This document shows positions 1 through 64,000 of a DNA stretch of 64,000 nt, piece by piece. The notes beneath the pieces are model-generated. The model had not been told where the DNA came from. It did not search any database and was given only the letters and a program-made list of their open reading frames with translations. The DNA is taken from positions 1 to 64,000 of the forward strand of contig JAFUCJ010000006.1 of the NCBI GenBank assembly GCA_017459705.1. The letters run 5' to 3'. The position numbers were made by a program, and so were the translations under genes. Within the stretch, counting starts at the first letter, position 1; each line of letters begins with the position of its first letter. This DNA is from Candidatus Saccharimonadota bacterium (lineage in GTDB: Bacteria; Patescibacteriota; Saccharimonadia; Saccharimonadales; Saccharimonadaceae).

Positions 1-2
1 CA

Positions 3-890
3 GCTTACTTATGGTCATCAACTAACTCGGCTACGGGCAATATTTCTTATGCATTGAATGTTTCTGATTATAGTGGTATCTCAACCTATGTAGGATCAAA
101 CAGTGAATTATGGGCTGGCATGATGTTACCGGTCCGCTGTCTCTTTGACGCCACCATGCAAAACTTTACCAGCGAAGATGCTGATAGTCTTGCAGAGTTT
201 GAGTCTGAAACATTGGTGGACTCGCGTGACGGCAATACTTATACCGTCAAGAAAATCAATGGCAATGTTTGGATGACTCAGAATCTCCGCCTCCTTGGCA
301 ATACTGGTTCACCGGCTGGTAAGATGGTACTTTCTTCTGATACTTCCAATGGTGCAAGTGGCACGATAGATTTGTATAGCCTGAACTCGTCCAATGCTGG
401 TAGCTTCGGAGCATATGCTAACCACTGTGACTCTACGAATGGTTACAACTATGCCTGCGTCTATGATTCTGGCAATGATACGACTGGTGTCTGGTACAAC
501 TATGCCGCCGCCACGGCAAACAATATCAAAACGAATAGTAATCAAACTGCCGTTAGCGCAAGTGGCCCGAGCATCTGTCCATCAGGCTGGCACTTGCCAA
601 CTGGACCGTTCAGCACTAGTGGCACGGATGGTTATACTATATTCCAGAATACTTCTTACGGTTCATGGATTGCCACCAACGCTTCCTTAACCGCCTTTAA
701 TGCCGTCCCTGGCGGGTTCTACAGAAATGGCTCCCTCAACGGTCCCGAGAGCGGGTTCTGGTGGTCGGCTACTGTTGTCGATGCTACGGGTCGTTACGAC
801 CTGGGTTACAATAGTAGTAATACCCAGTTCGTCAGCGATGGCTACTATCGCTACTACGGGTTCTTCGTACGGTGCGTCCGTACGTCGTAG
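3..890 (+). CDS. DGR target protein, tandem FISUMP/C-type-lectin-like domains (5' partial)
   Basis: The frame is open to the window edge, so the N-terminus lies outside. The first 45 or so codons read as the end of one FISUMP-type domain (LWSST near the start, LPVRCL at its end). A second domain follows, with a Y-T-V-K-K-I-N-G-N-V-W-MTQNL opening, a CPSGWHLPT segment and a terminal part with GGF, WWSAT and FFVRCV. This fold is related to the formylglycine-enzyme/C-type-lectin scaffolds used as DGR targets. The last 60 codons are the variable repeat copied from the template at 3096-3303. The product is probably exported and displays a diversified ligand-binding surface; the ligand is unknown. 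The accessory and reverse transcriptase genes follow on the same strand. The internal TTG at 54 is not a credible start because the domain extends upstream of it. Confidence 0.85.
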   Translation, partial: AYLWSSTNSATGNISYALNVSDYSGISTYVGSNSELWAGMMLPVRCLFDATMQNFTSEDADSLAEFESETLVDSRDGNTYTVKKINGNVWMTQNLRLLGNTGSPAGKMVLSSDTSNGASGTIDLYSLNSSNAGSFGAYANHCDSTNGYNYACVYDSGNDTTGVWYNYAAATANNIKTNSNQTAVSASGPSICPSGWHLPTGPFSTSGTDGYTIFQNTSYGSWIATNASLTAFNAVPGGFYRNGSLNGPESGFWWSATVVDATGRYDLGYNSSNTQFVSDGYYRYYGFFVRCVRTS

Positions 891-909
891 GGGCTCTTTC
901 CCCTATAGA
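702..909 (+). repeat. DGR variable repeat (VR)
   Basis: This stretch matches the reverse complement of 3096-3303 over 208 nt. Hand alignment gives 32 substitutions between 702 and about 866, 27 of them at positions that are adenine in the template, mostly AAC or AAT codons changed to TTC, TAC, GAT, GGT, GTC and similar. The remaining five are C, T or G changes. The 3' part from about 866 through the stop codon to 909 is identical in both copies, as expected for the initiation-of-mutagenic-homing end. Adenine-specific substitution between template and target is the diagnostic DGR signature. Confidence 0.95.
866..884. other. 7-bp hairpin inside the invariant 3' end of the VR
   Basis: CGTACGG, loop TGCGT, CCGTACG: a perfect 7-bp stem at the conserved end of the VR, overlapping the codons just before the stop. 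The same hairpin is in the template at 3121-3139. In the Bordetella phage DGR a hairpin or cruciform just downstream of the VR promotes target recognition; here the structure is inside the repeat. Its role is inferred by analogy. Confidence 0.6.
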
Positions 910-925
910 CCTCCACCGGAGAATT

Positions 926-954
926 GGTGCCGCGCCCGTGGCGGGCGCGGCACC
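926..954. other. 13-bp GC-rich hairpin downstream of the VR
   Basis: GGTGCCGCGCCCG and CGGGCGCGGCACC form a perfect 13-bp stem with a TGG loop, starting 17 nt after the VR. No T-run follows, so a standard intrinsic terminator is unlikely in its simple form. It could end the target mRNA, or act as the DNA structure that marks the homing target. Confidence 0.6.
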
Positions 955-1002
955 GGGGTATATTATATATATTAATAATATGGGTGGCAGAATGAATGAA
1001 AG

Positions 1003-1905
1003 ATGGTAACTGCCAAAAAAGAAGATTTTAATAAAAAAGAGGTGCGTGAAATATTGAACGATGGCACGCCGAAGGGGCACAATAGCCGTGGTCGTGGTAG
1101 GTCGCAGGCGGAAAGGCGTGAGTCGTATCGAAAATATCGTGAGATAAAACGTAGGGTATTTGAATTCGAAAAGAAGAATCATGGATTCTTGATCCTTTGG
1201 CCAGCGTCAGACCATGATACGAATGAGCAAAAGTTTTATAATATGGGCGGAAACTCGGCAATTATTTACGTACACGAAATCGGACCACGCATTAAACGTA
1301 AGCCAAGTCTCAGGTTAGATTTGGATTCGGGTGATGTGAAGTTTGGCAGTGGAATATGCTCGATTGCGAATGTTGAGCAGCTAGCGGAAGCGTTGGCGGG
1401 GATTGGTGTCAAGCGTGCGAGGGTAAAACGTCAGGGGTATGATGATTTTATTTTTTTCAAATTAAATCGCGAGTATCCTGAATCAGAGATACGCGAGATG
1501 CTGCGCGACGAGCAGAAGCAGCTAGAGAAATTGAATAAGGTAATCTATGCCACGGTGCTGTATCCTGATATTCATCGGCAGATATTGGACCTCGAAAAGG
1601 TGGTGCCACGCAAGGTGAAGAATATGGATTCGACTTATCGTGAGATAGTAGGTGTAAAGATGATTGATGCCTTGGTGCGGCTGGTGGAGCTCTATTCGCA
1701 GATGGCGCACGGTGATATAGGCGAGTATGAAGCTGGCAAAGAGATGCTTCTAGGATTGGATTCGCTACTCGCGCAGGTATCGATGATGAATGAGCTGAGA
1801 TTGTGGGATATATTGGCGTGTGCTAGGGTGGCGGATATTGCGGTGGGAGCGAAGCAGTTGATCAAGGGCAAAATTATAAATAAAGTCGAGAATGATACTA
1901 ACTAA
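1003..1905 (+). CDS. DGR accessory protein with Avd-like C-terminal helical domain
   Basis: 300 aa, between the VR gene and the reverse transcriptase and overlapping the latter by 14 nt, so probably cotranslated. An in-frame TGA at 997 fixes ATG 1003 as the only start. The basic N-terminus (K, R and G-rich, residues 1-55) precedes an alpha/beta region of about residues 58-155 that weakly recalls the N-terminal mismatch-recognition domain of MutS. Residues 180-295 are long amphipathic helices resembling the Avd four-helix bundle, which binds the reverse transcriptase and the template RNA and is needed for mutagenic homing. Known Avd proteins are about 120 aa, so this looks like a fusion. The Avd assignment is by position and helical pattern; the MutS-like part is tentative. 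Confidence 0.65.
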   Translation: MVTAKKEDFNKKEVREILNDGTPKGHNSRGRGRSQAERRESYRKYREIKRRVFEFEKKNHGFLILWPASDHDTNEQKFYNMGGNSAIIYVHEIGPRIKRKPSLRLDLDSGDVKFGSGICSIANVEQLAEALAGIGVKRARVKRQGYDDFIFFKLNREYPESEIREMLRDEQKQLEKLNKVIYATVLYPDIHRQILDLEKVVPRKVKNMDSTYREIVGVKMIDALVRLVELYSQMAHGDIGEYEAGKEMLLGLDSLLAQVSMMNELRLWDILACARVADIAVGAKQLIKGKIINKVENDTN

Positions 1906-3025
1906 TCAAGAAGAAAAACAGTGGTTGTCGAAGTTTGAGAATAGATTGCTTTTTGAATTGTATGTTGCTTATCTGGAGGCGCGGAAAGGCGGTAAAAGAA
2001 ATACTTTCGACGAACATAAGTTTGAGGTGAATGAATTTGAAAACTTAATAAGCCTGAGGGACTCGTTGCTTGATAAGAGTTATCGACCGTCGCGTGGGAC
2101 AGCGCATATTATCCATAACCCAGTGATAAGAGAGATTTTTGCGGCTAGTTTTAGGGATAGGGTGATTCATCACTGGATGTATAATACGGTGTATGATTGG
2201 TGGGACAAAATGTTTATTGAAGACTCGTATTCATGCAGAGAGGGGAAGGGCACGCAATATGGAATAGAGAGATTGGCGCGGCATATTCAGTCTGTTTCGG
2301 ATAATTATAGTAAACGAACATGGGTGCTTAAAATGGACATTCAAGGATATTTCATGAGTCTGCCGCGTAAGAAATTGTACGAGAGGGCGATGTGGGGGCT
2401 CAATCGGCAGTTCAAGGGGAATTATGGAAAGAAGTATGAGTTGATGCGGTTTCTGTGGGCGCAAACAATTTTCGACGACCCATGTCGTGGGGTAAAACGC
2501 AAGGGATGGCCGAGGGCATGGGAGCCGTTGCCGGATTCAAAGAGTTTGTTCAAGCAACCGCCGGGAGTAGGTATCGTAATTGGGAATCTAACGTCTCAAC
2601 TTTTATCGAACGTGTATTTAGACCAGCTGGATAGATATATTGTGTATGATTTGAAGTTTCCACACTATGGACGATATGTGGATGATTTTTATATTATCGT
2701 AACGGAAGATGAGCTGGCGCGAGCGAAAGAGGCGGTGAAATATATCGAAGTATATCTGCGGCGAATAGGATTGACTCTTCATCCGCAGAAACGGTACATC
2801 CAGCCGGTCGAACGCGGGGTGGCTTTTCTTGGCGCGGTGGTGTATCCTGGAAGAGTGCTGCCCGGGAAGCGCCTGATACGTAATGCTAGGGAGGCGTTTT
2901 CGGAGACGGTGGCGGGAGTGAGAGATGTGGAATCGGTGGTGTCGTATCTTGGGCACATGAAACACATGTCGTCAAAGAAGATATTGGAAAGACTATTTGA
3001 CGGAGTCGGGTGGGATTATCAATAA
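1892..3025 (+). CDS. DGR-type reverse transcriptase
   Basis: 377 aa RNA-dependent DNA polymerase that copies the template RNA into error-prone cDNA. Motif A aspartate is D149 in KMDIQGYF. The motif following it is IGNLTSQ (G231-Q236), the SQ form typical of DGR enzymes rather than the QGxxxSP of retroviral and group II enzymes. The catalytic motif is Y262-V-D-D265. A palm and thumb region follows, with no endonuclease or maturase domain, and the length is typical of DGR enzymes. It overlaps the accessory gene by 14 nt and is followed by a GC-rich hairpin and the inverted template repeat. Confidence 0.93.
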   Translation: MILTNQEEKQWLSKFENRLLFELYVAYLEARKGGKRNTFDEHKFEVNEFENLISLRDSLLDKSYRPSRGTAHIIHNPVIREIFAASFRDRVIHHWMYNTVYDWWDKMFIEDSYSCREGKGTQYGIERLARHIQSVSDNYSKRTWVLKMDIQGYFMSLPRKKLYERAMWGLNRQFKGNYGKKYELMRFLWAQTIFDDPCRGVKRKGWPRAWEPLPDSKSLFKQPPGVGIVIGNLTSQLLSNVYLDQLDRYIVYDLKFPHYGRYVDDFYIIVTEDELARAKEAVKYIEVYLRRIGLTLHPQKRYIQPVERGVAFLGAVVYPGRVLPGKRLIRNAREAFSETVAGVRDVESVVSYLGHMKHMSSKKILERLFDGVGWDYQ

Positions 3026-3040
3026 GCGGCTCGACATGGA

Positions 3041-3085
3041 GCGCCCGCACGGAGAACTGCTCGATCTCGCGGCGGGCGCCCTTTT
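3041..3085 (+). terminator. hairpin and T-run after the reverse transcriptase
   Basis: GCGCCCGC (3041-3048) pairs with GCGGGCGC (3072-3079), followed by CCTTTT on the plus strand. It can end the reverse transcriptase mRNA. Because it also lies just beyond the 3' end of the minus-strand template, it may equally form part of the template RNA 3' region. Confidence 0.5.
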
Positions 3086-3095
3086 GAGGTGGAGT

Positions 3096-3303
3096 TCTAT
3101 AGGGGAAAGAGCCCCTACGACGTACGGACGCACCGTACGAAGTTCCCGTTGTTGCGATTGTTGTTATTGCTGTTGAACTGGGTATTACTACTATTGTAGT
3201 TCAGGTTGTAACGATTCGTAGCATTGTTAGCAGTAGCCGACCACCAGTTCCCGTTCTCGGCATTGTTGAGGGAACCATTGTTGTAGTTCCCGCCAGGGAC
3301 GGC
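3096..3303 (-). repeat. DGR template repeat (TR), inverted relative to the reverse transcriptase
   Basis: Read on the minus strand, this carries the parental sequence of the VR. It is rich in AAC and AAT codons, which can mutate at two adenines to many amino acids without giving a stop. It matches 702-909 with changes concentrated at its adenines and is identical at the 3' end, including the CGTACGG hairpin. It is not part of any evident gene. Its orientation is opposite to the VR gene and reverse transcriptase, so its RNA must come from the minus strand. Confidence 0.95.
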
Positions 3304-3635
3304 GTACAGACTTCGTTTTTATGGAAAATTGTACACCATTGGAGAAGTGGTGTTGCTATATGCTGCCAAAAATGCGACTCGTATGACCCCGAAAACTCTG
3401 TAACGTACTCCCCCTAACCTAGTTCCCCGTATCGCAAAACAACCATTCGAACACGGGTTTAGGAATAACTTGGATCCTGATGGCCCCGTAAAGTCAAAAG
3501 GAGAATGGACTTAGTTTCTGCTAAGTGTATTCCTGACCTCCACCTTGTTTCGCGGCCGTTCGGCGATATGGTATGCTACCTTGCGGCCGGGGGCGAAGCA
3601 GATGATGGTGGAGACACCAATAGAGGTCGCCCCTT
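3096..3635 (-). ncRNA. predicted template RNA: structured 330-nt leader plus TR
   Basis: There is no plausible CDS on either strand between 3304 and 3640. Several stems are visible: TCGCCCC/GGGGCGA (3627-3633 with 3590-3596) enclosing TGGTG-GAGA-CACCA (3606-3619), AGGAATA/TATTCCT (3461-3467 with 3528-3534) enclosing CTTAG/CTAAG (3510-3514 with 3521-3525), and ACACCA/TGGTGT (3333-3353). The first stem starts within two nucleotides of the transcription start predicted from the promoter at 3642-3647. DGR template RNAs in other systems include structured flanks bound by the reverse transcriptase and Avd; this is inferred to be the equivalent. The 3' end is unknown. The same leader and TR fill the gene-free stretch 3086-3640. 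Confidence 0.6.
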
Positions 3636-3641
3636 AGGGAA

Positions 3642-3655
3642 ATTATAACATAGAT
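3642..3655 (-). promoter_or_regulatory. extended -10 promoter for the template RNA
   Basis: On the minus strand TGTTATAAT lies at about 3650-3642, the same extended -10 form that precedes most genes here. No clear -35 is visible. The predicted start is around 3634-3636, pointing at the leader and TR. Confidence 0.5.
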
Positions 3656-3779
3656 TGAATAGATGAAAGTGGGATACATCATGATATTGTGATATTATAG
3701 TTTTATAAAGGACGTGCGCGACACTGGATTGAGTCAGACACGTCTTTTTTGCGCTATGATACTGTGATATAATAATGAC

Positions 3780-4250
3780 ATGAAAATACTATGGACAGAT
3801 GGGAGCGCGGAGCCGAACCCGGGGGATGGCGGCTGGGCGGTGATAGAGGCGCGCGAGAGGGTGCCGGCGATAGGGGTGGAACTCGATGCGATTCGCGAGG
3901 ACGAGGCGCGGCCGGTGGCGCTAGGAAATGAACACGATACGACGAATATTCGGATGGAAGGGTCGGCCATTATCGCGGCGATAGAATATGCCGGTGAAGA
4001 GGGGTGCGAGATACATACCGACTCGGAGTTTTGGGTCAATGTGCTGACGAAGTGGGCGCCGACCTGGGAAGCGAACGGTTGGAGAAAGAAAACTGGCGAA
4101 ATCAAGAATCTCGAAATGGTGCAAAAAATGTACCGACTGTATCGCGAACGGTCGGTGAAATTGGTGTGGGTGCGGGGGCACGTGGGGACGGAGTTGAACG
4201 AAATGGCTGATGAGTGGGCGGGTCGGGCCCGAAAAGGCTACAAAATATGA
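3780..4250 (+). CDS. rnhA: ribonuclease HI
   Basis: 156 aa, the usual length. It cleaves the RNA strand of RNA-DNA hybrids. The four catalytic acidic residues can be placed: D7 (WTDGSAEPNPGDGG opening), E60 (RMEGSAIIAA), D81 (HTDSEFW) and D144 (NEMADEWAG), with H134 in the RGHVG loop. TATAAT at 3768-3773 ends 6 nt before the ATG, so the mRNA is probably leaderless. It is separate from the DGR, although an RNase H next to a reverse transcriptase is suggestive; the housekeeping role is the simpler reading. Confidence 0.93.
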   Translation: MKILWTDGSAEPNPGDGGWAVIEARERVPAIGVELDAIREDEARPVALGNEHDTTNIRMEGSAIIAAIEYAGEEGCEIHTDSEFWVNVLTKWAPTWEANGWRKKTGEIKNLEMVQKMYRLYRERSVKLVWVRGHVGTELNEMADEWAGRARKGYKI

Positions 4251-4262
4251 TATAATAGGGAT

Positions 4263-5522
4263 ATGAAGTTATCAGAGGAACTAATATATCGGGGGTTCAA
4301 GGCGGAGACGACAGTTGAAAATCCAGCGGAGCTGGATGCGCGCGAGAACAAGACATTTTATTGGGGGGCGGATCCGTCGGCGGATTCGTTAACAATTGGC
4401 AATTTGGCGGCGCTGATGATGTGCGCGTGTTTTGTGCGACATGGATGGAAGCCATACCTGCTGGTCGGTGGGGCGACGGGGCAAATCGGTGATCCGAAGG
4501 AAAATGGTGAGCGAGATCTCAAAACGCTAGATGAAGTTGAACACAACAAGAATTGCATTCGTGAACAGGTAGAAAATGTAATACTTCGGGCGAGTGATGC
4601 TGCTGCTAGTGGCACTACTCTCACGCTGGTCGACAACTATGACTGGTTCAAGGACATGCGGTTTTTGCCGTTCCTAAGAGAGGTGGGGAAGAACTTTTCG
4701 ATGACACAGTTGCTCGATCGGCAGTTTGTGCAGAATCGGATCGGCGAGGGCGGTTCGGGTATTAGTTACGCGGAGTTTTCCTATACGTTGATACAGGGGT
4801 ATGATTTCTTGCATCTACATCGTGAATATGGCGTGGCGATGCAACTATGTGGTGCGGACCAATACGGTAACTGTACGACTGGGATGCACTTGATTCGTCG
4901 ACTCGAAGGGGCGGATGTGGACGTGTGGAGCACGCCACTCGTGATCGATCCGGTGACGGGGCGGAAGTTTGGCAAGAGCGAGGGGAATGCTGTGTGGCTT
5001 GCGTCGTCAGATAACGGCGGCGGAAATTATACGAGCGTGTTTGATTTCTATCAATTCTGGTTGAATCAGCCGGATGAGGCGGTAGAATATCTGCTCAAAA
5101 TCTACACCTTGCTCGATAAGGAAGAAATCGAGGAAATCTTGGCACTTCATCGCGAAGCGCCGGAGAAGCGGATCGCTCAGAAAGCGTTGGCGTTCGGGGC
5201 GACGAGCGTGGTGCATGGGCGCGAAGCGGCGGCGGCGATTGAGAATCTAGTGATGCGGTTATTTGACAAGGAAACGGATTTTACGGAGTTCTCTGAGGAT
5301 GAGTTGACGGAGATGGCGGCGTATCTACCAGTGATAGCGCGCGGTGAATCGCTAGTGGATATACTGGTGACGACTGGATTAGCCGAGAGCAAGAAAAAAG
5401 CGCGGGAGTTCGTCGCGCAGGGGGCGGTCAGCGTGAACGGAGTCAAAGTAACGGAAGATATAGCCGTGAACCAGGTTGCGATAGTGAAAAAAGGCAAAAA
5501 TAAGTTTGTGATTGTGAAATAA
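4263..5522 (+). CDS. tyrS: tyrosyl-tRNA synthetase
   Basis: 419 aa class I synthetase charging tRNA-Tyr. The N-terminal catalytic domain has the HIGH-like segment S-L-T-IGNL (about residues 40-47), the tyrosine-binding region with QxxGxDQYGN-type residues (LCGADQYGNC) and a KFGKSEG signature loop. A C-terminal S4 RNA-binding domain (about 350-415, S-K-K-K-A-R-E-F-V and SVNGVKV) completes the bacterial form. TATAAT at 4251-4256 is 6 nt upstream of the ATG, so the transcript is predicted leaderless. It ends at a bidirectional terminator shared with rpmA. Confidence 0.95.
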   Translation: MKLSEELIYRGFKAETTVENPAELDARENKTFYWGADPSADSLTIGNLAALMMCACFVRHGWKPYLLVGGATGQIGDPKENGERDLKTLDEVEHNKNCIREQVENVILRASDAAASGTTLTLVDNYDWFKDMRFLPFLREVGKNFSMTQLLDRQFVQNRIGEGGSGISYAEFSYTLIQGYDFLHLHREYGVAMQLCGADQYGNCTTGMHLIRRLEGADVDVWSTPLVIDPVTGRKFGKSEGNAVWLASSDNGGGNYTSVFDFYQFWLNQPDEAVEYLLKIYTLLDKEEIEEILALHREAPEKRIAQKALAFGATSVVHGREAAAAIENLVMRLFDKETDFTEFSEDELTEMAAYLPVIARGESLVDILVTTGLAESKKKAREFVAQGAVSVNGVKVTEDIAVNQVAIVKKGKNKFVIVK

Positions 5523-5532
5523 ACTGCTCACT

Positions 5533-5569
5533 AAAAACCGCCCTCACAGATGTTCTGAGGGCGGTTTTA
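5533..5569. terminator. bidirectional terminator between tyrS and rpmA
   Basis: AAAACCGCCCTCA pairs with TGAGGGCGGTTTT around a 9-nt loop. It has A-runs and T-runs on both sides, so it can stop tyrS transcripts from the left and rpmA transcripts from the right. Confidence 0.9.
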
Positions 5570-5574
5570 AGGAA

Positions 5575-5847
5575 TTACCGGACTTCGACGCGGACACGAG
5601 GTAATGATTTGCCTGAGAAATGCGTCTTTTTCGTTTTTACGAAAGTAACTACGCCGTCCTTGGCAGCATGAATGGTGAAGTTGCGCGACATATAAGTACC
5701 TTCGCCTGCAAGCTTCGTAGCGCCGGTCTGACGGACGAGTACCTCGCCGTTTTTAACTTTTTGACCACCGAAGCGCTTGACGCCAAGGCGCTGACCGGCA
5801 TTATTATGGACGTTCTTGGCGGTACCGCCAGCTTTTACGTGTGACAT
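5575..5847 (-). CDS. rpmA: ribosomal protein bL27
   Basis: 90 aa component of the 50S subunit whose N-terminal tail reaches the peptidyl transferase centre. It starts MSHVKAGGTAKN, followed by the GQRLGVKRFGGQ and VRQTG blocks typical of bL27. There is no cleavable Firmicute-type N-terminal extension. The usual partner rplU (bL21) is not beside it. The gene lies immediately downstream of the methyltransferase on the minus strand with no gap, so the two are probably one operon. Confidence 0.95.
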   Translation of the reverse strand: MSHVKAGGTAKNVHNNAGQRLGVKRFGGQKVKNGEVLVRQTGATKLAGEGTYMSRNFTIHAAKDGVVTFVKTKKTHFSGKSLPRVRVEVR

Positions 5848-6936
5848 TTAATTCTTCCTTAATATTATTATATCCCGCGCGACGATTTGGCTTTCACGAT
5901 GATAAAGCAATCCCTCACGCGTCTTATTAGATACATTATACCCCATATGTTCAATTTCGTCAAGGATTTCGAGCCGCGAATATACCCCATTCTCGCGCAG
6001 CCAAGCCGGTGCCGCGACGACTACTGGCGTACCGGGTCGGATTTGCCCACTCAGGTTCTTCAAAAAACCCAGAATAATAGCACTGCACTCTTGTTTTTCG
6101 GTTTTGAGTTTGATCTCGGGCGGCACCGTCGACATTGGCCGGCCGAGATATCCTTCGCAAGCAACCGCGTCAATGGGTGGTTGCCAGTGAAAGGATGTGG
6201 CATCACCCTGTTCTACGGTATAGTTACCCTTATCTAGCCATTTTAGATTCTTCTCGGAATACTCTACCATTCTTTCGCTGAGGTCTGTGCCGTAGGCAGT
6301 ATAACCCATCAGGAGCGCCTCTTGCAAAACTACCCCTGTACCACAAAATGGGTCGAGGATTCGCGAGCCTGCTGGTAAGGGCCCGCATAAATTGATTAAA
6401 ATTTGCGCTAACTTCGGTGGTAGCATGCCGACCTTGGCGTCGCGTGCGGGACGAGCCTGGTCGCGGCGAGCGTAGGCATCAATGTTCTGTACTCCTATTA
6501 CTCGAAACCAGCTATTCTGGACTTTAACTAGCTCTATTTTGTGTGGATTCTTGCCGGAAAGTCCATTATGGAGCGAGGTAGCTGTCGAGAGCGTGGCGTT
6601 CTTGTTCTCGACCACTCGTACACTACGGCCGTGACGTACGAGGATTTTTTTGAGTTTTAACGCTTCCAGACTGGCATTCTTGCGCGAAGCGTGGCCTGAA
6701 TAGTCGCTGACTCCCAGTGTAATTTTGCCGCTAGGGATATTTCGCAAATAATCAAGCGGCGATGCTTCTAATTTCTCGGCTATTTTGAGACATCCACCGA
6801 GGCGGTCGATGCCGGGCGCTATGTCGGATTCAAATGTTGCGAGATTTGGAGCGATTTGCCTGACATTCAAAAACAACGCTTCTAGCTCGGCTAAGGAAAT
6901 CGCGGGCTCGCGCCCCAGGACGGATAGGTATTTCAC
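5848..6936 (-). CDS. TRM11/THUMP-type tRNA guanosine N2-methyltransferase-like protein
   Basis: 362 aa. The C-terminal Rossmann domain has an SAM-binding motif I ILDPFCGTGVVLQEA (about 195-209) and YGTDLS for motif II. The catalytic position reads CEGYLGRP, the E-P/G-x-L-G variant seen in TRM11-like relatives rather than plain DPPY. The N-terminal part (1-150) is consistent with a THUMP-like RNA-binding region. The likely activity is N2-methylation of a tRNA guanosine, by family analogy. TATAAT lies 5 nt before the ATG on the minus strand. rpmA follows directly. Confidence 0.7.
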   Translation of the reverse strand: MKYLSVLGREPAISLAELEALFLNVRQIAPNLATFESDIAPGIDRLGGCLKIAEKLEASPLDYLRNIPSGKITLGVSDYSGHASRKNASLEALKLKKILVRHGRSVRVVENKNATLSTATSLHNGLSGKNPHKIELVKVQNSWFRVIGVQNIDAYARRDQARPARDAKVGMLPPKLAQILINLCGPLPAGSRILDPFCGTGVVLQEALLMGYTAYGTDLSERMVEYSEKNLKWLDKGNYTVEQGDATSFHWQPPIDAVACEGYLGRPMSTVPPEIKLKTEKQECSAIILGFLKNLSGQIRPGTPVVVAAPAWLRENGVYSRLEILDEIEHMGYNVSNKTREGLLYHRESQIVARDIIILRKN

Positions 6937-6962
6937 ATATATTATTATACCAGATATTGTGT

Positions 6963-6968
6963 TATAAT
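6963..6968 (+). promoter_or_regulatory. extended -10 promoter of the 6976-7230 RNA
   Basis: TGTTATAAT ends at 6968 and points right. It is back to back with the minus-strand promoter of the methyltransferase gene at about 6942-6947. Confidence 0.55.
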
Positions 6969-6975
6969 CATAGTA

Positions 6976-7230
6976 GGCAAGCTCGGAATGAGAAAGGAGT
7001 AAAATTACCTTAATAATCTGGTGGTAGAAAGGAAGGGTTTTGAATGACTGTAACCATCAAGCTAGGGCGACTTCACCTTAGATTGACAATCGCCCTCAGA
7101 AGAAGGCGACGTCACTAAAAACTCTAATATAATTTTATCTCGTTAGCTTGACTTTGTCAATACCATTCTGCTAGCTTGCTGAACCCACCAGGTAACCGTC
7201 TCGGAGATTTTGATTTTCGGGGCGGTTTTA
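6976..7230 (+). ncRNA. unidentified structured RNA with intrinsic terminator
   Basis: This gene-free interval (6937-7255) carries a promoter, a structured body and a terminator. The 5' segment GCAAGCT (near 6978) pairs with AGCTTGC near 7172, and the stem continues with GAATG/CATTC, closing a domain of about 200 nt. Inside are AGGGCGA/TCGCCCT (around 7064-7096) and TTGAC-TTT-GTCAA (around 7149-7161). AACCGTCTC (7194-7202) pairs with GGGGCGGTT (7219-7227) before a T-rich run. I do not see tmRNA, RNase P or SRP landmarks; a 6S-like or lineage-specific RNA is possible. The next gene has its own promoter, so this is probably not its leader. Confidence 0.55.
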
Positions 7231-7255
7231 TTTAATATTGTGTTATAATCTTAAT

Positions 7256-8302
7256 ATGGCGAAGAAAAAGCGTAAGTTGATTCCTTTTCGGACGGTATTG
7301 TCGATAGCGACAGTGATTTTGGTGGGGTATGTGGTGTATCAGAATTGGCCGGACATGGTGGAAACTTTCAACCATCTCGCGGAGGCGAATGTCTTAGTAC
7401 TGCTGCTTTTGATTCCGGAGCAATTGTATATGTATTTTGCGTGTGGGCAGATATTTTTTTCGTATTTGGTAAACCAAGGAAAAGTGCGGAAGTTTTCGTG
7501 GAAAGAGAAGTTGCTGATTTCGACGGAGCTTAATTTCGTCAACCATGCGGTGCCGGCGGGTGGGGTCGGGGGACTGGCGTATTTGACTTACCGGCTACAT
7601 CCTTTCGGGGTGAGTGCGGGGCAGGCGTCGTTTCTGTACATTTTTCGTTATGCAGTGACGACGGTGGTGAATTATGCGCAGGCACTAGTGGCTATTGTGA
7701 TTTTGCTGGCGCTGAATGCGATTCCGGAGAACGCGATGTGGATAATACCGGTGTCGCTACTAATGAACCTCGGGGTGGGGGTGATACTGGGGCTTGTGAT
7801 ATATGTGGCGTCGAGTAAGAAACGAATTGAGTTTTTTTCGAAGACGGTGGCGCGAGCGATGAACTTCGTGGTGCGGACGGTGACTTTTGGTCATCGCAAG
7901 AGCGCGATGCGGTACTCTAAAATCAGCGAGTATTTCGCGGATATTCACGAGAGCGTAAAAATCGCGAAAGAGAACAAGCGATACTTGAAGAAACCGATAA
8001 TCTGGGGATTTATTTATTCTTTCTGTGAGGTGGCGACGTATTGGATTGTGGCGATTTCGCTGGGGCGGCCGGAGCTTCTGCCGTTTATCTTGGTGGGCGA
8101 GGCGATCGGGTCGGTGTTTGACGGGATTGTGCCGTATGGGTTGTATGAACTGGGGATGGCGGGGGTGATGATTGCGCTAGGGGTGGATTTTCCGACGGCG
8201 ACGATTGTGACGGTGATGACGCGGGTGCTGACGCTAGTGTTTACGATTGTGACTGGTACGGTGCCGTATTATAAAGTGATTCGAGGGAAAAACCATGAGT
8301 GA
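7256..8302 (+). CDS. flippase-like integral membrane protein (UPF0104/LPG-synthase TM family)
   Basis: 348 aa with about eight hydrophobic segments and the family's H-x-x-P-x-G-G-x-G-type loop, seen as NHAVPAGGVGGLAYL (about 95-110). The family includes the flippase half of MprF and archaeal or bacterial lipid-handling proteins; the substrate here is unknown. The start is ATG 7256 rather than the TTG at 7238, because TATAAT at 7244-7249 sits exactly 6 nt before 7256 and overlaps the upstream alternative. It overlaps xseA by 8 nt, so they are cotranscribed. Confidence 0.75.
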   Translation: MAKKKRKLIPFRTVLSIATVILVGYVVYQNWPDMVETFNHLAEANVLVLLLLIPEQLYMYFACGQIFFSYLVNQGKVRKFSWKEKLLISTELNFVNHAVPAGGVGGLAYLTYRLHPFGVSAGQASFLYIFRYAVTTVVNYAQALVAIVILLALNAIPENAMWIIPVSLLMNLGVGVILGLVIYVASSKKRIEFFSKTVARAMNFVVRTVTFGHRKSAMRYSKISEYFADIHESVKIAKENKRYLKKPIIWGFIYSFCEVATYWIVAISLGRPELLPFILVGEAIGSVFDGIVPYGLYELGMAGVMIALGVDFPTATIVTVMTRVLTLVFTIVTGTVPYYKVIRGKNHE

Positions 8303-9494
8303 TCTAGCGGGTCCTGCCGCCGCATATTCCCCCGCGCACGCTGGCGCGGGGGTCCCCCAAGCGGCGTCACCCGCTGGTGATGCGCCATGCTTTACCCCGA
8401 GTGATTTTGTGGCCGTAGTGAATCAGACGCTTGAATACGCGTATGCGTCGGTGCTCGTGACAGGGGAAGTGGCGAGTTTCAAGGTGAATCAGGGAAAATG
8501 GGTGTTTTTTGACATCAAAGACGAGGAGACGAGCGTGCCGTGTTTTATGTCGGTGTGGGGGCTTAGACAGCCGCTCGAAGACGGGATGAAGGTGGTGGTG
8601 CGAGGTACGCCGAAGTTGACGAAATGGGGGAAGTTTTCGCTGACGGTGACGAAAGTGGCGCCGGTGGGGGAGGGGTCGCTGAAAAAAGCCTATGAGATGT
8701 TAAAACGCAAGTTGGCGGATGAGGGGCTGTTCGACCCGGCACGGAAGCGGGGGATTCCGGAGAGGTTAACTAGGCTTGGGGTGATTTCGTCGACGCAGGC
8801 GGCGGGCTATGCGGACTTCGTGAAGATTATCAATGCGCGGTGGGGCGGGATGAAAGTGAGTGTTGCGCACACGCAAGTACAGGGGATGGATGCGCCAGAC
8901 CAGATAATTCGGGCGTTACAATACTTCAATGAGCGGGGGGATGTACGGATGATTGCGTTGATTCGCGGGGGTGGTAGTGCAGACGATTTGTCATGCTTCA
9001 ATGACGAGAAACTGGTGCGGGCGGTGGCGGCATCGAAAATCCCAGTGATTTGTGGGATTGGGCACGAGGTGGACGAATCGCTCTGCGATCTGGCGGCGGA
9101 CGTGCGAGCGTCGACGCCGTCAAATGCGGCAGAAATGTTGACTCCGGATAAAATGGCCGTTAGGGCGCGCCTGATGACTGAGATGGGTGGGATGGCTCTC
9201 GCGGTGAAGAATGCCATAAACGCGATGCTAGGGGGCTTAGGGGCGAAAAGCGCCGATTGGAAGCGGGTGATTTGTGCGAAAATCGACCAAAATGCGGCGC
9301 TAGTACAACAGAAGTGGAAGCTGATAGCGGCGCTAAACCCTGAAAGGGTGTTGGAGCGGGGATATGCTATAATCGCTGGCGATAAAAGCCCAGGTGGTGT
9401 TGTAAAAATTACAACATTTACGGAAGAAATTGAGGCGAAAATTGTAAAAATACAAGAAAGGAAGGTGCAAGATGGCGGAAAAGAGGGGAATTAG
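8295..9494 (+). CDS. xseA: exodeoxyribonuclease VII large subunit
   Basis: 399 aa catalytic subunit of ExoVII, which degrades single-stranded DNA. The N-terminal OB-fold (about 30-125, VTGEVASFKVNQGKWVFFDIKD) is followed by the nuclease domain with GVISSTQAAGYADF, IRGGGSADDL and GIGHEVDESLCDL-A-A-DVRASTPSNAAE. The first 27 residues are an Ala/Pro/Gly-rich stretch encoded by a GC-rich palindrome (8304-8377) that homologues would not be expected to have. It overlaps the upstream membrane gene and xseB, giving one operon. Confidence 0.95.
   Translation: MSDLAGPAAAYSPAHAGAGVPQAASPAGDAPCFTPSDFVAVVNQTLEYAYASVLVTGEVASFKVNQGKWVFFDIKDEETSVPCFMSVWGLRQPLEDGMKVVVRGTPKLTKWGKFSLTVTKVAPVGEGSLKKAYEMLKRKLADEGLFDPARKRGIPERLTRLGVISSTQAAGYADFVKIINARWGGMKVSVAHTQVQGMDAPDQIIRALQYFNERGDVRMIALIRGGGSADDLSCFNDEKLVRAVAASKIPVICGIGHEVDESLCDLAADVRASTPSNAAEMLTPDKMAVRARLMTEMGGMALAVKNAINAMLGGLGAKSADWKRVICAKIDQNAALVQQKWKLIAALNPERVLERGYAIIAGDKSPGGVVKITTFTEEIEAKIVKIQERKVQDGGKEGN
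8304..8377. repeat. GC-rich palindrome inside the 5' coding region of xseA
   Basis: Nested arms pair: AGCGGGT (8306-8312) with ACCCGCT (8369-8375), GCCGC with GCGGC, and CCCCCGCGC with GCGCGGGGG at the centre. It stays in frame and encodes an Ala/Pro-rich segment between the start codon and the OB-fold. It looks like an in-frame insertion, or a translation-control hairpin covering the start region. Confidence 0.7.
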
Positions 9495-9669
9495 TGAGAA
9501 AATAGCTGAACTGGATCGGTTGTCGGAATGGTTTTACTCGGATGATTTTCGGTTGGAGGAGGCGACGGCGAAGTATAAAGAGGCGATGAAACTCGCAAAA
9601 GAGATAGAAAGTGATCTCGCCGAAATGAAAAACGAAATTGAAGTTTTGGCGGAAGATTTTAGTAAATAA
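9472..9669 (+). CDS. xseB: exodeoxyribonuclease VII small subunit
   Basis: 65 aa, helical, with L-D-x-L-S-E-W-F and LEEATAKYKEAMKLA matching the coiled-coil XseB pattern. It binds the large subunit to form ExoVII. It starts inside the 3' end of xseA (23-nt overlap), after an AAGGAAGGTG Shine-Dalgarno-like stretch. Confidence 0.9.
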   Translation: MAEKRGISEKIAELDRLSEWFYSDDFRLEEATAKYKEAMKLAKEIESDLAEMKNEIEVLAEDFSK

Positions 9670-9684
9670 TGGTATAATGGGATT

Positions 9685-10482
9685 ATGGATAATTATAATA
9701 TGTCACAGATGCCGCAATCTCCTCAGATGCAACCAATGCCACAGATGGCGCCGATGTCATCTATGCCACAGTCTCCGCAGATGCCGCAGGTGAATCCGAT
9801 GACGGCTGGTGCTGTGAGTCAGCCGGAGCCAGTAAAGAATGATATTTCTGGTCTCATAAAGACTATTGCGATTGTGATATTGTCGCTGATTGCGATTACG
9901 TTTATCGGGCTATTTATTTGGATGACGCTACAATATAATGATGTGAGTACTGACGTGAATGGGCAAATCAAGACCGCAGTGGATGCGGCGGTGGATGATA
10001 ATACCATGGAGCTAGAATTGGAATTTGCCGAGCGTGAGAAGGAGCCGTATCGTGATTTCTCGGGGCCGGCGGATTACGGCGGGATTTCGTTCAAGTACCC
10101 GAAGACATGGAGCCTATATGTGGCGTCTGATGCGGTGAAAGGTGGTGACTTCGAGGCGTATTTCAATCCGATACAAGTAGATCCGGTGTCAAATACTACG
10201 ATAAATGCGCTTAGATTATCAATACGTGATAAGTCGTTTGACGAGGTGGTGGCACAATATCAACAATATGTTACGCGAAAAAATGCGACATTGTCGGTGC
10301 AATCAGTGACGGTGGCTGGTGTGGGGGCGAACCGCTACACTGGTACGATTCCGAGTACGGAGTTGAATGGGATTATCGTGATTTTCAAGATTCGCGACAA
10401 GACTGTGATATTGCAGACTGATTCGATGCTGTTCGAGACGGATTTTAACCGGTTGCTTGAAACAGTGCAATTCAACGCGTAG
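9685..10482 (+). CDS. membrane-anchored protein with Met/Gln/Pro-rich N-terminus
   Basis: 265 aa, function not recognised. Residues 1-50 are a low-complexity M/P/Q/S repeat (SPQM, PQMAPM and similar), followed by one transmembrane segment (about 60-85) and an extracytoplasmic domain beginning YGGISFKYPKTW, a pattern seen in PsbP-like or lipoprotein-like domains. The N-terminal tail would be cytoplasmic and disordered. TATAAT at 9673-9678 is 6 nt before the ATG, so the transcript is predicted leaderless. A second protein with a similar Pro-rich tail but the opposite topology is at 45557. Confidence 0.6.
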   Translation: MDNYNMSQMPQSPQMQPMPQMAPMSSMPQSPQMPQVNPMTAGAVSQPEPVKNDISGLIKTIAIVILSLIAITFIGLFIWMTLQYNDVSTDVNGQIKTAVDAAVDDNTMELELEFAEREKEPYRDFSGPADYGGISFKYPKTWSLYVASDAVKGGDFEAYFNPIQVDPVSNTTINALRLSIRDKSFDEVVAQYQQYVTRKNATLSVQSVTVAGVGANRYTGTIPSTELNGIIVIFKIRDKTVILQTDSMLFETDFNRLLETVQFNA

Positions 10483-10548
10483 CTTTGCGCAGTTGTCGAT
10501 TGCTGGGTTTCTGGTGCTGGGGCACGGTAAATGTGTTATAATGGGGGT

Positions 10549-11217
10549 ATGGATTCGGAGGTAAGTGATATTTTGGCGGCGGCGCGTGAGCTGAAAATGC
10601 CGCTAGCGACGTTAAGGCAGCTAGCACTGATGCTGGGGGAGATGTCGACGGATAACGAGCGAATCCGCGCCGAGATGGTGGGGGTGAGTGAACGAGCGAT
10701 ACAACAGGTGAATGATTTGATGCGACTCTCGAAACTTGAAGATGGGCTTTTTGAAATGGAGCCGGTAGGGGTGCGAGCGGTGTGCGGTGAAGTGACGCGT
10801 GAGATAGCGGAATTATTTAATAAGGGGGAGCTGATGGTGGAATACCGGAATCGGACGTCGGTGGTGACGGCGAATTATGAGCTGCTAGCTAGTGTGGTGA
10901 GGGGATTTTTGGCGAATGCGGCGGCATCGGCGAGTGATAAAGTACGCTTGACGGTGCGTGATGCCGGTGGCAAAGTGGAAATTGCGGTGCGAGATAGGGG
11001 GCCGGCCTTGCCAATGGAAGTTTGGCGTGAAATAAGAAAAGGTCGAGGGGCTGCACAGGGGCCAGTGGCGATGCGTCCGGGGGCGAGTAGGTTGGCGCTA
11101 TATACGGCATCGAGATTTTCAAGATATATGCATGCGGAAGTGGGGGCGGTGCGGCATAGGGACGGCACGAGTTTCTATGTGCGTTTGCCACGGTCTGAGC
11201 AGAGGAGTTTTTTCTGA
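10549..11217 (+). CDS. degenerate histidine kinase-like protein (no phospho-accepting His)
   Basis: 222 aa, no transmembrane segment. Residues 5-65 look like a DHp helical hairpin, but the H-box reads A-R13-E-L-K-M-P-L where kinases have H-E-L-x-x-P-L, so the phospho-acceptor is Arg. A GHKL-like ATPase domain follows with an N-box-like LANAAASASDKV and a D-R-G-P-A-L segment; the G2 region is weak. It starts at 10549 because TATAAT (10537-10542) lies 6 nt upstream. The stop overlaps the start of the receiver gene (TGATG), so the two are co-expressed. It is probably a signalling scaffold or pseudokinase. Confidence 0.65.
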   Translation: MDSEVSDILAAARELKMPLATLRQLALMLGEMSTDNERIRAEMVGVSERAIQQVNDLMRLSKLEDGLFEMEPVGVRAVCGEVTREIAELFNKGELMVEYRNRTSVVTANYELLASVVRGFLANAAASASDKVRLTVRDAGGKVEIAVRDRGPALPMEVWREIRKGRGAAQGPVAMRPGASRLALYTASRFSRYMHAEVGAVRHRDGTSFYVRLPRSEQRSFF

Positions 11218-11585
11218 TGATTTATGTGGTGGACAGCGATCCAATCATGGCGGAATGTGTGGCGAGAGCGTGTGGCGGATGCGACGTACGAATCATGACT
11301 GATGCGGTGGCGGCGGTGCAGGCCTTGGCGGAGGGGGTGCCGGATTTGATATTCTTGGAGATAATGCTGGTAGGGCCGGATGGATTTACGCTACTGAATG
11401 AACTCGTGTCGTATGAAGATACAGCAAAAGTGCCGGTTGTAATTGTGACGGGACTAGACCTAGCGGGGCGAGATTTGTCGGACTACGGCGTAGTGAAGGT
11501 GCTCGATAAAAGCAAGATGAAGCCGGCGGATATTCGGTGGTGCGTGGAAAGATTTACAGGGGTGAAAGAGGAAATAAGCGCCTAG
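11217..11585 (+). CDS. receiver-domain protein with Asp-to-Glu phospho-acceptor
   Basis: 122 aa, a stand-alone CheY-like receiver with no output domain. The acidic pair D6 and D8, T78 in VIVTG and K98 (V-L-D-K) are in place. The phosphorylation site reads L-I-F-L-E48-I-M-L, with Glu where Asp is expected. Glu can mimic phospho-Asp, so the protein may be locked in an active-like state or be a pure interaction module. It is translationally coupled to the degenerate kinase, which also lacks its phosphotransfer residue. Confidence 0.75.
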   Translation: MIYVVDSDPIMAECVARACGGCDVRIMTDAVAAVQALAEGVPDLIFLEIMLVGPDGFTLLNELVSYEDTAKVPVVIVTGLDLAGRDLSDYGVVKVLDKSKMKPADIRWCVERFTGVKEEISA

Positions 11586-11595
11586 GAATCTTCCG

Positions 11596-12276
11596 ATGAA
11601 AAAGACTGAAAACGATATCAAAACCATGTGCTATGTGCTGAGGCGGACGAATTACGCGGAGGCGGATAGGATTTTGAACTTGATTACGCCGGTGGGTAAA
11701 CTTTCGGTGATGGCTAAGGGGGTACGGAAGGCAAAGTCGAAACTGGCAGGTGGCGTGGAGATGTTTACGAAGTCCGAGGTGATGATTCATCGCGGACGAA
11801 GCGAGCTAGGGACGTTGACGGGGGTGAAAATGGTGCGGTATTGCGGCAATATCGTCAAAGATTTATCGCGAATGGAACTTGCGGCGATGATGCTTCGGCG
11901 AGTGAATATCATGGCTGAGGGGGCGGATGCAGAGGAGTATTTCAAAATCGTGGACGCGGGGTTAACGGCGCTAGATGATGGAGTCGATGCGGGGCTAACG
12001 GAAGCGTGGTTTCTACTAAACTTGATGCGGGTGTCTGGCGAGGAGATAAATCTGTATCGTAATGTGGACGGCGAATTGCTCGTGGCAAACGAGAGATATG
12101 CTTGGGATGGGGTGGAAAGGGCGTTTTCGCGATATGCGGATGGTGAATATGGAGCGGCGGAGATAAAGATGATGCGGCTGATGGTAACGTCGGACCTCGC
12201 GATGACGACGCGAGTGAAAAATGCGGCGACTATGGTGCCGCGGATATTGCAACTGGCGCGAAGCGTGGTAAAATAA
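11596..12276 (+). CDS. recO: DNA repair protein RecO
   Basis: 226 aa. It has the RecO N-terminal OB-fold pattern (VLRRTNYAEADRILNLITPVGKLSVMAKGVRKAKSKL) and a helical C-terminal part with the R-x-x-x-x-L-L-x-x-H region replaced by a divergent MRLM-V-T segment. It mediates RecA loading and strand annealing with RecR. No cysteine zinc cluster is visible. It sits 10 nt after the receiver gene, so it may belong to the same transcript. Confidence 0.85.
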   Translation: MKKTENDIKTMCYVLRRTNYAEADRILNLITPVGKLSVMAKGVRKAKSKLAGGVEMFTKSEVMIHRGRSELGTLTGVKMVRYCGNIVKDLSRMELAAMMLRRVNIMAEGADAEEYFKIVDAGLTALDDGVDAGLTEAWFLLNLMRVSGEEINLYRNVDGELLVANERYAWDGVERAFSRYADGEYGAAEIKMMRLMVTSDLAMTTRVKNAATMVPRILQLARSVVK

Positions 12277-12293
12277 TAGTAAGGATAAGTGAT

Positions 12294-12755
12294 ATGGAAA
12301 AGAGATTGAATAAACGCAAGTATTTGATGATTTCGCTGGCGGCTGTCGCCGTGGTGGCTGTGGCGATTGTGGTAGGTATTGTGAGTAGCAACGGACCGGT
12401 GCTAAATGATGATTATTTTGTATCGGACGGCACGAAACTCGTAATGTCGCTGACGCCAGAGATGGCGGCGTTTGAGGACGATGCGAATGAGCCGGATGTG
12501 ACACATATAGTATATTATTATAATGACGGGAAAGTGACTGACGCGAAAGTTTATTATGAGTACAGAACGGAAGATTTAGCAAGAACGGCTTATTCTAATA
12601 TAGACATGAAAAATAGAGATTGGACGACGACTAGGCGATTAAATGGTAAATACATCGTTTTTGACGTGTTGAAGGCGAAGTATGATGGCATGACGACGGA
12701 ACAGGTGCAACGCAATATCGACGATATGAGAGCGGCTGGCGGACTAGCAAAATAG
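12294..12755 (+). CDS. single-pass membrane-anchored protein of unknown function
   Basis: 153 aa with a basic N-terminus, one transmembrane segment (about 11-30) and a small extracytoplasmic alpha/beta domain with many Tyr and Asp residues (IVYYYNDGKV, VYYEYRTED). I do not recognise a family. An AAGGA element precedes the ATG. It lies 18 nt after recO and may share its transcript. Confidence 0.55.
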   Translation: MEKRLNKRKYLMISLAAVAVVAVAIVVGIVSSNGPVLNDDYFVSDGTKLVMSLTPEMAAFEDDANEPDVTHIVYYYNDGKVTDAKVYYEYRTEDLARTAYSNIDMKNRDWTTTRRLNGKYIVFDVLKAKYDGMTTEQVQRNIDDMRAAGGLAK

Positions 12756-12809
12756 TCGCGTGCTGTGCCAGATGTGATATAATGGTAGAAAAGTAAAGGA
12801 GTTATATCT

Positions 12810-13406
12810 ATGGCAGATTTTAACAAAGTACTCACCCCGGGTGATTATGAAAAAGGGGAGCTTAACGTGGTGATCGAGATCCCGACTGGATCGAATCATA
12901 AGATTGAGTGGGACCGTGAACACGCGTGTTTTATGCTTGACCGGGTAGAGCCAGTTGCGTTTGCGAAGCCGTGTAACTATGGGTTTATCCCGCAAACTTT
13001 GGACGAGGATGGAGATGAACTTGATGTGCTAATGATTACCGACCAACCGCTCACGACTGGTATCTGGATGAAAGCACGAATTCTCGGTGTGATGAAGTTT
13101 GTAGATGGTGGTGAAGTGGACGATAAGATTATCTGCGTGCCGGCGGATGACCGCAACAACGGTGATGCCTACAAGACTTTGGAAGATTTGCCAGCACAGA
13201 CTTTGAAGCAGATTGAGTTCCATTTCAATCACTATAAAGATTTGAAGAAACCGGGCACGACGGAAGTGAAGGCATTTGAAGATGTAAAATCAGCGAAAAA
13301 GGTGATTGCGGATTCGATTGAGCGATATTTGACTGTGCATCCGGAACTTAGGCTGGCACAAACGATCGAAAAAGGTGTGGAAGAAATCAAGAAAAGCCTT
13401 TCTTAG
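12810..13406 (+). CDS. ppa: inorganic pyrophosphatase, family I
   Basis: 198 aa soluble enzyme hydrolysing pyrophosphate. Family I landmarks are visible: V-V-I-E-I-P-x-G-S-N-H-K-I-E-type opening (about 17-30), YGFIPQT, D-E-D-G-D-E-L-D-V-L-M acidic cluster (about 63-73) and the K-K-P-G/HFNHYKDLKK stretch near 145. It has an extended -10 at about 12777 and an AAAGGAG Shine-Dalgarno, so this gene has a leader, unlike many neighbours. Its last codons form one arm of a long inverted repeat. Confidence 0.95.
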   Translation: MADFNKVLTPGDYEKGELNVVIEIPTGSNHKIEWDREHACFMLDRVEPVAFAKPCNYGFIPQTLDEDGDELDVLMITDQPLTTGIWMKARILGVMKFVDGGEVDDKIICVPADDRNNGDAYKTLEDLPAQTLKQIEFHFNHYKDLKKPGTTEVKAFEDVKSAKKVIADSIERYLTVHPELRLAQTIEKGVEEIKKSLS

Positions 13407-13563
13407 AGCTGGGACTTCTAAAATGTAAAACATACAGCACAAGTCAAGAAAAATTGTCCTTAGTCGCCCTTCGGGCTGGGGGACAATTTTTCATTGTTGG
13501 GCTGTATAACTTACAATTTAGAAATCTGGTCTAAATCTCATTACGCTCTAAGAAAGGCTTTTC
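13391..13563. repeat. long inverted repeat between convergent ppa and glyS
   Basis: The 19-nt arm at 13391-13409 (including the ppa stop codon) is perfectly complementary to 13545-13563. Further inward the arms keep imperfect similarity (TTCTAAA-TGTAA and TACAGC blocks). The whole 173-bp unit surrounds the terminator at its centre and ends 9 nt before the glyS stop. Confidence 0.75.
13449..13491. terminator. bidirectional terminator between ppa and glyS
   Basis: AAAAATTGTCC (13449-13459) pairs with GGACAATTTTT (13481-13491), with a GCCC-TTC-GGGC hairpin at the tip. A-runs and T-runs on both flanks suit termination from both directions. Confidence 0.85.
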
Positions 13564-13571
13564 TTTATCTC

Positions 13572-14930
13572 TTATAGCTTGTTGATCTCTATGCGGATTT
13601 GCTCGGCGGTGTCGCGGTCGCGGACGGTGACGGTGTCGTCGGTCATGGTGTCGAAATCGATGACGACGCATTTCGGAGTGCCGATTTCGTCTTGTTTTCG
13701 GTAACGTTTGCCGATATTGCCGGAGTCATCCCAAGTAACGAAGGTGTATTTGGTGCGGAGTTTTTCGTAAACTTCGCGAGCTTTTTCGACAAGTTCGGGT
13801 TTGTTTTTGAGGAGTGGAGAAACGCAGAACTTATAGGGGGCAAGATTCTCGGGGAGTTTCAGGATGATGCGAGATTCGTCTTTGCCGTCGACTTTCTCCT
13901 CGGTATAAGCGCTTGATAGGACGGCGAGGAATAGACGCTCGACGCCGATACTGGGTTCGATGACGTGCGGGATGAAAGTTGCGCCGGTAACTTTGTCGCG
14001 ATATTCCATAGACTTGCCGGATGCGCGCTGGATATTCGATAAGTCGAAATCTGTACGGTAGGCTAGCCCCATGAGTTCCTCCTCGCCACCAGGGTAGTCA
14101 AACATGAAGTCGATGGTGCGCTTGGAATAGTGGGCGCGATCCTCGGCGGGTACGTCGTACTCGTGGATATGGTCGGACGGTAAGCCGATGACTTGTTCGA
14201 GGAAGTCGTGCTGGGATGCGCGCATTTTCTCAAAATTGGCTTCCCAGGTGTCGGGGGCGACAAAATACTCGATTTCCATCTGGGAACATTCGCGGTCGCG
14301 GAGAATGAAATCGCGTGGACTGATTTCATTCCTGAAAGCCTTGCCCTGCTGGGCAAGACCGAATGGAAGTGACGGATAGATGGTGTCAATGACGTTTTTG
14401 TAATTGGTAAAGATGCCCTGGGCGGTTTCGGGGCGAAGATAGGCGATGTTTTGCGCGGCAAGGTCGGGATTGTCCTGAGTGTCCTCAGGAAGGACGGCGC
14501 CGACGTGAGTCCTAAACATCATGTTGAACTTACGGATGGGGCCCCAGTTTTCTTTGCCACAGACGGGGCACTTGGTATGGGTGGCGAGGAATTCGTCGGT
14601 AGTCACGGACTCTGCGATGCCGGCCGCGATTTTGTCGGCGCGAAAACGGGATTTGCACTCCTTGCACTCGACGAGTGGGTCGGCGAAAGTGGCGGTGTGA
14701 CCAGAGGCTTCCCAGGTGCGCGGATTCATGAGAATAGCGGCGTCGATGCCGTACATATCATCGCGCATCTCGACGAAATAATGCCACCAAGCGTCCATGA
14801 GGTTTTTCTTTAACATGACGCCGAGCGGACCGAAGTCCCATGTACCGGCGAAGCCGCCGTAAACGTCACTGCCGGGAAAGATAAAACCGCGGCGCTTGCA
14901 TAAACTTACAATGTCTTCTAATTTTGTCAT
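13572..14930 (-). CDS. glyS: glycyl-tRNA synthetase (single-chain alpha2 type)
   Basis: 452 aa class II synthetase of the dimeric type, starting MTKLEDIVSLCKRRGFIFPGSDVYGG. Motif 2-like F-R-N-E-I-S-P-R-D-F, the Cys-containing insert C-K-E-C/C-P-V-C (zinc-binding pattern) and the C-terminal anticodon-binding domain (ending KYTFVTWDDSGNIGKRYRKQDEIG) are visible. I chose ATG 14930: upstream in-frame sequence is antisense to rarA and lacks family similarity, and a TATAAT-like element lies 4-6 nt before it. Confidence 0.93.
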   Translation of the reverse strand: MTKLEDIVSLCKRRGFIFPGSDVYGGFAGTWDFGPLGVMLKKNLMDAWWHYFVEMRDDMYGIDAAILMNPRTWEASGHTATFADPLVECKECKSRFRADKIAAGIAESVTTDEFLATHTKCPVCGKENWGPIRKFNMMFRTHVGAVLPEDTQDNPDLAAQNIAYLRPETAQGIFTNYKNVIDTIYPSLPFGLAQQGKAFRNEISPRDFILRDRECSQMEIEYFVAPDTWEANFEKMRASQHDFLEQVIGLPSDHIHEYDVPAEDRAHYSKRTIDFMFDYPGGEEELMGLAYRTDFDLSNIQRASGKSMEYRDKVTGATFIPHVIEPSIGVERLFLAVLSSAYTEEKVDGKDESRIILKLPENLAPYKFCVSPLLKNKPELVEKAREVYEKLRTKYTFVTWDDSGNIGKRYRKQDEIGTPKCVVIDFDTMTDDTVTVRDRDTAEQIRIEINKL

Positions 14931-14991
14931 ATCTATTATATAATAGCATATATGGGAAAAAATAAAAAGACTAGTGTGACCAGAAGGACGC

Positions 14992-16176
14992 TTACTGATT
15001 TGTGTTTTTATTCCAAATACGAATGTCTTTGATGGAGTCGGGGAGGTAGTTTTTGTCGAGGTGAAAACCAGATTCCCATTTTTGGCCTTTGCCGAAACCG
15101 AGGTCGCGCATGAGTTTGGTGGGGGCGTTGCGGAGCCAGATGGGCACCGGTTCGTTTGGTGTTTTCCTTGCGAGGTCAAGGGCGGCATACCAGGCATCGG
15201 TGGTGGCGCGAGATTTCTTGGACAAGCAGAGAGCGACAGTAGCGTGGGCGAGAATGAGGCCAGATTCTGGCATGCCGACGCGTTCGACAGCCTGGAAGCA
15301 GGCAGTGGCAAGGGAAAGGGCGCCATTTCCGGCAAGGCCAATGTCTTCGGAAGCGAAGATTACCATGCGACGAGCGATGAACTTGGGATCTTCACCGGAT
15401 TCCACCATGCGAGCGAGGTAATAGAGGGCGGCGTCGGTGTCGCTACCGCGCATGGATTTGATAAATGCGGAAATTGTGTCGTAATGGCGATCGCCTTTTT
15501 TGTCGTAACCGGGCAGTTTGCGACCGGCGGCTTTGACAACAGTGTCCTTGGTAATATGATCATCTAAGGATGCGGCAAGTTCGAGGTCGCCAAGGGCGGA
15601 ACGTGCGTCGCCGCCGGAGAGTTCGGCGAGCAAATCGAGAGCATCATCATCAATGGTGATGCTCTCGGCCTGACAGGCGCGTTCTAGAATTGCAAGAATG
15701 GCGTTTTTGTCAAGTGGTTGTATAATCACGACACGAGAGCGAGAGAGAAGCGGTGAGATGACTTCGAAAGATGGATTTTCGGTAGTGGCGCCGATAAGGG
15801 TAATGAGCCCGGATTCGACGTGAGGCAGGAAAGCGTCTTGCTGAGCTTTGTTGAAACGGTGGATTTCATCCACGAAGAGTACGGTGCGAGTACTGAGATT
15901 CCAGTTGGTCTTGGCGCGCTCGACAACTGCTTCGACGTCTTTCTTGCCAGCGGTGACGGCGGAGATTTCGATGAAGTCGGCTTTGAATTCGTGGGCAAGG
16001 ATGCGGGCGAGAGTGGTCTTGCCGGTGCCGGGAGGACCCCAAAAAATAAGATTGACGGGTTCGCCCTTTCTGACGATTTCGGTAAGGATTTTGCCGTCAC
16101 CGATGATGTCTGTTTGGCCGAGAACATCATCGAGTTTTTGTGGACGCATGCGTTCAGCAAGTGGGATGCGATTCAT
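14992..16176 (-). CDS. rarA: replication-associated recombination ATPase RarA/MgsA
   Basis: 394 aa AAA+ ATPase related to clamp-loader subunits; it acts at stalled replication forks. It starts PLAERMRPQKLDDVLGQ, with Walker A GPPGTGKTTLAR (about 46-57), Walker B VLFVDEIHRFN and sensor 1 GATTENP, then the family's C-terminal tetramerisation region (PNEPVPIWLRNAPTKLM). An AT-rich TATAAT element sits 7 nt upstream. It lies 61 nt beyond glyS on the same strand. Confidence 0.93.
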   Translation of the reverse strand: MNRIPLAERMRPQKLDDVLGQTDIIGDGKILTEIVRKGEPVNLIFWGPPGTGKTTLARILAHEFKADFIEISAVTAGKKDVEAVVERAKTNWNLSTRTVLFVDEIHRFNKAQQDAFLPHVESGLITLIGATTENPSFEVISPLLSRSRVVIIQPLDKNAILAILERACQAESITIDDDALDLLAELSGGDARSALGDLELAASLDDHITKDTVVKAAGRKLPGYDKKGDRHYDTISAFIKSMRGSDTDAALYYLARMVESGEDPKFIARRMVIFASEDIGLAGNGALSLATACFQAVERVGMPESGLILAHATVALCLSKKSRATTDAWYAALDLARKTPNEPVPIWLRNAPTKLMRDLGFGKGQKWESGFHLDKNYLPDSIKDIRIWNKNTNQ

Positions 16177-16258
16177 ATATTATATTATACAAGAACTTTT
16201 GCAAAAAGAAATTATTTATGCTATGATTGAGGTAACATTAATAAAAGGAGTTATTTTA

Positions 16259-16678
16259 ATGTACACAATATCAACTTATGATGACCCGGTAGTTATTTCG
16301 GCAAGTGCATCTGTAACGGATGGTGCGGCGATTTGGATGATTATCGCGTCAATCTTGGCAATAATAGGTGGTATCTTGATTTACTTCCTATTCGTGAATA
16401 GCAAGACTGAACCGAAAGGCAAGTTTGCGAAGATTCTCAAGGATTTCTTGTCTTTCAGGACAATGATGCTAGAACCAATAGTGAAGATTTTATACTATGT
16501 TGCTACGATTGAAGTTATTCTGACGTCATTTACATTTATTGCAACGCAGCCATGGATGTTCTTCTTCTTGCTGATTTTGGGGCCGGTATTCGTGCGCTTG
16601 ATTTATGAATTCTTTATGATGCTAATCATGATTTGGCGCAACTCTCGCGATATCGCAGAGAACACTAAGAAAAAATAA
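16259..16678 (+). CDS. DUF4282-like small membrane protein
   Basis: 139 aa with three hydrophobic segments (about 24-47, 68-90 and 98-125). The C-terminal part, F-R-x-M-M-L-E-P through the R-L-I-Y-E-F-F helix, follows the DUF4282 pattern; function unknown. ATG 16259 is chosen because AAAGGAG lies just upstream and a -35 TTGCAA and -10 TATGAT pair with 17-nt spacing precedes it. In-frame sequence upstream is antisense to rarA. Confidence 0.7.
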   Translation: MYTISTYDDPVVISASASVTDGAAIWMIIASILAIIGGILIYFLFVNSKTEPKGKFAKILKDFLSFRTMMLEPIVKILYYVATIEVILTSFTFIATQPWMFFFLLILGPVFVRLIYEFFMMLIMIWRNSRDIAENTKKK

Positions 16679-16811
16679 GTGATTTGACTCGTGCGACTTC
16701 GCGTACGACTTCTTCTCCACCGTCGATGAACTTGGCGGTGGGGAAGTATTTTTTGAGGTGCGAGACTCGCCATCTGCGATGTAAAAATAATCCTCTGATG
16801 AGAGGATTCAT
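16665..16811 (-). pseudogene. possible C-terminal remnant resembling glutamate racemase
   Basis: A 48-codon minus-strand frame ends at 16665 and includes KKYFPTAKFIDGGEEVVREV, which resembles the F-P-x-A-K-x-I-D-x-G-E-E-V-x-R-E-V end of MurI-type racemases. There is no start region, no catalytic cysteine and an upstream in-frame stop. A terminator hairpin lies across its beginning. It overlaps the end of the DUF4282 gene by 14 nt. It may be a decayed murI end or a chance frame. Confidence 0.3.
16783..16808 (-). terminator. terminator of the tRNA cluster
   Basis: On the minus strand AATCCTCT and AGAGGATT form an 8-bp stem with a CATC loop followed by ATTTTTA. It lies 44 nt after the tRNA-Val gene, so it probably ends the Phe-Lys-Val transcript. 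Confidence 0.8.
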
Positions 16812-16851
16812 TGAATAGCGGACATAACGGTAGTGCTGTCACGGTATATGG

Positions 16852-16925
16852 TGGGCGATAGAGGAGTCGAACCTCTGACCTCGTCTACGTCAAAGACGCG
16901 CTCTAGCCAACTGAGCTAACCGCCC
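16852..16925 (-). tRNA. tRNA-Val (GAC)
   Basis: Full cloverleaf on the minus strand: acceptor GGGCGGT/ATCGCCC, D-arm GCTC/GAGC, anticodon stem CGTCT/AGACG with loop TTGACGT (anticodon GAC), T-arm AGAGG-TTCGACT-CCTCT and discriminator A. A CCA end is encoded next to it (16849-16851). Confidence 0.95.
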
Positions 16926-17114
16926 GAAACGTGTAACTTGGTGAGGACGAATTTTGCTTCGCGAAATTCTATCTCACCTGCGTTCACTTGGAAAATGCAA
17001 CTTCGTTGCATTCCGCGCTCATCTTTGTCGTATTTTTGGAAAATTAAACTTTTCCAAAAATGCTCCTTGATGATCGCCGAAATTGAAACAAAGTTTCAAT
17101 TTCTCTCGTGAACT
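16926..17114. repeat. series of perfect hairpins between tRNA-Val and tRNA-Lys
   Basis: Four unrelated hairpins follow one another: GAATTT...AAATTC with a GCTTCGC tip, AATGCAAC-TTC-GTTGCATT, TTTTTGGAAAA...TTTTCCAAAAA, and GAAATTGAAAC-AAA-GTTTCAATTTC. No gene is visible. They may direct RNase cleavage of the polycistronic tRNA precursor. Confidence 0.6.
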
Positions 17115-17117
17115 TGG

Positions 17118-17191
17118 TGAGTCGGGAGGGGCTCGAACCCTCGACACCGGGCTTAAAAGGCCCGTGCTCTAACCAGCTGAGCTACCGACCC
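17118..17191 (-). tRNA. tRNA-Lys (TTT)
   Basis: Cloverleaf on the minus strand: acceptor GGGTCGG/CCGACTC, anticodon stem CGGGC/GCCCG with loop CTTTTAA (anticodon TTT), T-arm GAGGG-TTCGAGC-CCCTC, discriminator A. CCA is encoded (17115-17117). Confidence 0.95.
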
Positions 17192-17261
17192 ATATTTGTA
17201 ATGGTGGTTCCGTTGGCGAAGCCCGCGAACCACGTTTTCGATGCGAAGCATCTGGATATGG

Positions 17262-17334
17262 TGGTTCCGACTGGACTTGAACCAGTGACACAAGGCTCTT
17301 CAGGCCTCTGCTCTACCAACTGAGCTACAGAACC
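17262..17334 (-). tRNA. tRNA-Phe (GAA)
   Basis: Cloverleaf on the minus strand: acceptor GGTTCTG/CGGAACC, anticodon loop CTGAAGA (anticodon GAA), T-arm ACTGG-TTCAAGT-CCAGT, discriminator A, encoded CCA (17259-17261). It is first in the minus-strand tRNA cluster. Between it and tRNA-Lys lie a second copy of its 3' end (12 nt near 17200) and two hairpins with GCGAAGC tips. Confidence 0.95.
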
Positions 17335-17343
17335 ATATATACT

Positions 17344-17367
17344 ATTATAGCACACTTGTGATATAAT
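17344..17367. promoter_or_regulatory. divergent promoters for tRNA-Phe cluster and hisS
   Basis: Minus strand: TGCTATAAT over 17352-17344, firing just ahead of tRNA-Phe. Plus strand: TGATATAAT ending at about 17367, 7 nt before the hisS ATG. The two extended -10 elements face away from each other. Confidence 0.7.
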
Positions 17368-17374
17368 TACTAGT

Positions 17375-18646
17375 ATGAAAAAGATAAATACAGCACCAAT
17401 TTCTGGCATGCAAGAGCTATTGCCGGCAGCAGCGGCGACATTTAACACGTTGAAAGATAAAATTACAGAGACTTACCGGCGGCATGGATACTTAGCAATT
17501 GAAACCCCGATTATTGATAGATGTGAGATTTTGCTGGCGAAGGCTGGGGGCGATACAGAGAAGCAGGTTTATAAAGTTGTCAAAACCGCTGAGGCGGCCG
17601 ATGGAGCAGACCAAGCACTAAGATTTGACCACACGGTACCTTTGGCGCGGTATGTAGTAGAACATGAGAACGATTTGGCTTTTCCGTTCAAGGTGACGCA
17701 AATCGGGCGGAACTTTCGTGGGGAGCGGGCACAAAAAGGGCGTTTTCGTGAGTTCTACCAATGCGACGTAGACGTGATTGGGCGGGGTGATTTGCCATTG
17801 TATTATGATGCTGATGTGATAACGACCTTGCTTGATGCATTTGATGCGTTTGAACTGGGTACGCCGGTGGTGGCGCGAATAAATAATCGTAAGATTTTGT
17901 CGGGACTACTGGCCGAGTATAATTTGGAGGCGCAGGCGGATGCGGTATTTAATATAATCGACCATGCAGAGAAGGTACCAGCGGAAAAGACGCGGGAAGC
18001 GTTTGTGGGGCTGGGGCTGGGCAGCGACCGCGTGGAAAAGTTGCTGGATTTTATTGAAATATGTGGCGGACGTGCAGAGGTGATAAAGGCGCTAACGGCG
18101 ATGGGGGTGCAGGATGATACGTTTGAAAAGGGCGTGGCGGAGCTTGACGCAGTGATGAAGCTGATCGAGGAAGATGGTCGGGCGGCGCAAATCAAGGCTG
18201 ATATGAAAATCGTGCGGGGGCTTGACTACTATACCGGTACGGTGTTTGAGTTCAATTTGCCGGAGTACCCAGGAGTGGGGTCGGTTTGTGGGGGTGGACG
18301 TTACGAGAACCTGGCGGGGTATTTCACGGATCAGCAGTTGCCTGGGGTAGGTGGTTCGATCGGGCTGACGAGATTGTTCTATGTACTCAATGCAAATGGC
18401 TTGGTGACGGATGCGGCGGTGCAGCCGGTGGATGTGGCAGTAGTGCCGCTTTCGGAGAATGAGATAGCCTATGCGCTGAAAGTGGCGGCGGATTTGCGAC
18501 GTGAGGGTAAGAGCGTGACGCTGGTGGGGACAGATAAGAAACTTGGTGATAAACTAAAATATGCGGCGAAGGTAGCGAAAAGCGGAATTGTACTTGGTGA
18601 AACAGAGGTGCAGACTGGTCAATACGAAGTGAAAGTATTTGCATAG
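17375..18646 (+). CDS. hisS: histidyl-tRNA synthetase
   Basis: 423 aa class II enzyme. It has motif 1 region (ETPIIDRCEILLAKAG), motif 2 with QIGRNFRGERAQKGRFREFYQCDVDVIG, the histidine-specific GLDYYTGTVFEF and motif 3 GGSIGLTRL, plus a C-terminal anticodon-binding domain (DVAVVPLSENE onward). The TATAAT lies 7 nt before the ATG. Its TAG stop overlaps the GTG start of the next gene. Confidence 0.95.
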   Translation: MKKINTAPISGMQELLPAAAATFNTLKDKITETYRRHGYLAIETPIIDRCEILLAKAGGDTEKQVYKVVKTAEAADGADQALRFDHTVPLARYVVEHENDLAFPFKVTQIGRNFRGERAQKGRFREFYQCDVDVIGRGDLPLYYDADVITTLLDAFDAFELGTPVVARINNRKILSGLLAEYNLEAQADAVFNIIDHAEKVPAEKTREAFVGLGLGSDRVEKLLDFIEICGGRAEVIKALTAMGVQDDTFEKGVAELDAVMKLIEEDGRAAQIKADMKIVRGLDYYTGTVFEFNLPEYPGVGSVCGGGRYENLAGYFTDQQLPGVGGSIGLTRLFYVLNANGLVTDAAVQPVDVAVVPLSENEIAYALKVAADLRREGKSVTLVGTDKKLGDKLKYAAKVAKSGIVLGETEVQTGQYEVKVFA

Positions 18647-19335
18647 TGAAGCGGTGGAATTACAGAAAATGGTGTGACGAGTGGGCGCTGGCGGGGCGAG
18701 GGCTGATGCTGGCGACGCGAGAAAAACGCTTCATCATCGGGTTTTTGGTGGGGTTCGTAGTGTTTGGAACGCTGATGAACTTGCTAAGCGGCGGGTTTTC
18801 GAAGTTTCAACTGATGTGGGCTACTGGGATGCCAGGGGCGCTGAAAATCGTTTGGGATGCAATAATTGCGATTCTAGGGGTGGGTGTGCCGGTGGCTGAG
18901 TGGTTGCCCATTTTCGCTATTGCAGTGCTCCAAGGGGCTTTAATTGGGCTTGTGGTGTTACTCTGGCAGAAAAAACGGGTGCAAAATGCTGAAAATACAC
19001 GATTGTCTGAGGGGGCGAACAGGGGTGAGGCGACGACGAGTAATGCTGAAAATGTGCAAAAAGTGGGGATTATTACGGGGCTAATCGCGCTAGGGGCGGG
19101 ATGCCCGACATGCGGAACTACGCTGATTACACCGCTTCTTTCGACGATTTTTTCGACAGGAAGTCTGGCGATGGCGGGGATAGTATCAAACGTGGTGACA
19201 GTGGCTGCGGTGGTGGTGGCGCTTTTGTCATTAAAACGCCTCGGGCTGGAAACTTATGTTATAATAGTTAATGAAAAGTATCTGCAGAAGCGGAAAAGTG
19301 GAGTAAAAGATGGAGAAAAAATCAAAAGTAAGTAG
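18646..19335 (+). CDS. membrane protein with intramembrane CPTC motif
   Basis: 229 aa, four to five hydrophobic segments (about 28-47, 68-105 and 140-205) separated by a charged cytoplasmic loop (108-138). C153-P-T-C156 sits at the start of a hydrophobic segment (GAGCPTCGTTL). It starts with GTG overlapping the hisS stop. The next gene, overlapping by 26 nt, encodes a DsbA-like thiol oxidoreductase, so the pair may exchange electrons across the membrane as a DsbA/DsbB-like system. This is inference from context; I do not recognise the family. Confidence 0.6.
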   Translation: MKRWNYRKWCDEWALAGRGLMLATREKRFIIGFLVGFVVFGTLMNLLSGGFSKFQLMWATGMPGALKIVWDAIIAILGVGVPVAEWLPIFAIAVLQGALIGLVVLLWQKKRVQNAENTRLSEGANRGEATTSNAENVQKVGIITGLIALGAGCPTCGTTLITPLLSTIFSTGSLAMAGIVSNVVTVAAVVVALLSLKRLGLETYVIIVNEKYLQKRKSGVKDGEKIKSK

Positions 19336-20017
19336 TATTTTGAGGATCGGTGGGCTATCTATTGTGGTGGTCGCGATTGTGGCAGCGATTGCGGTGAGTA
19401 TGAATAATAAACCGACGGTCGCGGAACGTATATGGTATGATGAGATGACTTTGGGCGAAAAGGATGCCGAGAATTATTTTGTGATTTATTCGGACATTGC
19501 TTGTCCGTATTGTATTGCTTTCGAAAATGCGTTGGTGGAGCATCATGATGAGCTGATGAAATATCTGGCGGCTAATAATATACTGCTCGAAGTGAGGCTG
19601 TCGGATTTCTTGTATGAGTTTGGGGAGTCGAACCCCATTGAATCGCGGTATGGAGCGGTGGCGACGTATTGCGCGAAGGATCGAGGGAAGTTCTGGGATT
19701 ATTATAATCTAGCGGTGACGAAAGTATGGAATGAGTATTTCAAGGATGCGGGGAAGGCGGCATTTACCGAGTTTAACAAACTAGGTACTGATTACTGGGT
19801 GGAGATTGGTGAGAAAGTGGGACTTTCTGATGATTTTGCGCGTTGCGTGGAGAATGGCGAGACGCTGGATGTGGTGAAGGCGGATGCGAAGAAGATGTCG
19901 CGGCTAGCTAGTGGGATGCCGTATTTCAAGTTTAATGATTATGTGTTGTCGGGCTTTGATTTATCGTGGGGCTGGGAGTACGTCAAAATGTATTTTGATG
20001 CTGGGCTGAAATCGTAA
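19310..20017 (+). CDS. membrane-anchored DsbA-like thiol-disulfide oxidoreductase
   Basis: 235 aa with a basic N-terminus, one signal-anchor segment (about 11-30) and a thioredoxin-fold domain outside. The active site is C65-P-Y-C68 after FVIYSDIA, and a cis-Pro loop S-G-M-P-Y-F is near residue 205. It probably forms or isomerises disulfides in exported proteins such as surface or pilus proteins. It is translationally coupled to the CPTC membrane protein and followed by a terminator. Confidence 0.8.
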   Translation: MEKKSKVSSILRIGGLSIVVVAIVAAIAVSMNNKPTVAERIWYDEMTLGEKDAENYFVIYSDIACPYCIAFENALVEHHDELMKYLAANNILLEVRLSDFLYEFGESNPIESRYGAVATYCAKDRGKFWDYYNLAVTKVWNEYFKDAGKAAFTEFNKLGTDYWVEIGEKVGLSDDFARCVENGETLDVVKADAKKMSRLASGMPYFKFNDYVLSGFDLSWGWEYVKMYFDAGLKS

Positions 20018-20052
20018 AACAGCTTTCTTGCGATTGGGCGTCTAGGGGAAAG

Positions 20053-20085
20053 GTAGGGCGAGAGCGGACTCCGCCCTACTTTTTG
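20053..20085 (+). terminator. terminator of the hisS-dsbA-like operon
   Basis: GTAGGGCG (20053-20060) pairs with CGCCCTAC (20072-20079), followed by TTTTT. Confidence 0.9.
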
Positions 20086-20211
20086 TATCTGTTATGTTGA
20101 TATTGTAAAATCAATGTAGGAATTGTCAATAGTGTGGCGTTCTGATATTATGCAATAAAAAATCTCAAAAATCAATATTGACGTGGATGATGGTTGTGCT
20201 AAAATAGAATT

Positions 20212-20323
20212 AAGGTTCGGGCCAATCGACGTTGAGAGAGGCCGGAGCGTGAGAGAAAATGGGTGGGCAGTTCACCTAGAAATAAACAGAAAATAGGCTT
20301 TCCTCGCAGTGAGCCTATTTTTT
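20212..20323 (+). ncRNA. small RNA with own promoter and terminator
   Basis: The gap 20018-20351 holds a -35 TTGACG (20178-20183), 16-nt spacer and -10 TAAAAT (20200-20205), then about 110 nt with GGCC/GGCC and GGTG-N7-CACC stems. The strong hairpin AATAGGCT/AGCCTATT (20292-20319) runs into a T-run. The downstream gene has a separate promoter after the terminator, so this is either an independent small RNA or an attenuated leader. I cannot assign a family; SRP and known riboswitch signatures were looked for and not seen. Confidence 0.55.
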
Positions 20324-20351
20324 ATAATATGATTGTGGTATAATAGATAGC

Positions 20352-21437
20352 ATGAAGCTCCCTAGGACAGTTGATAGGGTATTGTTACTGGTCACGGTAT
20401 TTATTTTGTCGTTTGTGGGGGCGTTTGCTTTGCAGAAGAATCATAGCGTAGATACTTATGCGGACAATGAAAATGGTACATTCATAGAGGCGGAAGAGTA
20501 TTTTGTGACTTTCTATGATGAGGGTGAGCGACTGACGGTCAAGACTGATGCGCCGACGGTGGGGGAGGCTTTGGAGCGAGCGGGGATTTTGATTAATGAA
20601 ACTGATATAGTCGAGCCGGGTTTGATGACGGAAATCACAACGAATAATTTCTTTATTAATATACACCGTTCGCGGCCAGCGGTAGTTAAAGATGGTGTGA
20701 AGGAGCGATATGTGATGACAGCGAGCTATGATCCGAAGACTATTGCGCGCGAAGCGGGTCTCACGATATATGATGGCGACGAAGTAAAGTCGGCGCCGAA
20801 CACGAATTTTTTGGAAACGGGAGTGGCGAATATGTATGAGGTGGTGCGAAACGGTGGGCGGACGGTGACTGTGGAGGAAGAAATCGGCTTTGCGGAAGAA
20901 ACGGTCAAGGATTATAATTTGGCGCCAGGAGTGCGTGAAGTGCGGCAATTGGGAGAGGTAGGGTTACTAGTAAAGACTTACGATGTTTTCTATGAAAACA
21001 ATGTTGAGGTGCGACGAGAGTTAATGAGCGAGGAGCGGCGGCGGGAGCCGGTGAACCGGATCGTGGCGGTAGGGGCGAGCGAGATTGAGCGGACGCCACT
21101 CACGGCGTCGCGGGGGGTGAACATATATACAGTGCGAGTGGGCGAGAGAGTGATTGAGCGTAAGGAAACTTACTATGACCTCAACATGGCGCTCGTGATG
21201 CGTAACGCCGCGACGATGTGTGGGGTGGAGCCAGTGTATACAATTCGTGACGATGGGGCGAAAGTCGATGCTGATGGATATGTGCTAGTGGCGGCCGAAC
21301 TGACGCGCTATCCGAGGTGCTCGGTAGTAGAAACGTCGTTGGGGCCGGGCAAAGTATATGATACGGGGACGTTTGCGCAGACGAACCCGGAGCAATTTGA
21401 CCTTGCGACAGATTGGACGGTGCGTGATGGTAAATAA
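20352..21437 (+). CDS. YabE-like cell-wall protein (DUF348, G5 and 3D-like regions)
   Basis: 361 aa exported protein. There is a signal or anchor segment (about 8-26), DUF348 ubiquitin-like regions (FVTFYDEGERLTVKTDAPTVGEAL and a second near 120), a G5-type region (about 160-230, EVRRELMSEERRREPVNRIVAVG) and a C-terminal 3D-like part. YabE/Rpf-type proteins act on or bind peptidoglycan. It is followed, with 11-nt overlap, by rsmA, the same yabE-ksgA neighbourhood seen in Firmicutes. TATAAT lies 7 nt upstream of the ATG. Confidence 0.75.
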   Translation: MKLPRTVDRVLLLVTVFILSFVGAFALQKNHSVDTYADNENGTFIEAEEYFVTFYDEGERLTVKTDAPTVGEALERAGILINETDIVEPGLMTEITTNNFFINIHRSRPAVVKDGVKERYVMTASYDPKTIAREAGLTIYDGDEVKSAPNTNFLETGVANMYEVVRNGGRTVTVEEEIGFAEETVKDYNLAPGVREVRQLGEVGLLVKTYDVFYENNVEVRRELMSEERRREPVNRIVAVGASEIERTPLTASRGVNIYTVRVGERVIERKETYYDLNMALVMRNAATMCGVEPVYTIRDDGAKVDADGYVLVAAELTRYPRCSVVETSLGPGKVYDTGTFAQTNPEQFDLATDWTVRDGK

Positions 21438-22173
21438 GGCGTTGGGGCAGCATTGGCTGAGAAATCGGGCGATACTTGATGAAATTGCGGCGCTTGCTGC
21501 GGAAGAAACACAGGCGCCTGTTTGCTTAGAAATTGGGCCGGGGCTTGGAACTCTGACGGCGGCGCTCTTTCGGAAGTTTGAAAAAGTAGTCGCGGTGGAG
21601 TATGATGCGGATCTGGCGCGCAAATTGCCGGGGTCGTTTCCGGGGAAAAATCTAGAAGTAGTGAATGAGGATTTTTTGCAGTTTGATTTGAAAAGGATGC
21701 CAGAGCCGTATGTGGCGGCGGGCAATATCCCGTATTATATCACGAGTCCGATTATCGAGAGATTGCTCACTGCGGAGAATCGGCCAGAGAAAATCGTGCT
21801 TTTGATGCAAAAGGAAGTAGCGGAGCGAATTGTGGATAATAGGGAAACTTTGTTGTCGATAAGGTGTAAAAATCGGGCGGACATAGCGCTTGGCCCGGTA
21901 GTGCCGCGAAGCGAGTTCGAACCGGCGCCAGAGGTGGATTCGCAGGTAGTAGTATTCACGCCGCATGATCCGGTGTTGTCTGACGAAGTGATGCGGTTTG
22001 TGCAGACGGGTTTCTCGCAACCGCGCAAGAAAGTGACGAGAAATCTGTCGGTATATATGCCGCGTGAGGATATAAAAGACATATTTATCAGGAATAATAT
22101 CAATATCGATGTGCGGCCGGCGGAGATGCATCTCGCGGATTGGCAGAAAATATACGATTTGATGAAAAAGTGA
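21427..22173 (+). CDS. rsmA: 16S rRNA adenine dimethyltransferase RsmA (KsgA)
   Basis: 248 aa. It dimethylates the two adjacent adenines of the 16S helix 45 loop, using SAM. The start MVNKALGQHWLRN aligns with the family opening. Motif I is LEIGPGLGTLTAAL, the acidic motif II E-Y-D-A-D-L, and the catalytic motif IV NIPYYITSPI. A helical C-terminal domain is present. ATG 21427 is used rather than upstream codons because family similarity starts here. Confidence 0.95.
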   Translation: MVNKALGQHWLRNRAILDEIAALAAEETQAPVCLEIGPGLGTLTAALFRKFEKVVAVEYDADLARKLPGSFPGKNLEVVNEDFLQFDLKRMPEPYVAAGNIPYYITSPIIERLLTAENRPEKIVLLMQKEVAERIVDNRETLLSIRCKNRADIALGPVVPRSEFEPAPEVDSQVVVFTPHDPVLSDEVMRFVQTGFSQPRKKVTRNLSVYMPREDIKDIFIRNNINIDVRPAEMHLADWQKIYDLMKK

Positions 22174-22188
22174 TATAATGGAGGTAAT

Positions 22189-23433
22189 ATGTTAGAAACG
22201 AAGTTTATCCGAGAAAATCTGGAATTAGTAGAAAAGTCAACAAGGGAGAAAGGCTACAAGATAGACGTGCGCGAGGTGCTGACGCTCGACGATAGACGTA
22301 AAGCGATTTTGGCGGAGGTGGAAGCGTTGAGGACGCGTCGGAACGAGGTGGCTGGCAAGATGAAGGGTGGTAAACCATCAGAGGATTTAATCGTTGAGGG
22401 GAAGCGCATCAAGGCGGAATTGGCGGAAAAAGAACAGGCGCTTGATTTGGCCGAGACAGAGGTGAGAAACTTGCTAAAGCGGATTCCGAACGTGATTTTT
22501 GATGATGTACCACTGGGGGGTGAAGAATGCTCGGTGGAAGTGAAAAAGTGGGGCGAGAATCACAAGACTGGGGTGGATCATCTTGACTATGCCGTGAGCC
22601 GCGATTGGGTTGATTTTGAGCGTGGTGCAAAAGTAGCAGGGGCGAAGTTTTACTATCTGAAAGGCGGACTGGCGTTACTGGAAAATGCGCTATTGCAGTA
22701 TGGATTATCGAAAGTTCTAGAACATGGATTTACCTATATGACGGTGCCAGATATGGTTTCGTCGCGCGTGCTTGAAGGATGTGGATTCAATCCGCGGACG
22801 TCGGATCAGTCAGACGAGTATTATATCGAGGGGGAGGATCTCGCGATGATTGCGACGGCGGAAATGCCACTCACGGGCTACCACATGGACGAGATTATCG
22901 ATGAAGATAAGTTGCCGCTGTTCTATGCGGGGTATTCGGCGTGTTTTCGGAAAGAAGCGGGTACTTACGGTAAATACACGAGAGGGTTGTTCCGAGTGCA
23001 TCAGTTCAACAAGCTCGAAATGTATGTCTTTTGTCTGCCAGAGCAGAGTAAGGAGTTGCATGAGAAGATTTTGTCGGTGGAAGAGGACATTTGGCAGGGA
23101 TTAGGTGTGCCTTATCATGTGATAAATATTGCGGCGGGGGATCTCGGTGCGCCAGCGGCAAAGAAATATGACATGGAATACTGGTCGCCAGTGAATCAGA
23201 AATACCAGGAGATTACGAGTTGTTCAAACTGTACGGATTTTCAGGCGCAGGCGTGTAATGTGCGGGTTAGGCGCAAGGATGGCACGGTTGAATTTGTGCA
23301 CACACTAAACGGTACGGCAATTCCGTTGGCGCGAGCGCTAGTGGTGATTTTGGAAAATTATGCGACGCCAGATGGGAAATTGAAAGTACCGGAGGTGCTG
23401 AGGCCATATTTAAATAACAAGGAGGAACTATGA
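22189..23433 (+). CDS. serS: seryl-tRNA synthetase
   Basis: 414 aa class II enzyme with an N-terminal coiled-coil arm (about 25-105) that grips the tRNA-Ser variable arm, the TAEMPLTGYHMDE pocket, motif 2 FRKEAGTYGKYTRGLFRVHQFNKLE and motif 3 LNGTAIPLARALVVILENY. A GGAGG Shine-Dalgarno overlaps the region just after the TATAAT. The stop overlaps the hpf start. Confidence 0.95.
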   Translation: MLETKFIRENLELVEKSTREKGYKIDVREVLTLDDRRKAILAEVEALRTRRNEVAGKMKGGKPSEDLIVEGKRIKAELAEKEQALDLAETEVRNLLKRIPNVIFDDVPLGGEECSVEVKKWGENHKTGVDHLDYAVSRDWVDFERGAKVAGAKFYYLKGGLALLENALLQYGLSKVLEHGFTYMTVPDMVSSRVLEGCGFNPRTSDQSDEYYIEGEDLAMIATAEMPLTGYHMDEIIDEDKLPLFYAGYSACFRKEAGTYGKYTRGLFRVHQFNKLEMYVFCLPEQSKELHEKILSVEEDIWQGLGVPYHVINIAAGDLGAPAAKKYDMEYWSPVNQKYQEITSCSNCTDFQAQACNVRVRRKDGTVEFVHTLNGTAIPLARALVVILENYATPDGKLKVPEVLRPYLNNKEEL

Positions 23434-23792
23434 TAGAAAAAATCGAAATCACCGGTAATGGTTACAAGGTAGAGGATGGATTTCGTAAGTATGTCGAGAA
23501 GCGGGTCGGGAAGTTGGACCGTTATCTGCCGCATGGTTCAAAAAAGGATGTTGTGGCTAAGGTAATTGTGAATGAAATTGGTAAAACTCGTGGCGACAAG
23601 TATGAGATATCTGTTGCAATGGAGATTCCTGGCGGTAAAGTTTTGGCGGCAAAGGATGAGTGCTCCAATGTGTTCGCTGGGGTGGATTTGGTGGAAGCGA
23701 AATTGACTGGGCAAATTCGTCGATATAAATTAGAATCACAGCCACATCGTCAAAAGAGAAGTCTGAGAAATCTCTTTATCAGGCGCGGATAA
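23430..23792 (+). CDS. hpf: ribosome hibernation factor (HPF/RaiA family), short form
   Basis: 120 aa. It has the IEITGNGYKVEDGFRKYVEKRVGKLDRYL opening and the conserved middle (A-K-V-I-V-N-E, AAKDECSNVFAGVDLVEAKLTGQIRRYK). This beta-alpha fold binds the 30S decoding channel and silences idle ribosomes. It lacks the long C-terminal dimerisation domain. It is placed before secA, as in several other bacterial lineages. AAGGAGG precedes the start, which overlaps the serS stop by 4 nt. Confidence 0.9.
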   Translation: MIEKIEITGNGYKVEDGFRKYVEKRVGKLDRYLPHGSKKDVVAKVIVNEIGKTRGDKYEISVAMEIPGGKVLAAKDECSNVFAGVDLVEAKLTGQIRRYKLESQPHRQKRSLRNLFIRRG

Positions 23793-23879
23793 TGTGATAC
23801 AATAAAGGGTAGTATAGCGTGATGGGGGTAAAATGTTGGGGGTAGCACAGAAAAGAGTTAAGTAAGACAGGAGTTATAA

Positions 23880-26543
23880 ATGGCGACAAAGAAGGAGAAG
23901 AAGCCGACTGACAAATTGGCCGATAAGACTGCCCTGACGAAGTTTCTGCAAGGGGTTTTCGGGGATGCTCAGAAGAAGATTTTGAAGCGTTTGTGGAAGA
24001 AAGCGCGCGCAATTGGCGAGATGGAGCCGAAGTATGAGGTAATGAGTGACGAAGAGTTGCAGGCTCAGACGGACGCGTTGAAAGATGCTCTTGCTAATGG
24101 TAAGACGGTGGACGATATTTTGCCAGAGGCTTTTGCGGTAGCGAGAGAAGCCTCGAAACGCGTAATGGGGATGCGGCCGTATGATGTGCAACTAATTGGT
24201 GGCATGGTACTCAATATGGGCGCGGTGGCTGAGATGAAAACCGGTGAAGGTAAGACTTTGGTCGCGATGCTTCCAGCATATCTTAATGCGTTGACTGGCA
24301 AGGGGGTGCATGTGGTGACGGTGAACGATTATTTAGCACAACGTGATGCGGGTTGGAATGGCCCGATTTATGATTTTCTTGGCGTGTCGGTGGGGGTGAT
24401 TGTCAATGAAGCGTCATATATTTACGATCCCGCATACGAGAATGAGGAGCATGAGGACGAGAGATTTCGACATTTGCGTCCAGCGACTAGGAAAGAGGCT
24501 TATGCGGCAGATATTACTTACGGCACGAATAACGAGTTTGGTTTTGACTATCTGCGCGACAATATGACGAGCGAAGTGCAATATTTGCGACAGAGAGAGC
24601 TGAACTTCGCGATTGTGGACGAGGTGGATTCGATTTTGATAGACGAGGCGCGGACGCCGCTCATCATTAGTGCGCCGGCAGGCGACAATCCGGCACAGTA
24701 CTATCAATTCGCGAAGGTATGCGAGAGGCTGACGCCGGATGACTATATCTTGGATGAGAAGCGGCGTTCGGTGACGTTAACGGATGCGGGAATTGAGAAA
24801 GTTCAGCAGATACTGGGCGTGGATAATCTGTATTCAACGAAGAATACTCCACTGGTATACCACTTGGATCAGGCGCTCCGAGCGCAGGTCTTGTTCAAGC
24901 GTGATAAGGATTATGTGGTGACTAATTCCGGCGAAGTGATTATCGTGGATGAGCATACTGGTCGTTTGATGCAGGGTAGGCGGTACAATGAGGGGCTTCA
25001 CCAAGCCATCGAGGCGAAAGAGGGAGTAGTAGTGAAACAGGAATCGATGACGCTTGCGACGATTTCATTCCAGAACTTCTTCCGATTATACAATAAACTA
25101 TCAGGGATGACTGGTACGGCGTTTACGGAAGCGGAAGAGTTTCAGCAGATTTACGCACTAGACGTGATTCAGATACCACCGAACCGCCCGATTCAGCGGA
25201 TCGACAAAGATGACTTAATCTATAAGACGAAGGCCGGTAAACTTAAAGCGATTGCCGAGGAAGTGAAGAAGTATCACGAAAAAGGTCAACCGGTGTTGGT
25301 GGGGTCTGGTTCGATTGCGAATAATGAGGAGATCGCACGCTACCTTGAACAGTTTGGCTTGCCGTACGAGATTTTGAATGCTAAGAACAATGAGCGCGAG
25401 GCTGCAATTGTGGCACGAGCAGGGGAGAAGGGCGCGATTACGCTTGCAACTAACATGGCTGGGCGTGGAACGGATATCAAGTTGGGCGAAGGCGTAAAGG
25501 AGCTCGGTGGCTTAGTAGTGATTGGTTCGGAGCGGCACGATTCACGGCGGGTAGACAATCAGCTGCGTGGTCGTGGCGGACGTCAGGGCGACCCGGGTAC
25601 GACGCAGTTCTTCGTATCGTGCGAGGATGATTTGATGCGAATATTCCAGGGTGATCGCGTGAAGATGTTGATGACGCGACTTGGTGTGGATGATGATACT
25701 CCGATTCAGACAAAATCAATCTCGAAGACTTTGGAAGCGGCGCAGAAACGTATTGAAGGATTCAACTTCGATTCTCGTAAAAATGTGGTGCAGTATGATA
25801 ACGTAATCAATCGCCATCGTAAAGTTGTGTATATGATGCGACGGAAGATTCTGATGGGGGACGATATTTATCCGGAAATCAAGAGACTGATGCGCGACGA
25901 AGTCAAGATGCTGACAGAGTTTTCGTCGAGAGTAAATAAGGATTTTGATGCGCAGTTCAAAGCGGTGTTTGATTTTGACGATGATCTGATTCATGGGATT
26001 GGGTTGAAGCGCAAGGAAAAGGAGCGTGAGAAATTGGCGCTCGAAGCAGTGGAACAGGCCTACAAAGAACAGGAGGAGAAGTTCGGCGCAGAAACGATGC
26101 GCAAGGTGGAGCGTGAGGTTTATCTCAAAGTGCTCGATATGCTTTGGATGCAGCATCTAGAAAATATGCAACATTTGCGCGAGGGGATTCACTGGCGTAG
26201 TGTGGGACAGCGAGATCCACTCGTGGAATATCGTAGTGAATCACAGAAACTATTTGATGGGTTGCAACGAAATCTGCGTGAGGAAGTTTTGAAGATATTG
26301 CTCACGATTACACCGAGTGAAGCGGCCGCTGATAATGTAACCGATGGTGAAGAGTACGAGTCGGAGCTGACCAAGATGGCAGAGGGGCAGACGGAGCGTG
26401 GCGTAAATGAGATTTCGGCGGGTGAGAAGAATCTGGACGAGGAGTTCAAAAAGAAACCGGCGGCGGGGGTGACTGGTAAAAACCCGGTACCGAAGAAAGC
26501 CGGCGGTAAGAAAAAATCAAAGAAGAAAAACAAGAGAAAATAA
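23880..26543 (+). CDS. secA: preprotein translocase ATPase SecA
   Basis: 887 aa motor that drives proteins through SecYEG. It has Walker A EMKTGEGKT, the V-D-E-V-D-S Walker B (IVDEVDSILIDEARTPLIIS), GTDIKLGEGV in the second ATPase lobe (TNMAGRGTDI), RGRGGRQGDPG and the W-x-x-H-L-x-x-M helical scaffold. The C-terminus is a Lys-rich tail; the zinc-binding Cys motif found in many SecA proteins is absent. A leader of about 75 nt with AGGAG precedes ATG 23880. Confidence 0.96.
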   Translation: MATKKEKKPTDKLADKTALTKFLQGVFGDAQKKILKRLWKKARAIGEMEPKYEVMSDEELQAQTDALKDALANGKTVDDILPEAFAVAREASKRVMGMRPYDVQLIGGMVLNMGAVAEMKTGEGKTLVAMLPAYLNALTGKGVHVVTVNDYLAQRDAGWNGPIYDFLGVSVGVIVNEASYIYDPAYENEEHEDERFRHLRPATRKEAYAADITYGTNNEFGFDYLRDNMTSEVQYLRQRELNFAIVDEVDSILIDEARTPLIISAPAGDNPAQYYQFAKVCERLTPDDYILDEKRRSVTLTDAGIEKVQQILGVDNLYSTKNTPLVYHLDQALRAQVLFKRDKDYVVTNSGEVIIVDEHTGRLMQGRRYNEGLHQAIEAKEGVVVKQESMTLATISFQNFFRLYNKLSGMTGTAFTEAEEFQQIYALDVIQIPPNRPIQRIDKDDLIYKTKAGKLKAIAEEVKKYHEKGQPVLVGSGSIANNEEIARYLEQFGLPYEILNAKNNEREAAIVARAGEKGAITLATNMAGRGTDIKLGEGVKELGGLVVIGSERHDSRRVDNQLRGRGGRQGDPGTTQFFVSCEDDLMRIFQGDRVKMLMTRLGVDDDTPIQTKSISKTLEAAQKRIEGFNFDSRKNVVQYDNVINRHRKVVYMMRRKILMGDDIYPEIKRLMRDEVKMLTEFSSRVNKDFDAQFKAVFDFDDDLIHGIGLKRKEKEREKLALEAVEQAYKEQEEKFGAETMRKVEREVYLKVLDMLWMQHLENMQHLREGIHWRSVGQRDPLVEYRSESQKLFDGLQRNLREEVLKILLTITPSEAAADNVTDGEEYESELTKMAEGQTERGVNEISAGEKNLDEEFKKKPAAGVTGKNPVPKKAGGKKKSKKKNKRK

Positions 26544-26591
26544 GTATATCTCTCTATTATAGCATAAATTGTATAATTTGTCAATATAGAT

Positions 26592-27863
26592 ATGAAGCAC
26601 TCGGTTGAGGAAGTACAGTTGAAGAACGGCGCTAAGGGGCTTTTGATTGACGTGCCGGGGGCTAGCGTGATGGCGACGCGGATTGAGTTTCGTGCCGGCA
26701 TGATGTATGCAAAGAGTCATGATGTGTATGAATTACCGCACGTGGTGGAACATTTGGCTTTTGGGGCGAATGCCAAGTATCACGACGAGCAGGCATACGA
26801 AGCGGAGTTTACGAAAAACGGCGCTTATCACAATGCTTGGACGAGCGACGTTTCCGTATGTTACGAAACAGAGTGCGCGGATTTTGAGTGGGATAGAATC
26901 ATGGATTTGCAACGAGTATCGATTTGTGAGCCGAGATTCAACGAGGACGAATTGAAATCGGAAAAGGCCAATGTGCGGTCGGAGCTAACGGGATACATGA
27001 ACGATTATTACCGGTTGCTCTGGCCACGGGTACAACAGGCGGTGGGTGAAGACGTGCTGGATCTTTCGCAACGACGGGAAACGATTTCAGCGATTTCATT
27101 AAAAGATATCCGTGAGCATTATCGGCGAACCCATACGGCGAAGAATATGCTGTTCATTATTGCGGGTAAAATCCGGGGGCGACGAAGGAAAATCATCAAG
27201 GCGCTTGAAGCATGGCCGCTACGGGAGGGTGAGAAATTTGAGATTCCGCACTATGATTTACATTCGGGGGAGGCGGTGTCGATAAGGCGGAAAGATGCCT
27301 CGAATATTACTTTTGGGTTTTCGCTGGTGACGCCGCGGCATTTGGGGCCGGACGAGGAGTTTGCGATGAACTGTTTGAACCATATATTGAATGGCACAAC
27401 CAATTCAAGGATTTTTGGTACAGCGAGAAAACGGGGGTTGGTGTATGGTATGGGGTCGTCACTGGCTAATAATGCCGGGAGCACATATTGGGATTTTGAT
27501 GGGGAAGTCAATGTAGAAAATGCCGAGGCGCTATTTGAATTGATACAGATGGAAATGATGCGAGCGCTCAATGGTGAAGTGTCGGACGCCGACTTCGAGG
27601 CGGCGAGATCGTACGCTTTGGGCAGGTTCCAGATGGGGGCGCAAACGGTGGGGCAGATTGCCGATTATTACGCAGAGAATTATTTCGTCAATGAGACGAT
27701 TTTGAAATATGATAGTATGCCCAATCTGATTCGTTCGATTGATAAGTCGCGCATGATAGAGTTGGCGCGTGAATTTGCGGGGTCGGGAGTTAAGGGTTTT
27801 GCGACGGTGTCGTCGGTTGAGAAAGCGGTGATTTCTAGTCTAGAGAGTCGACTAGTGTTTTAA
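26592..27863 (+). CDS. M16 family zinc metallopeptidase
   Basis: 423 aa. The inverted zinc motif H-V-V-E-H is at about residues 50-54 and a downstream E-K-A-N-V-R-S-E-L supplies the third ligand. The C-terminal half has the R-G-L-V-Y-G motif expected in M16 homologues. It probably processes peptides; the substrate is unknown. Its 3' end overlaps the convergent murD gene by 29 nt. Confidence 0.85.
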   Translation: MKHSVEEVQLKNGAKGLLIDVPGASVMATRIEFRAGMMYAKSHDVYELPHVVEHLAFGANAKYHDEQAYEAEFTKNGAYHNAWTSDVSVCYETECADFEWDRIMDLQRVSICEPRFNEDELKSEKANVRSELTGYMNDYYRLLWPRVQQAVGEDVLDLSQRRETISAISLKDIREHYRRTHTAKNMLFIIAGKIRGRRRKIIKALEAWPLREGEKFEIPHYDLHSGEAVSIRRKDASNITFGFSLVTPRHLGPDEEFAMNCLNHILNGTTNSRIFGTARKRGLVYGMGSSLANNAGSTYWDFDGEVNVENAEALFELIQMEMMRALNGEVSDADFEAARSYALGRFQMGAQTVGQIADYYAENYFVNETILKYDSMPNLIRSIDKSRMIELAREFAGSGVKGFATVSSVEKAVISSLESRLVF

Positions 27864-29067
27864 ACTGTGCGCCGCGATCGTAAACATTTTCGAACATATC
27901 GAAAGAGGCGGCGGAGGGGGACATGAGGACGATGCGACAAGCGTTGGATTCAGCGGTGGACCGAGCGGTGGTGATGGCCTCGGCTAGCGACTCTACGGTT
28001 GTAAAGCGTGGGTCGTCGTAGCGTCGAGCAATTTCGTGACCAGATTCGCCGAGTAAGATGACGCGTGCGACCTGAGGGGCTTGCAAGATCTCGTAGATTT
28101 CGGCGAGGTCTTGGTTGCCGGTCTTGTCGCGGCCGCCGATGATAGCGACAATATGGTCATCTGGGAAGGCGTCGATAGCAACTCGGAGCGACGAAGGGTT
28201 GGTGGAGAAGTTGTCGTCGTAGTAGGAAACGCCGTTTAATGTACGGAGAAATTCGAGGCGATGAGGCAGGCCGCGGAAATTAGATAAGCCTTGCTGGATG
28301 GTGGCGGTAGATTGTTGTAAATATTCGTCTGGTGATATATTTTTGTAACTGGCAACGGCGGCAATGGCGGCAATGGCGTTCATGAGATTGTGACGCCCAG
28401 GTAAATGAATCGCGGATGTAACATCGTCCGGAATCGTGAATGGATAAGGGATCTTGTGGCCGGCTGGAGATGACTCGGCGATACGGACGGACTCGGGATT
28501 TTTGGCATAGTAGATGCAGTAATCGTCGGCGGTCTGGTAGGTAGTGATATGAGATTTGGCGGTGAGGTAGTCGGCGTAATCTCGGTGTACGTTGAGATGG
28601 TCGGGCTCGAGCTGACCGATAACGGAGATATGAGGAGATTTTTCGAGATCCCAGAGTTGGAAACTAGACATTTCGTAAACGACAACAGAGTGGGCGGTGA
28701 GGGAATCGAGGACATTCAGAGCGGGTTCGCCGATGTTGCCGACGAGGTAGGCGTCGCAGCCTTCGGCATCGAGAAGGGATTTGATGAAAGAGCAAGTGGT
28801 GCCTTTGCCTTTCGTGGCGGTAACGCCGATGATGGGACAGGGGCAGTGGTCGAAGAAATATCTAGTGACGGAAGATTCGTTGGCAAGATGCAGAGGAGGG
28901 ATGGAGGGGCTCCTAAAAATTATATCATAGTGTGAATAATCTCTCTGATGCAATTGTTCGGGGGTTTCGTTCTCAAAAATGTCGATAGATACGTCGTCGA
29001 AGTGCGATTTGAAGTATTGTTCGGTGGCGTGGCCTTCCTTGCCGTAGCCTAGTAGTGCGATTTTCAT
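27835..29067 (-). CDS. murD: UDP-N-acetylmuramoylalanine--D-glutamate ligase
   Basis: 410 aa cytoplasmic Mur ligase adding D-Glu to UDP-MurNAc-Ala. It has the ATP-binding G-V-T-A-T-K-G-K-G-T-T loop (about 100-110), EMSSFQLWDL, LEPDHLNVHRDY and the C-terminal region Y-Y-D-D-N-F-S-T-N-P with IIGGRDKTGN. TATAAT on the minus strand (29074-29079) lies 6 nt before the ATG. Its 3' end overlaps the M16 gene. Confidence 0.93.
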   Translation of the reverse strand: MKIALLGYGKEGHATEQYFKSHFDDVSIDIFENETPEQLHQRDYSHYDIIFRSPSIPPLHLANESSVTRYFFDHCPCPIIGVTATKGKGTTCSFIKSLLDAEGCDAYLVGNIGEPALNVLDSLTAHSVVVYEMSSFQLWDLEKSPHISVIGQLEPDHLNVHRDYADYLTAKSHITTYQTADDYCIYYAKNPESVRIAESSPAGHKIPYPFTIPDDVTSAIHLPGRHNLMNAIAAIAAVASYKNISPDEYLQQSTATIQQGLSNFRGLPHRLEFLRTLNGVSYYDDNFSTNPSSLRVAIDAFPDDHIVAIIGGRDKTGNQDLAEIYEILQAPQVARVILLGESGHEIARRYDDPRFTTVESLAEAITTARSTAESNACRIVLMSPSAASFDMFENVYDRGAQFKTLVDSLD

Positions 29068-29091
29068 GAGATTATTATACCACTTCGCCGT

Positions 29092-29125
29092 AATAAAATC
29101 AGCCCCCGGAGGGGCTGATTTTATT
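29092..29125. terminator. 15-bp bidirectional terminator
   Basis: AATAAAATCAGCCCC (29092-29106) pairs perfectly with GGGGCTGATTTTATT (29111-29125), loop CGGA. It ends the small gene on its right (minus strand) and lies immediately upstream of the murD promoter. Confidence 0.92.
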
Positions 29126-29375
29126 GTGTGAGGTTCCAGGAGAGGTCGCGCGAATTGAATTCGAGCGTCATGTGCTCCCGGCCAACCAGAACGTCGAAGA
29201 CGTGCAAAGTCGCTTGCCCCGCAAAGTGAATGTGTGTGCGGAGTAGCTCGGTGACTTCGGTTTCACGTCTATCACCACGTCGCTTGAAGCTGAGTGGCTG
29301 GCACGGCGTCATTTCGTATCCGAAAAGCGCCATCACCTCGACTCTTTCTGTTTTATTTTTTGTTAAAGTTTTCAT
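29121..29375 (-). CDS. small protein of unknown function
   Basis: 84 aa starting MKTLTKNKTERVEV, with AAGGAG placed 8 nt before the ATG. It is hydrophilic with no transmembrane segment; FAGQATLHVFDVLVGREHMTLEF could form a small beta sheet. I do not recognise it. It has a leader of about 140 nt and a strong terminator, so it is expressed as its own unit. Confidence 0.6.
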   Translation of the reverse strand: MKTLTKNKTERVEVMALFGYEMTPCQPLSFKRRGDRRETEVTELLRTHIHFAGQATLHVFDVLVGREHMTLEFNSRDLSWNLTQ

Positions 29376-29520
29376 AACTAGCTCCTTAAATGTTAGATTT
29401 ATAGAGCCATTTATGTGAGCCAAAGAGGCTCATAGTCAGGGGCATAAATGACAATACCACGAGACCAATAAACTTTTCTCATCGCCAGTGACCGAAGTGT
29501 AGCATGAGTACTTTAATTAT
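29376..29520 (-). promoter_or_regulatory. promoter and leader of the 29121-29375 gene
   Basis: On the minus strand TGCTATAAT lies over the last codons of the Erm-like gene (about 29523-29515). A leader of about 140 nt follows, with a GAGCC-TCTTT-GGCTC hairpin near 29413-29427, then the Shine-Dalgarno. The long leader contrasts with the mostly leaderless genes around it. Confidence 0.5.
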
Positions 29521-30080
29521 AGCACAGTTTTGCGACGTTTGGCTTCAAAAAATACGCATGGTACGGCTGGTGGCGGAGTGAAATCGGTAGGTCTTAATGG
29601 CAAACGGATTTTTGTGTCGTAATCGCGAGTGAGTTGAAAGCCTAGTTTGGAGGTATAGTGCCGGGTGTTGTTGAGTAGTTTCAGAGCGAATTGTTTTTGT
29701 AAGATTAGATAAATCGCCTCTGGCGGGTGTTTCGCTTCGATGAGGGAGTGCATAATCTCTGAACTAAGATGAAAGGGCGGATTGGCAAAAACTTTATATG
29801 TATCGTCTGGGAGTGTGTAATTTCGGAAATCCTGTTCGACGACTTCGACGTTTTCAATACTGCGCTTTGCTAGGTTCTCGCGAAGTTTTGCGGCGGTTTT
29901 CGGGTCGGGTTCGATGGCGATTACTCGATTTACTCGATGCGCTAGGGCGCTCGTGATGACTCCCGACCCGGCACCTATTTCGAGCACGATGTCGCGTTTT
30001 TTAAGATTGGAGTGCCCGATTAAGATTAGCGCGAGGCGTGGACTGCGGAGAAAATGTTGCGATAGTCTATAATCCCGCAT
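29517..30080 (-). CDS. Erm/KsgA-like rRNA adenine N6-methyltransferase, short form
   Basis: 187 aa. It has the family opening Y-R-L-SQHFLRSPRLA, motif I VLEIGAGSGVITSAL, I-E-P-D-P for motif II, a DFRNY segment and catalytic N-P-P-F-H-L-S-S. NPPF rather than N-I-P-Y separates it from the RsmA at 21427 and points to the Erm branch (23S A2058). The C-terminal helical domain is largely missing. ATG 30080 is chosen over 30104 because the conserved N-terminus begins there; it overlaps the dus stop by 14 nt. Resistance function is not shown by sequence alone. Confidence 0.7.
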   Translation of the reverse strand: MRDYRLSQHFLRSPRLALILIGHSNLKKRDIVLEIGAGSGVITSALAHRVNRVIAIEPDPKTAAKLRENLAKRSIENVEVVEQDFRNYTLPDDTYKVFANPPFHLSSEIMHSLIEAKHPPEAIYLILQKQFALKLLNNTRHYTSKLGFQLTRDYDTKIRLPLRPTDFTPPPAVPCVFFEAKRRKTVL

Positions 30081-31107
30081 TTTTGAGTACCTCCCAGGCT
30101 TCATTTACTGAGTGAGTCTCCATTAACTTCGCTCTTAAACCGGACGCCCCGGGGAAATTATTGATGTAGATTTTGAAAAAGTGCTTTAAGGGGTCGTAGG
30201 GAGGGGTTTGCCGATATAGGTTTTCGTCGCCTCCTCGCTCACGCCCGTCGTTACGGGGTGAGCTTCGTCGTTCGCTCCCGTTGTCGCGAATGCTCCTCAA
30301 ACCTATATCGGCAAGCTCTTCGTGTAAATCCAGATGCAATTTCAAAAGCTTGATTAATTCGTCGCGCGTGCCGATATGGTCGGTGAAACAATATGGGTTA
30401 GTGAAAACTCCGCGACCAATCATGAAGCCGTCGACCTCGGGGTATTGACGATGCAATTCGAGCGCATGCGCACGATTTTTGATGTCGCCGTTGATAATTA
30501 GCTTTGTTTCGGGGCTAATGTCGGAGCGCAACTTGATAATCTCGGGAATGAGTTCGTAATGCGCTGGCACCTTGCTCATCTCCTTTTTAGTGCGGAGGTG
30601 TACGGTAAGGGCGGCAGGGCGTTCTTGCAAGAGAGTAGGGAGCCAGACTTTGAATTCGTCTGGCGCGTTCCAACCGAGGCGGGTTTTGACGGATACTGGT
30701 AGGGTGGTATGGGTGTGGGCGTTACGATAACATTCTACCGCTAGTTCGGGCGTTCTAATCATCGCGGCACCGCCGCCAGCTCTGTTGACATTCTTGTCGG
30801 GGCAGCCAAAATTGAGATCTACACCAGAGAAGCCGAGTGAAGTAAGCGCCTGGCAAGTTTCCGCAAAATGGGCTGGATTTTTGCCCCAAATCTGGGCGAT
30901 AATCGGAGCGTCGGTAGGGGCGATTTGAAGGCGTTCGAGGGCGTTTTCGCGACCTTTTTCGGAAGCGTAGCTTGAAACGTTGGTGAACTCAGTGAAAAAT
31001 AGATCGGGACGCCCGGCTTCGGCGATTATTTGACGGAACAAAATATCCGTCACGCCTTCCATGGGCGCTAAAATTAAAAATGGTCGTGGTAATTCGTTCC
31101 AAATCAT
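30067..31107 (-). CDS. dus: tRNA-dihydrouridine synthase
   Basis: 346 aa flavoenzyme reducing uridines in tRNA. It has L-A-P-M-E-G-V-T-D at the FMN site, V-D-L-N-F-G-C-P (catalytic Cys region), A-G-G-G-A-A-M, V-K-T-R-L-G-W and I-N-G-D-I / D-G-F-M-I-G-R-G. The start MIWNELPRPF is supported by a minus-strand TATATT 6 nt upstream (31114-31119). Around residues 263-300 an Arg/Gly/Ser-rich stretch interrupts the helical C-terminal domain; it is encoded by the palindromic insert at 30208-30314. Confidence 0.92.
   Translation of the reverse strand: MIWNELPRPFLILAPMEGVTDILFRQIIAEAGRPDLFFTEFTNVSSYASEKGRENALERLQIAPTDAPIIAQIWGKNPAHFAETCQALTSLGFSGVDLNFGCPDKNVNRAGGGAAMIRTPELAVECYRNAHTHTTLPVSVKTRLGWNAPDEFKVWLPTLLQERPAALTVHLRTKKEMSKVPAHYELIPEIIKLRSDISPETKLIINGDIKNRAHALELHRQYPEVDGFMIGRGVFTNPYCFTDHIGTRDELIKLLKLHLDLHEELADIGLRSIRDNGSERRSSPRNDGRERGGDENLYRQTPPYDPLKHFFKIYINNFPGASGLRAKLMETHSVNEAWEVLKNAGL
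30208..30314. repeat. 107-bp palindromic element inserted in frame in dus
   Basis: Terminal inverted repeats of 16 bp match perfectly: TTGCCGATATAGGTTT (30208-30223) and AAACCTATATCGGCAA (30299-30314). Inside is a further hairpin GCTCACGCC...GGGGTGAGC. The frame of dus stays open through it, adding about 36 hydrophilic residues. No transposase is present. Confidence 0.8.
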
Positions 31108-31210
31108 ATGATAAATATAGGGGCGCTTGTCAAAACTTGTCAAAATGCGCCCCTATCGTTTCATCTTAGCATAATCTAGGGATGTTCGCAAGATGTGATA
31201 TAATGATATT

Positions 31211-32287
31211 ATGCAGGATTTGAAGAAGCGACTAAGTAAGCTGGAAGAAGATTACCATCAAGTATATAATAAGTTGGCGATTGACGAGAAACTAAGCAGA
31301 GTCGCAGCGCTCGAAGTGGAAGTGGCGGAGCCGGAAATTTGGCGAGACGTAAAACTGGCGACGGAAAAGAATCAGGAACTAGCGCGGCTCAGCGAGGAGA
31401 CGGAACCGTGGGTGCTCCTTTGCACGCAGATTCAAGATTTACATGAGCTGATAGAGTTGGGCGGATTGGATCTCCGGGATGAAATCGAAGGGCAAGTCGG
31501 AGCGATGGAGGGGCAGCTTGACGAACTTAAAAAATCACTCAGATTTACTGGACAATATGATAAAAATGATGCAATAGTGCGGATTACGTCGGGGGCGGGC
31601 GGTACCGAGGCGATGGATTGGGCGGGGATGCTGGAACGGATGTATTTGAGGTTTTTTGAGCGGGCCGGCATGAAAGCGATTTGTATTGAGCGGACCCAAG
31701 GCGAAGAGGCAGGAATCAAGACTGCGGTATATGAGGTGAGTGGGGCTAATGCGTATGGGCGGTTGAAGTCTGAACATGGCGTGCATCGGTTGGTGCGACT
31801 GTCGCCATTTAATGCAAATAATCTCAGGCAGACATCGTTTGCCTTGGTGGAGGTGTTGCCGGTGATTTCTGAGCCAGAGGCAGTAGCGATTGATGAGAAG
31901 GATTTGCGGATTGACGTGTACCATTCTGGCGGGCATGGTGGGCAATCGGTGAACACGACGAATTCGGCGGTGAGGATTACGCACTTGCCGACAAATACAG
32001 TGGTGGCGATTCAGAATGAGCGCTCACAGCTTCAAAACAAAGAAAAAGCAATGGAGATTTTGCGTGGTAAATTGGCGCAGATGCAGATGGAACAACATGC
32101 GGCGTCGATTGACGGACTGCGTGCTGGCGAATCGGCGGGGTGGGGGCAGCAAATTCGTAACTATGTGATGCAACCGTATAGGCTAGTGAAAGATACGCGG
32201 ACCGGATACGAGACTACCGACGTTGACGCGGTGCTGAATGGAGAGATTGAAGAGTTTGGTGAAAAATATCTCGATTTTTTGGCATAA
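31211..32287 (+). CDS. prfB: peptide chain release factor 2
   Basis: 358 aa. The stop-codon recognition motif is S-P-F (VRLSPFNANN), which reads UGA and UAA, and the catalytic G-G-Q is in SGGHGGQSVN. An N-terminal helical domain (1-100) is present. There is no programmed frameshift: the gene is one continuous frame. Its presence together with TGA-terminated genes indicates the standard code. TATAAT (31199-31204) is 6 nt before the ATG. Confidence 0.95.
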   Translation: MQDLKKRLSKLEEDYHQVYNKLAIDEKLSRVAALEVEVAEPEIWRDVKLATEKNQELARLSEETEPWVLLCTQIQDLHELIELGGLDLRDEIEGQVGAMEGQLDELKKSLRFTGQYDKNDAIVRITSGAGGTEAMDWAGMLERMYLRFFERAGMKAICIERTQGEEAGIKTAVYEVSGANAYGRLKSEHGVHRLVRLSPFNANNLRQTSFALVEVLPVISEPEAVAIDEKDLRIDVYHSGGHGGQSVNTTNSAVRITHLPTNTVVAIQNERSQLQNKEKAMEILRGKLAQMQMEQHAASIDGLRAGESAGWGQQIRNYVMQPYRLVKDTRTGYETTDVDAVLNGEIEEFGEKYLDFLA

Positions 32288-32331
32288 ATAATAATATAAT
32301 TATCTTGTCAGGAATAAAATTGTGTGATATA

Positions 32332-32448
32332 ATGGGGGTATTAACTAGATATGGAGTTAGGTCCGTAGTGTCTAAAACACTCTACTAGGGATACCGGCTC
32401 GAAAATCTAGTTTTAAGAGTGTTATAAAATTAAAGGAAAGGATACAGA
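32332..32448 (+). promoter_or_regulatory. promoter and structured leader of the ribosomal operon
   Basis: An extended -10 TGATATAAT at about 32328-32336 is followed by a leader of about 105 nt. AACTAGAT (32343-32350) pairs with ATCTAGTT (32405-32412), enclosing an AGTGT/ACACT hairpin. AAAGGAAAGGAT is the Shine-Dalgarno of rplC. This shape suits autogenous control by a ribosomal protein, but the ligand is unknown. Confidence 0.6.
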
Positions 32449-33069
32449 ATGCAAGTCATTCTCGGCACCAAAATTGGTATGACCCAGATTATCGGTGAAG
32501 ATGGCGTCGTAACTCCTGTTACGATTCTTCAAGCCGGTCCGTGCGCAGTGACTCAGATAAAAACCGTCGAAACCGATGGTTATAATGCTGTGCAAGTGGG
32601 CTATGGTCAGGGTAAGAATCTGAGCAAGTCGGTGGAAGGCCACATTAAAAAGGCTGGACTCAACACAAATCCTAAGACCATCAGGGAGTTTCGCGTAGAC
32701 GAACTTCCGGAAGGTTTGAAACTTGGGGATACCCTCACGGTCGAAAGTTTCAAAATCGGCGACAAGGTCGCGGTAACTGGTACTAGCAAAGGTAAAGGTT
32801 ATGCTGGTACGGTGAAGCGTTGGAACTTCCAGGAATCGCGCAATACGCACGGTTTCAAAGGAGATATCCGTAAGGTTGGTTCGATTGGTTCGATGTATCC
32901 ACAAAAAGTCTTCAAGGGTAAAAGGATGCCTGGCCGTATGGGCCATGACACCGTTACCGTGAAGAACTTGGTTGTGGCTTATATTGATGCGGCGAACAAC
33001 TTAATTGGTTTGAAGGGCGCCGTGCCTGGACCCAAGAAGGGCATCGTGACCGTGGAGGGAAAGGAGTAA
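32449..33069 (+). CDS. rplC: ribosomal protein uL3
   Basis: 206 aa, near the peptidyl transferase centre and an early assembly protein. G-T-K-I-G-M-T-Q at the start, KGYAGTVKRWNF and the PGRMGHDTVTV block are typical. It is first in the operon: rpsJ (uS10), the usual first gene, is not upstream; prfB is. Confidence 0.96.
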   Translation: MQVILGTKIGMTQIIGEDGVVTPVTILQAGPCAVTQIKTVETDGYNAVQVGYGQGKNLSKSVEGHIKKAGLNTNPKTIREFRVDELPEGLKLGDTLTVESFKIGDKVAVTGTSKGKGYAGTVKRWNFQESRNTHGFKGDIRKVGSIGSMYPQKVFKGKRMPGRMGHDTVTVKNLVVAYIDAANNLIGLKGAVPGPKKGIVTVEGKE

Positions 33070-33070
33070 T

Positions 33071-33670
33071 ATGGCGACGTTAGACAAAGACATTTTTGGA
33101 CTGAATGTAGAAAACCATGAGCTCGTGAAACTCGCTTACGATGTGTATCTTGCCAATTCTCGTTCGTCGCACGCTAAAACTTTGAAGCGTGGAGAAGTAC
33201 GCGGTGGCGGTAAGAAACCATGGAAGCAGAAAGGTACTGGTAGAGCACGTTTCGGCTCGACCCGTAACCCGATTTGGCGGCATGGTGGCGTAGCGTTCGG
33301 TCGTACTGGTGAGGAGAACTTCACTAAGAAGATTGCCCGCTCGTCGAAGCAACTCGCAACGCGCCAGGCTCTTTCGATGAAAAATGCGGAAAAAGCCGTG
33401 GTGGTGATTCCTGAGTTTGTGATCAAGGATGGTAAGACGAAGGAAGCCATTAAAATCTTGGCTGATAATAAAGTTGACACTATGTCAAATATATTGCTTG
33501 TTGTGCCGGAGAAAGACGAACTCACTCTTCGCGCGACGAACAATATCACCAATCTGAAAGCGGTGCGCCCGACTTACTTGAATGTGTTTGACATTATGAA
33601 TGCGGACGTGATAGTAATCGTTGAGGAATCGCTTGATGAGATAAGTGATTGGCTGAAAGGAGATAAGTAA
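33071..33670 (+). CDS. rplD: ribosomal protein uL4
   Basis: 199 aa. The conserved exit-tunnel loop KTLKRGEVRGGGKKPWKQKGTGRARFGSTRNP-type region is at about 38-70. It can regulate S10 operons in some bacteria, which would fit the structured leader here. It overlaps the rplW start by one base. Confidence 0.96.
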   Translation: MATLDKDIFGLNVENHELVKLAYDVYLANSRSSHAKTLKRGEVRGGGKKPWKQKGTGRARFGSTRNPIWRHGGVAFGRTGEENFTKKIARSSKQLATRQALSMKNAEKAVVVIPEFVIKDGKTKEAIKILADNKVDTMSNILLVVPEKDELTLRATNNITNLKAVRPTYLNVFDIMNADVIVIVEESLDEISDWLKGDK

Positions 33671-34098
33671 TGGCGGAAGCAGTGAAACTACATATCATAG
33701 AGCCACGTGCTACGGAAAAGACCTATCTTGAACAGGCTAAGCGAACTTATGTTTTTCCAGTAAAGCTCAGTACTTCCAAGCAAGAGGTAGCTGCGATGGT
33801 GGAAAAAGAGTTCGGTGTGAAGGTTGTCGACGTCAGGACCTTGATTCGTGACGGAAAGAAAACCAAGTTTAGCAAGGGCAAGCATGCTTATCCTGGCATT
33901 ACGCATCGTCAAGATAAGAAATTTGCTTACGTGACGCTTGCGGAAGGTGATTCAATTAAAGTATTTGACGAGCCAGAAACCGAAAAGAAAGAAGATAAAG
34001 TCAGCGCAAAGGAAGCTAAGAAGGCCGAAAAAGAGGCGAAAAAAGCCGACAAGGAAGCCGCCAAAGCCGACAAGAATGCAGGCAAGGAGAATAAATAA
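33670..34098 (+). CDS. rplW: ribosomal protein uL23 with Lys/Ala/Glu-rich tail
   Basis: 142 aa. The uL23 core (about 1-100: E-K-T-Y, VFPVKLSTSKQEV, EKEFGVKVVDVRT) docks SRP and trigger factor at the exit tunnel. Residues 105-142 are a low-complexity A/K/E/D tail not usual for uL23, one of several tails in this operon. Confidence 0.95.
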   Translation: MAEAVKLHIIEPRATEKTYLEQAKRTYVFPVKLSTSKQEVAAMVEKEFGVKVVDVRTLIRDGKKTKFSKGKHAYPGITHRQDKKFAYVTLAEGDSIKVFDEPETEKKEDKVSAKEAKKAEKEAKKADKEAAKADKNAGKENK

Positions 34099-34934
34099 TG
34101 AGTATTAAAGCATATCGCCCGATTACTCCGGCGCAAAGGCAGAAGACGACAGAGGATTATGACCAGATTACTACGAATAAGCCGATGAAGTCGTTGCTTA
34201 AAGCAAAGAAGCAGCAGGCGGGTAAGAATAACCAAGGGCGTATTACGGTGCGTCACCGTGGTGGTGGCGTAAAACGTCATTATCGTATCGTAACGTATAA
34301 CCTACCGAAGGGGTTGACTCTGACGGTTGAGGAAATTGAGTACGATCCAAACCGTAGCGCACGAATTGCTCGTGTAAAAGATCAGAACGGTACATATTAC
34401 TATGTGCTTGCTGATACGAAGATGACTAAGGGTACGACTTTCAAGACCGGCGACGAGGTCGAAGTAGAAGATTCTAATCGTTTGAAGCTTGAAAATATCC
34501 CGGTTGGTACTTTTGTGTATGCAATTGAATTAACACCTGGCAAGGGTGCGCAAATGGTGCGTGCAGCTGGTGCTTCGGCGCAACTAATGGCCAAGGAAAA
34601 CGGCTACGCTACGCTCAAAATGCCATCTGGCGAAGTGCGCAAAGTGCTTGCGACGTGCGAAGCATCGATTGGCACTGTGTCCAATTTACAGCATCAGAAC
34701 GTCAAAATTGGTAGTGCAGGACGGCGTCGCCGTAAGGGTATTCGCCCAACGGTGCGTGGTGTCGTGATGAACGCTACGGATCACCCACACGGTGGTGGTG
34801 ACGGTGGCCGTCACGGTTCTGGTAAAGCGCCGAGGACTCCATGGGGTCAGCTTACGCTTGGCTATCGTACTCGTCACAATAAGAAAACTAATAAGATGAT
34901 CGTGCGCAGTCGCCACGAAGGAAAGAGGAAATAA
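34098..34934 (+). CDS. rplB: ribosomal protein uL2
   Basis: 278 aa. It has [10 protein letters not shown], the central OB and SH3-like domains and the C-terminal [19 protein letters not shown] loop that contacts the peptidyl transferase centre. Length is normal. It overlaps both neighbours by one base. Confidence 0.97.
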
Positions 34935-35227
34935 TGTCTCGGAGTCTGAAAAAAGGTCCATTTGTGGACTATAAACTCGCGAAAAAAGTGGCTGCTCTCT
35001 CCGCGGAAGACCGTACTGTGATCAAAACCTGGGCAAGACAGTCGACGATTTCGCCAGAAATGGTGGGGCGGACGATTGCTGTGCACAACGGTAAGGTTCA
35101 CGTTCCGGTATTTATATCGGAAAACATGGTCGGCCATAAACTCGGTGAGTTTGCGCCTACCCGGAAGTTTAAGCGTCACGGTGGCAAGAAGGCCGCAGAA
35201 GCCGCAGCAGCGAAGGGAGGTAACTAA
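34934..35227 (+). CDS. rpsS: ribosomal protein uS19
   Basis: 97 aa. It starts [15 protein letters not shown] and has the [25 protein letters not shown] block, in the 30S head near the A site. There is a short Ala-rich C-terminus. Confidence 0.96.
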
Positions 35228-35229
35228 TC

Positions 35230-35667
35230 ATGGCTACTTATTTTGCACATGCATATGAAAAGGGGATCGATTCGCAACCGCGCAAGACCAACATCGTTGC
35301 TTCGCTCGTGCGTGATCGCTACGTGGCGGATGCAGTAGTGATTTTGGAGAACACTCCTCGCCGCGCAGCGCGTGCAGTGCTCAAAGCGGTGGAATCTGCA
35401 AATGCAAATTTGTTGAATAATTCTGGCAAGTCAATTGACCCGAAGTCGATTCGGATTGCACGAATTTTCGTAACAAGTGGTTCGCGGATGCGACGATATG
35501 TTCCAGCGTCGCGCGGACGTGCTTTGCCGTTTGAGAAAATCAGCAGTAACATCTTCGTAGAGGTTGCTGGGGAAGAAAAAGTAAAAAAGACTGCCGAAAA
35601 AGTCGAGAAGGCTGACAAGGTCGAGAAGCCTACGGATAAGAAGGCAAAAGAAAAAGGAGAAAAGTAA
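35230..35667 (+). CDS. rplV: ribosomal protein uL22 with Lys-rich tail
   Basis: 145 aa. The core (10-112) includes V-A-S-L-V-R, the tunnel beta-hairpin region SGSRMRRYVPASRGRA and F-E-K-I-S-S-N-I-F-V-E-V. Residues 113-145 are a K/E/V/A tail absent from typical uL22. Confidence 0.94.
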   Translation: MATYFAHAYEKGIDSQPRKTNIVASLVRDRYVADAVVILENTPRRAARAVLKAVESANANLLNNSGKSIDPKSIRIARIFVTSGSRMRRYVPASRGRALPFEKISSNIFVEVAGEEKVKKTAEKVEKADKVEKPTDKKAKEKGEK

Positions 35668-35668
35668 T

Positions 35669-36295
35669 ATGGGTCAGAAGGTTAATCCCATCTCTTACCG
35701 TCTTCAAATTTCTAAGGACTGGTCGTCCAAGTGGTTTACCCGCAAGGCTGATTTTCGTCGTTGGTTAGCAGAAGACGATAAAATTCGCAAAATTATCGAA
35801 GAACGTTTTAAATCTCGTCCGACGATTGCGCGAATCAACATTGAGCGTTCCGCTAACCTGACTACGATTACCATCTTGACCGCTAAGGCCGGTGCGGTGA
35901 TCGGTAAGCAAGGTGCGGGCATCAATGAGCTCAAAGCTCAGCTCGAAAAAATCGTCGAAGGTCCAATTCGGATTAACGTCGAAGAAGTTAAAAAACCAGA
36001 ACTTAACGCAAAATTGGTGGCGGAAAATATTGGTTTCCAACTTGGAAAACGTATGAATTTTCGCCGTGCAGTTAAGATGGCGCTTCAATCTACAATGAAC
36101 GCTGGTGCAAAAGGTGTGCGTATCGAGGTGTCCGGGCGCTTGAACGGCGCTGAGATGTCGCGCCGCGAGAAGTTCATCGAGGGATCGGTGCCACTACACA
36201 CCCTGCGCGCGGATATTGATTTTCATTGCCATCATGCACCGACCATCGCTGGTATCGTAGGCGTTAAGGTATGGATTTATAAGGGAGAGAAATAA
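35669..36295 (+). CDS. rpsC: ribosomal protein uS3
   Basis: 208 aa. It starts MGQKVNPISYRL, with the KH domain (AGAVIGKQGAGINELK, about 70-85) and the C-terminal GRLNGAEMSRREKFIEGSVPLHTLRADI block that lines the mRNA entry site. Confidence 0.97.
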   Translation: MGQKVNPISYRLQISKDWSSKWFTRKADFRRWLAEDDKIRKIIEERFKSRPTIARINIERSANLTTITILTAKAGAVIGKQGAGINELKAQLEKIVEGPIRINVEEVKKPELNAKLVAENIGFQLGKRMNFRRAVKMALQSTMNAGAKGVRIEVSGRLNGAEMSRREKFIEGSVPLHTLRADIDFHCHHAPTIAGIVGVKVWIYKGEK

Positions 36296-36297
36296 CT

Positions 36298-36717
36298 ATG
36301 GCTATTTTAATTCCAAAAAAGACAGCGCACCGCAAGGTTCGCAAGGGTAAAAACGAGGGCGTAGCTACTCGCTGCAATACTGTGGCGTTTGGTGACTATG
36401 GCCTGATGTCGCTTGACAACGAGCGTGTGAACTCTCGTCAAATCGAGGCGGCTCGTCAAGCAATTACGCGTTATATCAAACGCGGTGGTAAAATCTGGAT
36501 TCGGATTTTCCCACATACGCCAGTTACGAAGAAGCCACTTGATGTAAAGATGGGTTCTGGTAAGGGTGAACCACAGTTCTTCGTGGCAAAAGTTAAGGCT
36601 GGTACGGTAATGTTCGAGATTGCGGACGTTACTGATGAACAGGCCAAAGAAGCGCTTCGCTTGGCTTCGCATAAGTTGCCAGTGAAATGCAAGATTGTAA
36701 AGAAAGAGGAGTTTTAA
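36298..36717 (+). CDS. rplP: ribosomal protein uL16
   Basis: 139 aa. It starts M-A-I-L-I-P-K-K-T-A-H-R-K, with GDYGL near 38, I-W-I-R-I-F-P-H-T-P-V-T-K-K-P and R-L-A-S-H-K-L-P at the C-terminus. It is followed by uS17 after one base, so rpmC (uL29) is missing from its usual place. Confidence 0.96.
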   Translation: MAILIPKKTAHRKVRKGKNEGVATRCNTVAFGDYGLMSLDNERVNSRQIEAARQAITRYIKRGGKIWIRIFPHTPVTKKPLDVKMGSGKGEPQFFVAKVKAGTVMFEIADVTDEQAKEALRLASHKLPVKCKIVKKEEF

Positions 36718-36718
36718 G

Positions 36719-37045
36719 ATGGCACACACTTTGATTGGGACTGTGACTTCCGATAAGCGCGATAAGACCATTACCGTCTCCATCGTTAGTCGGGAAACGC
36801 ACCCACTTTATCGTAAGCAATATACGAAAACTCGTAAGTATACTGCCCACGATGAAAAGAATGAGGCAGGTGTCGGCGATCTCGTAGAGATTGTCGAGAC
36901 GCGACCATTTTCGAAGACTAAAACTTACGCGCTTACGAAGATTATCGAAAAATCTCGTGGCAAAGTTGAGTTGAAGGAAGATGTTAATACTGTTATCGAG
37001 CCAGAAAAGATTGGCGCCGATGAGGTAGAAAAGGGGGAAGAATAA
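36719..37045 (+). CDS. rpsQ: ribosomal protein uS17
   Basis: 108 aa OB-fold protein. [18 protein letters not shown] and the [13 protein letters not shown] block are typical. There is an acidic C-terminal extension of about 25 residues. Confidence 0.95.
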
Positions 37046-37046
37046 A

Positions 37047-37415
37047 ATGATACAACAAGAGACTAGACTTAAAGTCGCTGACAACAGTGGAGCAAAAGAG
37101 CTCGGGGTGATTCGCGTGCTCGGTGGTACGCGTGCGCGATATGCACGGGTTGGTGATATTGTCACCTGTTCCGTAAAGGACGCTTCGCCTACTGGTAACG
37201 TAAAGAAGAAAGCAGTAGTTAAGGCGGTGATTGTGCGTACAGTACAACCAATTCGTCGTCCGGATGGTTCTACGATTCGTTTCGACGAAAATGCCGCTGT
37301 GCTGGTAAACGAAGACAAGACTCCTAAGGGTACTCGTGTCTTTGGCCCGATTCCTCGCGAGCTTCGCGATCTCGGATTCTCGAAAATTATTAGCTTGGCG
37401 CCGGAGGTACTCTAA
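37047..37415 (+). CDS. rplN: ribosomal protein uL14
   Basis: 122 aa. It starts [27 protein letters not shown], with VKAVIVRT and the [15 protein letters not shown]-terminal block. It contacts 16S helix 14 in the intersubunit bridge. Confidence 0.97.
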
Positions 37416-37723
37416 TGAAAGTCAATGATACAGTAAAGATTATTAGCGGCAACAATAAAGGTACCGAGGCGAAAATCGTAAAGATTGATCGCAAGAATGG
37501 CAAGGCTTGCCTAGAAGGTATTGGCGTAATTGAACGTCATTTGAAAAAATCATATTTCAACCCGGCTGGTGGCAAGAAAACTATTCATGTGGGGATTGAT
37601 CTGTCGAATTTGAAGCTGGTAAAGGAGGGTGATTCCCCTAAGCCGGTGAAGGCTGATAAAGCCGCAGCGAAGAAAGACACTAAGGCAAAGAAAGACACTA
37701 AGGCAAAGAAAGGAGCTAAGTAA
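37415..37723 (+). CDS. rplX: ribosomal protein uL24 with Lys/Ala repeat tail
   Basis: 102 aa. The KOW motif is at the N-terminus (V-K-I-I-S-G-N-N-K-G-T-E-A-K-I). Residues 77-102 form a tail with a tandem duplication in the DNA (an AAAGACACTAAGGCA unit repeated near 37673-37710). Confidence 0.93.
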   Translation: MKVNDTVKIISGNNKGTEAKIVKIDRKNGKACLEGIGVIERHLKKSYFNPAGGKKTIHVGIDLSNLKLVKEGDSPKPVKADKAAAKKDTKAKKDTKAKKGAK

Positions 37724-38340
37724 TGGCGGAAAAGAAAACGGCTGCTAAGGCTACCGCAGCAAAAACTGCGAAAACCAAAGCACAACCACGCCTCAAAGCT
37801 CTCTATGCCGGCGAGCTAAAAGCAAAACTTGCGAAAGAACTCGGACTTTCTAACATAAATCAAGTTCCAGAACTTTCGAAGGTGATTGTTTCGGCTGGCG
37901 TGGGCAAGAAGCGTGAGGACAAGAAATATACCGAGACGGTAGAACTGACATTGGCAAAGATTACCGGTCAGGCACCGACTTCAAGATTGGCAAAAAAGTC
38001 GATCGCGACATTCAAAATTCGTAAAGGCATGGGGGCGCCAGTTGGCTACCTCGTTACTTTACGTAACGATAAGATGTACGAGTTTGTCGATCGCTTGATT
38101 AATATTGCTTTGCCGCATGTACGCGATTTCCACGGTGTGAGCCGTGAGGCGTTTGATAAGCAGGGCAACTATAATTTGGGACTAAAAGAGCAGACTGTGT
38201 TCCCGGAGATTACTTTTGAGGATGCTAGTGTGTTGCACGGTCTCGAAATGACGTTTGTAATTAAAAATGGTTCAAAGGAAGGAAGCACTAAATTGCTAGA
38301 ACTTTTCGGAATGCCGTTTGAGAAGAAAGGAGATAAGTAG
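37723..38340 (+). CDS. rplE: ribosomal protein uL5 with Ala/Lys-rich N-terminal extension
   Basis: 205 aa. The uL5 core starts about residue 25 ([18 protein letters not shown]), with [26 protein letters not shown] and the [17 protein letters not shown] block. The first 22 residues are a K/A/T extension not common in the family. Confidence 0.95.
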
Positions 38341-38341
38341 T

Positions 38342-38611
38342 ATGGCTAAGAAGTCTGCTGTGCTCCGTGATGAAAAACGACGCAAAATGAATGAAAAATA
38401 TCGTGAGAAGCGCGCCGAACTGAAAGCGGCTGGTGATTTGGAAGGTTTGCAGAAACTTCCACGCAACGCTTCGCCAACTCGGCTCAAAAATCGCGATTTG
38501 TTGGACGGCCGTCCACGCGGATATATGCGTCGATTTGGCTTGTCGCGTATTAATTTCCGGGAAAAAGCGAGTAAAGGTGAGATTCCTGGTGTAACTAAGA
38601 GTAGTTGGTAG
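38342..38611 (+). CDS. rpsN: ribosomal protein uS14 (non-zinc form)
   Basis: 89 aa starting M-A-K-K-S-A-V. It has the long type without the C-x-x-C zinc cluster, with [14 protein letters not shown] and [22 protein letters not shown] 38342 follows AAAGGAG and is preferred to an upstream codon inside rplE. Confidence 0.95.
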
Positions 38612-38626
38612 GAGAAAGGAGAAAAT

Positions 38627-39028
38627 ATGTCATTACAATCAACGGATCAAATCGCCGATCTCATCACGCGGATTCGCAACGCTGTAATGGTCGGGAAGAC
38701 TGAGATTCTCGTTCCTACTTCAAAGCTGAAAGTTGCAGTAGTGGAGATTCTAGCGAAGAATGGTTATCTTGCTTCATGTGAAGTGATTGATGGTGAACCG
38801 CGCGGGATGCTCCATGTAGTAATCAATCAGCCTGGTACTGTACCAGCCATCAATGAGATTACGAAGGTTTCGAAGCCGGGTCGTCGAGTTTATACGGCGG
38901 CGGATCAGATTCCGACGGTAAAATCTGGCCGTGGTATGGTAGTTATATCTACCTCGAAGGGTTTGATGACTGGTCGTGAGGCTAAGAAGAACCGCCTCGG
39001 TGGCGAGATTCTTGTAAAAGTCTGGTAA
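38627..39028 (+). CDS. rpsH: ribosomal protein uS8
   Basis: 133 aa. It starts with QSTDQIADLITRIRNAVMVGK and has the C-terminal block S-T-S-K-G-L-M-T-G-R-E-A. It is the last gene before the operon is interrupted; in other operons uL6 follows directly. Confidence 0.96.
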   Translation: MSLQSTDQIADLITRIRNAVMVGKTEILVPTSKLKVAVVEILAKNGYLASCEVIDGEPRGMLHVVINQPGTVPAINEITKVSKPGRRVYTAADQIPTVKSGRGMVVISTSKGLMTGREAKKNRLGGEILVKVW

Positions 39029-39082
39029 ATTGATTAGGCTCTCTTCCGGAAGGGGGGAGTCCAATGGAAGAGACTAGTATGA

Positions 39083-39117
39083 AAAGCGAGTTGAAAGTGG
39101 GTTTCAGCTCGCTTTTT
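39083..39117 (+). terminator. terminator splitting the spc operon after rpsH
   Basis: AAAGCGAG (39083-39090) pairs with CTCGCTTT (39108-39115) with further inner pairing TGAAA/TTTCA, then a T-run. Transcription of uL6 must restart from a downstream promoter. Confidence 0.85.
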
Positions 39118-39233
39118 TAAAACAATGGAGTAGTATTTTAGTAGTGCCTGAGGGGGGATGAATCTTGTTTTGTTTTTAGTATTGACGTAGTGGGCCATAA
39201 GCGCTATAATGATAGTAATAAGTGGAGGTCATA

Positions 39234-39464
39234 ATGGTCAAACATAAAATAGTTCGTGTTTTTTCGGTGATAGCTCTAGTCGTGGGGGCCGGTTTAATGT
39301 CGTCTGTGGGTGTTTTTGCGGGATCAAAAAACATTGTTGATGGAAATAGGGTGGATACGTCGGCGCTCGTCGCTACTGTAATCGTTATGGCTCTCGCAAC
39401 TGCGGTGATGGAGATTGTGCTGTGGAAGCGTAAGCGAATTCACAAACAAAATGAGTCCATTTAG
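39234..39464 (+). CDS. small membrane protein inserted between rpsH and rplF
   Basis: 76 aa with a signal-like N-terminal segment (about 8-30) and a second hydrophobic segment (46-66) ending in K-R-K-R. Function unknown. ATG 39234 has GGAGGT 6 nt upstream and a TATAAT at about 39206. It has its own promoter and lies inside what is normally an unbroken ribosomal operon. Confidence 0.6.
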   Translation: MVKHKIVRVFSVIALVVGAGLMSSVGVFAGSKNIVDGNRVDTSALVATVIVMALATAVMEIVLWKRKRIHKQNESI

Positions 39465-39566
39465 GGCCGAGCTATATATGATAAATACCAGTGACAAAGT
39501 GCCGCTGGTATTTACTTTTACTTGAAAGCGTGGTATAATGGTACTAATATTAATGTAAAGGAAGAT

Positions 39567-40103
39567 ATGAGTCGTATCGGAAAACAACCCATCGATATTC
39601 CGGCGGGAGTGACAATTACGGTCGGCGAGAGTGAGATTACTGTCGCTGGGCCTAAGGGTCAGCTCATCGTGCCGGTGCAGCCTATGACTACCACTGTGGT
39701 AGAGGGCAACGTGGCGACTGTCACCCGCAAGGATGACGAGCCAAAATCTCGGGCTTGGCATGGTCTTCAACGTGCATTACTCGCTAATGCTGTGGAAGGC
39801 GTAACTAAGGGCTTCGAGAAAAAACTAGAAATTAACGGTGTCGGTTTTCGTCTATCTGGTGGTGGTCAGGAGATTGAAATGGCGCTCGGTTTTTCACACC
39901 CAGTGAAGTACAAAGCTCCGGAAGGCGTAACGCTGACTACTAATAAAATGGAGATTACCGTTTCTGGAATCGACAAGCAAAAGGTCGGTCAAGTTGCGGC
40001 TGAGATTCGTAGCCTGAAAAAGCCTGAACCATACAAAGGCAAGGGCATTAAGTATGTGGATGAGGTTATCATTCGCAAGGCTGGAAAGGCAGGTAAGAAA
40101 TAA
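39567..40103 (+). CDS. rplF: ribosomal protein uL6
   Basis: 178 aa starting M-S-R-I-G-K-Q-P-I-D-I-P. It has two alpha/beta domains and ends with the P-E-P-Y-K-G-K-G-I-K-Y block. An extended -10 TGGTATAAT near 39534-39540 and an AAAGGAAG Shine-Dalgarno precede ATG 39567, so this gene begins the second ribosomal transcript. Confidence 0.96.
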   Translation: MSRIGKQPIDIPAGVTITVGESEITVAGPKGQLIVPVQPMTTTVVEGNVATVTRKDDEPKSRAWHGLQRALLANAVEGVTKGFEKKLEINGVGFRLSGGGQEIEMALGFSHPVKYKAPEGVTLTTNKMEITVSGIDKQKVGQVAAEIRSLKKPEPYKGKGIKYVDEVIIRKAGKAGKK

Positions 40104-40432
40104 TGAATAAGACTTTTAGAGCAAATCGCACGCGTGCTAAAATACACGGTACGAGTGAACGGCCGAGACTTACAGTTCATTTTTCGAACTTGCACATAAC
40201 GGCGCAAATAATTGATGATGATAAACAGACTACGCTTGCTTATGCTACTACCGTAGGAGCCAAGATGACTGGCACCAAGACGGAGAAAGCCGCCAAGATT
40301 GGCACTGAGATTGCTAAGAAGGCAAAAACCGCGAAGGTTTCGAAAGTAGTGTTTGATCGTGGGTCTAAACTATATGCAGGTCGCATGAGCGCTCTTGCTG
40401 ATGCTGCTCGCAAGGAAGGATTGGAGTTCTAG
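40103..40432 (+). CDS. rplR: ribosomal protein uL18
   Basis: 109 aa. R-T-R-A-K-I-H-G-T, RPRLTVHFSNLHITAQIIDD and V-V-F-D-R-G at the C-terminus mark uL18, which binds 5S rRNA. It overlaps rplF by one base. Confidence 0.95.
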   Translation: MNKTFRANRTRAKIHGTSERPRLTVHFSNLHITAQIIDDDKQTTLAYATTVGAKMTGTKTEKAAKIGTEIAKKAKTAKVSKVVFDRGSKLYAGRMSALADAARKEGLEF

Positions 40433-40433
40433 T

Positions 40434-41120
40434 ATGCCTGATACAGAAAAGAAAGCTCCTAGGGTGATTAACAAATCCGGCACCCTGAAAATGGAAGACA
40501 AAGTTGCAGAAACTAAGCAGACGCGCGATATTGCCGGTAGAAAGATGGATCGCCGTGGTCGTCGCGACCGCGTAAAGGCGGATGCGGCGCCGAAAGAATA
40601 TGATGAAATCACCATTGCGGTTGATCGTGTTTCTCGCACGGTGGCTGGTGGTCGTCGTATGCGCTTCAAAGCATTGGTGGCGATTGGTAATCATAAAAAT
40701 AAGGTCGGTATTGGCGTAGCAAAAGGTAATGATGTTACAACCGCCGTCAATAAGGCAACTCGTAAAGCGAAGAAATCAATGATCACGTTCAATATGGACG
40801 GTGAGACGATTTGCCACGAATCTCGCGTTAAGGTTACTGGCGCAGATGTATTACTGAAACCAGCCGCTCCGGGTACTGGTATTATCGCTGGTGGTACCGT
40901 GCGTTCGATTATGGGTCTGACTGGTGTGAAAAACTTGATTTCGAAGTCGCTTGGATCGACCAACAAGGTCAACATTGCTTACGCAGTGATTGAGGGGCTT
41001 AAAGCTCAGACTCCGCGCAGCGAGTGGACCGGCGTCAAAAAGGCCGACGTGAAAAGTGCGGAGACAACCGAGAAGAAGGCCAGCACTAAGAAGACCGCCT
41101 CAAAGAAGGAGGAAAAGTAA
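40434..41120 (+). CDS. rpsE: ribosomal protein uS5 with N- and C-terminal extensions
   Basis: 228 aa. The core (about 55-200) has V-D-R-V-S-R-T-V-A-G-G-R-R-M-R-F, G-V-A-K-G-N-D-V and A-A-P-G-T-G-I-I-A-G-G. An N-terminal extension of about 45 residues and a K/A/T/E-rich tail are unusual. ATG 40434 is chosen; the upstream in-frame sequence lies inside rplR. Confidence 0.95.
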   Translation: MPDTEKKAPRVINKSGTLKMEDKVAETKQTRDIAGRKMDRRGRRDRVKADAAPKEYDEITIAVDRVSRTVAGGRRMRFKALVAIGNHKNKVGIGVAKGNDVTTAVNKATRKAKKSMITFNMDGETICHESRVKVTGADVLLKPAAPGTGIIAGGTVRSIMGLTGVKNLISKSLGSTNKVNIAYAVIEGLKAQTPRSEWTGVKKADVKSAETTEKKASTKKTASKKEEK

Positions 41121-41584
41121 TGAAATACAATGATTTGATAGTTGAGAAGAACACTCGACCATCCCGCAAAGGTCGTGGCATTTCGGCTGGTCAGGGCAAG
41201 ACTGCTGGTCGTGGTACGAAAGGTCAAAAGGCTCGAACTGGTCATAGCAAGATGCCGGCAGGATTCATGGGCGGTCAGCGTGCAATCATGCAGGCCGTAC
41301 CGAAGCTCAAAGGCTTTAAGTCTTTCCATGCAAAGGCTGAAGTTGTCTATACTGATAGACTGAATGATCTAAAAGGCAAGGTTGATAATTATACCTTGGC
41401 GGAAGCCGCATTGATATCTAGCCCGTTCGTGAAAGTGAAAGTGATTTCGCGTGGTGAATTGACGGCGAAAATCGATTTGGAAACACAGTTTGCTTCCAAG
41501 ACCGCGGTGGAGTCGATTAAGAAAGCTGGTGGGAGTTTCAAACAGGTGGCGATTTTACAAAAGCCAGCAGCGAAAGCTGAATAA
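41120..41584 (+). CDS. rplO: ribosomal protein uL15
   Basis: 154 aa. R-P-S-R-K-G-R-G-I-S-A-G-Q-G-K-T-A-G-R-G-T-K-G-Q and G-G-Q-R at the N-terminus are typical. It follows uS5 with one-base overlap, so rpmD (uL30) is absent, as expected for CPR bacteria. secY does not follow; a terminator does. Confidence 0.95.
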   Translation: MKYNDLIVEKNTRPSRKGRGISAGQGKTAGRGTKGQKARTGHSKMPAGFMGGQRAIMQAVPKLKGFKSFHAKAEVVYTDRLNDLKGKVDNYTLAEAALISSPFVKVKVISRGELTAKIDLETQFASKTAVESIKKAGGSFKQVAILQKPAAKAE

Positions 41585-41597
41585 AATCTTAAAAACT

Positions 41598-41627
41598 AAA
41601 ATATCTCCCGTGGCAGGGAGATATTTT
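41598..41627 (+). terminator. terminator after rplO
   Basis: AAAATATCTCCC and GGGAGATATTTT form a 12-bp stem with a GTGGCA-type loop and a short T-run; it ends the ribosomal transcript. Confidence 0.88.
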
Positions 41628-41659
41628 GTGTTATAATAGGGTGAGTAAATGGAGTGTAT

Positions 41660-42376
41660 ATGGAAGAAAAAGAGTTAAAGACGTCCACTAAGCAACGGAT
41701 TGGTATTTTGATTATTGCGATAGTGATGCTGGGGTCGATAATTGCTGGATATGCGGCGATTGTAATAAATGGAAGCAAAAAGTCTGATTCGGTAGCGGCT
41801 GACGGTTCGATAAGCGACGAAAAACTATTGCAGTATGAAACGGAGTATGCCGATAAGTTGGTAGAGTTTGAGGCGGCAACGGCGGGAGATTTTGGCAAGT
41901 TTATTGCATATAAGGATCAGATTGCGGCATATAATGAAAATACAGCTAATACTGGTGGGGTGGTGACGAAAGATTTGCTGGTTGGTGATGGGCGCGAGCT
42001 GGCCGAAGGTGACACGAATTATCTGGCATACTATATTGGCTGGTGTGCAGATGAGAGTGTATTTGATTCGTCGCTAGACAATACATCTTCGCCATCGGCA
42101 TTTACGAAAGCACTTAGCGCAAGCCTAGGCATGATTGAGGGGTGGAACGCGGGCGTTGTTGGCATGAAACTTGGCGGAGTGCGTATGATGACGATTCCCG
42201 GTGAGTTGGCTTATGGTGACAAAATGGAAATTTGTGGCGGGTTCAACAAACCTCTTAGATTTATGGTGATGGCGGTGGCGAATGAGGACCCACTCAAAAC
42301 CTTGGCGGCTGAACTGGATCTAGCGTATATGAAAGTGCAGTACGGGCGTTACGGAATTGATTACGAATCATTGTAA
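41660..42376 (+). CDS. membrane-anchored FKBP-type peptidyl-prolyl isomerase-like protein
   Basis: 238 aa with one transmembrane anchor (about 12-32). The C-terminal part (about 95-205) has FKBP landmarks: LVGDGRELAEGD near the start, W-N-A-G-V-V-G-M-K-L-G-G-V-R-M-M-T-I-P and L-A-Y-G-D. It may assist folding of exported proteins. ATG 41660 follows an extended -10 near 41632-41637. Confidence 0.75.
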   Translation: MEEKELKTSTKQRIGILIIAIVMLGSIIAGYAAIVINGSKKSDSVAADGSISDEKLLQYETEYADKLVEFEAATAGDFGKFIAYKDQIAAYNENTANTGGVVTKDLLVGDGRELAEGDTNYLAYYIGWCADESVFDSSLDNTSSPSAFTKALSASLGMIEGWNAGVVGMKLGGVRMMTIPGELAYGDKMEICGGFNKPLRFMVMAVANEDPLKTLAAELDLAYMKVQYGRYGIDYESL

Positions 42377-42428
42377 AAAATATAAAAAACCACTTGCATT
42401 ATAAAAACATTAGTGGTATGATGGATGT

Positions 42429-43076
42429 ATGAAGGCAAAACAAACAATAACAACAACAGGAGTAGCGGTGGGGTTATTGGCTATTATTGGGGGTTTGCTT
42501 GTGCCTGATATGTTTTTCCGTAGTGCGAGTGCGGAAGAGGTGCCACTATCATATCAGGATTCGGTAGACGTACAGTTTACGTTTACGCCATCACTAAATG
42601 TGGCATTGTCCAGTGAAGCAGTTTCGATTGCAAACTTGATTCCTGGTAATGCTGGGAGTAGCGTGGTTGATGGGAATAGTGCGCTTACTATTACAACGAC
42701 CACTAATAACGTTGACGGGTATACTTTGCAGGCCACGGTCGGCGGAACCGGTGAGGGTGAGTTTGATACTACGAGCCTGATGAATGGAACTGCTTCGCTT
42801 TCGAGCATACCGTATAAGTCGAGCGATTACATTACCGCCTTGCCAACTACGAGCGGAGTTTGGGGGTATTCGATTGATAAGGGAGCTTCGTTCAATGGTT
42901 TTGCGGATACTTCTACGGCAGTGACACTTAAAACCACTAGTGCTCCGACAGGCACAGTGGCTGGTGATACTACTGCGACTTTTGATATCGGTGCCTATGC
43001 TCCGCAAGGTCAGACTGCTGGCGAATATACTAATGTAGTGAAGTTTACTAGTGTAGTGAATGTGGCGACGCCGTAG
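42429..43076 (+). CDS. secreted surface protein, WxL-like beta-rich
   Basis: 215 aa with a signal peptide (about 1-37, cleavage likely after SASA) and a Thr/Ser/Gly-rich beta domain (TPSLNVALS, TITTTTNNVDGYTLQATV, A-G-E-Y-T-N-V-V-K-F). It has no sorting motif. It resembles small exported proteins common in Gram-positives and TM7; function unknown. A -35 TTGCAT and -10 TATGAT with 17-nt spacing end 6 nt before the ATG. Confidence 0.6.
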   Translation: MKAKQTITTTGVAVGLLAIIGGLLVPDMFFRSASAEEVPLSYQDSVDVQFTFTPSLNVALSSEAVSIANLIPGNAGSSVVDGNSALTITTTTNNVDGYTLQATVGGTGEGEFDTTSLMNGTASLSSIPYKSSDYITALPTTSGVWGYSIDKGASFNGFADTSTAVTLKTTSAPTGTVAGDTTATFDIGAYAPQGQTAGEYTNVVKFTSVVNVATP

Positions 43077-43100
43077 ACACTTCATGTAAAGGTTTTGCCT

Positions 43101-43128
43101 AAACTACCGCTTTGTTGCGGTAGTTTTC
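43101..43128 (+). terminator. terminator after the secreted protein gene
   Basis: AAACTACCGC pairs with GCGGTAGTTT around TTTGTT, followed by TCTT. Confidence 0.85.
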
Positions 43129-43151
43129 TTGATTCATGCTATAATGGTGAT

Positions 43152-44501
43152 ATGGGAAAAACTTTTTTCTTTTACGATCTGGAAACTAGTGGGCTAGATA
43201 GGCATGCGGATAGAATTATGCAGTTTGCTGGGCAACGTACGGATATGGATTTGAATCCAGTCGGCGAACCGGTTAATATTTTGGTTAAAATGACGGACGA
43301 CGCTTTGCCTAGTCCTAAGGCGATTATGGTGACTAAGATTACACCACAGAAAACTTTGGCAGAGGGGATTTCTGAGGCTGAGTTTTGCAGGGTCGCAATG
43401 GATGAGATTTTCGTGCCGAATACCGTTGCTGTGGGGTATAATACGGTGCGTTTTGACGACGAGTTTATGCGCGCGATATTGTGGCGCAATTTCTATGATC
43501 CGTACGAATGGGAGTGGAAAGATGGGCGTTCGAGGTGGGATATGCTGGACGTGGTGAGGCTTACGCGTGCGCTCAGACCGGAAGGCATCAACTGGCCGGT
43601 GACGGATGAAGGCAAGGCGACGAATCGATTGGAACTTTTGACAAAAATGAATGGGCTATCGCATGAACACGCGCATGACGCATTATCTGACGTGTATGCG
43701 ACAATTGCGGTGGCGACACTGATTCGTGAGAAACAGCCGGATCTGTTCTCGTATTTGTTCAAAATGCGGGATAAGCGAGAGGTACAAAAACTAATCAATT
43801 TAGATAATCCGAGGCCCTTCGTATATGCGAGCGGAAGATACTCTTCCGAGCACGAGAAAACTACGGTGGCGGTGCCTATTGCGCCGGGTCGAAATGGAAA
43901 TGTACTAGTGTATGATTTGAGATATGATGTAGAGGAGGAACTCGGCAGGCGCGACAAGGCCATGTTTCCCATTGTTAAGGAACTATGTTATAATAAGTGT
44001 CCAGCGGTGGCGCCGATGTCGGTGTTAGATAAGGACGATGGTTGGGAGAAAATTGGACTGACGCGCGAAGGGGTGGAACGGAACTTAGCAAAACTTTTAC
44101 AACATCCGGAGTTTGCGGAACAGATGAGACTAGAAAACGAGTCGCGTCCGGAGTTTCCGCCGGTGAGCGAGCCGGAGTTGGCGCTATATGATGGGTTCCT
44201 CGATGAAACGGATCGTATAAAAGTAGCAGCAGTGCGCAACGCGGATGTTAACAGACTGGCGGATTTTCATCCGGATTTTCATGATGCGAGATTGCCGGGG
44301 CTTCTTTTGCATTATAAAGGTAGGAACTTTCCAGAGGCTCTCTCCGAGAAAGAAATGGAAGAGTGGGAAAGATATCGCCAGGATAGGCTAAAAAGGCAAT
44401 CGACAAAGTTTATGGAAGAACTGAAAGAGGTGTATACGAGGGACGAATTTGTGGCGGAAGAGTTGAGGCTTTATTTTGAAAGTCTTTGGACCGCCGACTA
44501 A
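43152..44501 (+). CDS. sbcB: exodeoxyribonuclease I
   Basis: 449 aa 3'-5' single-strand exonuclease. The DnaQ-like domain has F-Y-D9-L-E11-T-S-G, Y-N-T-V-R-F-D-D and the H-D-A-L-S-D-V block (Exo III), then the ExoI SH3-like and C-terminal regions (L-P-G-L-L-L-H-Y-K). TATAAT ends 6 nt before ATG 43152, so earlier in-frame codons are rejected. ExoI, ExoVII, RecO and RarA all occur in this window. Confidence 0.9.
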   Translation: MGKTFFFYDLETSGLDRHADRIMQFAGQRTDMDLNPVGEPVNILVKMTDDALPSPKAIMVTKITPQKTLAEGISEAEFCRVAMDEIFVPNTVAVGYNTVRFDDEFMRAILWRNFYDPYEWEWKDGRSRWDMLDVVRLTRALRPEGINWPVTDEGKATNRLELLTKMNGLSHEHAHDALSDVYATIAVATLIREKQPDLFSYLFKMRDKREVQKLINLDNPRPFVYASGRYSSEHEKTTVAVPIAPGRNGNVLVYDLRYDVEEELGRRDKAMFPIVKELCYNKCPAVAPMSVLDKDDGWEKIGLTREGVERNLAKLLQHPEFAEQMRLENESRPEFPPVSEPELALYDGFLDETDRIKVAAVRNADVNRLADFHPDFHDARLPGLLLHYKGRNFPEALSEKEMEEWERYRQDRLKRQSTKFMEELKEVYTRDEFVAEELRLYFESLWTAD

Positions 44502-44586
44502 TGAGTGGTAAAAAGTTGGTGGGCGGGGCTTGGAATAGGCCATAAATTATTGATTGCGGTAAAATACTTATGGTATAATAGTAAGT

Positions 44587-45501
44587 ATGGATAACAATAA
44601 GATAATGATTGTTGGAACTGGTAATGTGGGGGCTAGCATAGCGTTCGCGCTAATTAATCAGCGTACGGCAGTGAATGAGATAATCTTGACTGATATTATT
44701 GCAAAGGATGCCGAAGGCGAGGCGATGGATTTGAATGATGCGTTGTCGAACGCACCGAGTTATGTAAAAGTGCGTAATGGCACATATAAAGACGCACGCG
44801 ATTGTGACGTGGTAGTGATTACGGCTGGTGCGGCTCAAAAGCCGGGCGAGACGAGGTTGCATCTGCTTCGTAAAAATGTCAACATACTACAAGGCATGAT
44901 TGAACAGATTATGGCTTCGGGTTTTAATGGAATCTTTTTGGTGGTGACGAACCCAATGGACGTGCTGACGTACTATGCGTGGAAGTTCTCTGGATTGCCG
45001 GCCGAGAAGGTGATTGGGTCTGGTACGGTGCTGGATTCGGCGCGACTCCGCCAGCGAATTGCGGGGTATCTCAATGTGAATCCAAAATCGGTGCATGCGT
45101 ACCAGGTGGGCGAGCATGGTGATTCGGAGGTGACGCTTTGGTCGCTGGCGGATGTAGGGGGAGCAAAAATATCAGATATGCTATCGGAAGATGTGATGCG
45201 TGGGATTTCTGACTACGTGAAGAATGAAGCTTATGAAATTATCGAGAAGAAAGGTGCGACATATTACGGAATTGCAGTGTGCGTAGTGCAGATTTTGAAC
45301 TCGATTCTCAATGACGAGATGAGGGTGCTTCCAGTAAGTTCGTTTGATAATTTTTCTGGAACTTCTTTTGGCTGGCCGAGCGTGGTGGGGCGGGAAGGCG
45401 TAATTCGGCGACTCGACATTAAGATTTCGGAAGCTGAGGGGATTGCATTGCAAAAATCAATTAATATATTACAAGATTCTATAAAGAAAGTAAAGTTATA
45501 G
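44587..45501 (+). CDS. ldh: L-lactate dehydrogenase
   Basis: 304 aa NAD-dependent enzyme converting pyruvate to lactate. It has G10-T-G-N-V-G15 at the NAD site, the substrate loop A-A-Q-K-P-G-E-T-R (Gln indicates lactate rather than malate), D-S-A-R-L-R and the catalytic G-E-H-G-D-S-E. This fits fermentative energy metabolism. TATAAT is 7 nt upstream of the ATG. Confidence 0.9.
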   Translation: MDNNKIMIVGTGNVGASIAFALINQRTAVNEIILTDIIAKDAEGEAMDLNDALSNAPSYVKVRNGTYKDARDCDVVVITAGAAQKPGETRLHLLRKNVNILQGMIEQIMASGFNGIFLVVTNPMDVLTYYAWKFSGLPAEKVIGSGTVLDSARLRQRIAGYLNVNPKSVHAYQVGEHGDSEVTLWSLADVGGAKISDMLSEDVMRGISDYVKNEAYEIIEKKGATYYGIAVCVVQILNSILNDEMRVLPVSSFDNFSGTSFGWPSVVGREGVIRRLDIKISEAEGIALQKSINILQDSIKKVKL

Positions 45502-45556
45502 TATAGAAAATATGTTATAATATATAGTATATTATATTCTAATTTGCGAGGAAGAT

Positions 45557-46318
45557 ATGGAACAGAATAATTCAATGCCAGAAGCGCCGATAGTGACGCC
45601 GGGCGTGGCGGCCGTGCCGGAGGCGCCTGTGGTGATGCCTAGTGCGTCCGGTGCGACGGAAAATACGATGCCTATGCCCAGTGTAGCGGAGGATATGGCT
45701 GGCGCGGGTTTTTCGCCTGAATTGCCTACGGTGGCCCCTACTATTCCGACGGCGCCAGCTATACCGGCGATACAGAACGAGTCGACGTTTGTGGTGGCGA
45801 CGGGGACACCGTCTGGTGCGCCAACGATGAATCCGGCGACTCTGGCCACTCCAGGCGTTCAGCAGACGGCAAACCCGGCGACGTTTGGTATACCTAGTCA
45901 GCAGGCTCCGAGTATGGCGACGCCTGGTGTGGCGAACCCTAATGTTGCTACGACGCCGGCGTCGTTCGGAGCTACTGATCCGCTAACGATACCAGAGGGT
46001 CCGAAGGCTCCGGATCCGGTTGAGGAAGAACTAAAAATGCCGCTTAAAGCGGCGGAACCGGTGCCTGGATCGATTGGCAGTGCCGTATCGGTATCGAAAG
46101 ACGGGCAAGTTCTGTCAGCTGGGGTAGGTGGAGTTGCCAAGCAGACACCTAGCGTTGCTTTTAATGATCCGGCGACGCAAAACATGATGCAAAATAATCT
46201 GAATGCGAGCAAGCCGGCCAAGAAGAAATCGAGTAAATCAACTTTGATTTTGGTGGGGGTACTGGGGGCTGTAATAATCATAGCACTTGTGGTGATTTTG
46301 ATTTCACAATTGAACTAA
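45557..46318 (+). CDS. Pro/Ala/Thr-rich tail-anchored membrane protein
   Basis: 253 aa. Residues 1-215 are disordered, rich in P, A, T, V and M with loose repeats (A-T-P-G-V, P-A-T-F/L). A Lys/Ser basic patch (K-K-K-S-S-K-S) precedes one C-terminal transmembrane segment (about 230-250). There is no catalytic motif. Function unknown. Confidence 0.55.
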   Translation: MEQNNSMPEAPIVTPGVAAVPEAPVVMPSASGATENTMPMPSVAEDMAGAGFSPELPTVAPTIPTAPAIPAIQNESTFVVATGTPSGAPTMNPATLATPGVQQTANPATFGIPSQQAPSMATPGVANPNVATTPASFGATDPLTIPEGPKAPDPVEEELKMPLKAAEPVPGSIGSAVSVSKDGQVLSAGVGGVAKQTPSVAFNDPATQNMMQNNLNASKPAKKKSSKSTLILVGVLGAVIIIALVVILISQLN

Positions 46319-46324
46319 CGACAG

Positions 46325-46353
46325 AAAAGCAACCTGACCTGAGGTTGCTTTTT
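46325..46353 (+). terminator. terminator upstream of metG
   Basis: AAAAGCAACCT pairs with AGGTTGCTTTT around GACCTG, with T-run. Confidence 0.9.
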
Positions 46354-46379
46354 GCGCGTAACTATTGTAAAATGTAGAT

Positions 46380-47792
46380 ATGAAAAATATCTATATAACA
46401 ACTGCGATTCCGTATGTTAATGGCGCACCTCACTTGGGTCATGCGATGGATTATTGTCTGGCTGACACGTGTGCTAGATATCAAAAGATGCTTGGTAATA
46501 ATGTGCGTTTGCAGGCCGGTACAGACGAGCATGGTGGCAAAATCTATCAAAAAGCGAAAGATTTGGACGTACCGGTAGAGGAATATGTCAAAGAGAACGC
46601 GGAGAGATTTCAGGATTTCATTCGGCAGTTGGGGGTAGAATATACAGACTATGTCAGGACTACAGATTCGGATCATGAGCGTCGTTGCCAAGAGATATGG
46701 AATAAACTAAAAGACCATATTTATTTAGAGAAATATGAGGGATGGTACTGTGCTGGATGTGAAAGGTTCGTGACGGATAAAGAATATGAAGAAAACCATG
46801 GAATTTGCCCCGATCATCAAAAATCATACGAGCACTTGGAGGAAGAAAACTATTATTTGAGATTATCTGATTTCAAGGACGAGATTGTTCGTGCAATTGA
46901 AAGTGGGGAGATGGAGATTGCGCCATATTATCGTAGGCGGGAGATTTTGAAGTTGATCGCAGATTCTCCTGATGTGTCGATTTCGAGGCCGCGTGAGCAA
47001 TTGACGTGGGGGGTGCCAGTGCCAGGTGACGAGTCGCAGGTGATGTATGTCTGGATTGACGCTTTGTCAAACTATATTACGGTGCTTGGTTATCCGGAGA
47101 AGGATATTGCGGATTTTTGGCCAGCGTATGCACAGTTCGTCGGGAAAGATATTTTGCGATTCCATGCGATTATTTGGCCGGCAATGTTAATGGGACTAGG
47201 GCTACCTCTGCCGCGACATCTGATTTCGCACGGTATGGTGCTTGCGGATGGTCAGAAAATGTCAAAATCAATTGGCAACGTGGTGGATCCGGTGGAAGTT
47301 TTAAACCGACACGGATTGGATGCGTTCCGGTATTATTTCCTAAGGCATGTAGATACTTTTGCGGACGCTGATTATACGGCTGAAAAATTTGAAGATGCTT
47401 ACAATAATGAACTGGCTAATGATTTGGGCAATCTAGTGCAACGCCTAGCTACTTTGGCTAAGAAAAATAATTTTGAAATGGACGAAGTGGAATTGGAACT
47501 ACCTGCCGAGTATAAGCAGTTGATGGACAGTTTTGAGTTCTCGAAGGCCTTTGACTATGTGTGGGATAAAGTGCAGAATATCAATCGAAGAATCGACGAG
47601 GAAAAGCCTTGGAGCTTGGCGAAAAATGGCGAGAGTGAGAAATTAAAAAAATGCCTTACCGGCTTGACTAACGAATTATTGACCGTGAACATGATGCTGG
47701 CGCCATTCTTGCCGACTGCGAGCGAGAAAATCAAGGCCATATTTACTAATCCTATTGAACCGCCAGAGCAACCGCTGTTTCCGAAATCATAA
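46380..47792 (+). CDS. metG: methionyl-tRNA synthetase
   Basis: 470 aa class I enzyme. HIGH motif H-L-G-H (A-P-H-L-G-H-A), one C-x-x-C pair in the connective peptide (YCAGCERF), the W-G-V-P-V-P-G and Y-V-W-I-D-A-L-S-N-Y block and K-M-S-K-S. It lacks the C-terminal tRNA-binding EMAP-like domain. TAAAAT at 46368-46373 lies 6 nt before the ATG. Confidence 0.95.
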   Translation: MKNIYITTAIPYVNGAPHLGHAMDYCLADTCARYQKMLGNNVRLQAGTDEHGGKIYQKAKDLDVPVEEYVKENAERFQDFIRQLGVEYTDYVRTTDSDHERRCQEIWNKLKDHIYLEKYEGWYCAGCERFVTDKEYEENHGICPDHQKSYEHLEEENYYLRLSDFKDEIVRAIESGEMEIAPYYRRREILKLIADSPDVSISRPREQLTWGVPVPGDESQVMYVWIDALSNYITVLGYPEKDIADFWPAYAQFVGKDILRFHAIIWPAMLMGLGLPLPRHLISHGMVLADGQKMSKSIGNVVDPVEVLNRHGLDAFRYYFLRHVDTFADADYTAEKFEDAYNNELANDLGNLVQRLATLAKKNNFEMDEVELELPAEYKQLMDSFEFSKAFDYVWDKVQNINRRIDEEKPWSLAKNGESEKLKKCLTGLTNELLTVNMMLAPFLPTASEKIKAIFTNPIEPPEQPLFPKS

Positions 47793-47822
47793 AAAATATC
47801 CCCCTTGAAGGGGGATATTTTT
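47792..47822. terminator. bidirectional terminator between metG and the channel gene
   Basis: AAAAATATCCCCCTT pairs with AAGGGGGATATTTTT with a 1-2 nt tip. It overlaps the stop codon of the minus-strand channel gene. Confidence 0.88.
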
Positions 47823-48801
47823 ATTCTTCTGCGGAGAGTTTGCTGGCAAAGTCGGAGAGGTAGAATCCGCAGACTCCGCCTATCATCGGGAAGAGGGCAT
47901 AGGCTGCTAGGGCTTGTCCGACGCCGCCGATAATTTCGCCGAAGTTTTCGCCGGCTGTGGGGAAAATCTGGTACATTAAAGCGGCCGCAGGGTTAAAGAT
48001 GAAGTTGTTGGACAGGCCAAAGAACGCTGCCGAAATGATGTAACCGGACAAGAATGCGAGAACGATGCCACCGGCGATGGTCGCCGCAAAGGTGAAGACG
48101 CTGCGCTTGTATTTGAGGGCGCGAGCGAAGAAGAAGGCGATAATGATTGCGCCAACGAGCTCGATCATGGCTACTTGCCAGAAACCACCTTCGGCGATTG
48201 CGGACATTGCCGGAATGTCATAAGATGTCTCGCCGCCGGAAAGGTGGAAAGAGTTGAATATGAGCCAGCCAAGCCATGCACCGATGATCTCGGCGATGAT
48301 GTACATGATGCCGCGGATGACGGACATGCGGCGGGAAGCCATCATGCCAACTGCGACGAGTGGATTGAGACAGGCGCCAGAGAAAGCATAGACGGCGACG
48401 AGAATTGCAACTAACGCGAAAGAATAAGTCGCAATGCCAGCCAGTCCCATGAAAGAAACTGAGAATAGTAAAACGGTCAGGAACATGGTACCGATGATTT
48501 CACCGACTAATGCACCGTAGAACTTATGATTCTTGAAGATGGTTAGGATGCTCTCTTTTTCTTCGTATTTCTTAGCGAAGAAACCTTTGAAGCAGGATCC
48601 GCTGTTGGTTGCGGATGTGACAACTGGTTTGTCTGATGTTTCTACTTTTTCAGTAGTTTCTGGTTTTTCCATTTTTTCCTCTGTATTAGTTATAGGAGCC
48701 TCGGACACTGGTTTCTCTACAGTTTTCGCGGCGGTTTTCGGTTTGGTCGTGCTTTTTGCCTTGGTGGACTTGCCCGACGCCTTTGGCTTTTTTGTTGCCA
48801 T
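47821..48801 (-). CDS. MIP/aquaporin-family channel with long basic N-terminal tail
   Basis: 326 aa. Residues 1-85 are a K/T/A/E-rich cytoplasmic tail. Six transmembrane segments follow, with the two half-helix motifs S-G-A-C-L-N-P-L and F-I-F-N-P-A-A-A. The first is N-P-L rather than N-P-A, as in some glyceroporins and atypical channels. The substrate (water, glycerol or other small solutes) cannot be told. Start ATG 48801 follows AAAGGAGG on the minus strand. Confidence 0.8.
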   Translation of the reverse strand: MATKKPKASGKSTKAKSTTKPKTAAKTVEKPVSEAPITNTEEKMEKPETTEKVETSDKPVVTSATNSGSCFKGFFAKKYEEKESILTIFKNHKFYGALVGEIIGTMFLTVLLFSVSFMGLAGIATYSFALVAILVAVYAFSGACLNPLVAVGMMASRRMSVIRGIMYIIAEIIGAWLGWLIFNSFHLSGGETSYDIPAMSAIAEGGFWQVAMIELVGAIIIAFFFARALKYKRSVFTFAATIAGGIVLAFLSGYIISAAFFGLSNNFIFNPAAALMYQIFPTAGENFGEIIGGVGQALAAYALFPMIGGVCGFYLSDFASKLSAEE

Positions 48802-48886
48802 TATTCCTCCTTTATTTGATATTATTAACATTATATCATATTTTTTTGTGTTATAATAAAAAAGTTAAATAATTTAGGGCGAAAAA

Positions 48887-49132
48887 ATGGGAATAATGCT
48901 GAATAGAGAAGACGACCAAAATGCGGAATTGACGCGGCGAATTGACGCGGATTTACGCGAGAAGATGGAGGCTTCATCAAAATCCAATTCAGAGCAGAAA
49001 GATCCGGATTTTGCGGAAGATTCTGAATATGTAAAAGAGCTTAGCAAAACTAGCAAGTATGCGTGGATGTGGGTCGTGGTCGGTGCTGTGGTCGTCGTAG
49101 GGCTGATTATTTTTGGCCTGAATAAACATTAG
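48887..49132 (+). CDS. small tail-anchored protein
   Basis: 81 aa, charged and probably helical (residues 1-50) with a single C-terminal transmembrane segment (about 58-77). Function unknown. An extended -10 TGTTATAAT occurs near 48850. It lies 18 nt before the next, very large gene. Confidence 0.55.
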   Translation: MGIMLNREDDQNAELTRRIDADLREKMEASSKSNSEQKDPDFAEDSEYVKELSKTSKYAWMWVVVGAVVVVGLIIFGLNKH

Positions 49133-49150
49133 TGCTATAATATATAATAT

Positions 49151-52100
49151 ATGGATGATAATTTGCGTGAAAACGACCCGTATCGTGGCATGGAGGATGC
49201 TGAGCGGGGGGTGCGACCGGATTTTTTGCGCAAGAATGATGAGCGCCGGCGGCGCGTGAGTGGTGCGGCGCAAGTGTTGCGAGGGGCTGAGGGGGCGGCT
49301 GGTGCGAAAAGGACCACGGCAGGCAAAAGTGGCGTGGCGGGTGCTGCGGCGGGCGAGGCGAGTGGGGGGCGGAATAGTTTATATACAGGAAGCGGAAAAG
49401 GCCCACAGGTACCGAAGAAAGCCGGGGTGAAAGCGAGAATTAAAAAGCTGTTGCCGGCGGGGGTGATTGCGGGGATTATTGCCATAGTGGGCGGTCTGAT
49501 GGTGGGGGCACAGTCGATGATGCCGGTGGCGATTTCGGAGTTGATTACGGAGCGGCTGAACTCTATCGGCGTTTCCAGTACGGAGTCGAGCGATGTTTGG
49601 TTGGATTCCCAATTGAATCGGGCTGCTGGAATCGTAGAAAATAAGGCCGGTGATGTCGGGGCTGATTTGTTTGATTTGACTGATTATCAATTACAATCGT
49701 TTGTGGCGCAAGGTATGCGAATCGCGAAGGATGATAATGGTAATGTGCTAGCGATACTTTATAAAAAGGATGACATATATATACCAGTAGTGGGCAGCCA
49801 AGTGATTGGACGGAGCGGTTTGGTTGACGAAATAAAGAGTAGCAGCGGTCTGGATAATGTTGGTACGCCGATAATCGCGAGTACTGCCTTTGATGACAGA
49901 GATTTTAAAATGGCATATACGGAGTTGGCGCAGGGATGGCGTGGCGGAATGAGTGGATGGTTTGATCAAATTATGGCGAATGTCACGGAAATCAAATTGA
50001 GCGTGAATAGGAACCGTTGGGCGAGGTGGCTGTCGAAGAGTTTGGGCGATACGGCGGCGGATTTGGCAAAGTTAAGGGCGGAGTTTGACGCAACCGCGAG
50101 TGAAAGCAAGGCGCTATCTCGTACGACTGACAGTGGTGTCGAGGCCGGCTATGTTAATGAGAAAGACAATGAGGTGATAGAGCATAGAGATTATTATGAA
50201 AACGAGAACGGGACGCACAATGTGGACGAAGTTAGCCAGATAACAGACGACAACGGTAATGTAAAGGGCTATGTCGATAGAAGTGAAGAAGATGTCAGGT
50301 TAGTCGGCAATAAGGGTGAAGATTCAATCGACAGCGTAAAAGGTTCGAATGCATCGCAAAGCGAAAAATTGAGTAAGATTAATAGTATTTTGAACAGTAA
50401 GGCATTGAAAGCGGCTTCTAAGGTTGCTGACTACGGATGCGCATTGCTAGAAGGGATAATGACGGTATATACTGTTGCGTCGGCTTATCAAAGTATGCAG
50501 TTTTTGAACTTGGTTAGTGGCTATTTGGAAGCGGTGGATAAAATGAAGGCAGGGTATGGGAATGAAAGCCCGATTAATGAATATAGTACAAATCTGGTGA
50601 CGGTCGGTGAAACGGTGCAAGTAGTAAATGGTGAAGACAAGGTCGTGGCAAGGAAGACAGCGATGGAGTCACAGGGGATGGCGAATTTGTTCTCGAATAT
50701 AAAGGTAAACCCAGACGATCCTAGTGTGCAGAACGTTAATTTTGAATCGGTCATGTCGAATATCAGTGTAATTACTGGCAATATTAAGGATACGGCTGCG
50801 GCATTTGAGGCGTGTGGCTATGCGAAGGCGGCTTTTGCGGCTGTTGATGTGATTTCTACCGTGATTAGTTTTATTCCGATTGTCGGGCAGGGTATAAAGG
50901 TTATCGAAATTACAGGCAAGGAGGCTTTGAAGGCTGGTGTTAAAGCACTTGTTGCTGGGGCGCTTAAAGTGCTTATCCCAATTGCGGCGAAAGAGATCGC
51001 GAACTTAGTGATAAAAAACGCGGCCACGGAGTGGTTCGGGGAAGATTTGGGTAATGCTCTAATGTCCGGCGCAAATAAATATCTCGGTGGTAATGGGACT
51101 AGTGGTGGTCAAAGTCCTGGGAGCGAGTCGAAAGTATTGGCATACCTTAATACGCAGGATGCAGTGATTGCTGACAAAGCGGAATACATTCGTGCAACGA
51201 AGGATCCTTTTGATATAACTTCGCGATATACTTTCATGGGGAGTATGGCGTATATGATGATGCCGCTAGCGTATCAAAGTGGGGGAGTGAGCAATGTCCT
51301 GAAAAACGTTTCGAGTTTGACGTCATCGGCTCTAATCGCATTAACGCCGACTACTAGTGCATACGGTATCGCCAATACCCTAACTTCGCGCGGCGATTGC
51401 GATTTGCTTGGCACCACTGGGGCCGTGGGTGATGCGTACTGCAATCCATATATAATAACCGATGTGAGTACAATAGAAACGGAGCCATTCCAGGCATATA
51501 AGGATACTTATTATCTGAAAGGATATTATATGTATTATGCTAGTGTTTGTAACGAAAACGGAAAGTGTTGGTGGGAAAACCGCGGCAGTCAGCCTAAAAA
51601 CGCGGTGTTTGATGAAAATGGTCATGTAATAACGCCCGATAAAATAGTATTCGACGATGAGGGCAAAATGATAAAACACGGTGACGTTACGCCGTCGGCT
51701 GATAAAAAGTGGTACGAATGGTATTCGGATAACTTGGATGAAAGCGGTAAAATCAAAAAGAATTCGGAGCTGGCCAAATATGTAACTTATTGCGGACAGA
51801 GAACGTCACAGTACGGGGTAAGGGATATGACGATTGCGGCGCAAGTATCTGGGCAGAATGATACGGTAATTCAAATTATGGGGGCTATGCCAGTAATAGG
51901 TGATTTCGCTGATATTATTACTGGATTAAGGGATGAGGCTAATATGGGCTGGTCGAATGGACGGATGTGCGTTGCGTCGGAAGTGAATAATCGTTGGGAT
52001 AATGAAATGCGTTACTATCAGAGATATGACGAGGATTTGAGATTACTTGAAAGCACCGATCCGGGATACAAATCAGCAGTGACGGCATATTTGGAAGGCT

Positions 52101-52396
52101 ATTATACAGATAATCCGATCGATACGTCGTTTGAGGGGACGTTGGCTAGATTTTCGGGGATGACTGTTGAGCAGGTGGATGAAGCTTTGGCGCTGATTGA
52201 GTATTATGATTTTATTAGCAAATATGATCCGACGGAACGAGTGGCTTTCGGCGAGCCGACAGTAGAAATTGGCGAGGAACGACTGCTCCTCATGGATGGG
52301 GGGTCTGTTAGTGAATTGGCCGTTAATGATGTGAGGGCGATTCTGCCGAACATGATCGTTTATGCAGATGTGAGAAATCGAGTAAATGTGGTTTGA
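49151..52396 (+). CDS. large membrane protein of unknown function
   Basis: 1081 aa. Residues 1-95 are G/A/R-rich and charged, then one transmembrane segment (about 100-125). The bulk is a helical, probably extracytoplasmic region with hydrophobic stretches near 420-450, 560-620 and 700-730, and a C-terminal soluble part. There are few cysteines, mainly in the C-terminal third (C-E-L/C-N-P, C-N-E-N-G-K-C-W-W). I do not recognise a domain. Secretion-system or surface-machine roles are guesses only. TATAAT-like sequence lies just before the ATG. Confidence 0.6.
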   Translation: MDDNLRENDPYRGMEDAERGVRPDFLRKNDERRRRVSGAAQVLRGAEGAAGAKRTTAGKSGVAGAAAGEASGGRNSLYTGSGKGPQVPKKAGVKARIKKLLPAGVIAGIIAIVGGLMVGAQSMMPVAISELITERLNSIGVSSTESSDVWLDSQLNRAAGIVENKAGDVGADLFDLTDYQLQSFVAQGMRIAKDDNGNVLAILYKKDDIYIPVVGSQVIGRSGLVDEIKSSSGLDNVGTPIIASTAFDDRDFKMAYTELAQGWRGGMSGWFDQIMANVTEIKLSVNRNRWARWLSKSLGDTAADLAKLRAEFDATASESKALSRTTDSGVEAGYVNEKDNEVIEHRDYYENENGTHNVDEVSQITDDNGNVKGYVDRSEEDVRLVGNKGEDSIDSVKGSNASQSEKLSKINSILNSKALKAASKVADYGCALLEGIMTVYTVASAYQSMQFLNLVSGYLEAVDKMKAGYGNESPINEYSTNLVTVGETVQVVNGEDKVVARKTAMESQGMANLFSNIKVNPDDPSVQNVNFESVMSNISVITGNIKDTAAAFEACGYAKAAFAAVDVISTVISFIPIVGQGIKVIEITGKEALKAGVKALVAGALKVLIPIAAKEIANLVIKNAATEWFGEDLGNALMSGANKYLGGNGTSGGQSPGSESKVLAYLNTQDAVIADKAEYIRATKDPFDITSRYTFMGSMAYMMMPLAYQSGGVSNVLKNVSSLTSSALIALTPTTSAYGIANTLTSRGDCDLLGTTGAVGDAYCNPYIITDVSTIETEPFQAYKDTYYLKGYYMYYASVCNENGKCWWENRGSQPKNAVFDENGHVITPDKIVFDDEGKMIKHGDVTPSADKKWYEWYSDNLDESGKIKKNSELAKYVTYCGQRTSQYGVRDMTIAAQVSGQNDTVIQIMGAMPVIGDFADIITGLRDEANMGWSNGRMCVASEVNNRWDNEMRYYQRYDEDLRLLESTDPGYKSAVTAYLEGYYTDNPIDTSFEGTLARFSGMTVEQVDEALALIEYYDFISKYDPTERVAFGEPTVEIGEERLLLMDGGSVSELAVNDVRAILPNMIVYADVRNRVNVV

Positions 52397-52415
52397 TTGT
52401 GATATAATATAATAT

Positions 52416-53372
52416 ATGGAAGAGTTGGAGCAGTTAAAACGGGAGTTGAAGGCCCTGAATGCTGATTATGCAAAAATTCGTGAATTACCAGCGGAGAAAC
52501 GTGGCGAGTTCGGCCGTGATTTGAATGCTAAGAAGATGGCGATTTTGGAGAAAATACGCGAAGCGGAGGAGGCTTTGGTCGACGTGGAAGTAGAGCCACT
52601 AGACATTACTGCGCCATGTGGTATAAATGAGCCGTTGCCGGAGGTGTATCCGGTGTCGCAAGGCTCTCGGCACCCTTTGACGGCGGAACTTGAAAGAGTG
52701 ACTGATATATATCAGTTGATGGGATTTGATGTTATCGAGAGCCGTCAGCTCGATGATGAATATCATATGTTTGACGCGCTCAATTTTCCGAAGGAGCATC
52801 CGGCGCGTGATGGGTATGATACGTTTCGGACTGAGGAAGGCTTGATTCCGCCGGCGCATACCTCGACAATGCAACATCGAGTCTTAAAAATGTACAAAGA
52901 TAGGTTGGCGCGAGGAGAAGAAATTGCTGTTGTGGTGCCAGGGCGGGTTTATCGCAATGAGGATGTTGACGCGACACACGAACATACCTTTTACCAATGT
53001 GAGGGCGTGTATGTGTCGGAAACTTGCACAATGGGTGATATGTTAGGGATTTTGCGTGAGTTTTTTGAGAAGTACTATGAGCAGAAATTGAATATTCGCA
53101 CACAACCAGGGTATTTCCCATTTACAGAACCGAGTTTGGAGTTCATGATCGAAAAACCACATGCCCTCGGTGGCAAGAAAGGTGATTTTTTGGAGATGCT
53201 TGGTTGCGGGATGATACATCCGAATGTCTTGAAGGAAGCAGGGATTGACCCGACGAAATATCATGGATTTGCGTGGGGCGGTGGAATTGATCGGCTGGTG
53301 ATGCTGCGTTTTGGTTTGACCGACGTGAGATATTTTGAATCGGGAAATCTTAATTTTCTAAGGGAGTTTTAG
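52416..53372 (+). CDS. pheS: phenylalanyl-tRNA synthetase alpha subunit
   Basis: 318 aa class II catalytic subunit. It has an N-terminal coiled coil (about 1-55), H-P-L-T-A-E-L-E-R (motif 1 region), T-S-T-M-Q-H-R-V, Y-R-N-E-D-V-D-A-T-H-E-H-T-F-Y-Q (motif 2) and G-F-A-W-G-G-G-I-D-R-L (motif 3). TATAAT is 7 nt before the ATG. pheT follows directly. Confidence 0.95.
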   Translation: MEELEQLKRELKALNADYAKIRELPAEKRGEFGRDLNAKKMAILEKIREAEEALVDVEVEPLDITAPCGINEPLPEVYPVSQGSRHPLTAELERVTDIYQLMGFDVIESRQLDDEYHMFDALNFPKEHPARDGYDTFRTEEGLIPPAHTSTMQHRVLKMYKDRLARGEEIAVVVPGRVYRNEDVDATHEHTFYQCEGVYVSETCTMGDMLGILREFFEKYYEQKLNIRTQPGYFPFTEPSLEFMIEKPHALGGKKGDFLEMLGCGMIHPNVLKEAGIDPTKYHGFAWGGGIDRLVMLRFGLTDVRYFESGNLNFLREF

Positions 53373-55700
53373 ATGAGAATATCATTAAATTGGTTGAAAA
53401 GATTTGTTAAAATAGGCGTGTCGGATCAAGATTTGATTCGTTTGATTGGTGCACGACTTGTCGAGGTGGAGGGGGTGATTGATGAGACGCATAAGTACGA
53501 TAATATATATATAGTAAAGGTGGAGAGTGCCGAGAAGATACCGGATACCCATTTGACATTATGTAAGATAAATGTCGGCGACAAAACGAATCTGGCGAAG
53601 GTTGAATACGAAGATGGCTTGGTGCAGGTGATGTGTGGTGCGCCAAATGTGCGTGCGGGGATGTTTGCGGTATGGATTGCGCCGGGCGCTGTGGTGCCGG
53701 CGAGTGTACATGAGGATGCACCTTTTGTAATCGGCAAGCGAAAGATGCTTGGGAAATATGATTCGTATGGGATGCTTGCTGGGGCGGATGAGCTGGATTT
53801 TGGTGATGATCATACCGGAATCGTGGAGATCGATCCTGATGATGCAGTTTGCGGGGATGGGTTGGCTGACGTTTATGATTTGAGGGATATAATTCTTGAA
53901 ATTGAAAATAAATCATTGACGCATCGCCCCGACTGTTTTGGGATGCTTGGCTTTGCGCGTGAGGTGGCCGGGATATTGAACGAGAAGTTCGACTACGAGT
54001 TGCCGCATGATAATTTAAAAATCGGTAATGGCGTCAAGATTGAGGTTCGCGACGAAGGTATTTGCAGTCGTTATCTCGCTATGACTTTGACGAAACACGG
54101 TGAATTGAAAAAGAAATATCTGACGTGGACGGATACGATTTTATCGAAGTCAGGTATGCGACCGGTAGATAGAATTGTGGATGCGACAAATTATTTGATG
54201 CTATTAACTGGACAACCGCTGCACGCGTTTGATTATGATAAGTTTGTGGCGGTGGGCGGAGGCGGTGAACCGAAAATTGTAGTAAGATTGGCGCACGAGG
54301 GCGAAAAACTAACGCTACTTGATGGTAAGGAAGTTATTCTCAATGGTAGTGATATTGTAATTACGAGTAATAATGTGCCAGTGGCATTGGCTGGGGCGAT
54401 GGGTGGAATTAGTACGGCAATTGATGAAAATACTCGCAATATTATATTGGAGGCGGCGGTTTTCTCGCTGTATAATTTGCGCAAGACACAAATGGTACAC
54501 GGGATTTTTTCCGAGGCGATTACGAGGTTTACCAAGGGGCAGCCAGATTATCAGTGCGCTACCGTTGCGGAGGATTTCGCATCACTTGTGTCGGATGGAT
54601 TTAGGGTGACTGGCGTGAATGAGAGCCGTGCACATGATAAGAAAAATGCGGCTATCCGTATTGATGTCGAGGAAATCAATTCTCTTCTTGGCACAAAATA
54701 TACTGAAAAGAAAATTGCAAAGACATTGGAGAATGTTGGGTTCGTCGTAAAGGTAAAGCGAGAGCGTCTGGAAATCGAGGTGCCGGCGTGGAGAACGGAT
54801 ATCCATATTAAAGAAGATATCATCGAGGAAATCGGGAGATTGAATGGGTATGATAATATTGAGCCGACCTTGCCGCGACACAGAACGGCGGAGCGTAATA
54901 AACTCTGGCGATTAGAATCGCAGGTGAGAACATACCTTAGTGATTTTGGGGCGAATGAGATTTTGACATATAGTTTCGTGAGCGAGAAATTGCTCAGGAA
55001 GGTGGGGCTTGATAACGGCAATTCTTACAAGATTGTGAACTCTATTTCGCCCGAATTACAGTTCGTGCGGCAGACTTTAACTCCTAGTTTGCTAGATAAG
55101 GCTTACGTGAACCAAAAATTGCCAATAGATAAGTTTGCGATTTTTGAGATAAATAAAGTTTATCAAAAAGGATGGGGTATGGATGACGAGGGGGTGCCGA
55201 CTGAGAGAATCCACTTAGGCCTAGTAGCAGCGGAGCGTAAGGGGGTGGGTGCGGCATATTATCGTGCCAAGCATTATGCCGAGAGGTTGCTAAGAAAACT
55301 TAATGTAAAAGCGGATTTTGTGCCAATTAGTGAAAAGAACGCTATGACTTTGCCGTTTGAGCCAAAACGTGCGGCGATGATGGTTGTGAATGGTGTGAGT
55401 ATTGGCGTGGTTGGCGAATATAAGAATTCGGTGCGACGCAATTTTAAGCTAGAAGAATATCTGGCGGGTTTTGAAATGGACGTGGAGACTTTGCGATGCG
55501 TGAAACAAGAAAAACGCGTGCGAGATAAGTATGTGGTAAGTGGCCGGCAAGATGTAACTATCACGACGACACAAGATTATGCGGTGGTCCTGAAAGAAAT
55601 AGAAAATAAATATCCGGAAGCGGAGATTTCGCCAGTGGGAATCTATCAGGCGGACGGAAGTCGAGAAAAAAACATTACTTTTCATTTAGAGTTTCATTGA
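53373..55700 (+). CDS. pheT: phenylalanyl-tRNA synthetase beta subunit
   Basis: 775 aa. It has an N-terminal tRNA-binding (EMAP-like) region (about 40-150), B3/B4 editing domain, B5 (H-I-K-E-D-I-I-E-E-I-G-R-L-N-G-Y-D) and a C-terminal anticodon-binding domain (R-Q-D-V-T-I-T). It forms the alpha2-beta2 enzyme with PheS. GGAG precedes the ATG, which abuts the pheS stop. Confidence 0.95.
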   Translation: MRISLNWLKRFVKIGVSDQDLIRLIGARLVEVEGVIDETHKYDNIYIVKVESAEKIPDTHLTLCKINVGDKTNLAKVEYEDGLVQVMCGAPNVRAGMFAVWIAPGAVVPASVHEDAPFVIGKRKMLGKYDSYGMLAGADELDFGDDHTGIVEIDPDDAVCGDGLADVYDLRDIILEIENKSLTHRPDCFGMLGFAREVAGILNEKFDYELPHDNLKIGNGVKIEVRDEGICSRYLAMTLTKHGELKKKYLTWTDTILSKSGMRPVDRIVDATNYLMLLTGQPLHAFDYDKFVAVGGGGEPKIVVRLAHEGEKLTLLDGKEVILNGSDIVITSNNVPVALAGAMGGISTAIDENTRNIILEAAVFSLYNLRKTQMVHGIFSEAITRFTKGQPDYQCATVAEDFASLVSDGFRVTGVNESRAHDKKNAAIRIDVEEINSLLGTKYTEKKIAKTLENVGFVVKVKRERLEIEVPAWRTDIHIKEDIIEEIGRLNGYDNIEPTLPRHRTAERNKLWRLESQVRTYLSDFGANEILTYSFVSEKLLRKVGLDNGNSYKIVNSISPELQFVRQTLTPSLLDKAYVNQKLPIDKFAIFEINKVYQKGWGMDDEGVPTERIHLGLVAAERKGVGAAYYRAKHYAERLLRKLNVKADFVPISEKNAMTLPFEPKRAAMMVVNGVSIGVVGEYKNSVRRNFKLEEYLAGFEMDVETLRCVKQEKRVRDKYVVSGRQDVTITTTQDYAVVLKEIENKYPEAEISPVGIYQADGSREKNITFHLEFH

Positions 55701-55731
55701 TAATTTGAAACGTTTATGCTAAAATCAAATT

Positions 55732-56685
55732 ATGATTTTGCTAGACGGCGTGACGAAAAAATATGCAGGTGATAAGGAACCGGCGCTTGATGATGTGTCA
55801 TTGCATATTGAGCCAAATGAGTTTGTGTTTCTGGTGGGCAAGTCTGGTGCCGGTAAATCGACTTTAATGAAGATGATTACCAAAGAGGAGATACCGGATT
55901 CCGGTAAAATCATCATTGGTGGTATAGATTTGGATTACGTTAAAAAACGACACATTCCAGGGTATCGACGTCGGTTGGGCGTGGTGTTTCAGGATTTTAA
56001 GCTGTTGCCACGGCGAACGGTCTATGAAAATGTGGCTTTTGCGCTTGAAATTGCCGGCATGAGTGGCAAAGAAATTCGTAGGACTGTGCCGAAAGTTTTG
56101 GAGCTGGTGGACTTGTTGGATCAGGCAAAGAAATTTCCTGATCAATTATCTGGTGGACAACAACAACGCGTGTCGATTGCGAGAAGCGTAGCAAGGCAAC
56201 CCAAAATACTAATTGCGGATGAGCCAACGGCGAATTTGGACAAGTTGACGACGGAGGAGATCATCGGCTTGCTTAAACGCATCAACGATTTTGGGACGAC
56301 GATACTCGTGACGACGCATAATGAAAATATCGTCAATAATTTGCAGAAGCGCGTTGTGACAATGAAGGACGGACGGATTGTTGACGACCAGAAGAACGGC
56401 GGGGTTTATAAATTGGACGAGGTGAAGATTCCACTCAGGCCGCAGAGAATTATACAGGTGCCTGGACACGCATTGAAGATACAGGCGGCGCAATCTGTGC
56501 AACCTACACAGTCGTCTACGCACCCTGCGAAGGTGGAGGCGGTCGAGTCGGAGTCGAAGCCTGCCGTAGTTGAGGTGAAGCCTGTCGTGGTCGCGGTGAA
56601 ACCCGCCGTGGCTACGACAAAGCCTGTCGCGACCGCGAGAAAGTCAGCGGTTAAGAGAATGGATGCTAATCGGAAGGTGATTTAA
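55732..56685 (+). CDS. ftsE: cell-division ABC ATPase FtsE
   Basis: 317 aa. Walker A G-K-S-G-A-G-K-S-T (about 36-44), signature L-S-G-G-Q-Q-Q-R, Walker B I-L-I-A-D-E-P-T-A-N-L-D. The ATPase ends near residue 225; a further 90 residues are a P/V/K/A-rich tail (V-E-V-K-P-V-V-V and similar) not usual in FtsE. It works with FtsX to activate a cell-wall hydrolase at the septum; ftsX and a CHAP hydrolase follow. TAAAAT lies 6 nt before the ATG. Confidence 0.93.
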   Translation: MILLDGVTKKYAGDKEPALDDVSLHIEPNEFVFLVGKSGAGKSTLMKMITKEEIPDSGKIIIGGIDLDYVKKRHIPGYRRRLGVVFQDFKLLPRRTVYENVAFALEIAGMSGKEIRRTVPKVLELVDLLDQAKKFPDQLSGGQQQRVSIARSVARQPKILIADEPTANLDKLTTEEIIGLLKRINDFGTTILVTTHNENIVNNLQKRVVTMKDGRIVDDQKNGGVYKLDEVKIPLRPQRIIQVPGHALKIQAAQSVQPTQSSTHPAKVEAVESESKPAVVEVKPVVVAVKPAVATTKPVATARKSAVKRMDANRKVI

Positions 56686-57734
56686 TGGTGGAAGAAACAA
56701 AAAAAGTTGCGGATTCGAAAGAAGACAGGAAGTTACTCAAAAGGGCTTCAAAGAAAGGCTTGAAGGTAATCCAGAAATCACGCGGCAAGCACCCGATGCG
56801 GACTGGTGGTCGAATTGTAAAATACGGCACTAAGGGTTTTGTGCGCAATATTTGGCTTTCTACGGCGGCGACTGTCGTGATGGCGATTACGCTGATTATC
56901 TTGTTCGTGACGGTGGTGGCCAGCGCGGTGCTTGCTAATACTGCGCAAATGATGCGCGATAAGATTGACATTACGATTTACTTGAAGCCAAATACTTCCG
57001 AGGAAACTTTACGAGATTTAACTGAAATTATCAAGAAAGATTCCAACATTAAGAGCGTAGTGGTTTCGTCTTCGAAAGAGGAGTATGAAAAGTTTATCGC
57101 CGAAAATGCTGACAGTGATGAGATTTTGAATGTGCTAGACGACGAGATGAAAGATTTGATGATTTCGAAAATGCAGGCAACGATGCGTATTAAGGTCTAT
57201 GATGTGGGGAATCTGGACAGCATTAAAAATATCGTGGAGAACGATGAATTATTCCAGATAAATGTGGATAAAGAATTGGAGCCGACTTACGACGTTAACC
57301 AGGCGGAAATTGCGACGATTACTTCTTGGGCGAATATAGCTAGGACTGGTGGCATTATTCTAGCGGTAGTTTTCTTAGTGATTTCGATCCTGATTATTTT
57401 CTCGACGATTCGGATGGCGATATTCTCGCGTCGCGAGGAGATATATATGATGAAGCTGGTGGGGGCAGATAAGAAGTTTATTCGTGGACCTTTCCTAGTG
57501 GAGGCTGAAATCTGTGGAATTATCGCGGGGGCTTTGGCGGCGACGGTGTCGTATTTCGGATTTATGTTTATGGCACCGAGGCTTGCGAGCTATGGGATCA
57601 ACGTAGATCAAATAGTGGAGATATTGGAGTCAAATAAGCTGATTCTCGTCTATTTGATTTTTATGGGGATTGGTGTGATAATCGGTCGGATTTCGTCGTG
57701 GTTGGCTGTGGCAAAATATCTACACAAGACATAA
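56685..57734 (+). CDS. ftsX: cell-division membrane protein FtsX
   Basis: 349 aa with a basic cytoplasmic N-terminus (1-45), four transmembrane segments (about 60-85, 220-250, 270-300, 315-340) and an extracytoplasmic loop (about 90-200) that would contact the hydrolase. It overlaps the ftsE stop by one base. Confidence 0.9.
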   Translation: MVEETKKVADSKEDRKLLKRASKKGLKVIQKSRGKHPMRTGGRIVKYGTKGFVRNIWLSTAATVVMAITLIILFVTVVASAVLANTAQMMRDKIDITIYLKPNTSEETLRDLTEIIKKDSNIKSVVVSSSKEEYEKFIAENADSDEILNVLDDEMKDLMISKMQATMRIKVYDVGNLDSIKNIVENDELFQINVDKELEPTYDVNQAEIATITSWANIARTGGIILAVVFLVISILIIFSTIRMAIFSRREEIYMMKLVGADKKFIRGPFLVEAEICGIIAGALAATVSYFGFMFMAPRLASYGINVDQIVEILESNKLILVYLIFMGIGVIIGRISSWLAVAKYLHKT

Positions 57735-57756
57735 AGGTTGTGCTATAATGGGAAGC

Positions 57757-59019
57757 ATGGAGGACCAAAACAAACGAAAAAATCGTGTGCGGTGGGGGCA
57801 GAGGGTTTTGTTTGTGGCGGTCGTGTTCGTGATGACTGCCGTGGCTGTCGGCATGGAGATTCAGAATGGAAGTGAGGCGGATGGTATTTCTGCGGCGTGC
57901 TACAATAGTGCGGAATGTATGGCGGCGGTAGAGGCCGAGAAGCAGGCCAACGAGAATGCGACTATGGCGCAGAATACTTCCAATATGTATCAGAATAAGG
58001 TTAATGAACTAAACATGCAGATTGCTAGTACTGAGCGAGTAATTGCTGAGACCGAAGCACAAGTGGAAGCGTTGAATGTCGAGATAAAGGTAACTGAACA
58101 GAAATTGAGCGATGAGCAGGAAGCACTGGCAGAGCTTCTGGTCAATATGCATTTTGAAGGTGATGCTGAGCCGATTACAATACTAGCAGGTTCGGTTTCC
58201 ATATCGGATTTGGCTGAGAAGCAAGCGCGCAATGAAGTGGTGAAACAACAAATTAGCGCGACGGCGACCAAAGTGCGCAAGGCGAAGGAAAAATTGGAAG
58301 CCGATAAAGCTGAGGTTGAGGACTTGCTTGAATCGCAGAAACAGATGAAGATTAGTCTGGCGGCTTCACGCGAGGAGCAACAACAATTGGTCGCGAAATA
58401 TGCTAATGATGCGGCGGCGTACGAGCAGGCGGCGCGAGCAGCGATTGATGCGCAGCGCGAGGCGGAGCTTGCGGAAATCGCGCGGAATCCGGATCTCTAT
58501 CGCGGTGGTAGTTATAGTGGTTTCAATACTTATGAGTGGCAGAATCGTTGTCCACAGGAGAACTTGGGATTTACGGCGTATTTGAATGGTGATTGGAGAT
58601 ATCCGCTGGGTGCGGGGTGCCAATGCACAAGTTATGCCGGGTGGAAAGTGTGGGATGTGTATAGAATTGCGATTGATTGGGGGTACCACCATGCGTACGA
58701 CTGGGGTTGGGTGGCGGCATCCAACACTAAGGACAAAGGTGGAGCCGTGACGCGTGTCGACCACACGCCGGAGGCAAATTCGATGGGGCAGTCGTCGGAA
58801 TATCCTTTCGGCCATGTATGGTGGGTGGAAAGTGTTAACTCTGATGGCTCGGTAAATATCACCGAATATAATAATCCGTATGCAACTTGTCTGTATCAGA
58901 CTGGCGGTGATTTGAACTATTGCGGTTGGCATTATAACGAATATCCGTCCGGGGATTTTGGGTCGCGTACGATGACGGCGGCGCAGGCGGCTCAGTATAA
59001 CTATATCCATTTTCGATAA
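57757..59019 (+). CDS. PcsB-like CHAP-domain peptidoglycan hydrolase
   Basis: 420 aa exported protein. It has a signal or anchor segment (about 12-30), a coiled coil (about 50-235, E, A, Q and K-rich) and a C-terminal CHAP domain with catalytic Cys in G-C-Q-C-T-S-Y-A-G-W and His in F-G-H-V-W-W-V-E. The order ftsE-ftsX-coiled-coil hydrolase matches the FtsEX-PcsB partnership. ATG 57757 is 7 nt after TATAAT (57744-57749); the ATG at 57748 lies within the promoter and is rejected. Confidence 0.88.
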   Translation: MEDQNKRKNRVRWGQRVLFVAVVFVMTAVAVGMEIQNGSEADGISAACYNSAECMAAVEAEKQANENATMAQNTSNMYQNKVNELNMQIASTERVIAETEAQVEALNVEIKVTEQKLSDEQEALAELLVNMHFEGDAEPITILAGSVSISDLAEKQARNEVVKQQISATATKVRKAKEKLEADKAEVEDLLESQKQMKISLAASREEQQQLVAKYANDAAAYEQAARAAIDAQREAELAEIARNPDLYRGGSYSGFNTYEWQNRCPQENLGFTAYLNGDWRYPLGAGCQCTSYAGWKVWDVYRIAIDWGYHHAYDWGWVAASNTKDKGGAVTRVDHTPEANSMGQSSEYPFGHVWWVESVNSDGSVNITEYNNPYATCLYQTGGDLNYCGWHYNEYPSGDFGSRTMTAAQAAQYNYIHFR

Positions 59020-59037
59020 GTGTGGTATAATTGTATA

Positions 59038-60228
59038 ATGAATACGAAAAATACGTGGAAAGAGAAGAAGACTAGCTTAGGGAACGCCATCATCATTGGT
59101 GCGGTACTTGCGGTACTTGGCGGTATAGTTGGGGCGAATTGGAATAATTTATTTGGTGGGTTTGCGCCTTATCTGGGTGCTAAGGCGGAGTCCGGTGTGG
59201 ATTGGACGGTTCTGGACGAAGTGTACACGAAGTTGTCAAATTCATATAATGGCGTAATAGATACCGAGGCGGTGATCGAGGGCGCGAAGAAGGGTTTGGT
59301 GAGCGCGCTGGGTGATATTTATACCGTATATTTCGATAAGGAAGACAGTGCGGATTTTTATGATGATTTGCATGGCAACGTAGGGTCGGGGATTGGTGTG
59401 GAGATGGGGCTTCGCGATGGCTATGTGCGAGTGCTTCGGACGTTGCCGGACAATCCGGCGCGGCGAGCCGGGATACTGGCGGGTGATATTTTATACAAAG
59501 TAAATGGCGAGGAAGTTTGGCAGAAAACGTCTGATGAGGTCGCAAAAGTATTACGTGGGGAAGCTGGTACGGAAGTAACTGTGACGGTAGTGCGAGATGG
59601 CAAAGAAAAAGAATACACCATGAAGCGAGAGACGATAAATAACGTATCGGAGTATGTGGAATATGACGGAAACACAGCGATAATCACTGTAACGAGGTTC
59701 GATAACGATACTGGGACTAAGGTGCAGAAAGAGGCGGCGGAGTTTGCCAAGAAAGGCATTAATAAAGTGATTTTGGATTTGCGCGGCAATGGTGGCGGAT
59801 ATGTATCGGCGGCGCAAGATTTGCTTTCACTCTGGCTTGATGGTAAAAAGATGTATACTCAGAAATCGAAGCATTACGGCAACATTACAACTGCAACGGC
59901 GAGCGGCAAAGCGTTGCTTAAAGATATGAAGACCATCGTGTTAGTAAATGGTTCGACGGCTTCGGCGTCGGAGATTGTAGCTGGGGCGTTACAGGATTAT
60001 GGTAAGGCGACGATTCTGGGCGAGAAGACTTATGGCAAGGGTGTAGTGCAAAATCTACTTGAATTGTCTGGCGGCGCAACCTTGAAAGTGACGGTGGCGG
60101 AGTGGTTTACGCCAAACGATAATTCAATCAATCATGAGGGCATCGTGCCTGATATCGAAGTGGAGCGTTCGTACGAAGACATCAATGCGATGCGCGATCC
60201 ACAGCTGGATAAAGCAAAGGCGCTCTGA
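59038..60228 (+). CDS. ctp: C-terminal processing protease (S41, Ctp)
   Basis: 396 aa. It has an N-terminal anchor segment (about 12-33), a PDZ domain (about 110-195, S-G-I-G-V-E-M and G-I-L-A-G-D-I-L) and the S41 protease domain with catalytic Ser in N-G-S-T-A-S-A-S-E-I-V and Lys in G-E-K-T-Y-G-K-G. It cleaves C-termini of exported proteins and in other bacteria controls wall hydrolases, fitting its place after the hydrolase gene. TATAAT is 6 nt before the ATG. Confidence 0.92.
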   Translation: MNTKNTWKEKKTSLGNAIIIGAVLAVLGGIVGANWNNLFGGFAPYLGAKAESGVDWTVLDEVYTKLSNSYNGVIDTEAVIEGAKKGLVSALGDIYTVYFDKEDSADFYDDLHGNVGSGIGVEMGLRDGYVRVLRTLPDNPARRAGILAGDILYKVNGEEVWQKTSDEVAKVLRGEAGTEVTVTVVRDGKEKEYTMKRETINNVSEYVEYDGNTAIITVTRFDNDTGTKVQKEAAEFAKKGINKVILDLRGNGGGYVSAAQDLLSLWLDGKKMYTQKSKHYGNITTATASGKALLKDMKTIVLVNGSTASASEIVAGALQDYGKATILGEKTYGKGVVQNLLELSGGATLKVTVAEWFTPNDNSINHEGIVPDIEVERSYEDINAMRDPQLDKAKAL

Positions 60229-61469
60229 TGAAAATCTTAATATCTACGGCTGCTTATCCGCCGATGATTAATGGCGTGGCTGTGTTTTCTCGTAACCTCG
60301 CAGTGGGTTTGGCGAAACGCGGCCATGACGTAATGGTGGTATGTCCGTCGCAGAACGGTAAGGCTCATGTGCGTACTGTGGATGGTGTAAAGATTAACTA
60401 TTTGAAGTCGATGACGGTGAAGATTTATCCGGATCAGATACATAGTGTGCCGCCAAAGAACAAGATTGGACGGTTGGAGTTGCCGAGATTATTCTATAAA
60501 CATGGTATTTCGATTTCGCCTTTTCCTCGGAAAGAAATTCAGCGCGTAATTGATGCTTTTCGACCCGACGTGGTGCATGTGCAGGTAGCTGACCCGATTG
60601 GCGTGGCGGTGGTTGCGTATGCGAGGAAATGCGGTGTCCCAGTCGTGACGACCGAGCATAATCAGCCGGAAGTTTTTACTGGGTCCATGCATCTGCCCAA
60701 GCCAATTGCTAAAGCCGTGAACGCCGTGCTAAATACGTATTTTGTTAATCGCCAAAGCAAGAGTGACTTTGTGACGATGCCGACCGAGAGGGCGATTGAT
60801 AACCTGATTTTGTCGCGCAGGAAGCCTTTTAGTGTACCGGTGGCTGCTATTAGCAACGGGGTGGATCTGTCCGAGTTCCATCCTGGACGAGCCGATGCGA
60901 TGATTTACGAGAAATATCATCTCGATAAAAACCGTAAGACTTTCCTGAGCCTCGGTCGGCTGGACCCGGAGAAAAATGTTTCTGCCGTGATTGAGGCGTA
61001 TTTGATGGCAGCCGAAAAGATGAGTGATACGCAATTAATAATTGTAGGGGATGGTGTGGACCGGGCGCGGCTAATCAAAAAAGCGGCGAGGCACCCGGAC
61101 ATACATTTTCTCGGGCGAGTGTTGCCGCCGGAATTATATTTGGTATATCGATTGGGCGACGTGTTTGTAACGGCGAGCGAGATTGAAACGCAAGGGATTG
61201 TGCTTATCGAAGCGGCGGCTACCGGCATGCCACTTATCGCGGTGGATAAGGGAGCCGTGGGTGAGGTTTGTCAAAATGGTAAGAATGGCATACTTTGTCG
61301 TCCGGGTGATGTGTCGGAGATGGCGGATGCGATGGTGAAAATCATGTCAGACGATAAGTTGCGCGCGGAATATTCGCGACAGTCAGTTAAAATTGCAAGT
61401 GAGCATGATCTTGAAAAAACGCTGGATAAGTTTATCAATATCTATAAGAGGGTAACTAAAAAACTTTAA
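60228..61469 (+). CDS. GT4 family glycosyltransferase
   Basis: 413 aa with the GT-B fold: N-terminal G-V-A-V-F-S-R-N-L-A-V-G-L-A-K-R-G-H, a D-V-V-H-V-Q segment, nucleotide-sugar site F-L-S-L-G-R-L-D-P-E-K-N and the E-T-Q-G-I-V-L-I-E-A-A-A-T-G-M-P-L motif. It is similar to lipid glycosyltransferases acting at the membrane (glycolipid synthesis); the exact acceptor is unknown. It overlaps the ctp stop by one base. Confidence 0.85.
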   Translation: MKILISTAAYPPMINGVAVFSRNLAVGLAKRGHDVMVVCPSQNGKAHVRTVDGVKINYLKSMTVKIYPDQIHSVPPKNKIGRLELPRLFYKHGISISPFPRKEIQRVIDAFRPDVVHVQVADPIGVAVVAYARKCGVPVVTTEHNQPEVFTGSMHLPKPIAKAVNAVLNTYFVNRQSKSDFVTMPTERAIDNLILSRRKPFSVPVAAISNGVDLSEFHPGRADAMIYEKYHLDKNRKTFLSLGRLDPEKNVSAVIEAYLMAAEKMSDTQLIIVGDGVDRARLIKKAARHPDIHFLGRVLPPELYLVYRLGDVFVTASEIETQGIVLIEAAATGMPLIAVDKGAVGEVCQNGKNGILCRPGDVSEMADAMVKIMSDDKLRAEYSRQSVKIASEHDLEKTLDKFINIYKRVTKKL

Positions 61470-61528
61470 GTCCGTTTTAACATGCTGACATTAGACAAGA
61501 TGGTGGCTAGGTGATATAATCTAATATT

Positions 61529-63811
61529 ATGGATAGATACGAACCGCTGAAAATTGAAGCCAAATGGCAAAAGATATGGGAAGAAACGAAGCCTTTTGAG
61601 GCGACAGAAGCAGCAGGCAAGCCTAAAATGATGCTTGCGGAAATGTTCCCGTATCCGAGTGGAGCAGGACTTCATGTGGGACATGTGCGTAATTTTACGA
61701 TTGTTGACGTGCTGACGCGGTTCTACGCGCAACAGGGGCTAAATGTGCTGAGACCTTTTGGATATGATACATTTGGCTTGCCGGCGGAGAATTATGCTAT
61801 CAAGACTGGAACTTCTCCGAAGGACGCGACTAGTGTCAACGTGCAAAACTTCCGCAAGCAGGCGAAGCGGCTCGGGTACTATGTGGACTGGTCGCGGGAG
61901 ATTAATACGAGCGATCCGGAGTATTATAAATGGACGCAGTGGTGTTTTTTGCAACTTTACAAGAAGGGGCTGGCATATCAAAAAGAATCGTATCAGTGGT
62001 GGTGTCCGGTTGATCAGACAGTGCTGGCAAATGAACAGGTAGAAAACGGCAAATGTTGGCGGTGTGGGCATGAGGTCGAGAAAAAGAAAATGAAACAGTG
62101 GTTTTTCAAAATCACCGAATATGCTGACGAATTGCTTGACGAGATTGATGCCCTGGATTGGCCGGATAAGATTAAAACCATGCAGAAAAACTGGATTGGG
62201 CGCTCGGTGGGGGCGGAAATTGATTTTGAAGTGACCGGCGGTGCGTCGAAAATTACAGTTTTCACTACTAGGCCCGACACGATTAAAGGTGCAACTTTCC
62301 TCGTAGTGGCGCCAGAGTATGCGGGGCTGATGGCTCTCACTAACGATGATACGCGCGAAGCGGTACTGGCATATAAGACGGCGGCGATTAAAAAATCCGA
62401 GATCGAACGTCAAGAAAATAAGGAAAAAACCGGTGTGTTTACCGGTTCGTACGCGATAAATCCGGCGACGAAGGAGCAGATTCCAGTGTATGTGGCGGAT
62501 TATGTATTATCTGGGTATGGTACGGGTGCGATAATGGCGGTGCCGGCGATGGACGAACGCGACCGAGAATTTGCCGAAGCATTGAAACTACCAATTGTTG
62601 ACACCGAGTTGGTGGACAGGGATTTGTACGGTACGCCAAAGGTTACTTATCGGATGCGTGATTGGCTGATTTCGCGTCAGCGATATTGGGGCTGCCCGAT
62701 TCCGATAGCTTATGACAAAGATGGCGATCCGCATCCAATACCAGAGGAGCAACTACCGGTGATAATTCCAGAGGTTGATGATTATCGTCCGGACAATTCG
62801 GGGCGAAGCGCCCTTGCTAAGGCAAAAGATTGGTTGAAAGTTGAGCTATTTAACGAAAAAACTGGTCAGGTCGAAGAAATGACGCGCGAAACGGACACTT
62901 TGGATGGTTACGCGTGTTCGTCATGGTATCTGTGGAGATATGCCTCGCCGCATGATACTATGCATGCTTGGGACCCAGAAGCAATCAAATATTGGGAGCC
63001 AGTCGATATATATGTGGGGGCAGATCATGCGGTGGCACACCTATTGTATGTGAGATTCTGGTGTAAGTTTTTTGCGGATGCAGGATACTTACCGTTTAGA
63101 GAGCCTATCAAAAAACTAGTCTATCACGGCTACATCAATGCGCCAGATGGTAAAAAGATGAGCAAAAGCAAGGGGAATGTGATTGATCCGCTCGACGTAA
63201 TCAATGACGGTTATGGGGCGGATACGCTAAGAACTTATGAAATGTTTATCGGGCCAGTAGAACTTGATGCGGCGTGGGATCCACGATCGGTCGGCGGTGT
63301 GTATCGGTTCTTGAATCGGTGCTATAATCTGATGACTGGGATTTCTGATTCGGTGTCCGGTGAGGATACTGCTGCTATTCGGCATAAAACCGTCAAGAAA
63401 GTCACGACCGACATCTACAAGTGTAATTTCAATACGGCGGTGGCGGCGTTGATGGAGTATGTGAATGAACTCTATAAAGTTGGAGCGAGCAGAGATGATT
63501 TGATTGCGCTAACGAAACTCTTGAAGCCATTTGCTCCGCATCTCGCGAGCGAAATGCTAGAACGCCTTGATGCAGACGATGAATGGCCGACATGGGACGA
63601 GAAATATCTAACGGCTGATACCGTGGAGGTAGTGGTGCAGGTCAACGGGAAATTGCGCGCAAAGTTGGCTATCCCGACGGAAGAAGCGACGGATGAAGTG
63701 CGAGTGAAAGAATTGGCGCTAGGAGATGAGCGTGTGCGAAAATATATTGCAGACGGCGTAAAAAAGGCTATTTTCGTTCCGAAAGCGCGGATACTAAATC
63801 TAGTGGTATAA
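61529..63811 (+). CDS. leuS: leucyl-tRNA synthetase, short form
   Basis: 760 aa, about 80-100 residues below the usual bacterial length. H-V-G-H (G-A-G-L-H-V-G-H-V-R-N-F), a zinc-like C-x-x-C (C-W-R-C-G), the CP1 editing domain (T-T-R-P-D-T, G-T-G-A-I-M-A-V-P-A-M-D-E-R-D) and K-M-S-K-S are present. The editing insert ends early: F-A-E-A-L-K-L-P leads almost directly to Y-R-M-R-D-W-L-I-S-R-Q-R-Y-W-G, missing the segment with N-S-G in relatives. TATAAT is 8 nt before the ATG. It ends 12 nt inside the convergent tsaC-like gene. Confidence 0.94.
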   Translation: MDRYEPLKIEAKWQKIWEETKPFEATEAAGKPKMMLAEMFPYPSGAGLHVGHVRNFTIVDVLTRFYAQQGLNVLRPFGYDTFGLPAENYAIKTGTSPKDATSVNVQNFRKQAKRLGYYVDWSREINTSDPEYYKWTQWCFLQLYKKGLAYQKESYQWWCPVDQTVLANEQVENGKCWRCGHEVEKKKMKQWFFKITEYADELLDEIDALDWPDKIKTMQKNWIGRSVGAEIDFEVTGGASKITVFTTRPDTIKGATFLVVAPEYAGLMALTNDDTREAVLAYKTAAIKKSEIERQENKEKTGVFTGSYAINPATKEQIPVYVADYVLSGYGTGAIMAVPAMDERDREFAEALKLPIVDTELVDRDLYGTPKVTYRMRDWLISRQRYWGCPIPIAYDKDGDPHPIPEEQLPVIIPEVDDYRPDNSGRSALAKAKDWLKVELFNEKTGQVEEMTRETDTLDGYACSSWYLWRYASPHDTMHAWDPEAIKYWEPVDIYVGADHAVAHLLYVRFWCKFFADAGYLPFREPIKKLVYHGYINAPDGKKMSKSKGNVIDPLDVINDGYGADTLRTYEMFIGPVELDAAWDPRSVGGVYRFLNRCYNLMTGISDSVSGEDTAAIRHKTVKKVTTDIYKCNFNTAVAALMEYVNELYKVGASRDDLIALTKLLKPFAPHLASEMLERLDADDEWPTWDEKYLTADTVEVVVQVNGKLRAKLAIPTEEATDEVRVKELALGDERVRKYIADGVKKAIFVPKARILNLVV

Positions 63812-64000
63812 AGTGGGGTCAATATGGAGATTGCCCTGACGAATGATGCGGGGGTGCTTTCCGGTGAAGTCGATAATAGTGGATGGTAAGTGTCCAGTGA
63901 CGGATTTCGGAGTGCCGCCGCGTGGATTAGCGGAAGTGAGAAGGAGAGGGCCGGTTTCGGGTAGAAGCTCGGCGAAAAGTGGGTAATCTGGAATACGGAT
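63800..64000 (-). CDS. TsaC/Sua5-like threonylcarbamoyl-AMP synthase (5' partial)
   Basis: The last 66 codons of a minus-strand gene enter from the right edge. L-L-L-T-S-A-N-P-R-G-G and S-T-I-I-D-F-T with R-I-I-R-Q-G-N match the C-terminal YrdC-domain pattern. The enzyme makes the precursor of t6A37 in tRNA. The stop is TAG at 63802-63800 and overlaps leuS by 12 nt. Confidence 0.8.
   Translation of the reverse strand: MRIPDYPLFAELLPETGPLLLTSANPRGGTPKSVTGHLPSTIIDFTGKHPRIIRQGNLHIDPTLYH

Follow-up and report, generated by a model that had tools for sequence, protein, structure and literature searches.

The DGR at the start of this stretch of DNA (the window, 64,000 nucleotides) appears to express its template RNA from a separate transcription unit that is inverted relative to the reverse transcriptase (RT) gene. 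We read the locus as a chromosomal DGR in which a segment of the 5' leader of that RNA, P1a, would prime cDNA synthesis and would also direct the product to the variable repeat (VR) through its match to the VR end. Comparison of sequences leads us to give this joint reading a probability of about 0.68. The element as a whole is best explained as a DGR, carried by a gut Saccharibacterium, for rewriting surface-type genes with a FISUMP domain at their 3' end. The host genome is a Saccharibacterium of 728 kb, and the window is the start of its contig C10, where base 1 cuts the target ORF. Its closest named relatives are 'Candidatus Saccharibacteria' MAGs, many of ruminant gut origin. The genes and repeats of the cassette are as follows.

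3-890, plus strand: 3' part of the target (VR) gene, an open-ended ORF with its 5' end lost at the contig start
702-917, plus strand: variable repeat (VR), a 216-bp ungapped match to the template repeat
908-917, plus strand: IMH-type VR end, GACCTCCACC, the exact complement of leader segment P1a
924-956, plus strand: G+C-rich hairpin just 3' of the VR, a DGR target-site stem-loop with a 15-pair stem
1003-1905, plus strand: accessory protein, 300 aa, with a Foldseek match of its AlphaFold2 model to Avd
1892-3025, plus strand: DGR reverse transcriptase (RT), 377 aa (RVT_1, E 8.7e-12)
3088-3303, minus strand: template repeat (TR), convergent with the RT gene, its position and strand conserved in relatives
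3088-3097, minus strand: TR 3' end, GAACTCCACC, IMH*-like, able to pair with P1a with one mismatch

Direct alignment of the VR with the reverse complement of the TR covered 216 bp without gaps and contained 33 differences. Adenines of the TR accounted for 28 of these (A>G 15, A>T 12, A>C 1), while the other five were C>T (twice), C>A, T>C, and G>C. With adenine at 63 of 216 TR positions, the binomial chance of finding 28 of 33 differences at A is ~5e-11. A repeat search of window positions 1-6000 returned the TR/VR pair as the sole inverted repeat of at least 30 nt. The target gene, accessory gene, and RT all lie on the plus strand and the TR on the minus strand, 63 nt past the RT stop, while the VR ends 27 nt past the target stop codon. 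A first-pass annotation had claimed a DGR with its TR inverted relative to the RT, and this held: the strands are as described, and the RT, an Avd-like protein, and an adenine-biased TR/VR pair are present. Its view that substitutions are concentrated at TR adenines was likewise borne out by the alignment (28/33), although its count of 27 of 32 was short by one in each figure. The blocks it had paired, 702-909 and 3096-3303, belong to the same repeats but are 8 nt too short. Its description of the DGR as complete applies to the machinery; the target gene, which runs off the contig start, is incomplete.

The RT carries IGNLTSQ at residue 230 and YVDD at residue 262, in agreement with the (I/V/L)GxxxSQ motif of DGR RTs (PMC3521204) and with YxDD. 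Among solved structures, it comes closest to chain A of BPP-1 DGR RNP entries 8ub7-8ube (E 7.6e-27). The accessory protein returned no sequence-family match in Pfam, NCBIfam, PHROGs, or PADLOC, and chance matches only in a profile search against the PDB. Its AlphaFold2 model (pLDDT 91) contains an N-terminal alpha/beta domain and a C-terminal four-helix bundle. In Foldseek, the C-terminal half superposed on BPP-1 Avd (4dwl/8ub7) with a probability of up to 1.00 and a TMt of ~0.8. This half of the protein is thus predicted to fold like Avd, giving the cassette an Avd-type accessory protein, and homologues of the protein are found upstream of the RT in related loci. In a DGR, the VR is expected in the 3' end of a gene for a C-type-lectin fold; the target gene here bears the VR at its 3' end and was assigned by profile to FISUMP/Fib_succ_major (PF09603, E 2.4e-11; TIGR02145, E 2.2e-16). 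An IMH (908-917) and a stem-loop (924-956) are both present at the 3' end of the target, and a hairpin 3' of the VR is a required target-site feature in BPP-1 (PMC3240598).

The inverted TR is a lineage rule, a clade trait of Saccharibacteria-type RTs. We used adenine bias to place TRs in loci of relatives and of GTDB genomes. In the RT tree, the Saccharibacteria-type clade contained 40 rows with support of 100/100. No TR was placed in 4 of these rows, and in 34 of the 36 loci with a placed TR it lay opposite the RT; in L051 and L026, the exceptions, it lies downstream on the same strand as the RT. Six loci retrieved later (L109, L110, L111, L112, L114, and L117) all had the TR opposite the RT (6/6), with the inverted TR of L114 lying upstream of the RT. 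Among the 34 inverted loci, all but L008 and L043 (a TR-RT gap of 373 nt) place the end of the TR between -42 and +169 nt from the RT stop (32/34), and in some relatives the TR runs into the RT stop, with gaps as low as -42 nt. An inverted TR was also seen outside this clade, in the Wolfebacteria locus L075, and L078, labelled Clostridia, falls within it. DGRs in CPR bacteria were already known (PMC8144416). The first-pass annotation had treated the inverted layout as an oddity among them; it is instead the norm in this RT clade, and TR and RT on different strands have been a named type, 'group 4', since 2012 (PMC3521204).

The sequences suggest that the template RNA is its own transcription unit, with a conserved promoter and a leader of ~330 nt before the TR. 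The following elements were assigned to it.

3642-3647, minus strand: TATAAT (-10), extended as TGTTATAAT, putative template-RNA promoter, conserved across inverted loci
3461-3544, minus strand: leader core, with evidence from P2 covariation and the covariance model
3535-3544, minus strand: P1a, GGTGGAGGTC, proposed as primer/guide, fully complementary to the VR end
3528-3534, minus strand: P2a, one strand of a 7-bp helix, directly after P1a
3509-3526, minus strand: hairpin P3, inside P2
3468-3471, minus strand: AAGT, preceding P2b
3461-3467, minus strand: P2b, pairing with P2a

Of 35 inverted loci, 25 have TATAAT upstream of the TR on its own strand; dinucleotide shuffles gave 5.1 on average and 10 at most. 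TATAAT followed by GGG was present in 14 of 35 (shuffle mean 0.49). These counts, and the motif at 3642-3647 of the window, uphold the earlier proposal of a separate promoter for the template RNA. Because promoter, leader, and TR would together form a self-contained unit, the TRs of DGRs may be able to sit on either strand. The predicted RNA (3640-3026, minus strand) has a fold z of -5.97, and in the single-sequence fold the leader is paired to the TR end. The TR strand showed no T-rich terminator. Searches of the leader against Rfam at gathering and permissive thresholds yielded no family and one 10-bit chance match only, and the template unit had no match in the plasmid collection. Between the TR and the RT stop, the window contains a G+C-rich inverted repeat, seen in both sequence and fold.

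A common order of leader elements was recognized by eye and then by scan: P1a, P2a, CnCT and hairpin P3 (both within the P2 helix), AAG, and P2b. The first-pass annotation had overlooked this structured 5' leader and its complementarity to the VR end. Double changes occurred at all 7 of the 7 pairs of P2, and 95.5% of alignment cells were paired. As the aligned sequences were picked partly for showing P2, this percentage is biased and the count of double-change cells is the better guide (29, versus 8.0 in shuffles; 0/500). RNAalifold found P2 unaided, returning P2 alone. A covariance model hit the window at 3457-3546 with 54.3 bits, the window being part of its training set. With 7 pairs the model is weakly specific; it found the non-training loci L019 and L038 well and missed the Bacteroidales loci.

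The sequence of P1a pairs better with the VR than with the TR. In the window, GGTGGAGGTC of the leader complements GACCTCCACC of the VR exactly, while GAACTCCACC of the TR is mismatched, with the mismatch lying 2-3 nt from the P1/P2 junction. Across loci, the longest exact match between leader and VR averaged 8.9 nt, versus 6.5 nt when VR ends were swapped among loci (200 permutations, maximum mean 7.0), and that between leader and TR end averaged only 7.3 nt. P1a with a directly adjoining P2 and CnCT was identified in 21 of 37 loci, compared with 0-3 when VR ends were swapped and 0-1 when leaders were shuffled. At positions -3 and -2 from the junction, the VR pairs with P1a in 21/21 and 19/21 of these loci, the TR in 11/21 and 10/21. 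Six further loci gave leader-VR matches of 6, 12, 8, 13, 10, and 13 nt. The strict P1a-P2 pattern was absent from 16 of the 37 loci and from 5 of the 6 new ones, which is partly due to the narrowness of a rule that demands fixed spacing and CnCT. The leader matched the TR better than the VR in a few loci (L009, L039, L044, and L049). A plain search for the longest complement to the TR 3' end, without the context of P2, was rejected as noisy and misleading in several loci.

In our proposed mechanism, the template RNA would start near 3635 (minus strand), cross the folded leader, and then enter the TR. P1a would fold back on the TR 3' end beside P2, with the primer pointing into the TR, and the RT and its Avd-like partner would begin cDNA at P1a, miscopying adenines. 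Since P1a complements the VR end exactly and the TR end imperfectly, the resulting RNA-cDNA hybrid would match the VR unbroken through the junction. This match would steer the hybrid to the VR, and the mismatch to the TR would spare the TR. We infer the use of P1a as a primer from its right polarity on the TR 3' end and from its position, equal to that of A56 in the BPP-1 spacer, the known priming adenine there; the chemistry of priming and the choice of target by the P1a-VR match are inferred along with it.

The leader might instead only fold and bind the RT complex, with P1a acting as a guide for VR DNA and priming occurring 3' of the TR. The priming RNA would then be antisense to the end of the RT gene, much as BPP-1 primes at an internal adenine of the spacer 3' of its TR (PMC12875486), and the window's G+C-rich inverted repeat in the TR-RT interval would suit such a role. 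However, most loci are without a shared 3' spacer, the TR ending -42 to +169 nt from the RT stop in 32/34, which makes priming from that side less likely. P1a, moreover, is oriented as a primer annealed to the TR 3' end would be, and it corresponds to the A56 stretch of BPP-1. We regard 3' priming as unlikely, though worth keeping in mind, and priming from P1a as the preferred reading.

The genome encodes a second RT on contig C7, 52% identical to the first, with its own TR that is likewise inverted. In this second DGR, the TR and VR lie together on the strand opposite the RT, and a 436-aa minus-strand gene is located between RT and TR. That gene bears on whether the convergent layout serves mainly for antisense control, by which template RNA and RT mRNA would overlap or collide and so couple the expression of TR and RT. 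As the TR overlaps the RT stop in some relatives, antisense contact between the two RNAs is possible, and the absence of a T-rich terminator on the TR strand is consistent with it. The overlap is not conserved, however; the gap reaches 373 nt in L043, and in the second DGR a whole gene intervenes. Antisense control as the main purpose of the layout is accordingly quite improbable.

The genome holds further copies of the VR. Contig C1 carries a second target gene (561 aa) whose VR has the same end, GACCTCCACC, and the same hairpin as that of the window, and a third VR lies on contig C7 near 126 kb, where it stops before the IMH and is without the hairpin. Differences from the TR are concentrated at its adenines in all three copies: 28/33 in the window, 26/26 on C1, and 30/33 on C7. 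The change at 910 is common to both intact VRs (window and C1). Because P1a complements GACCTCCACC exactly while the TR reads GAACTCCACC, this change is probably the IMH/IMH* difference and not a product of adenine mutagenesis. A dead DGR, kept by chance, might be expected to show the 5 non-A differences of the window's VR and a copy lacking IMH and hairpin, but the RT and accessory ORFs are intact and the C1 VR differs from the TR at A only, with IMH and hairpin preserved, leaving this explanation very little room. An inverted TR created by misassembly is barely credible, for although the window begins at a contig break within the target gene, the identical layout recurs across dozens of genomes, each assembled independently.

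A search of the open literature returned no report of the convergent arrangement as a clade-wide feature, of a 5' P1-P2 leader, or of the primer-IMH rule. We provisionally consider a 5' primer complementary to the VR to be new; earlier notice of the IMH complementarity is conceivable. To our knowledge, there is no agreed answer to why the TR itself is spared. How DGR cDNA finds the VR has been stated to be unresolved (PMC12875486). If our reading is true, a primer RNA matching the IMH better than the IMH* would be a concrete answer to both targeting and TR sparing. Rewriting P1a could then retarget DGR diversification, and ~40 natural covariants are on hand for design.

Among known systems, the 'inverted' DGRs of group 4 (Shewanella, Vibrio, and Photobacterium), a structural type described in 2012, also have TR and RT on different strands (PMC3521204). 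In group 4, TR, VR, and target lie together opposite the RT, whereas in the window the target and RT share a strand and the TR alone is inverted. Strict membership was rejected on this ground, the window's VR and target being on the RT strand. TR and VR on opposite strands were called 'theoretically' possible in the same study, which includes one DGR with 2 of 4 VRs opposite (PMC3521204), and inverted patterns were among the 122 cassette types of 2019 (PMC6642488).

Bacteroidales DGRs (e.g. L054, L060, L067, L069, and L071) have sister RTs in the tree. L054 and L060 also have a related accessory protein, and several possess the P1-P2-CnCT module 5' of the TR. They differ from the window in that the TR is upstream of the RT, on the same strand and in the same direction. 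Of 16 Bacteroidales and phage DGRs in which TR and RT share a strand, 8 carry P1a, P2, and CnCT 5' of the TR (mean 0.97 and maximum 3 in permutations; maximum 1 in shuffles), although the eight loci are not all independent, as L067 and L071 are near relatives. An attempt to extend the primer-VR rule to BPP-1-like phages with long gaps brought no confirmation: several such DGRs, with TR-RT gaps of 100-340 nt, had no clear primer-VR match on either side of the TR, and the rule is thus not shown to be general.

In retrons, base pairing joins a 5' RNA segment to the transcript's 3' end, beside the start point of reverse transcription. The proposed template RNA would resemble them in having a 5' segment that pairs at the 3' end by the start point. 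Unlike in retrons, no msDNA-type product is suggested here, and the VR copies are adenine-mutated. A retron-type RT was considered and rejected, the best NCBIfam retron model scoring 35 bits versus a cut-off of 235.

With BPP-1, the window has in common a DGR-type RT, the Avd fold, A-specific changes, an IMH/IMH* difference, a hairpin 3' of the VR, and a candidate primer stretch that complements the VR IMH and mismatches the TR. In BPP-1 (NC_005357), Sp nt 48-56, AGGTGGTCA, which end at A56, are the exact complement of the VR IMH, with the TR sharing 5 nt. Other 9-nt matches to the region exist, and the weight of 48-56 rests on its coincidence with A56. The two systems differ in layout. BPP-1 has avd, TR, and brt on the same strand, with the priming spacer following the TR on its 3' side, whereas in the window the TR is inverted, has its own putative promoter, and is preceded on its 5' side by the VR-matching segment. 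Tentatively, and at somewhat less than even odds, these may be two circular permutations of one priming module, placed 3' of the TR in BPP-1 and 5' of it in Saccharibacteria, many Bacteroidales, and some phages. The primer strand of either permutation would complement the target IMH and mismatch the template IMH*, serving as an address label that lets information flow from TR to VR only.

The source genome carries a third copy of the VR and, between the RT and TR of its second DGR, a further gene:
G000 contig C7, 126008-126186 (within locus L087, G000:C7:123000-129000): third VR, inside the gene for a 712-aa protein
L008 (second DGR), 10772-12082: gene for a 436-aa protein, between the RT and the inverted TR

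The 712-aa protein contains two FISUMP-like domains. While 30 of the 33 differences between its VR and the TR fall at TR adenines, both the IMH and the hairpin are missing from this copy. It looks like a frozen former VR; under the proposed model, in which leader segment P1a primes cDNA and selects its target by matching the VR IMH, it is predicted to be no longer rewritable. The 436-aa protein, judged by eye, resembles an AAA-type ATPase.

A second target gene lies at the end of contig C1 (L086, G000:C1:1-4000), with the same hairpin as the window and a near-identical accessory-gene start (compared region, window 270-1185). Both C1 and the window contig, C10, break in this region, indicating that the target/accessory junction is repeated in the genome. 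The C1 VR has none of the five differences at non-adenine TR positions found in the window VR (725, 731, 744, 775, and 806), which are either ordinary mutations or non-adenine errors of that copy. In one relative (G012), the window TR region was matched at eight separate places (contigs C7, C18, C21, C24, C26, C35, and C39). These sequence matches suggest that one template may serve many VR targets.

Accessory proteins at two compared loci (L010 and L039) have an additional N-terminal region, which looks like a helix-turn-helix domain.

The convergent TR typical of the Saccharibacteria RT clade also occurs at L078, which nests within that clade; its contig, from a rabbit gut MAG, is assigned to Clostridia, reflecting either mis-binning or transfer. 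Outside the clade, the TR of a Wolfebacteria locus (L075) is likewise inverted; it lies 7 nt away from the RT stop and is accompanied by a TATAAT at -163. This locus is possibly a second origin of the inverted-TR layout.
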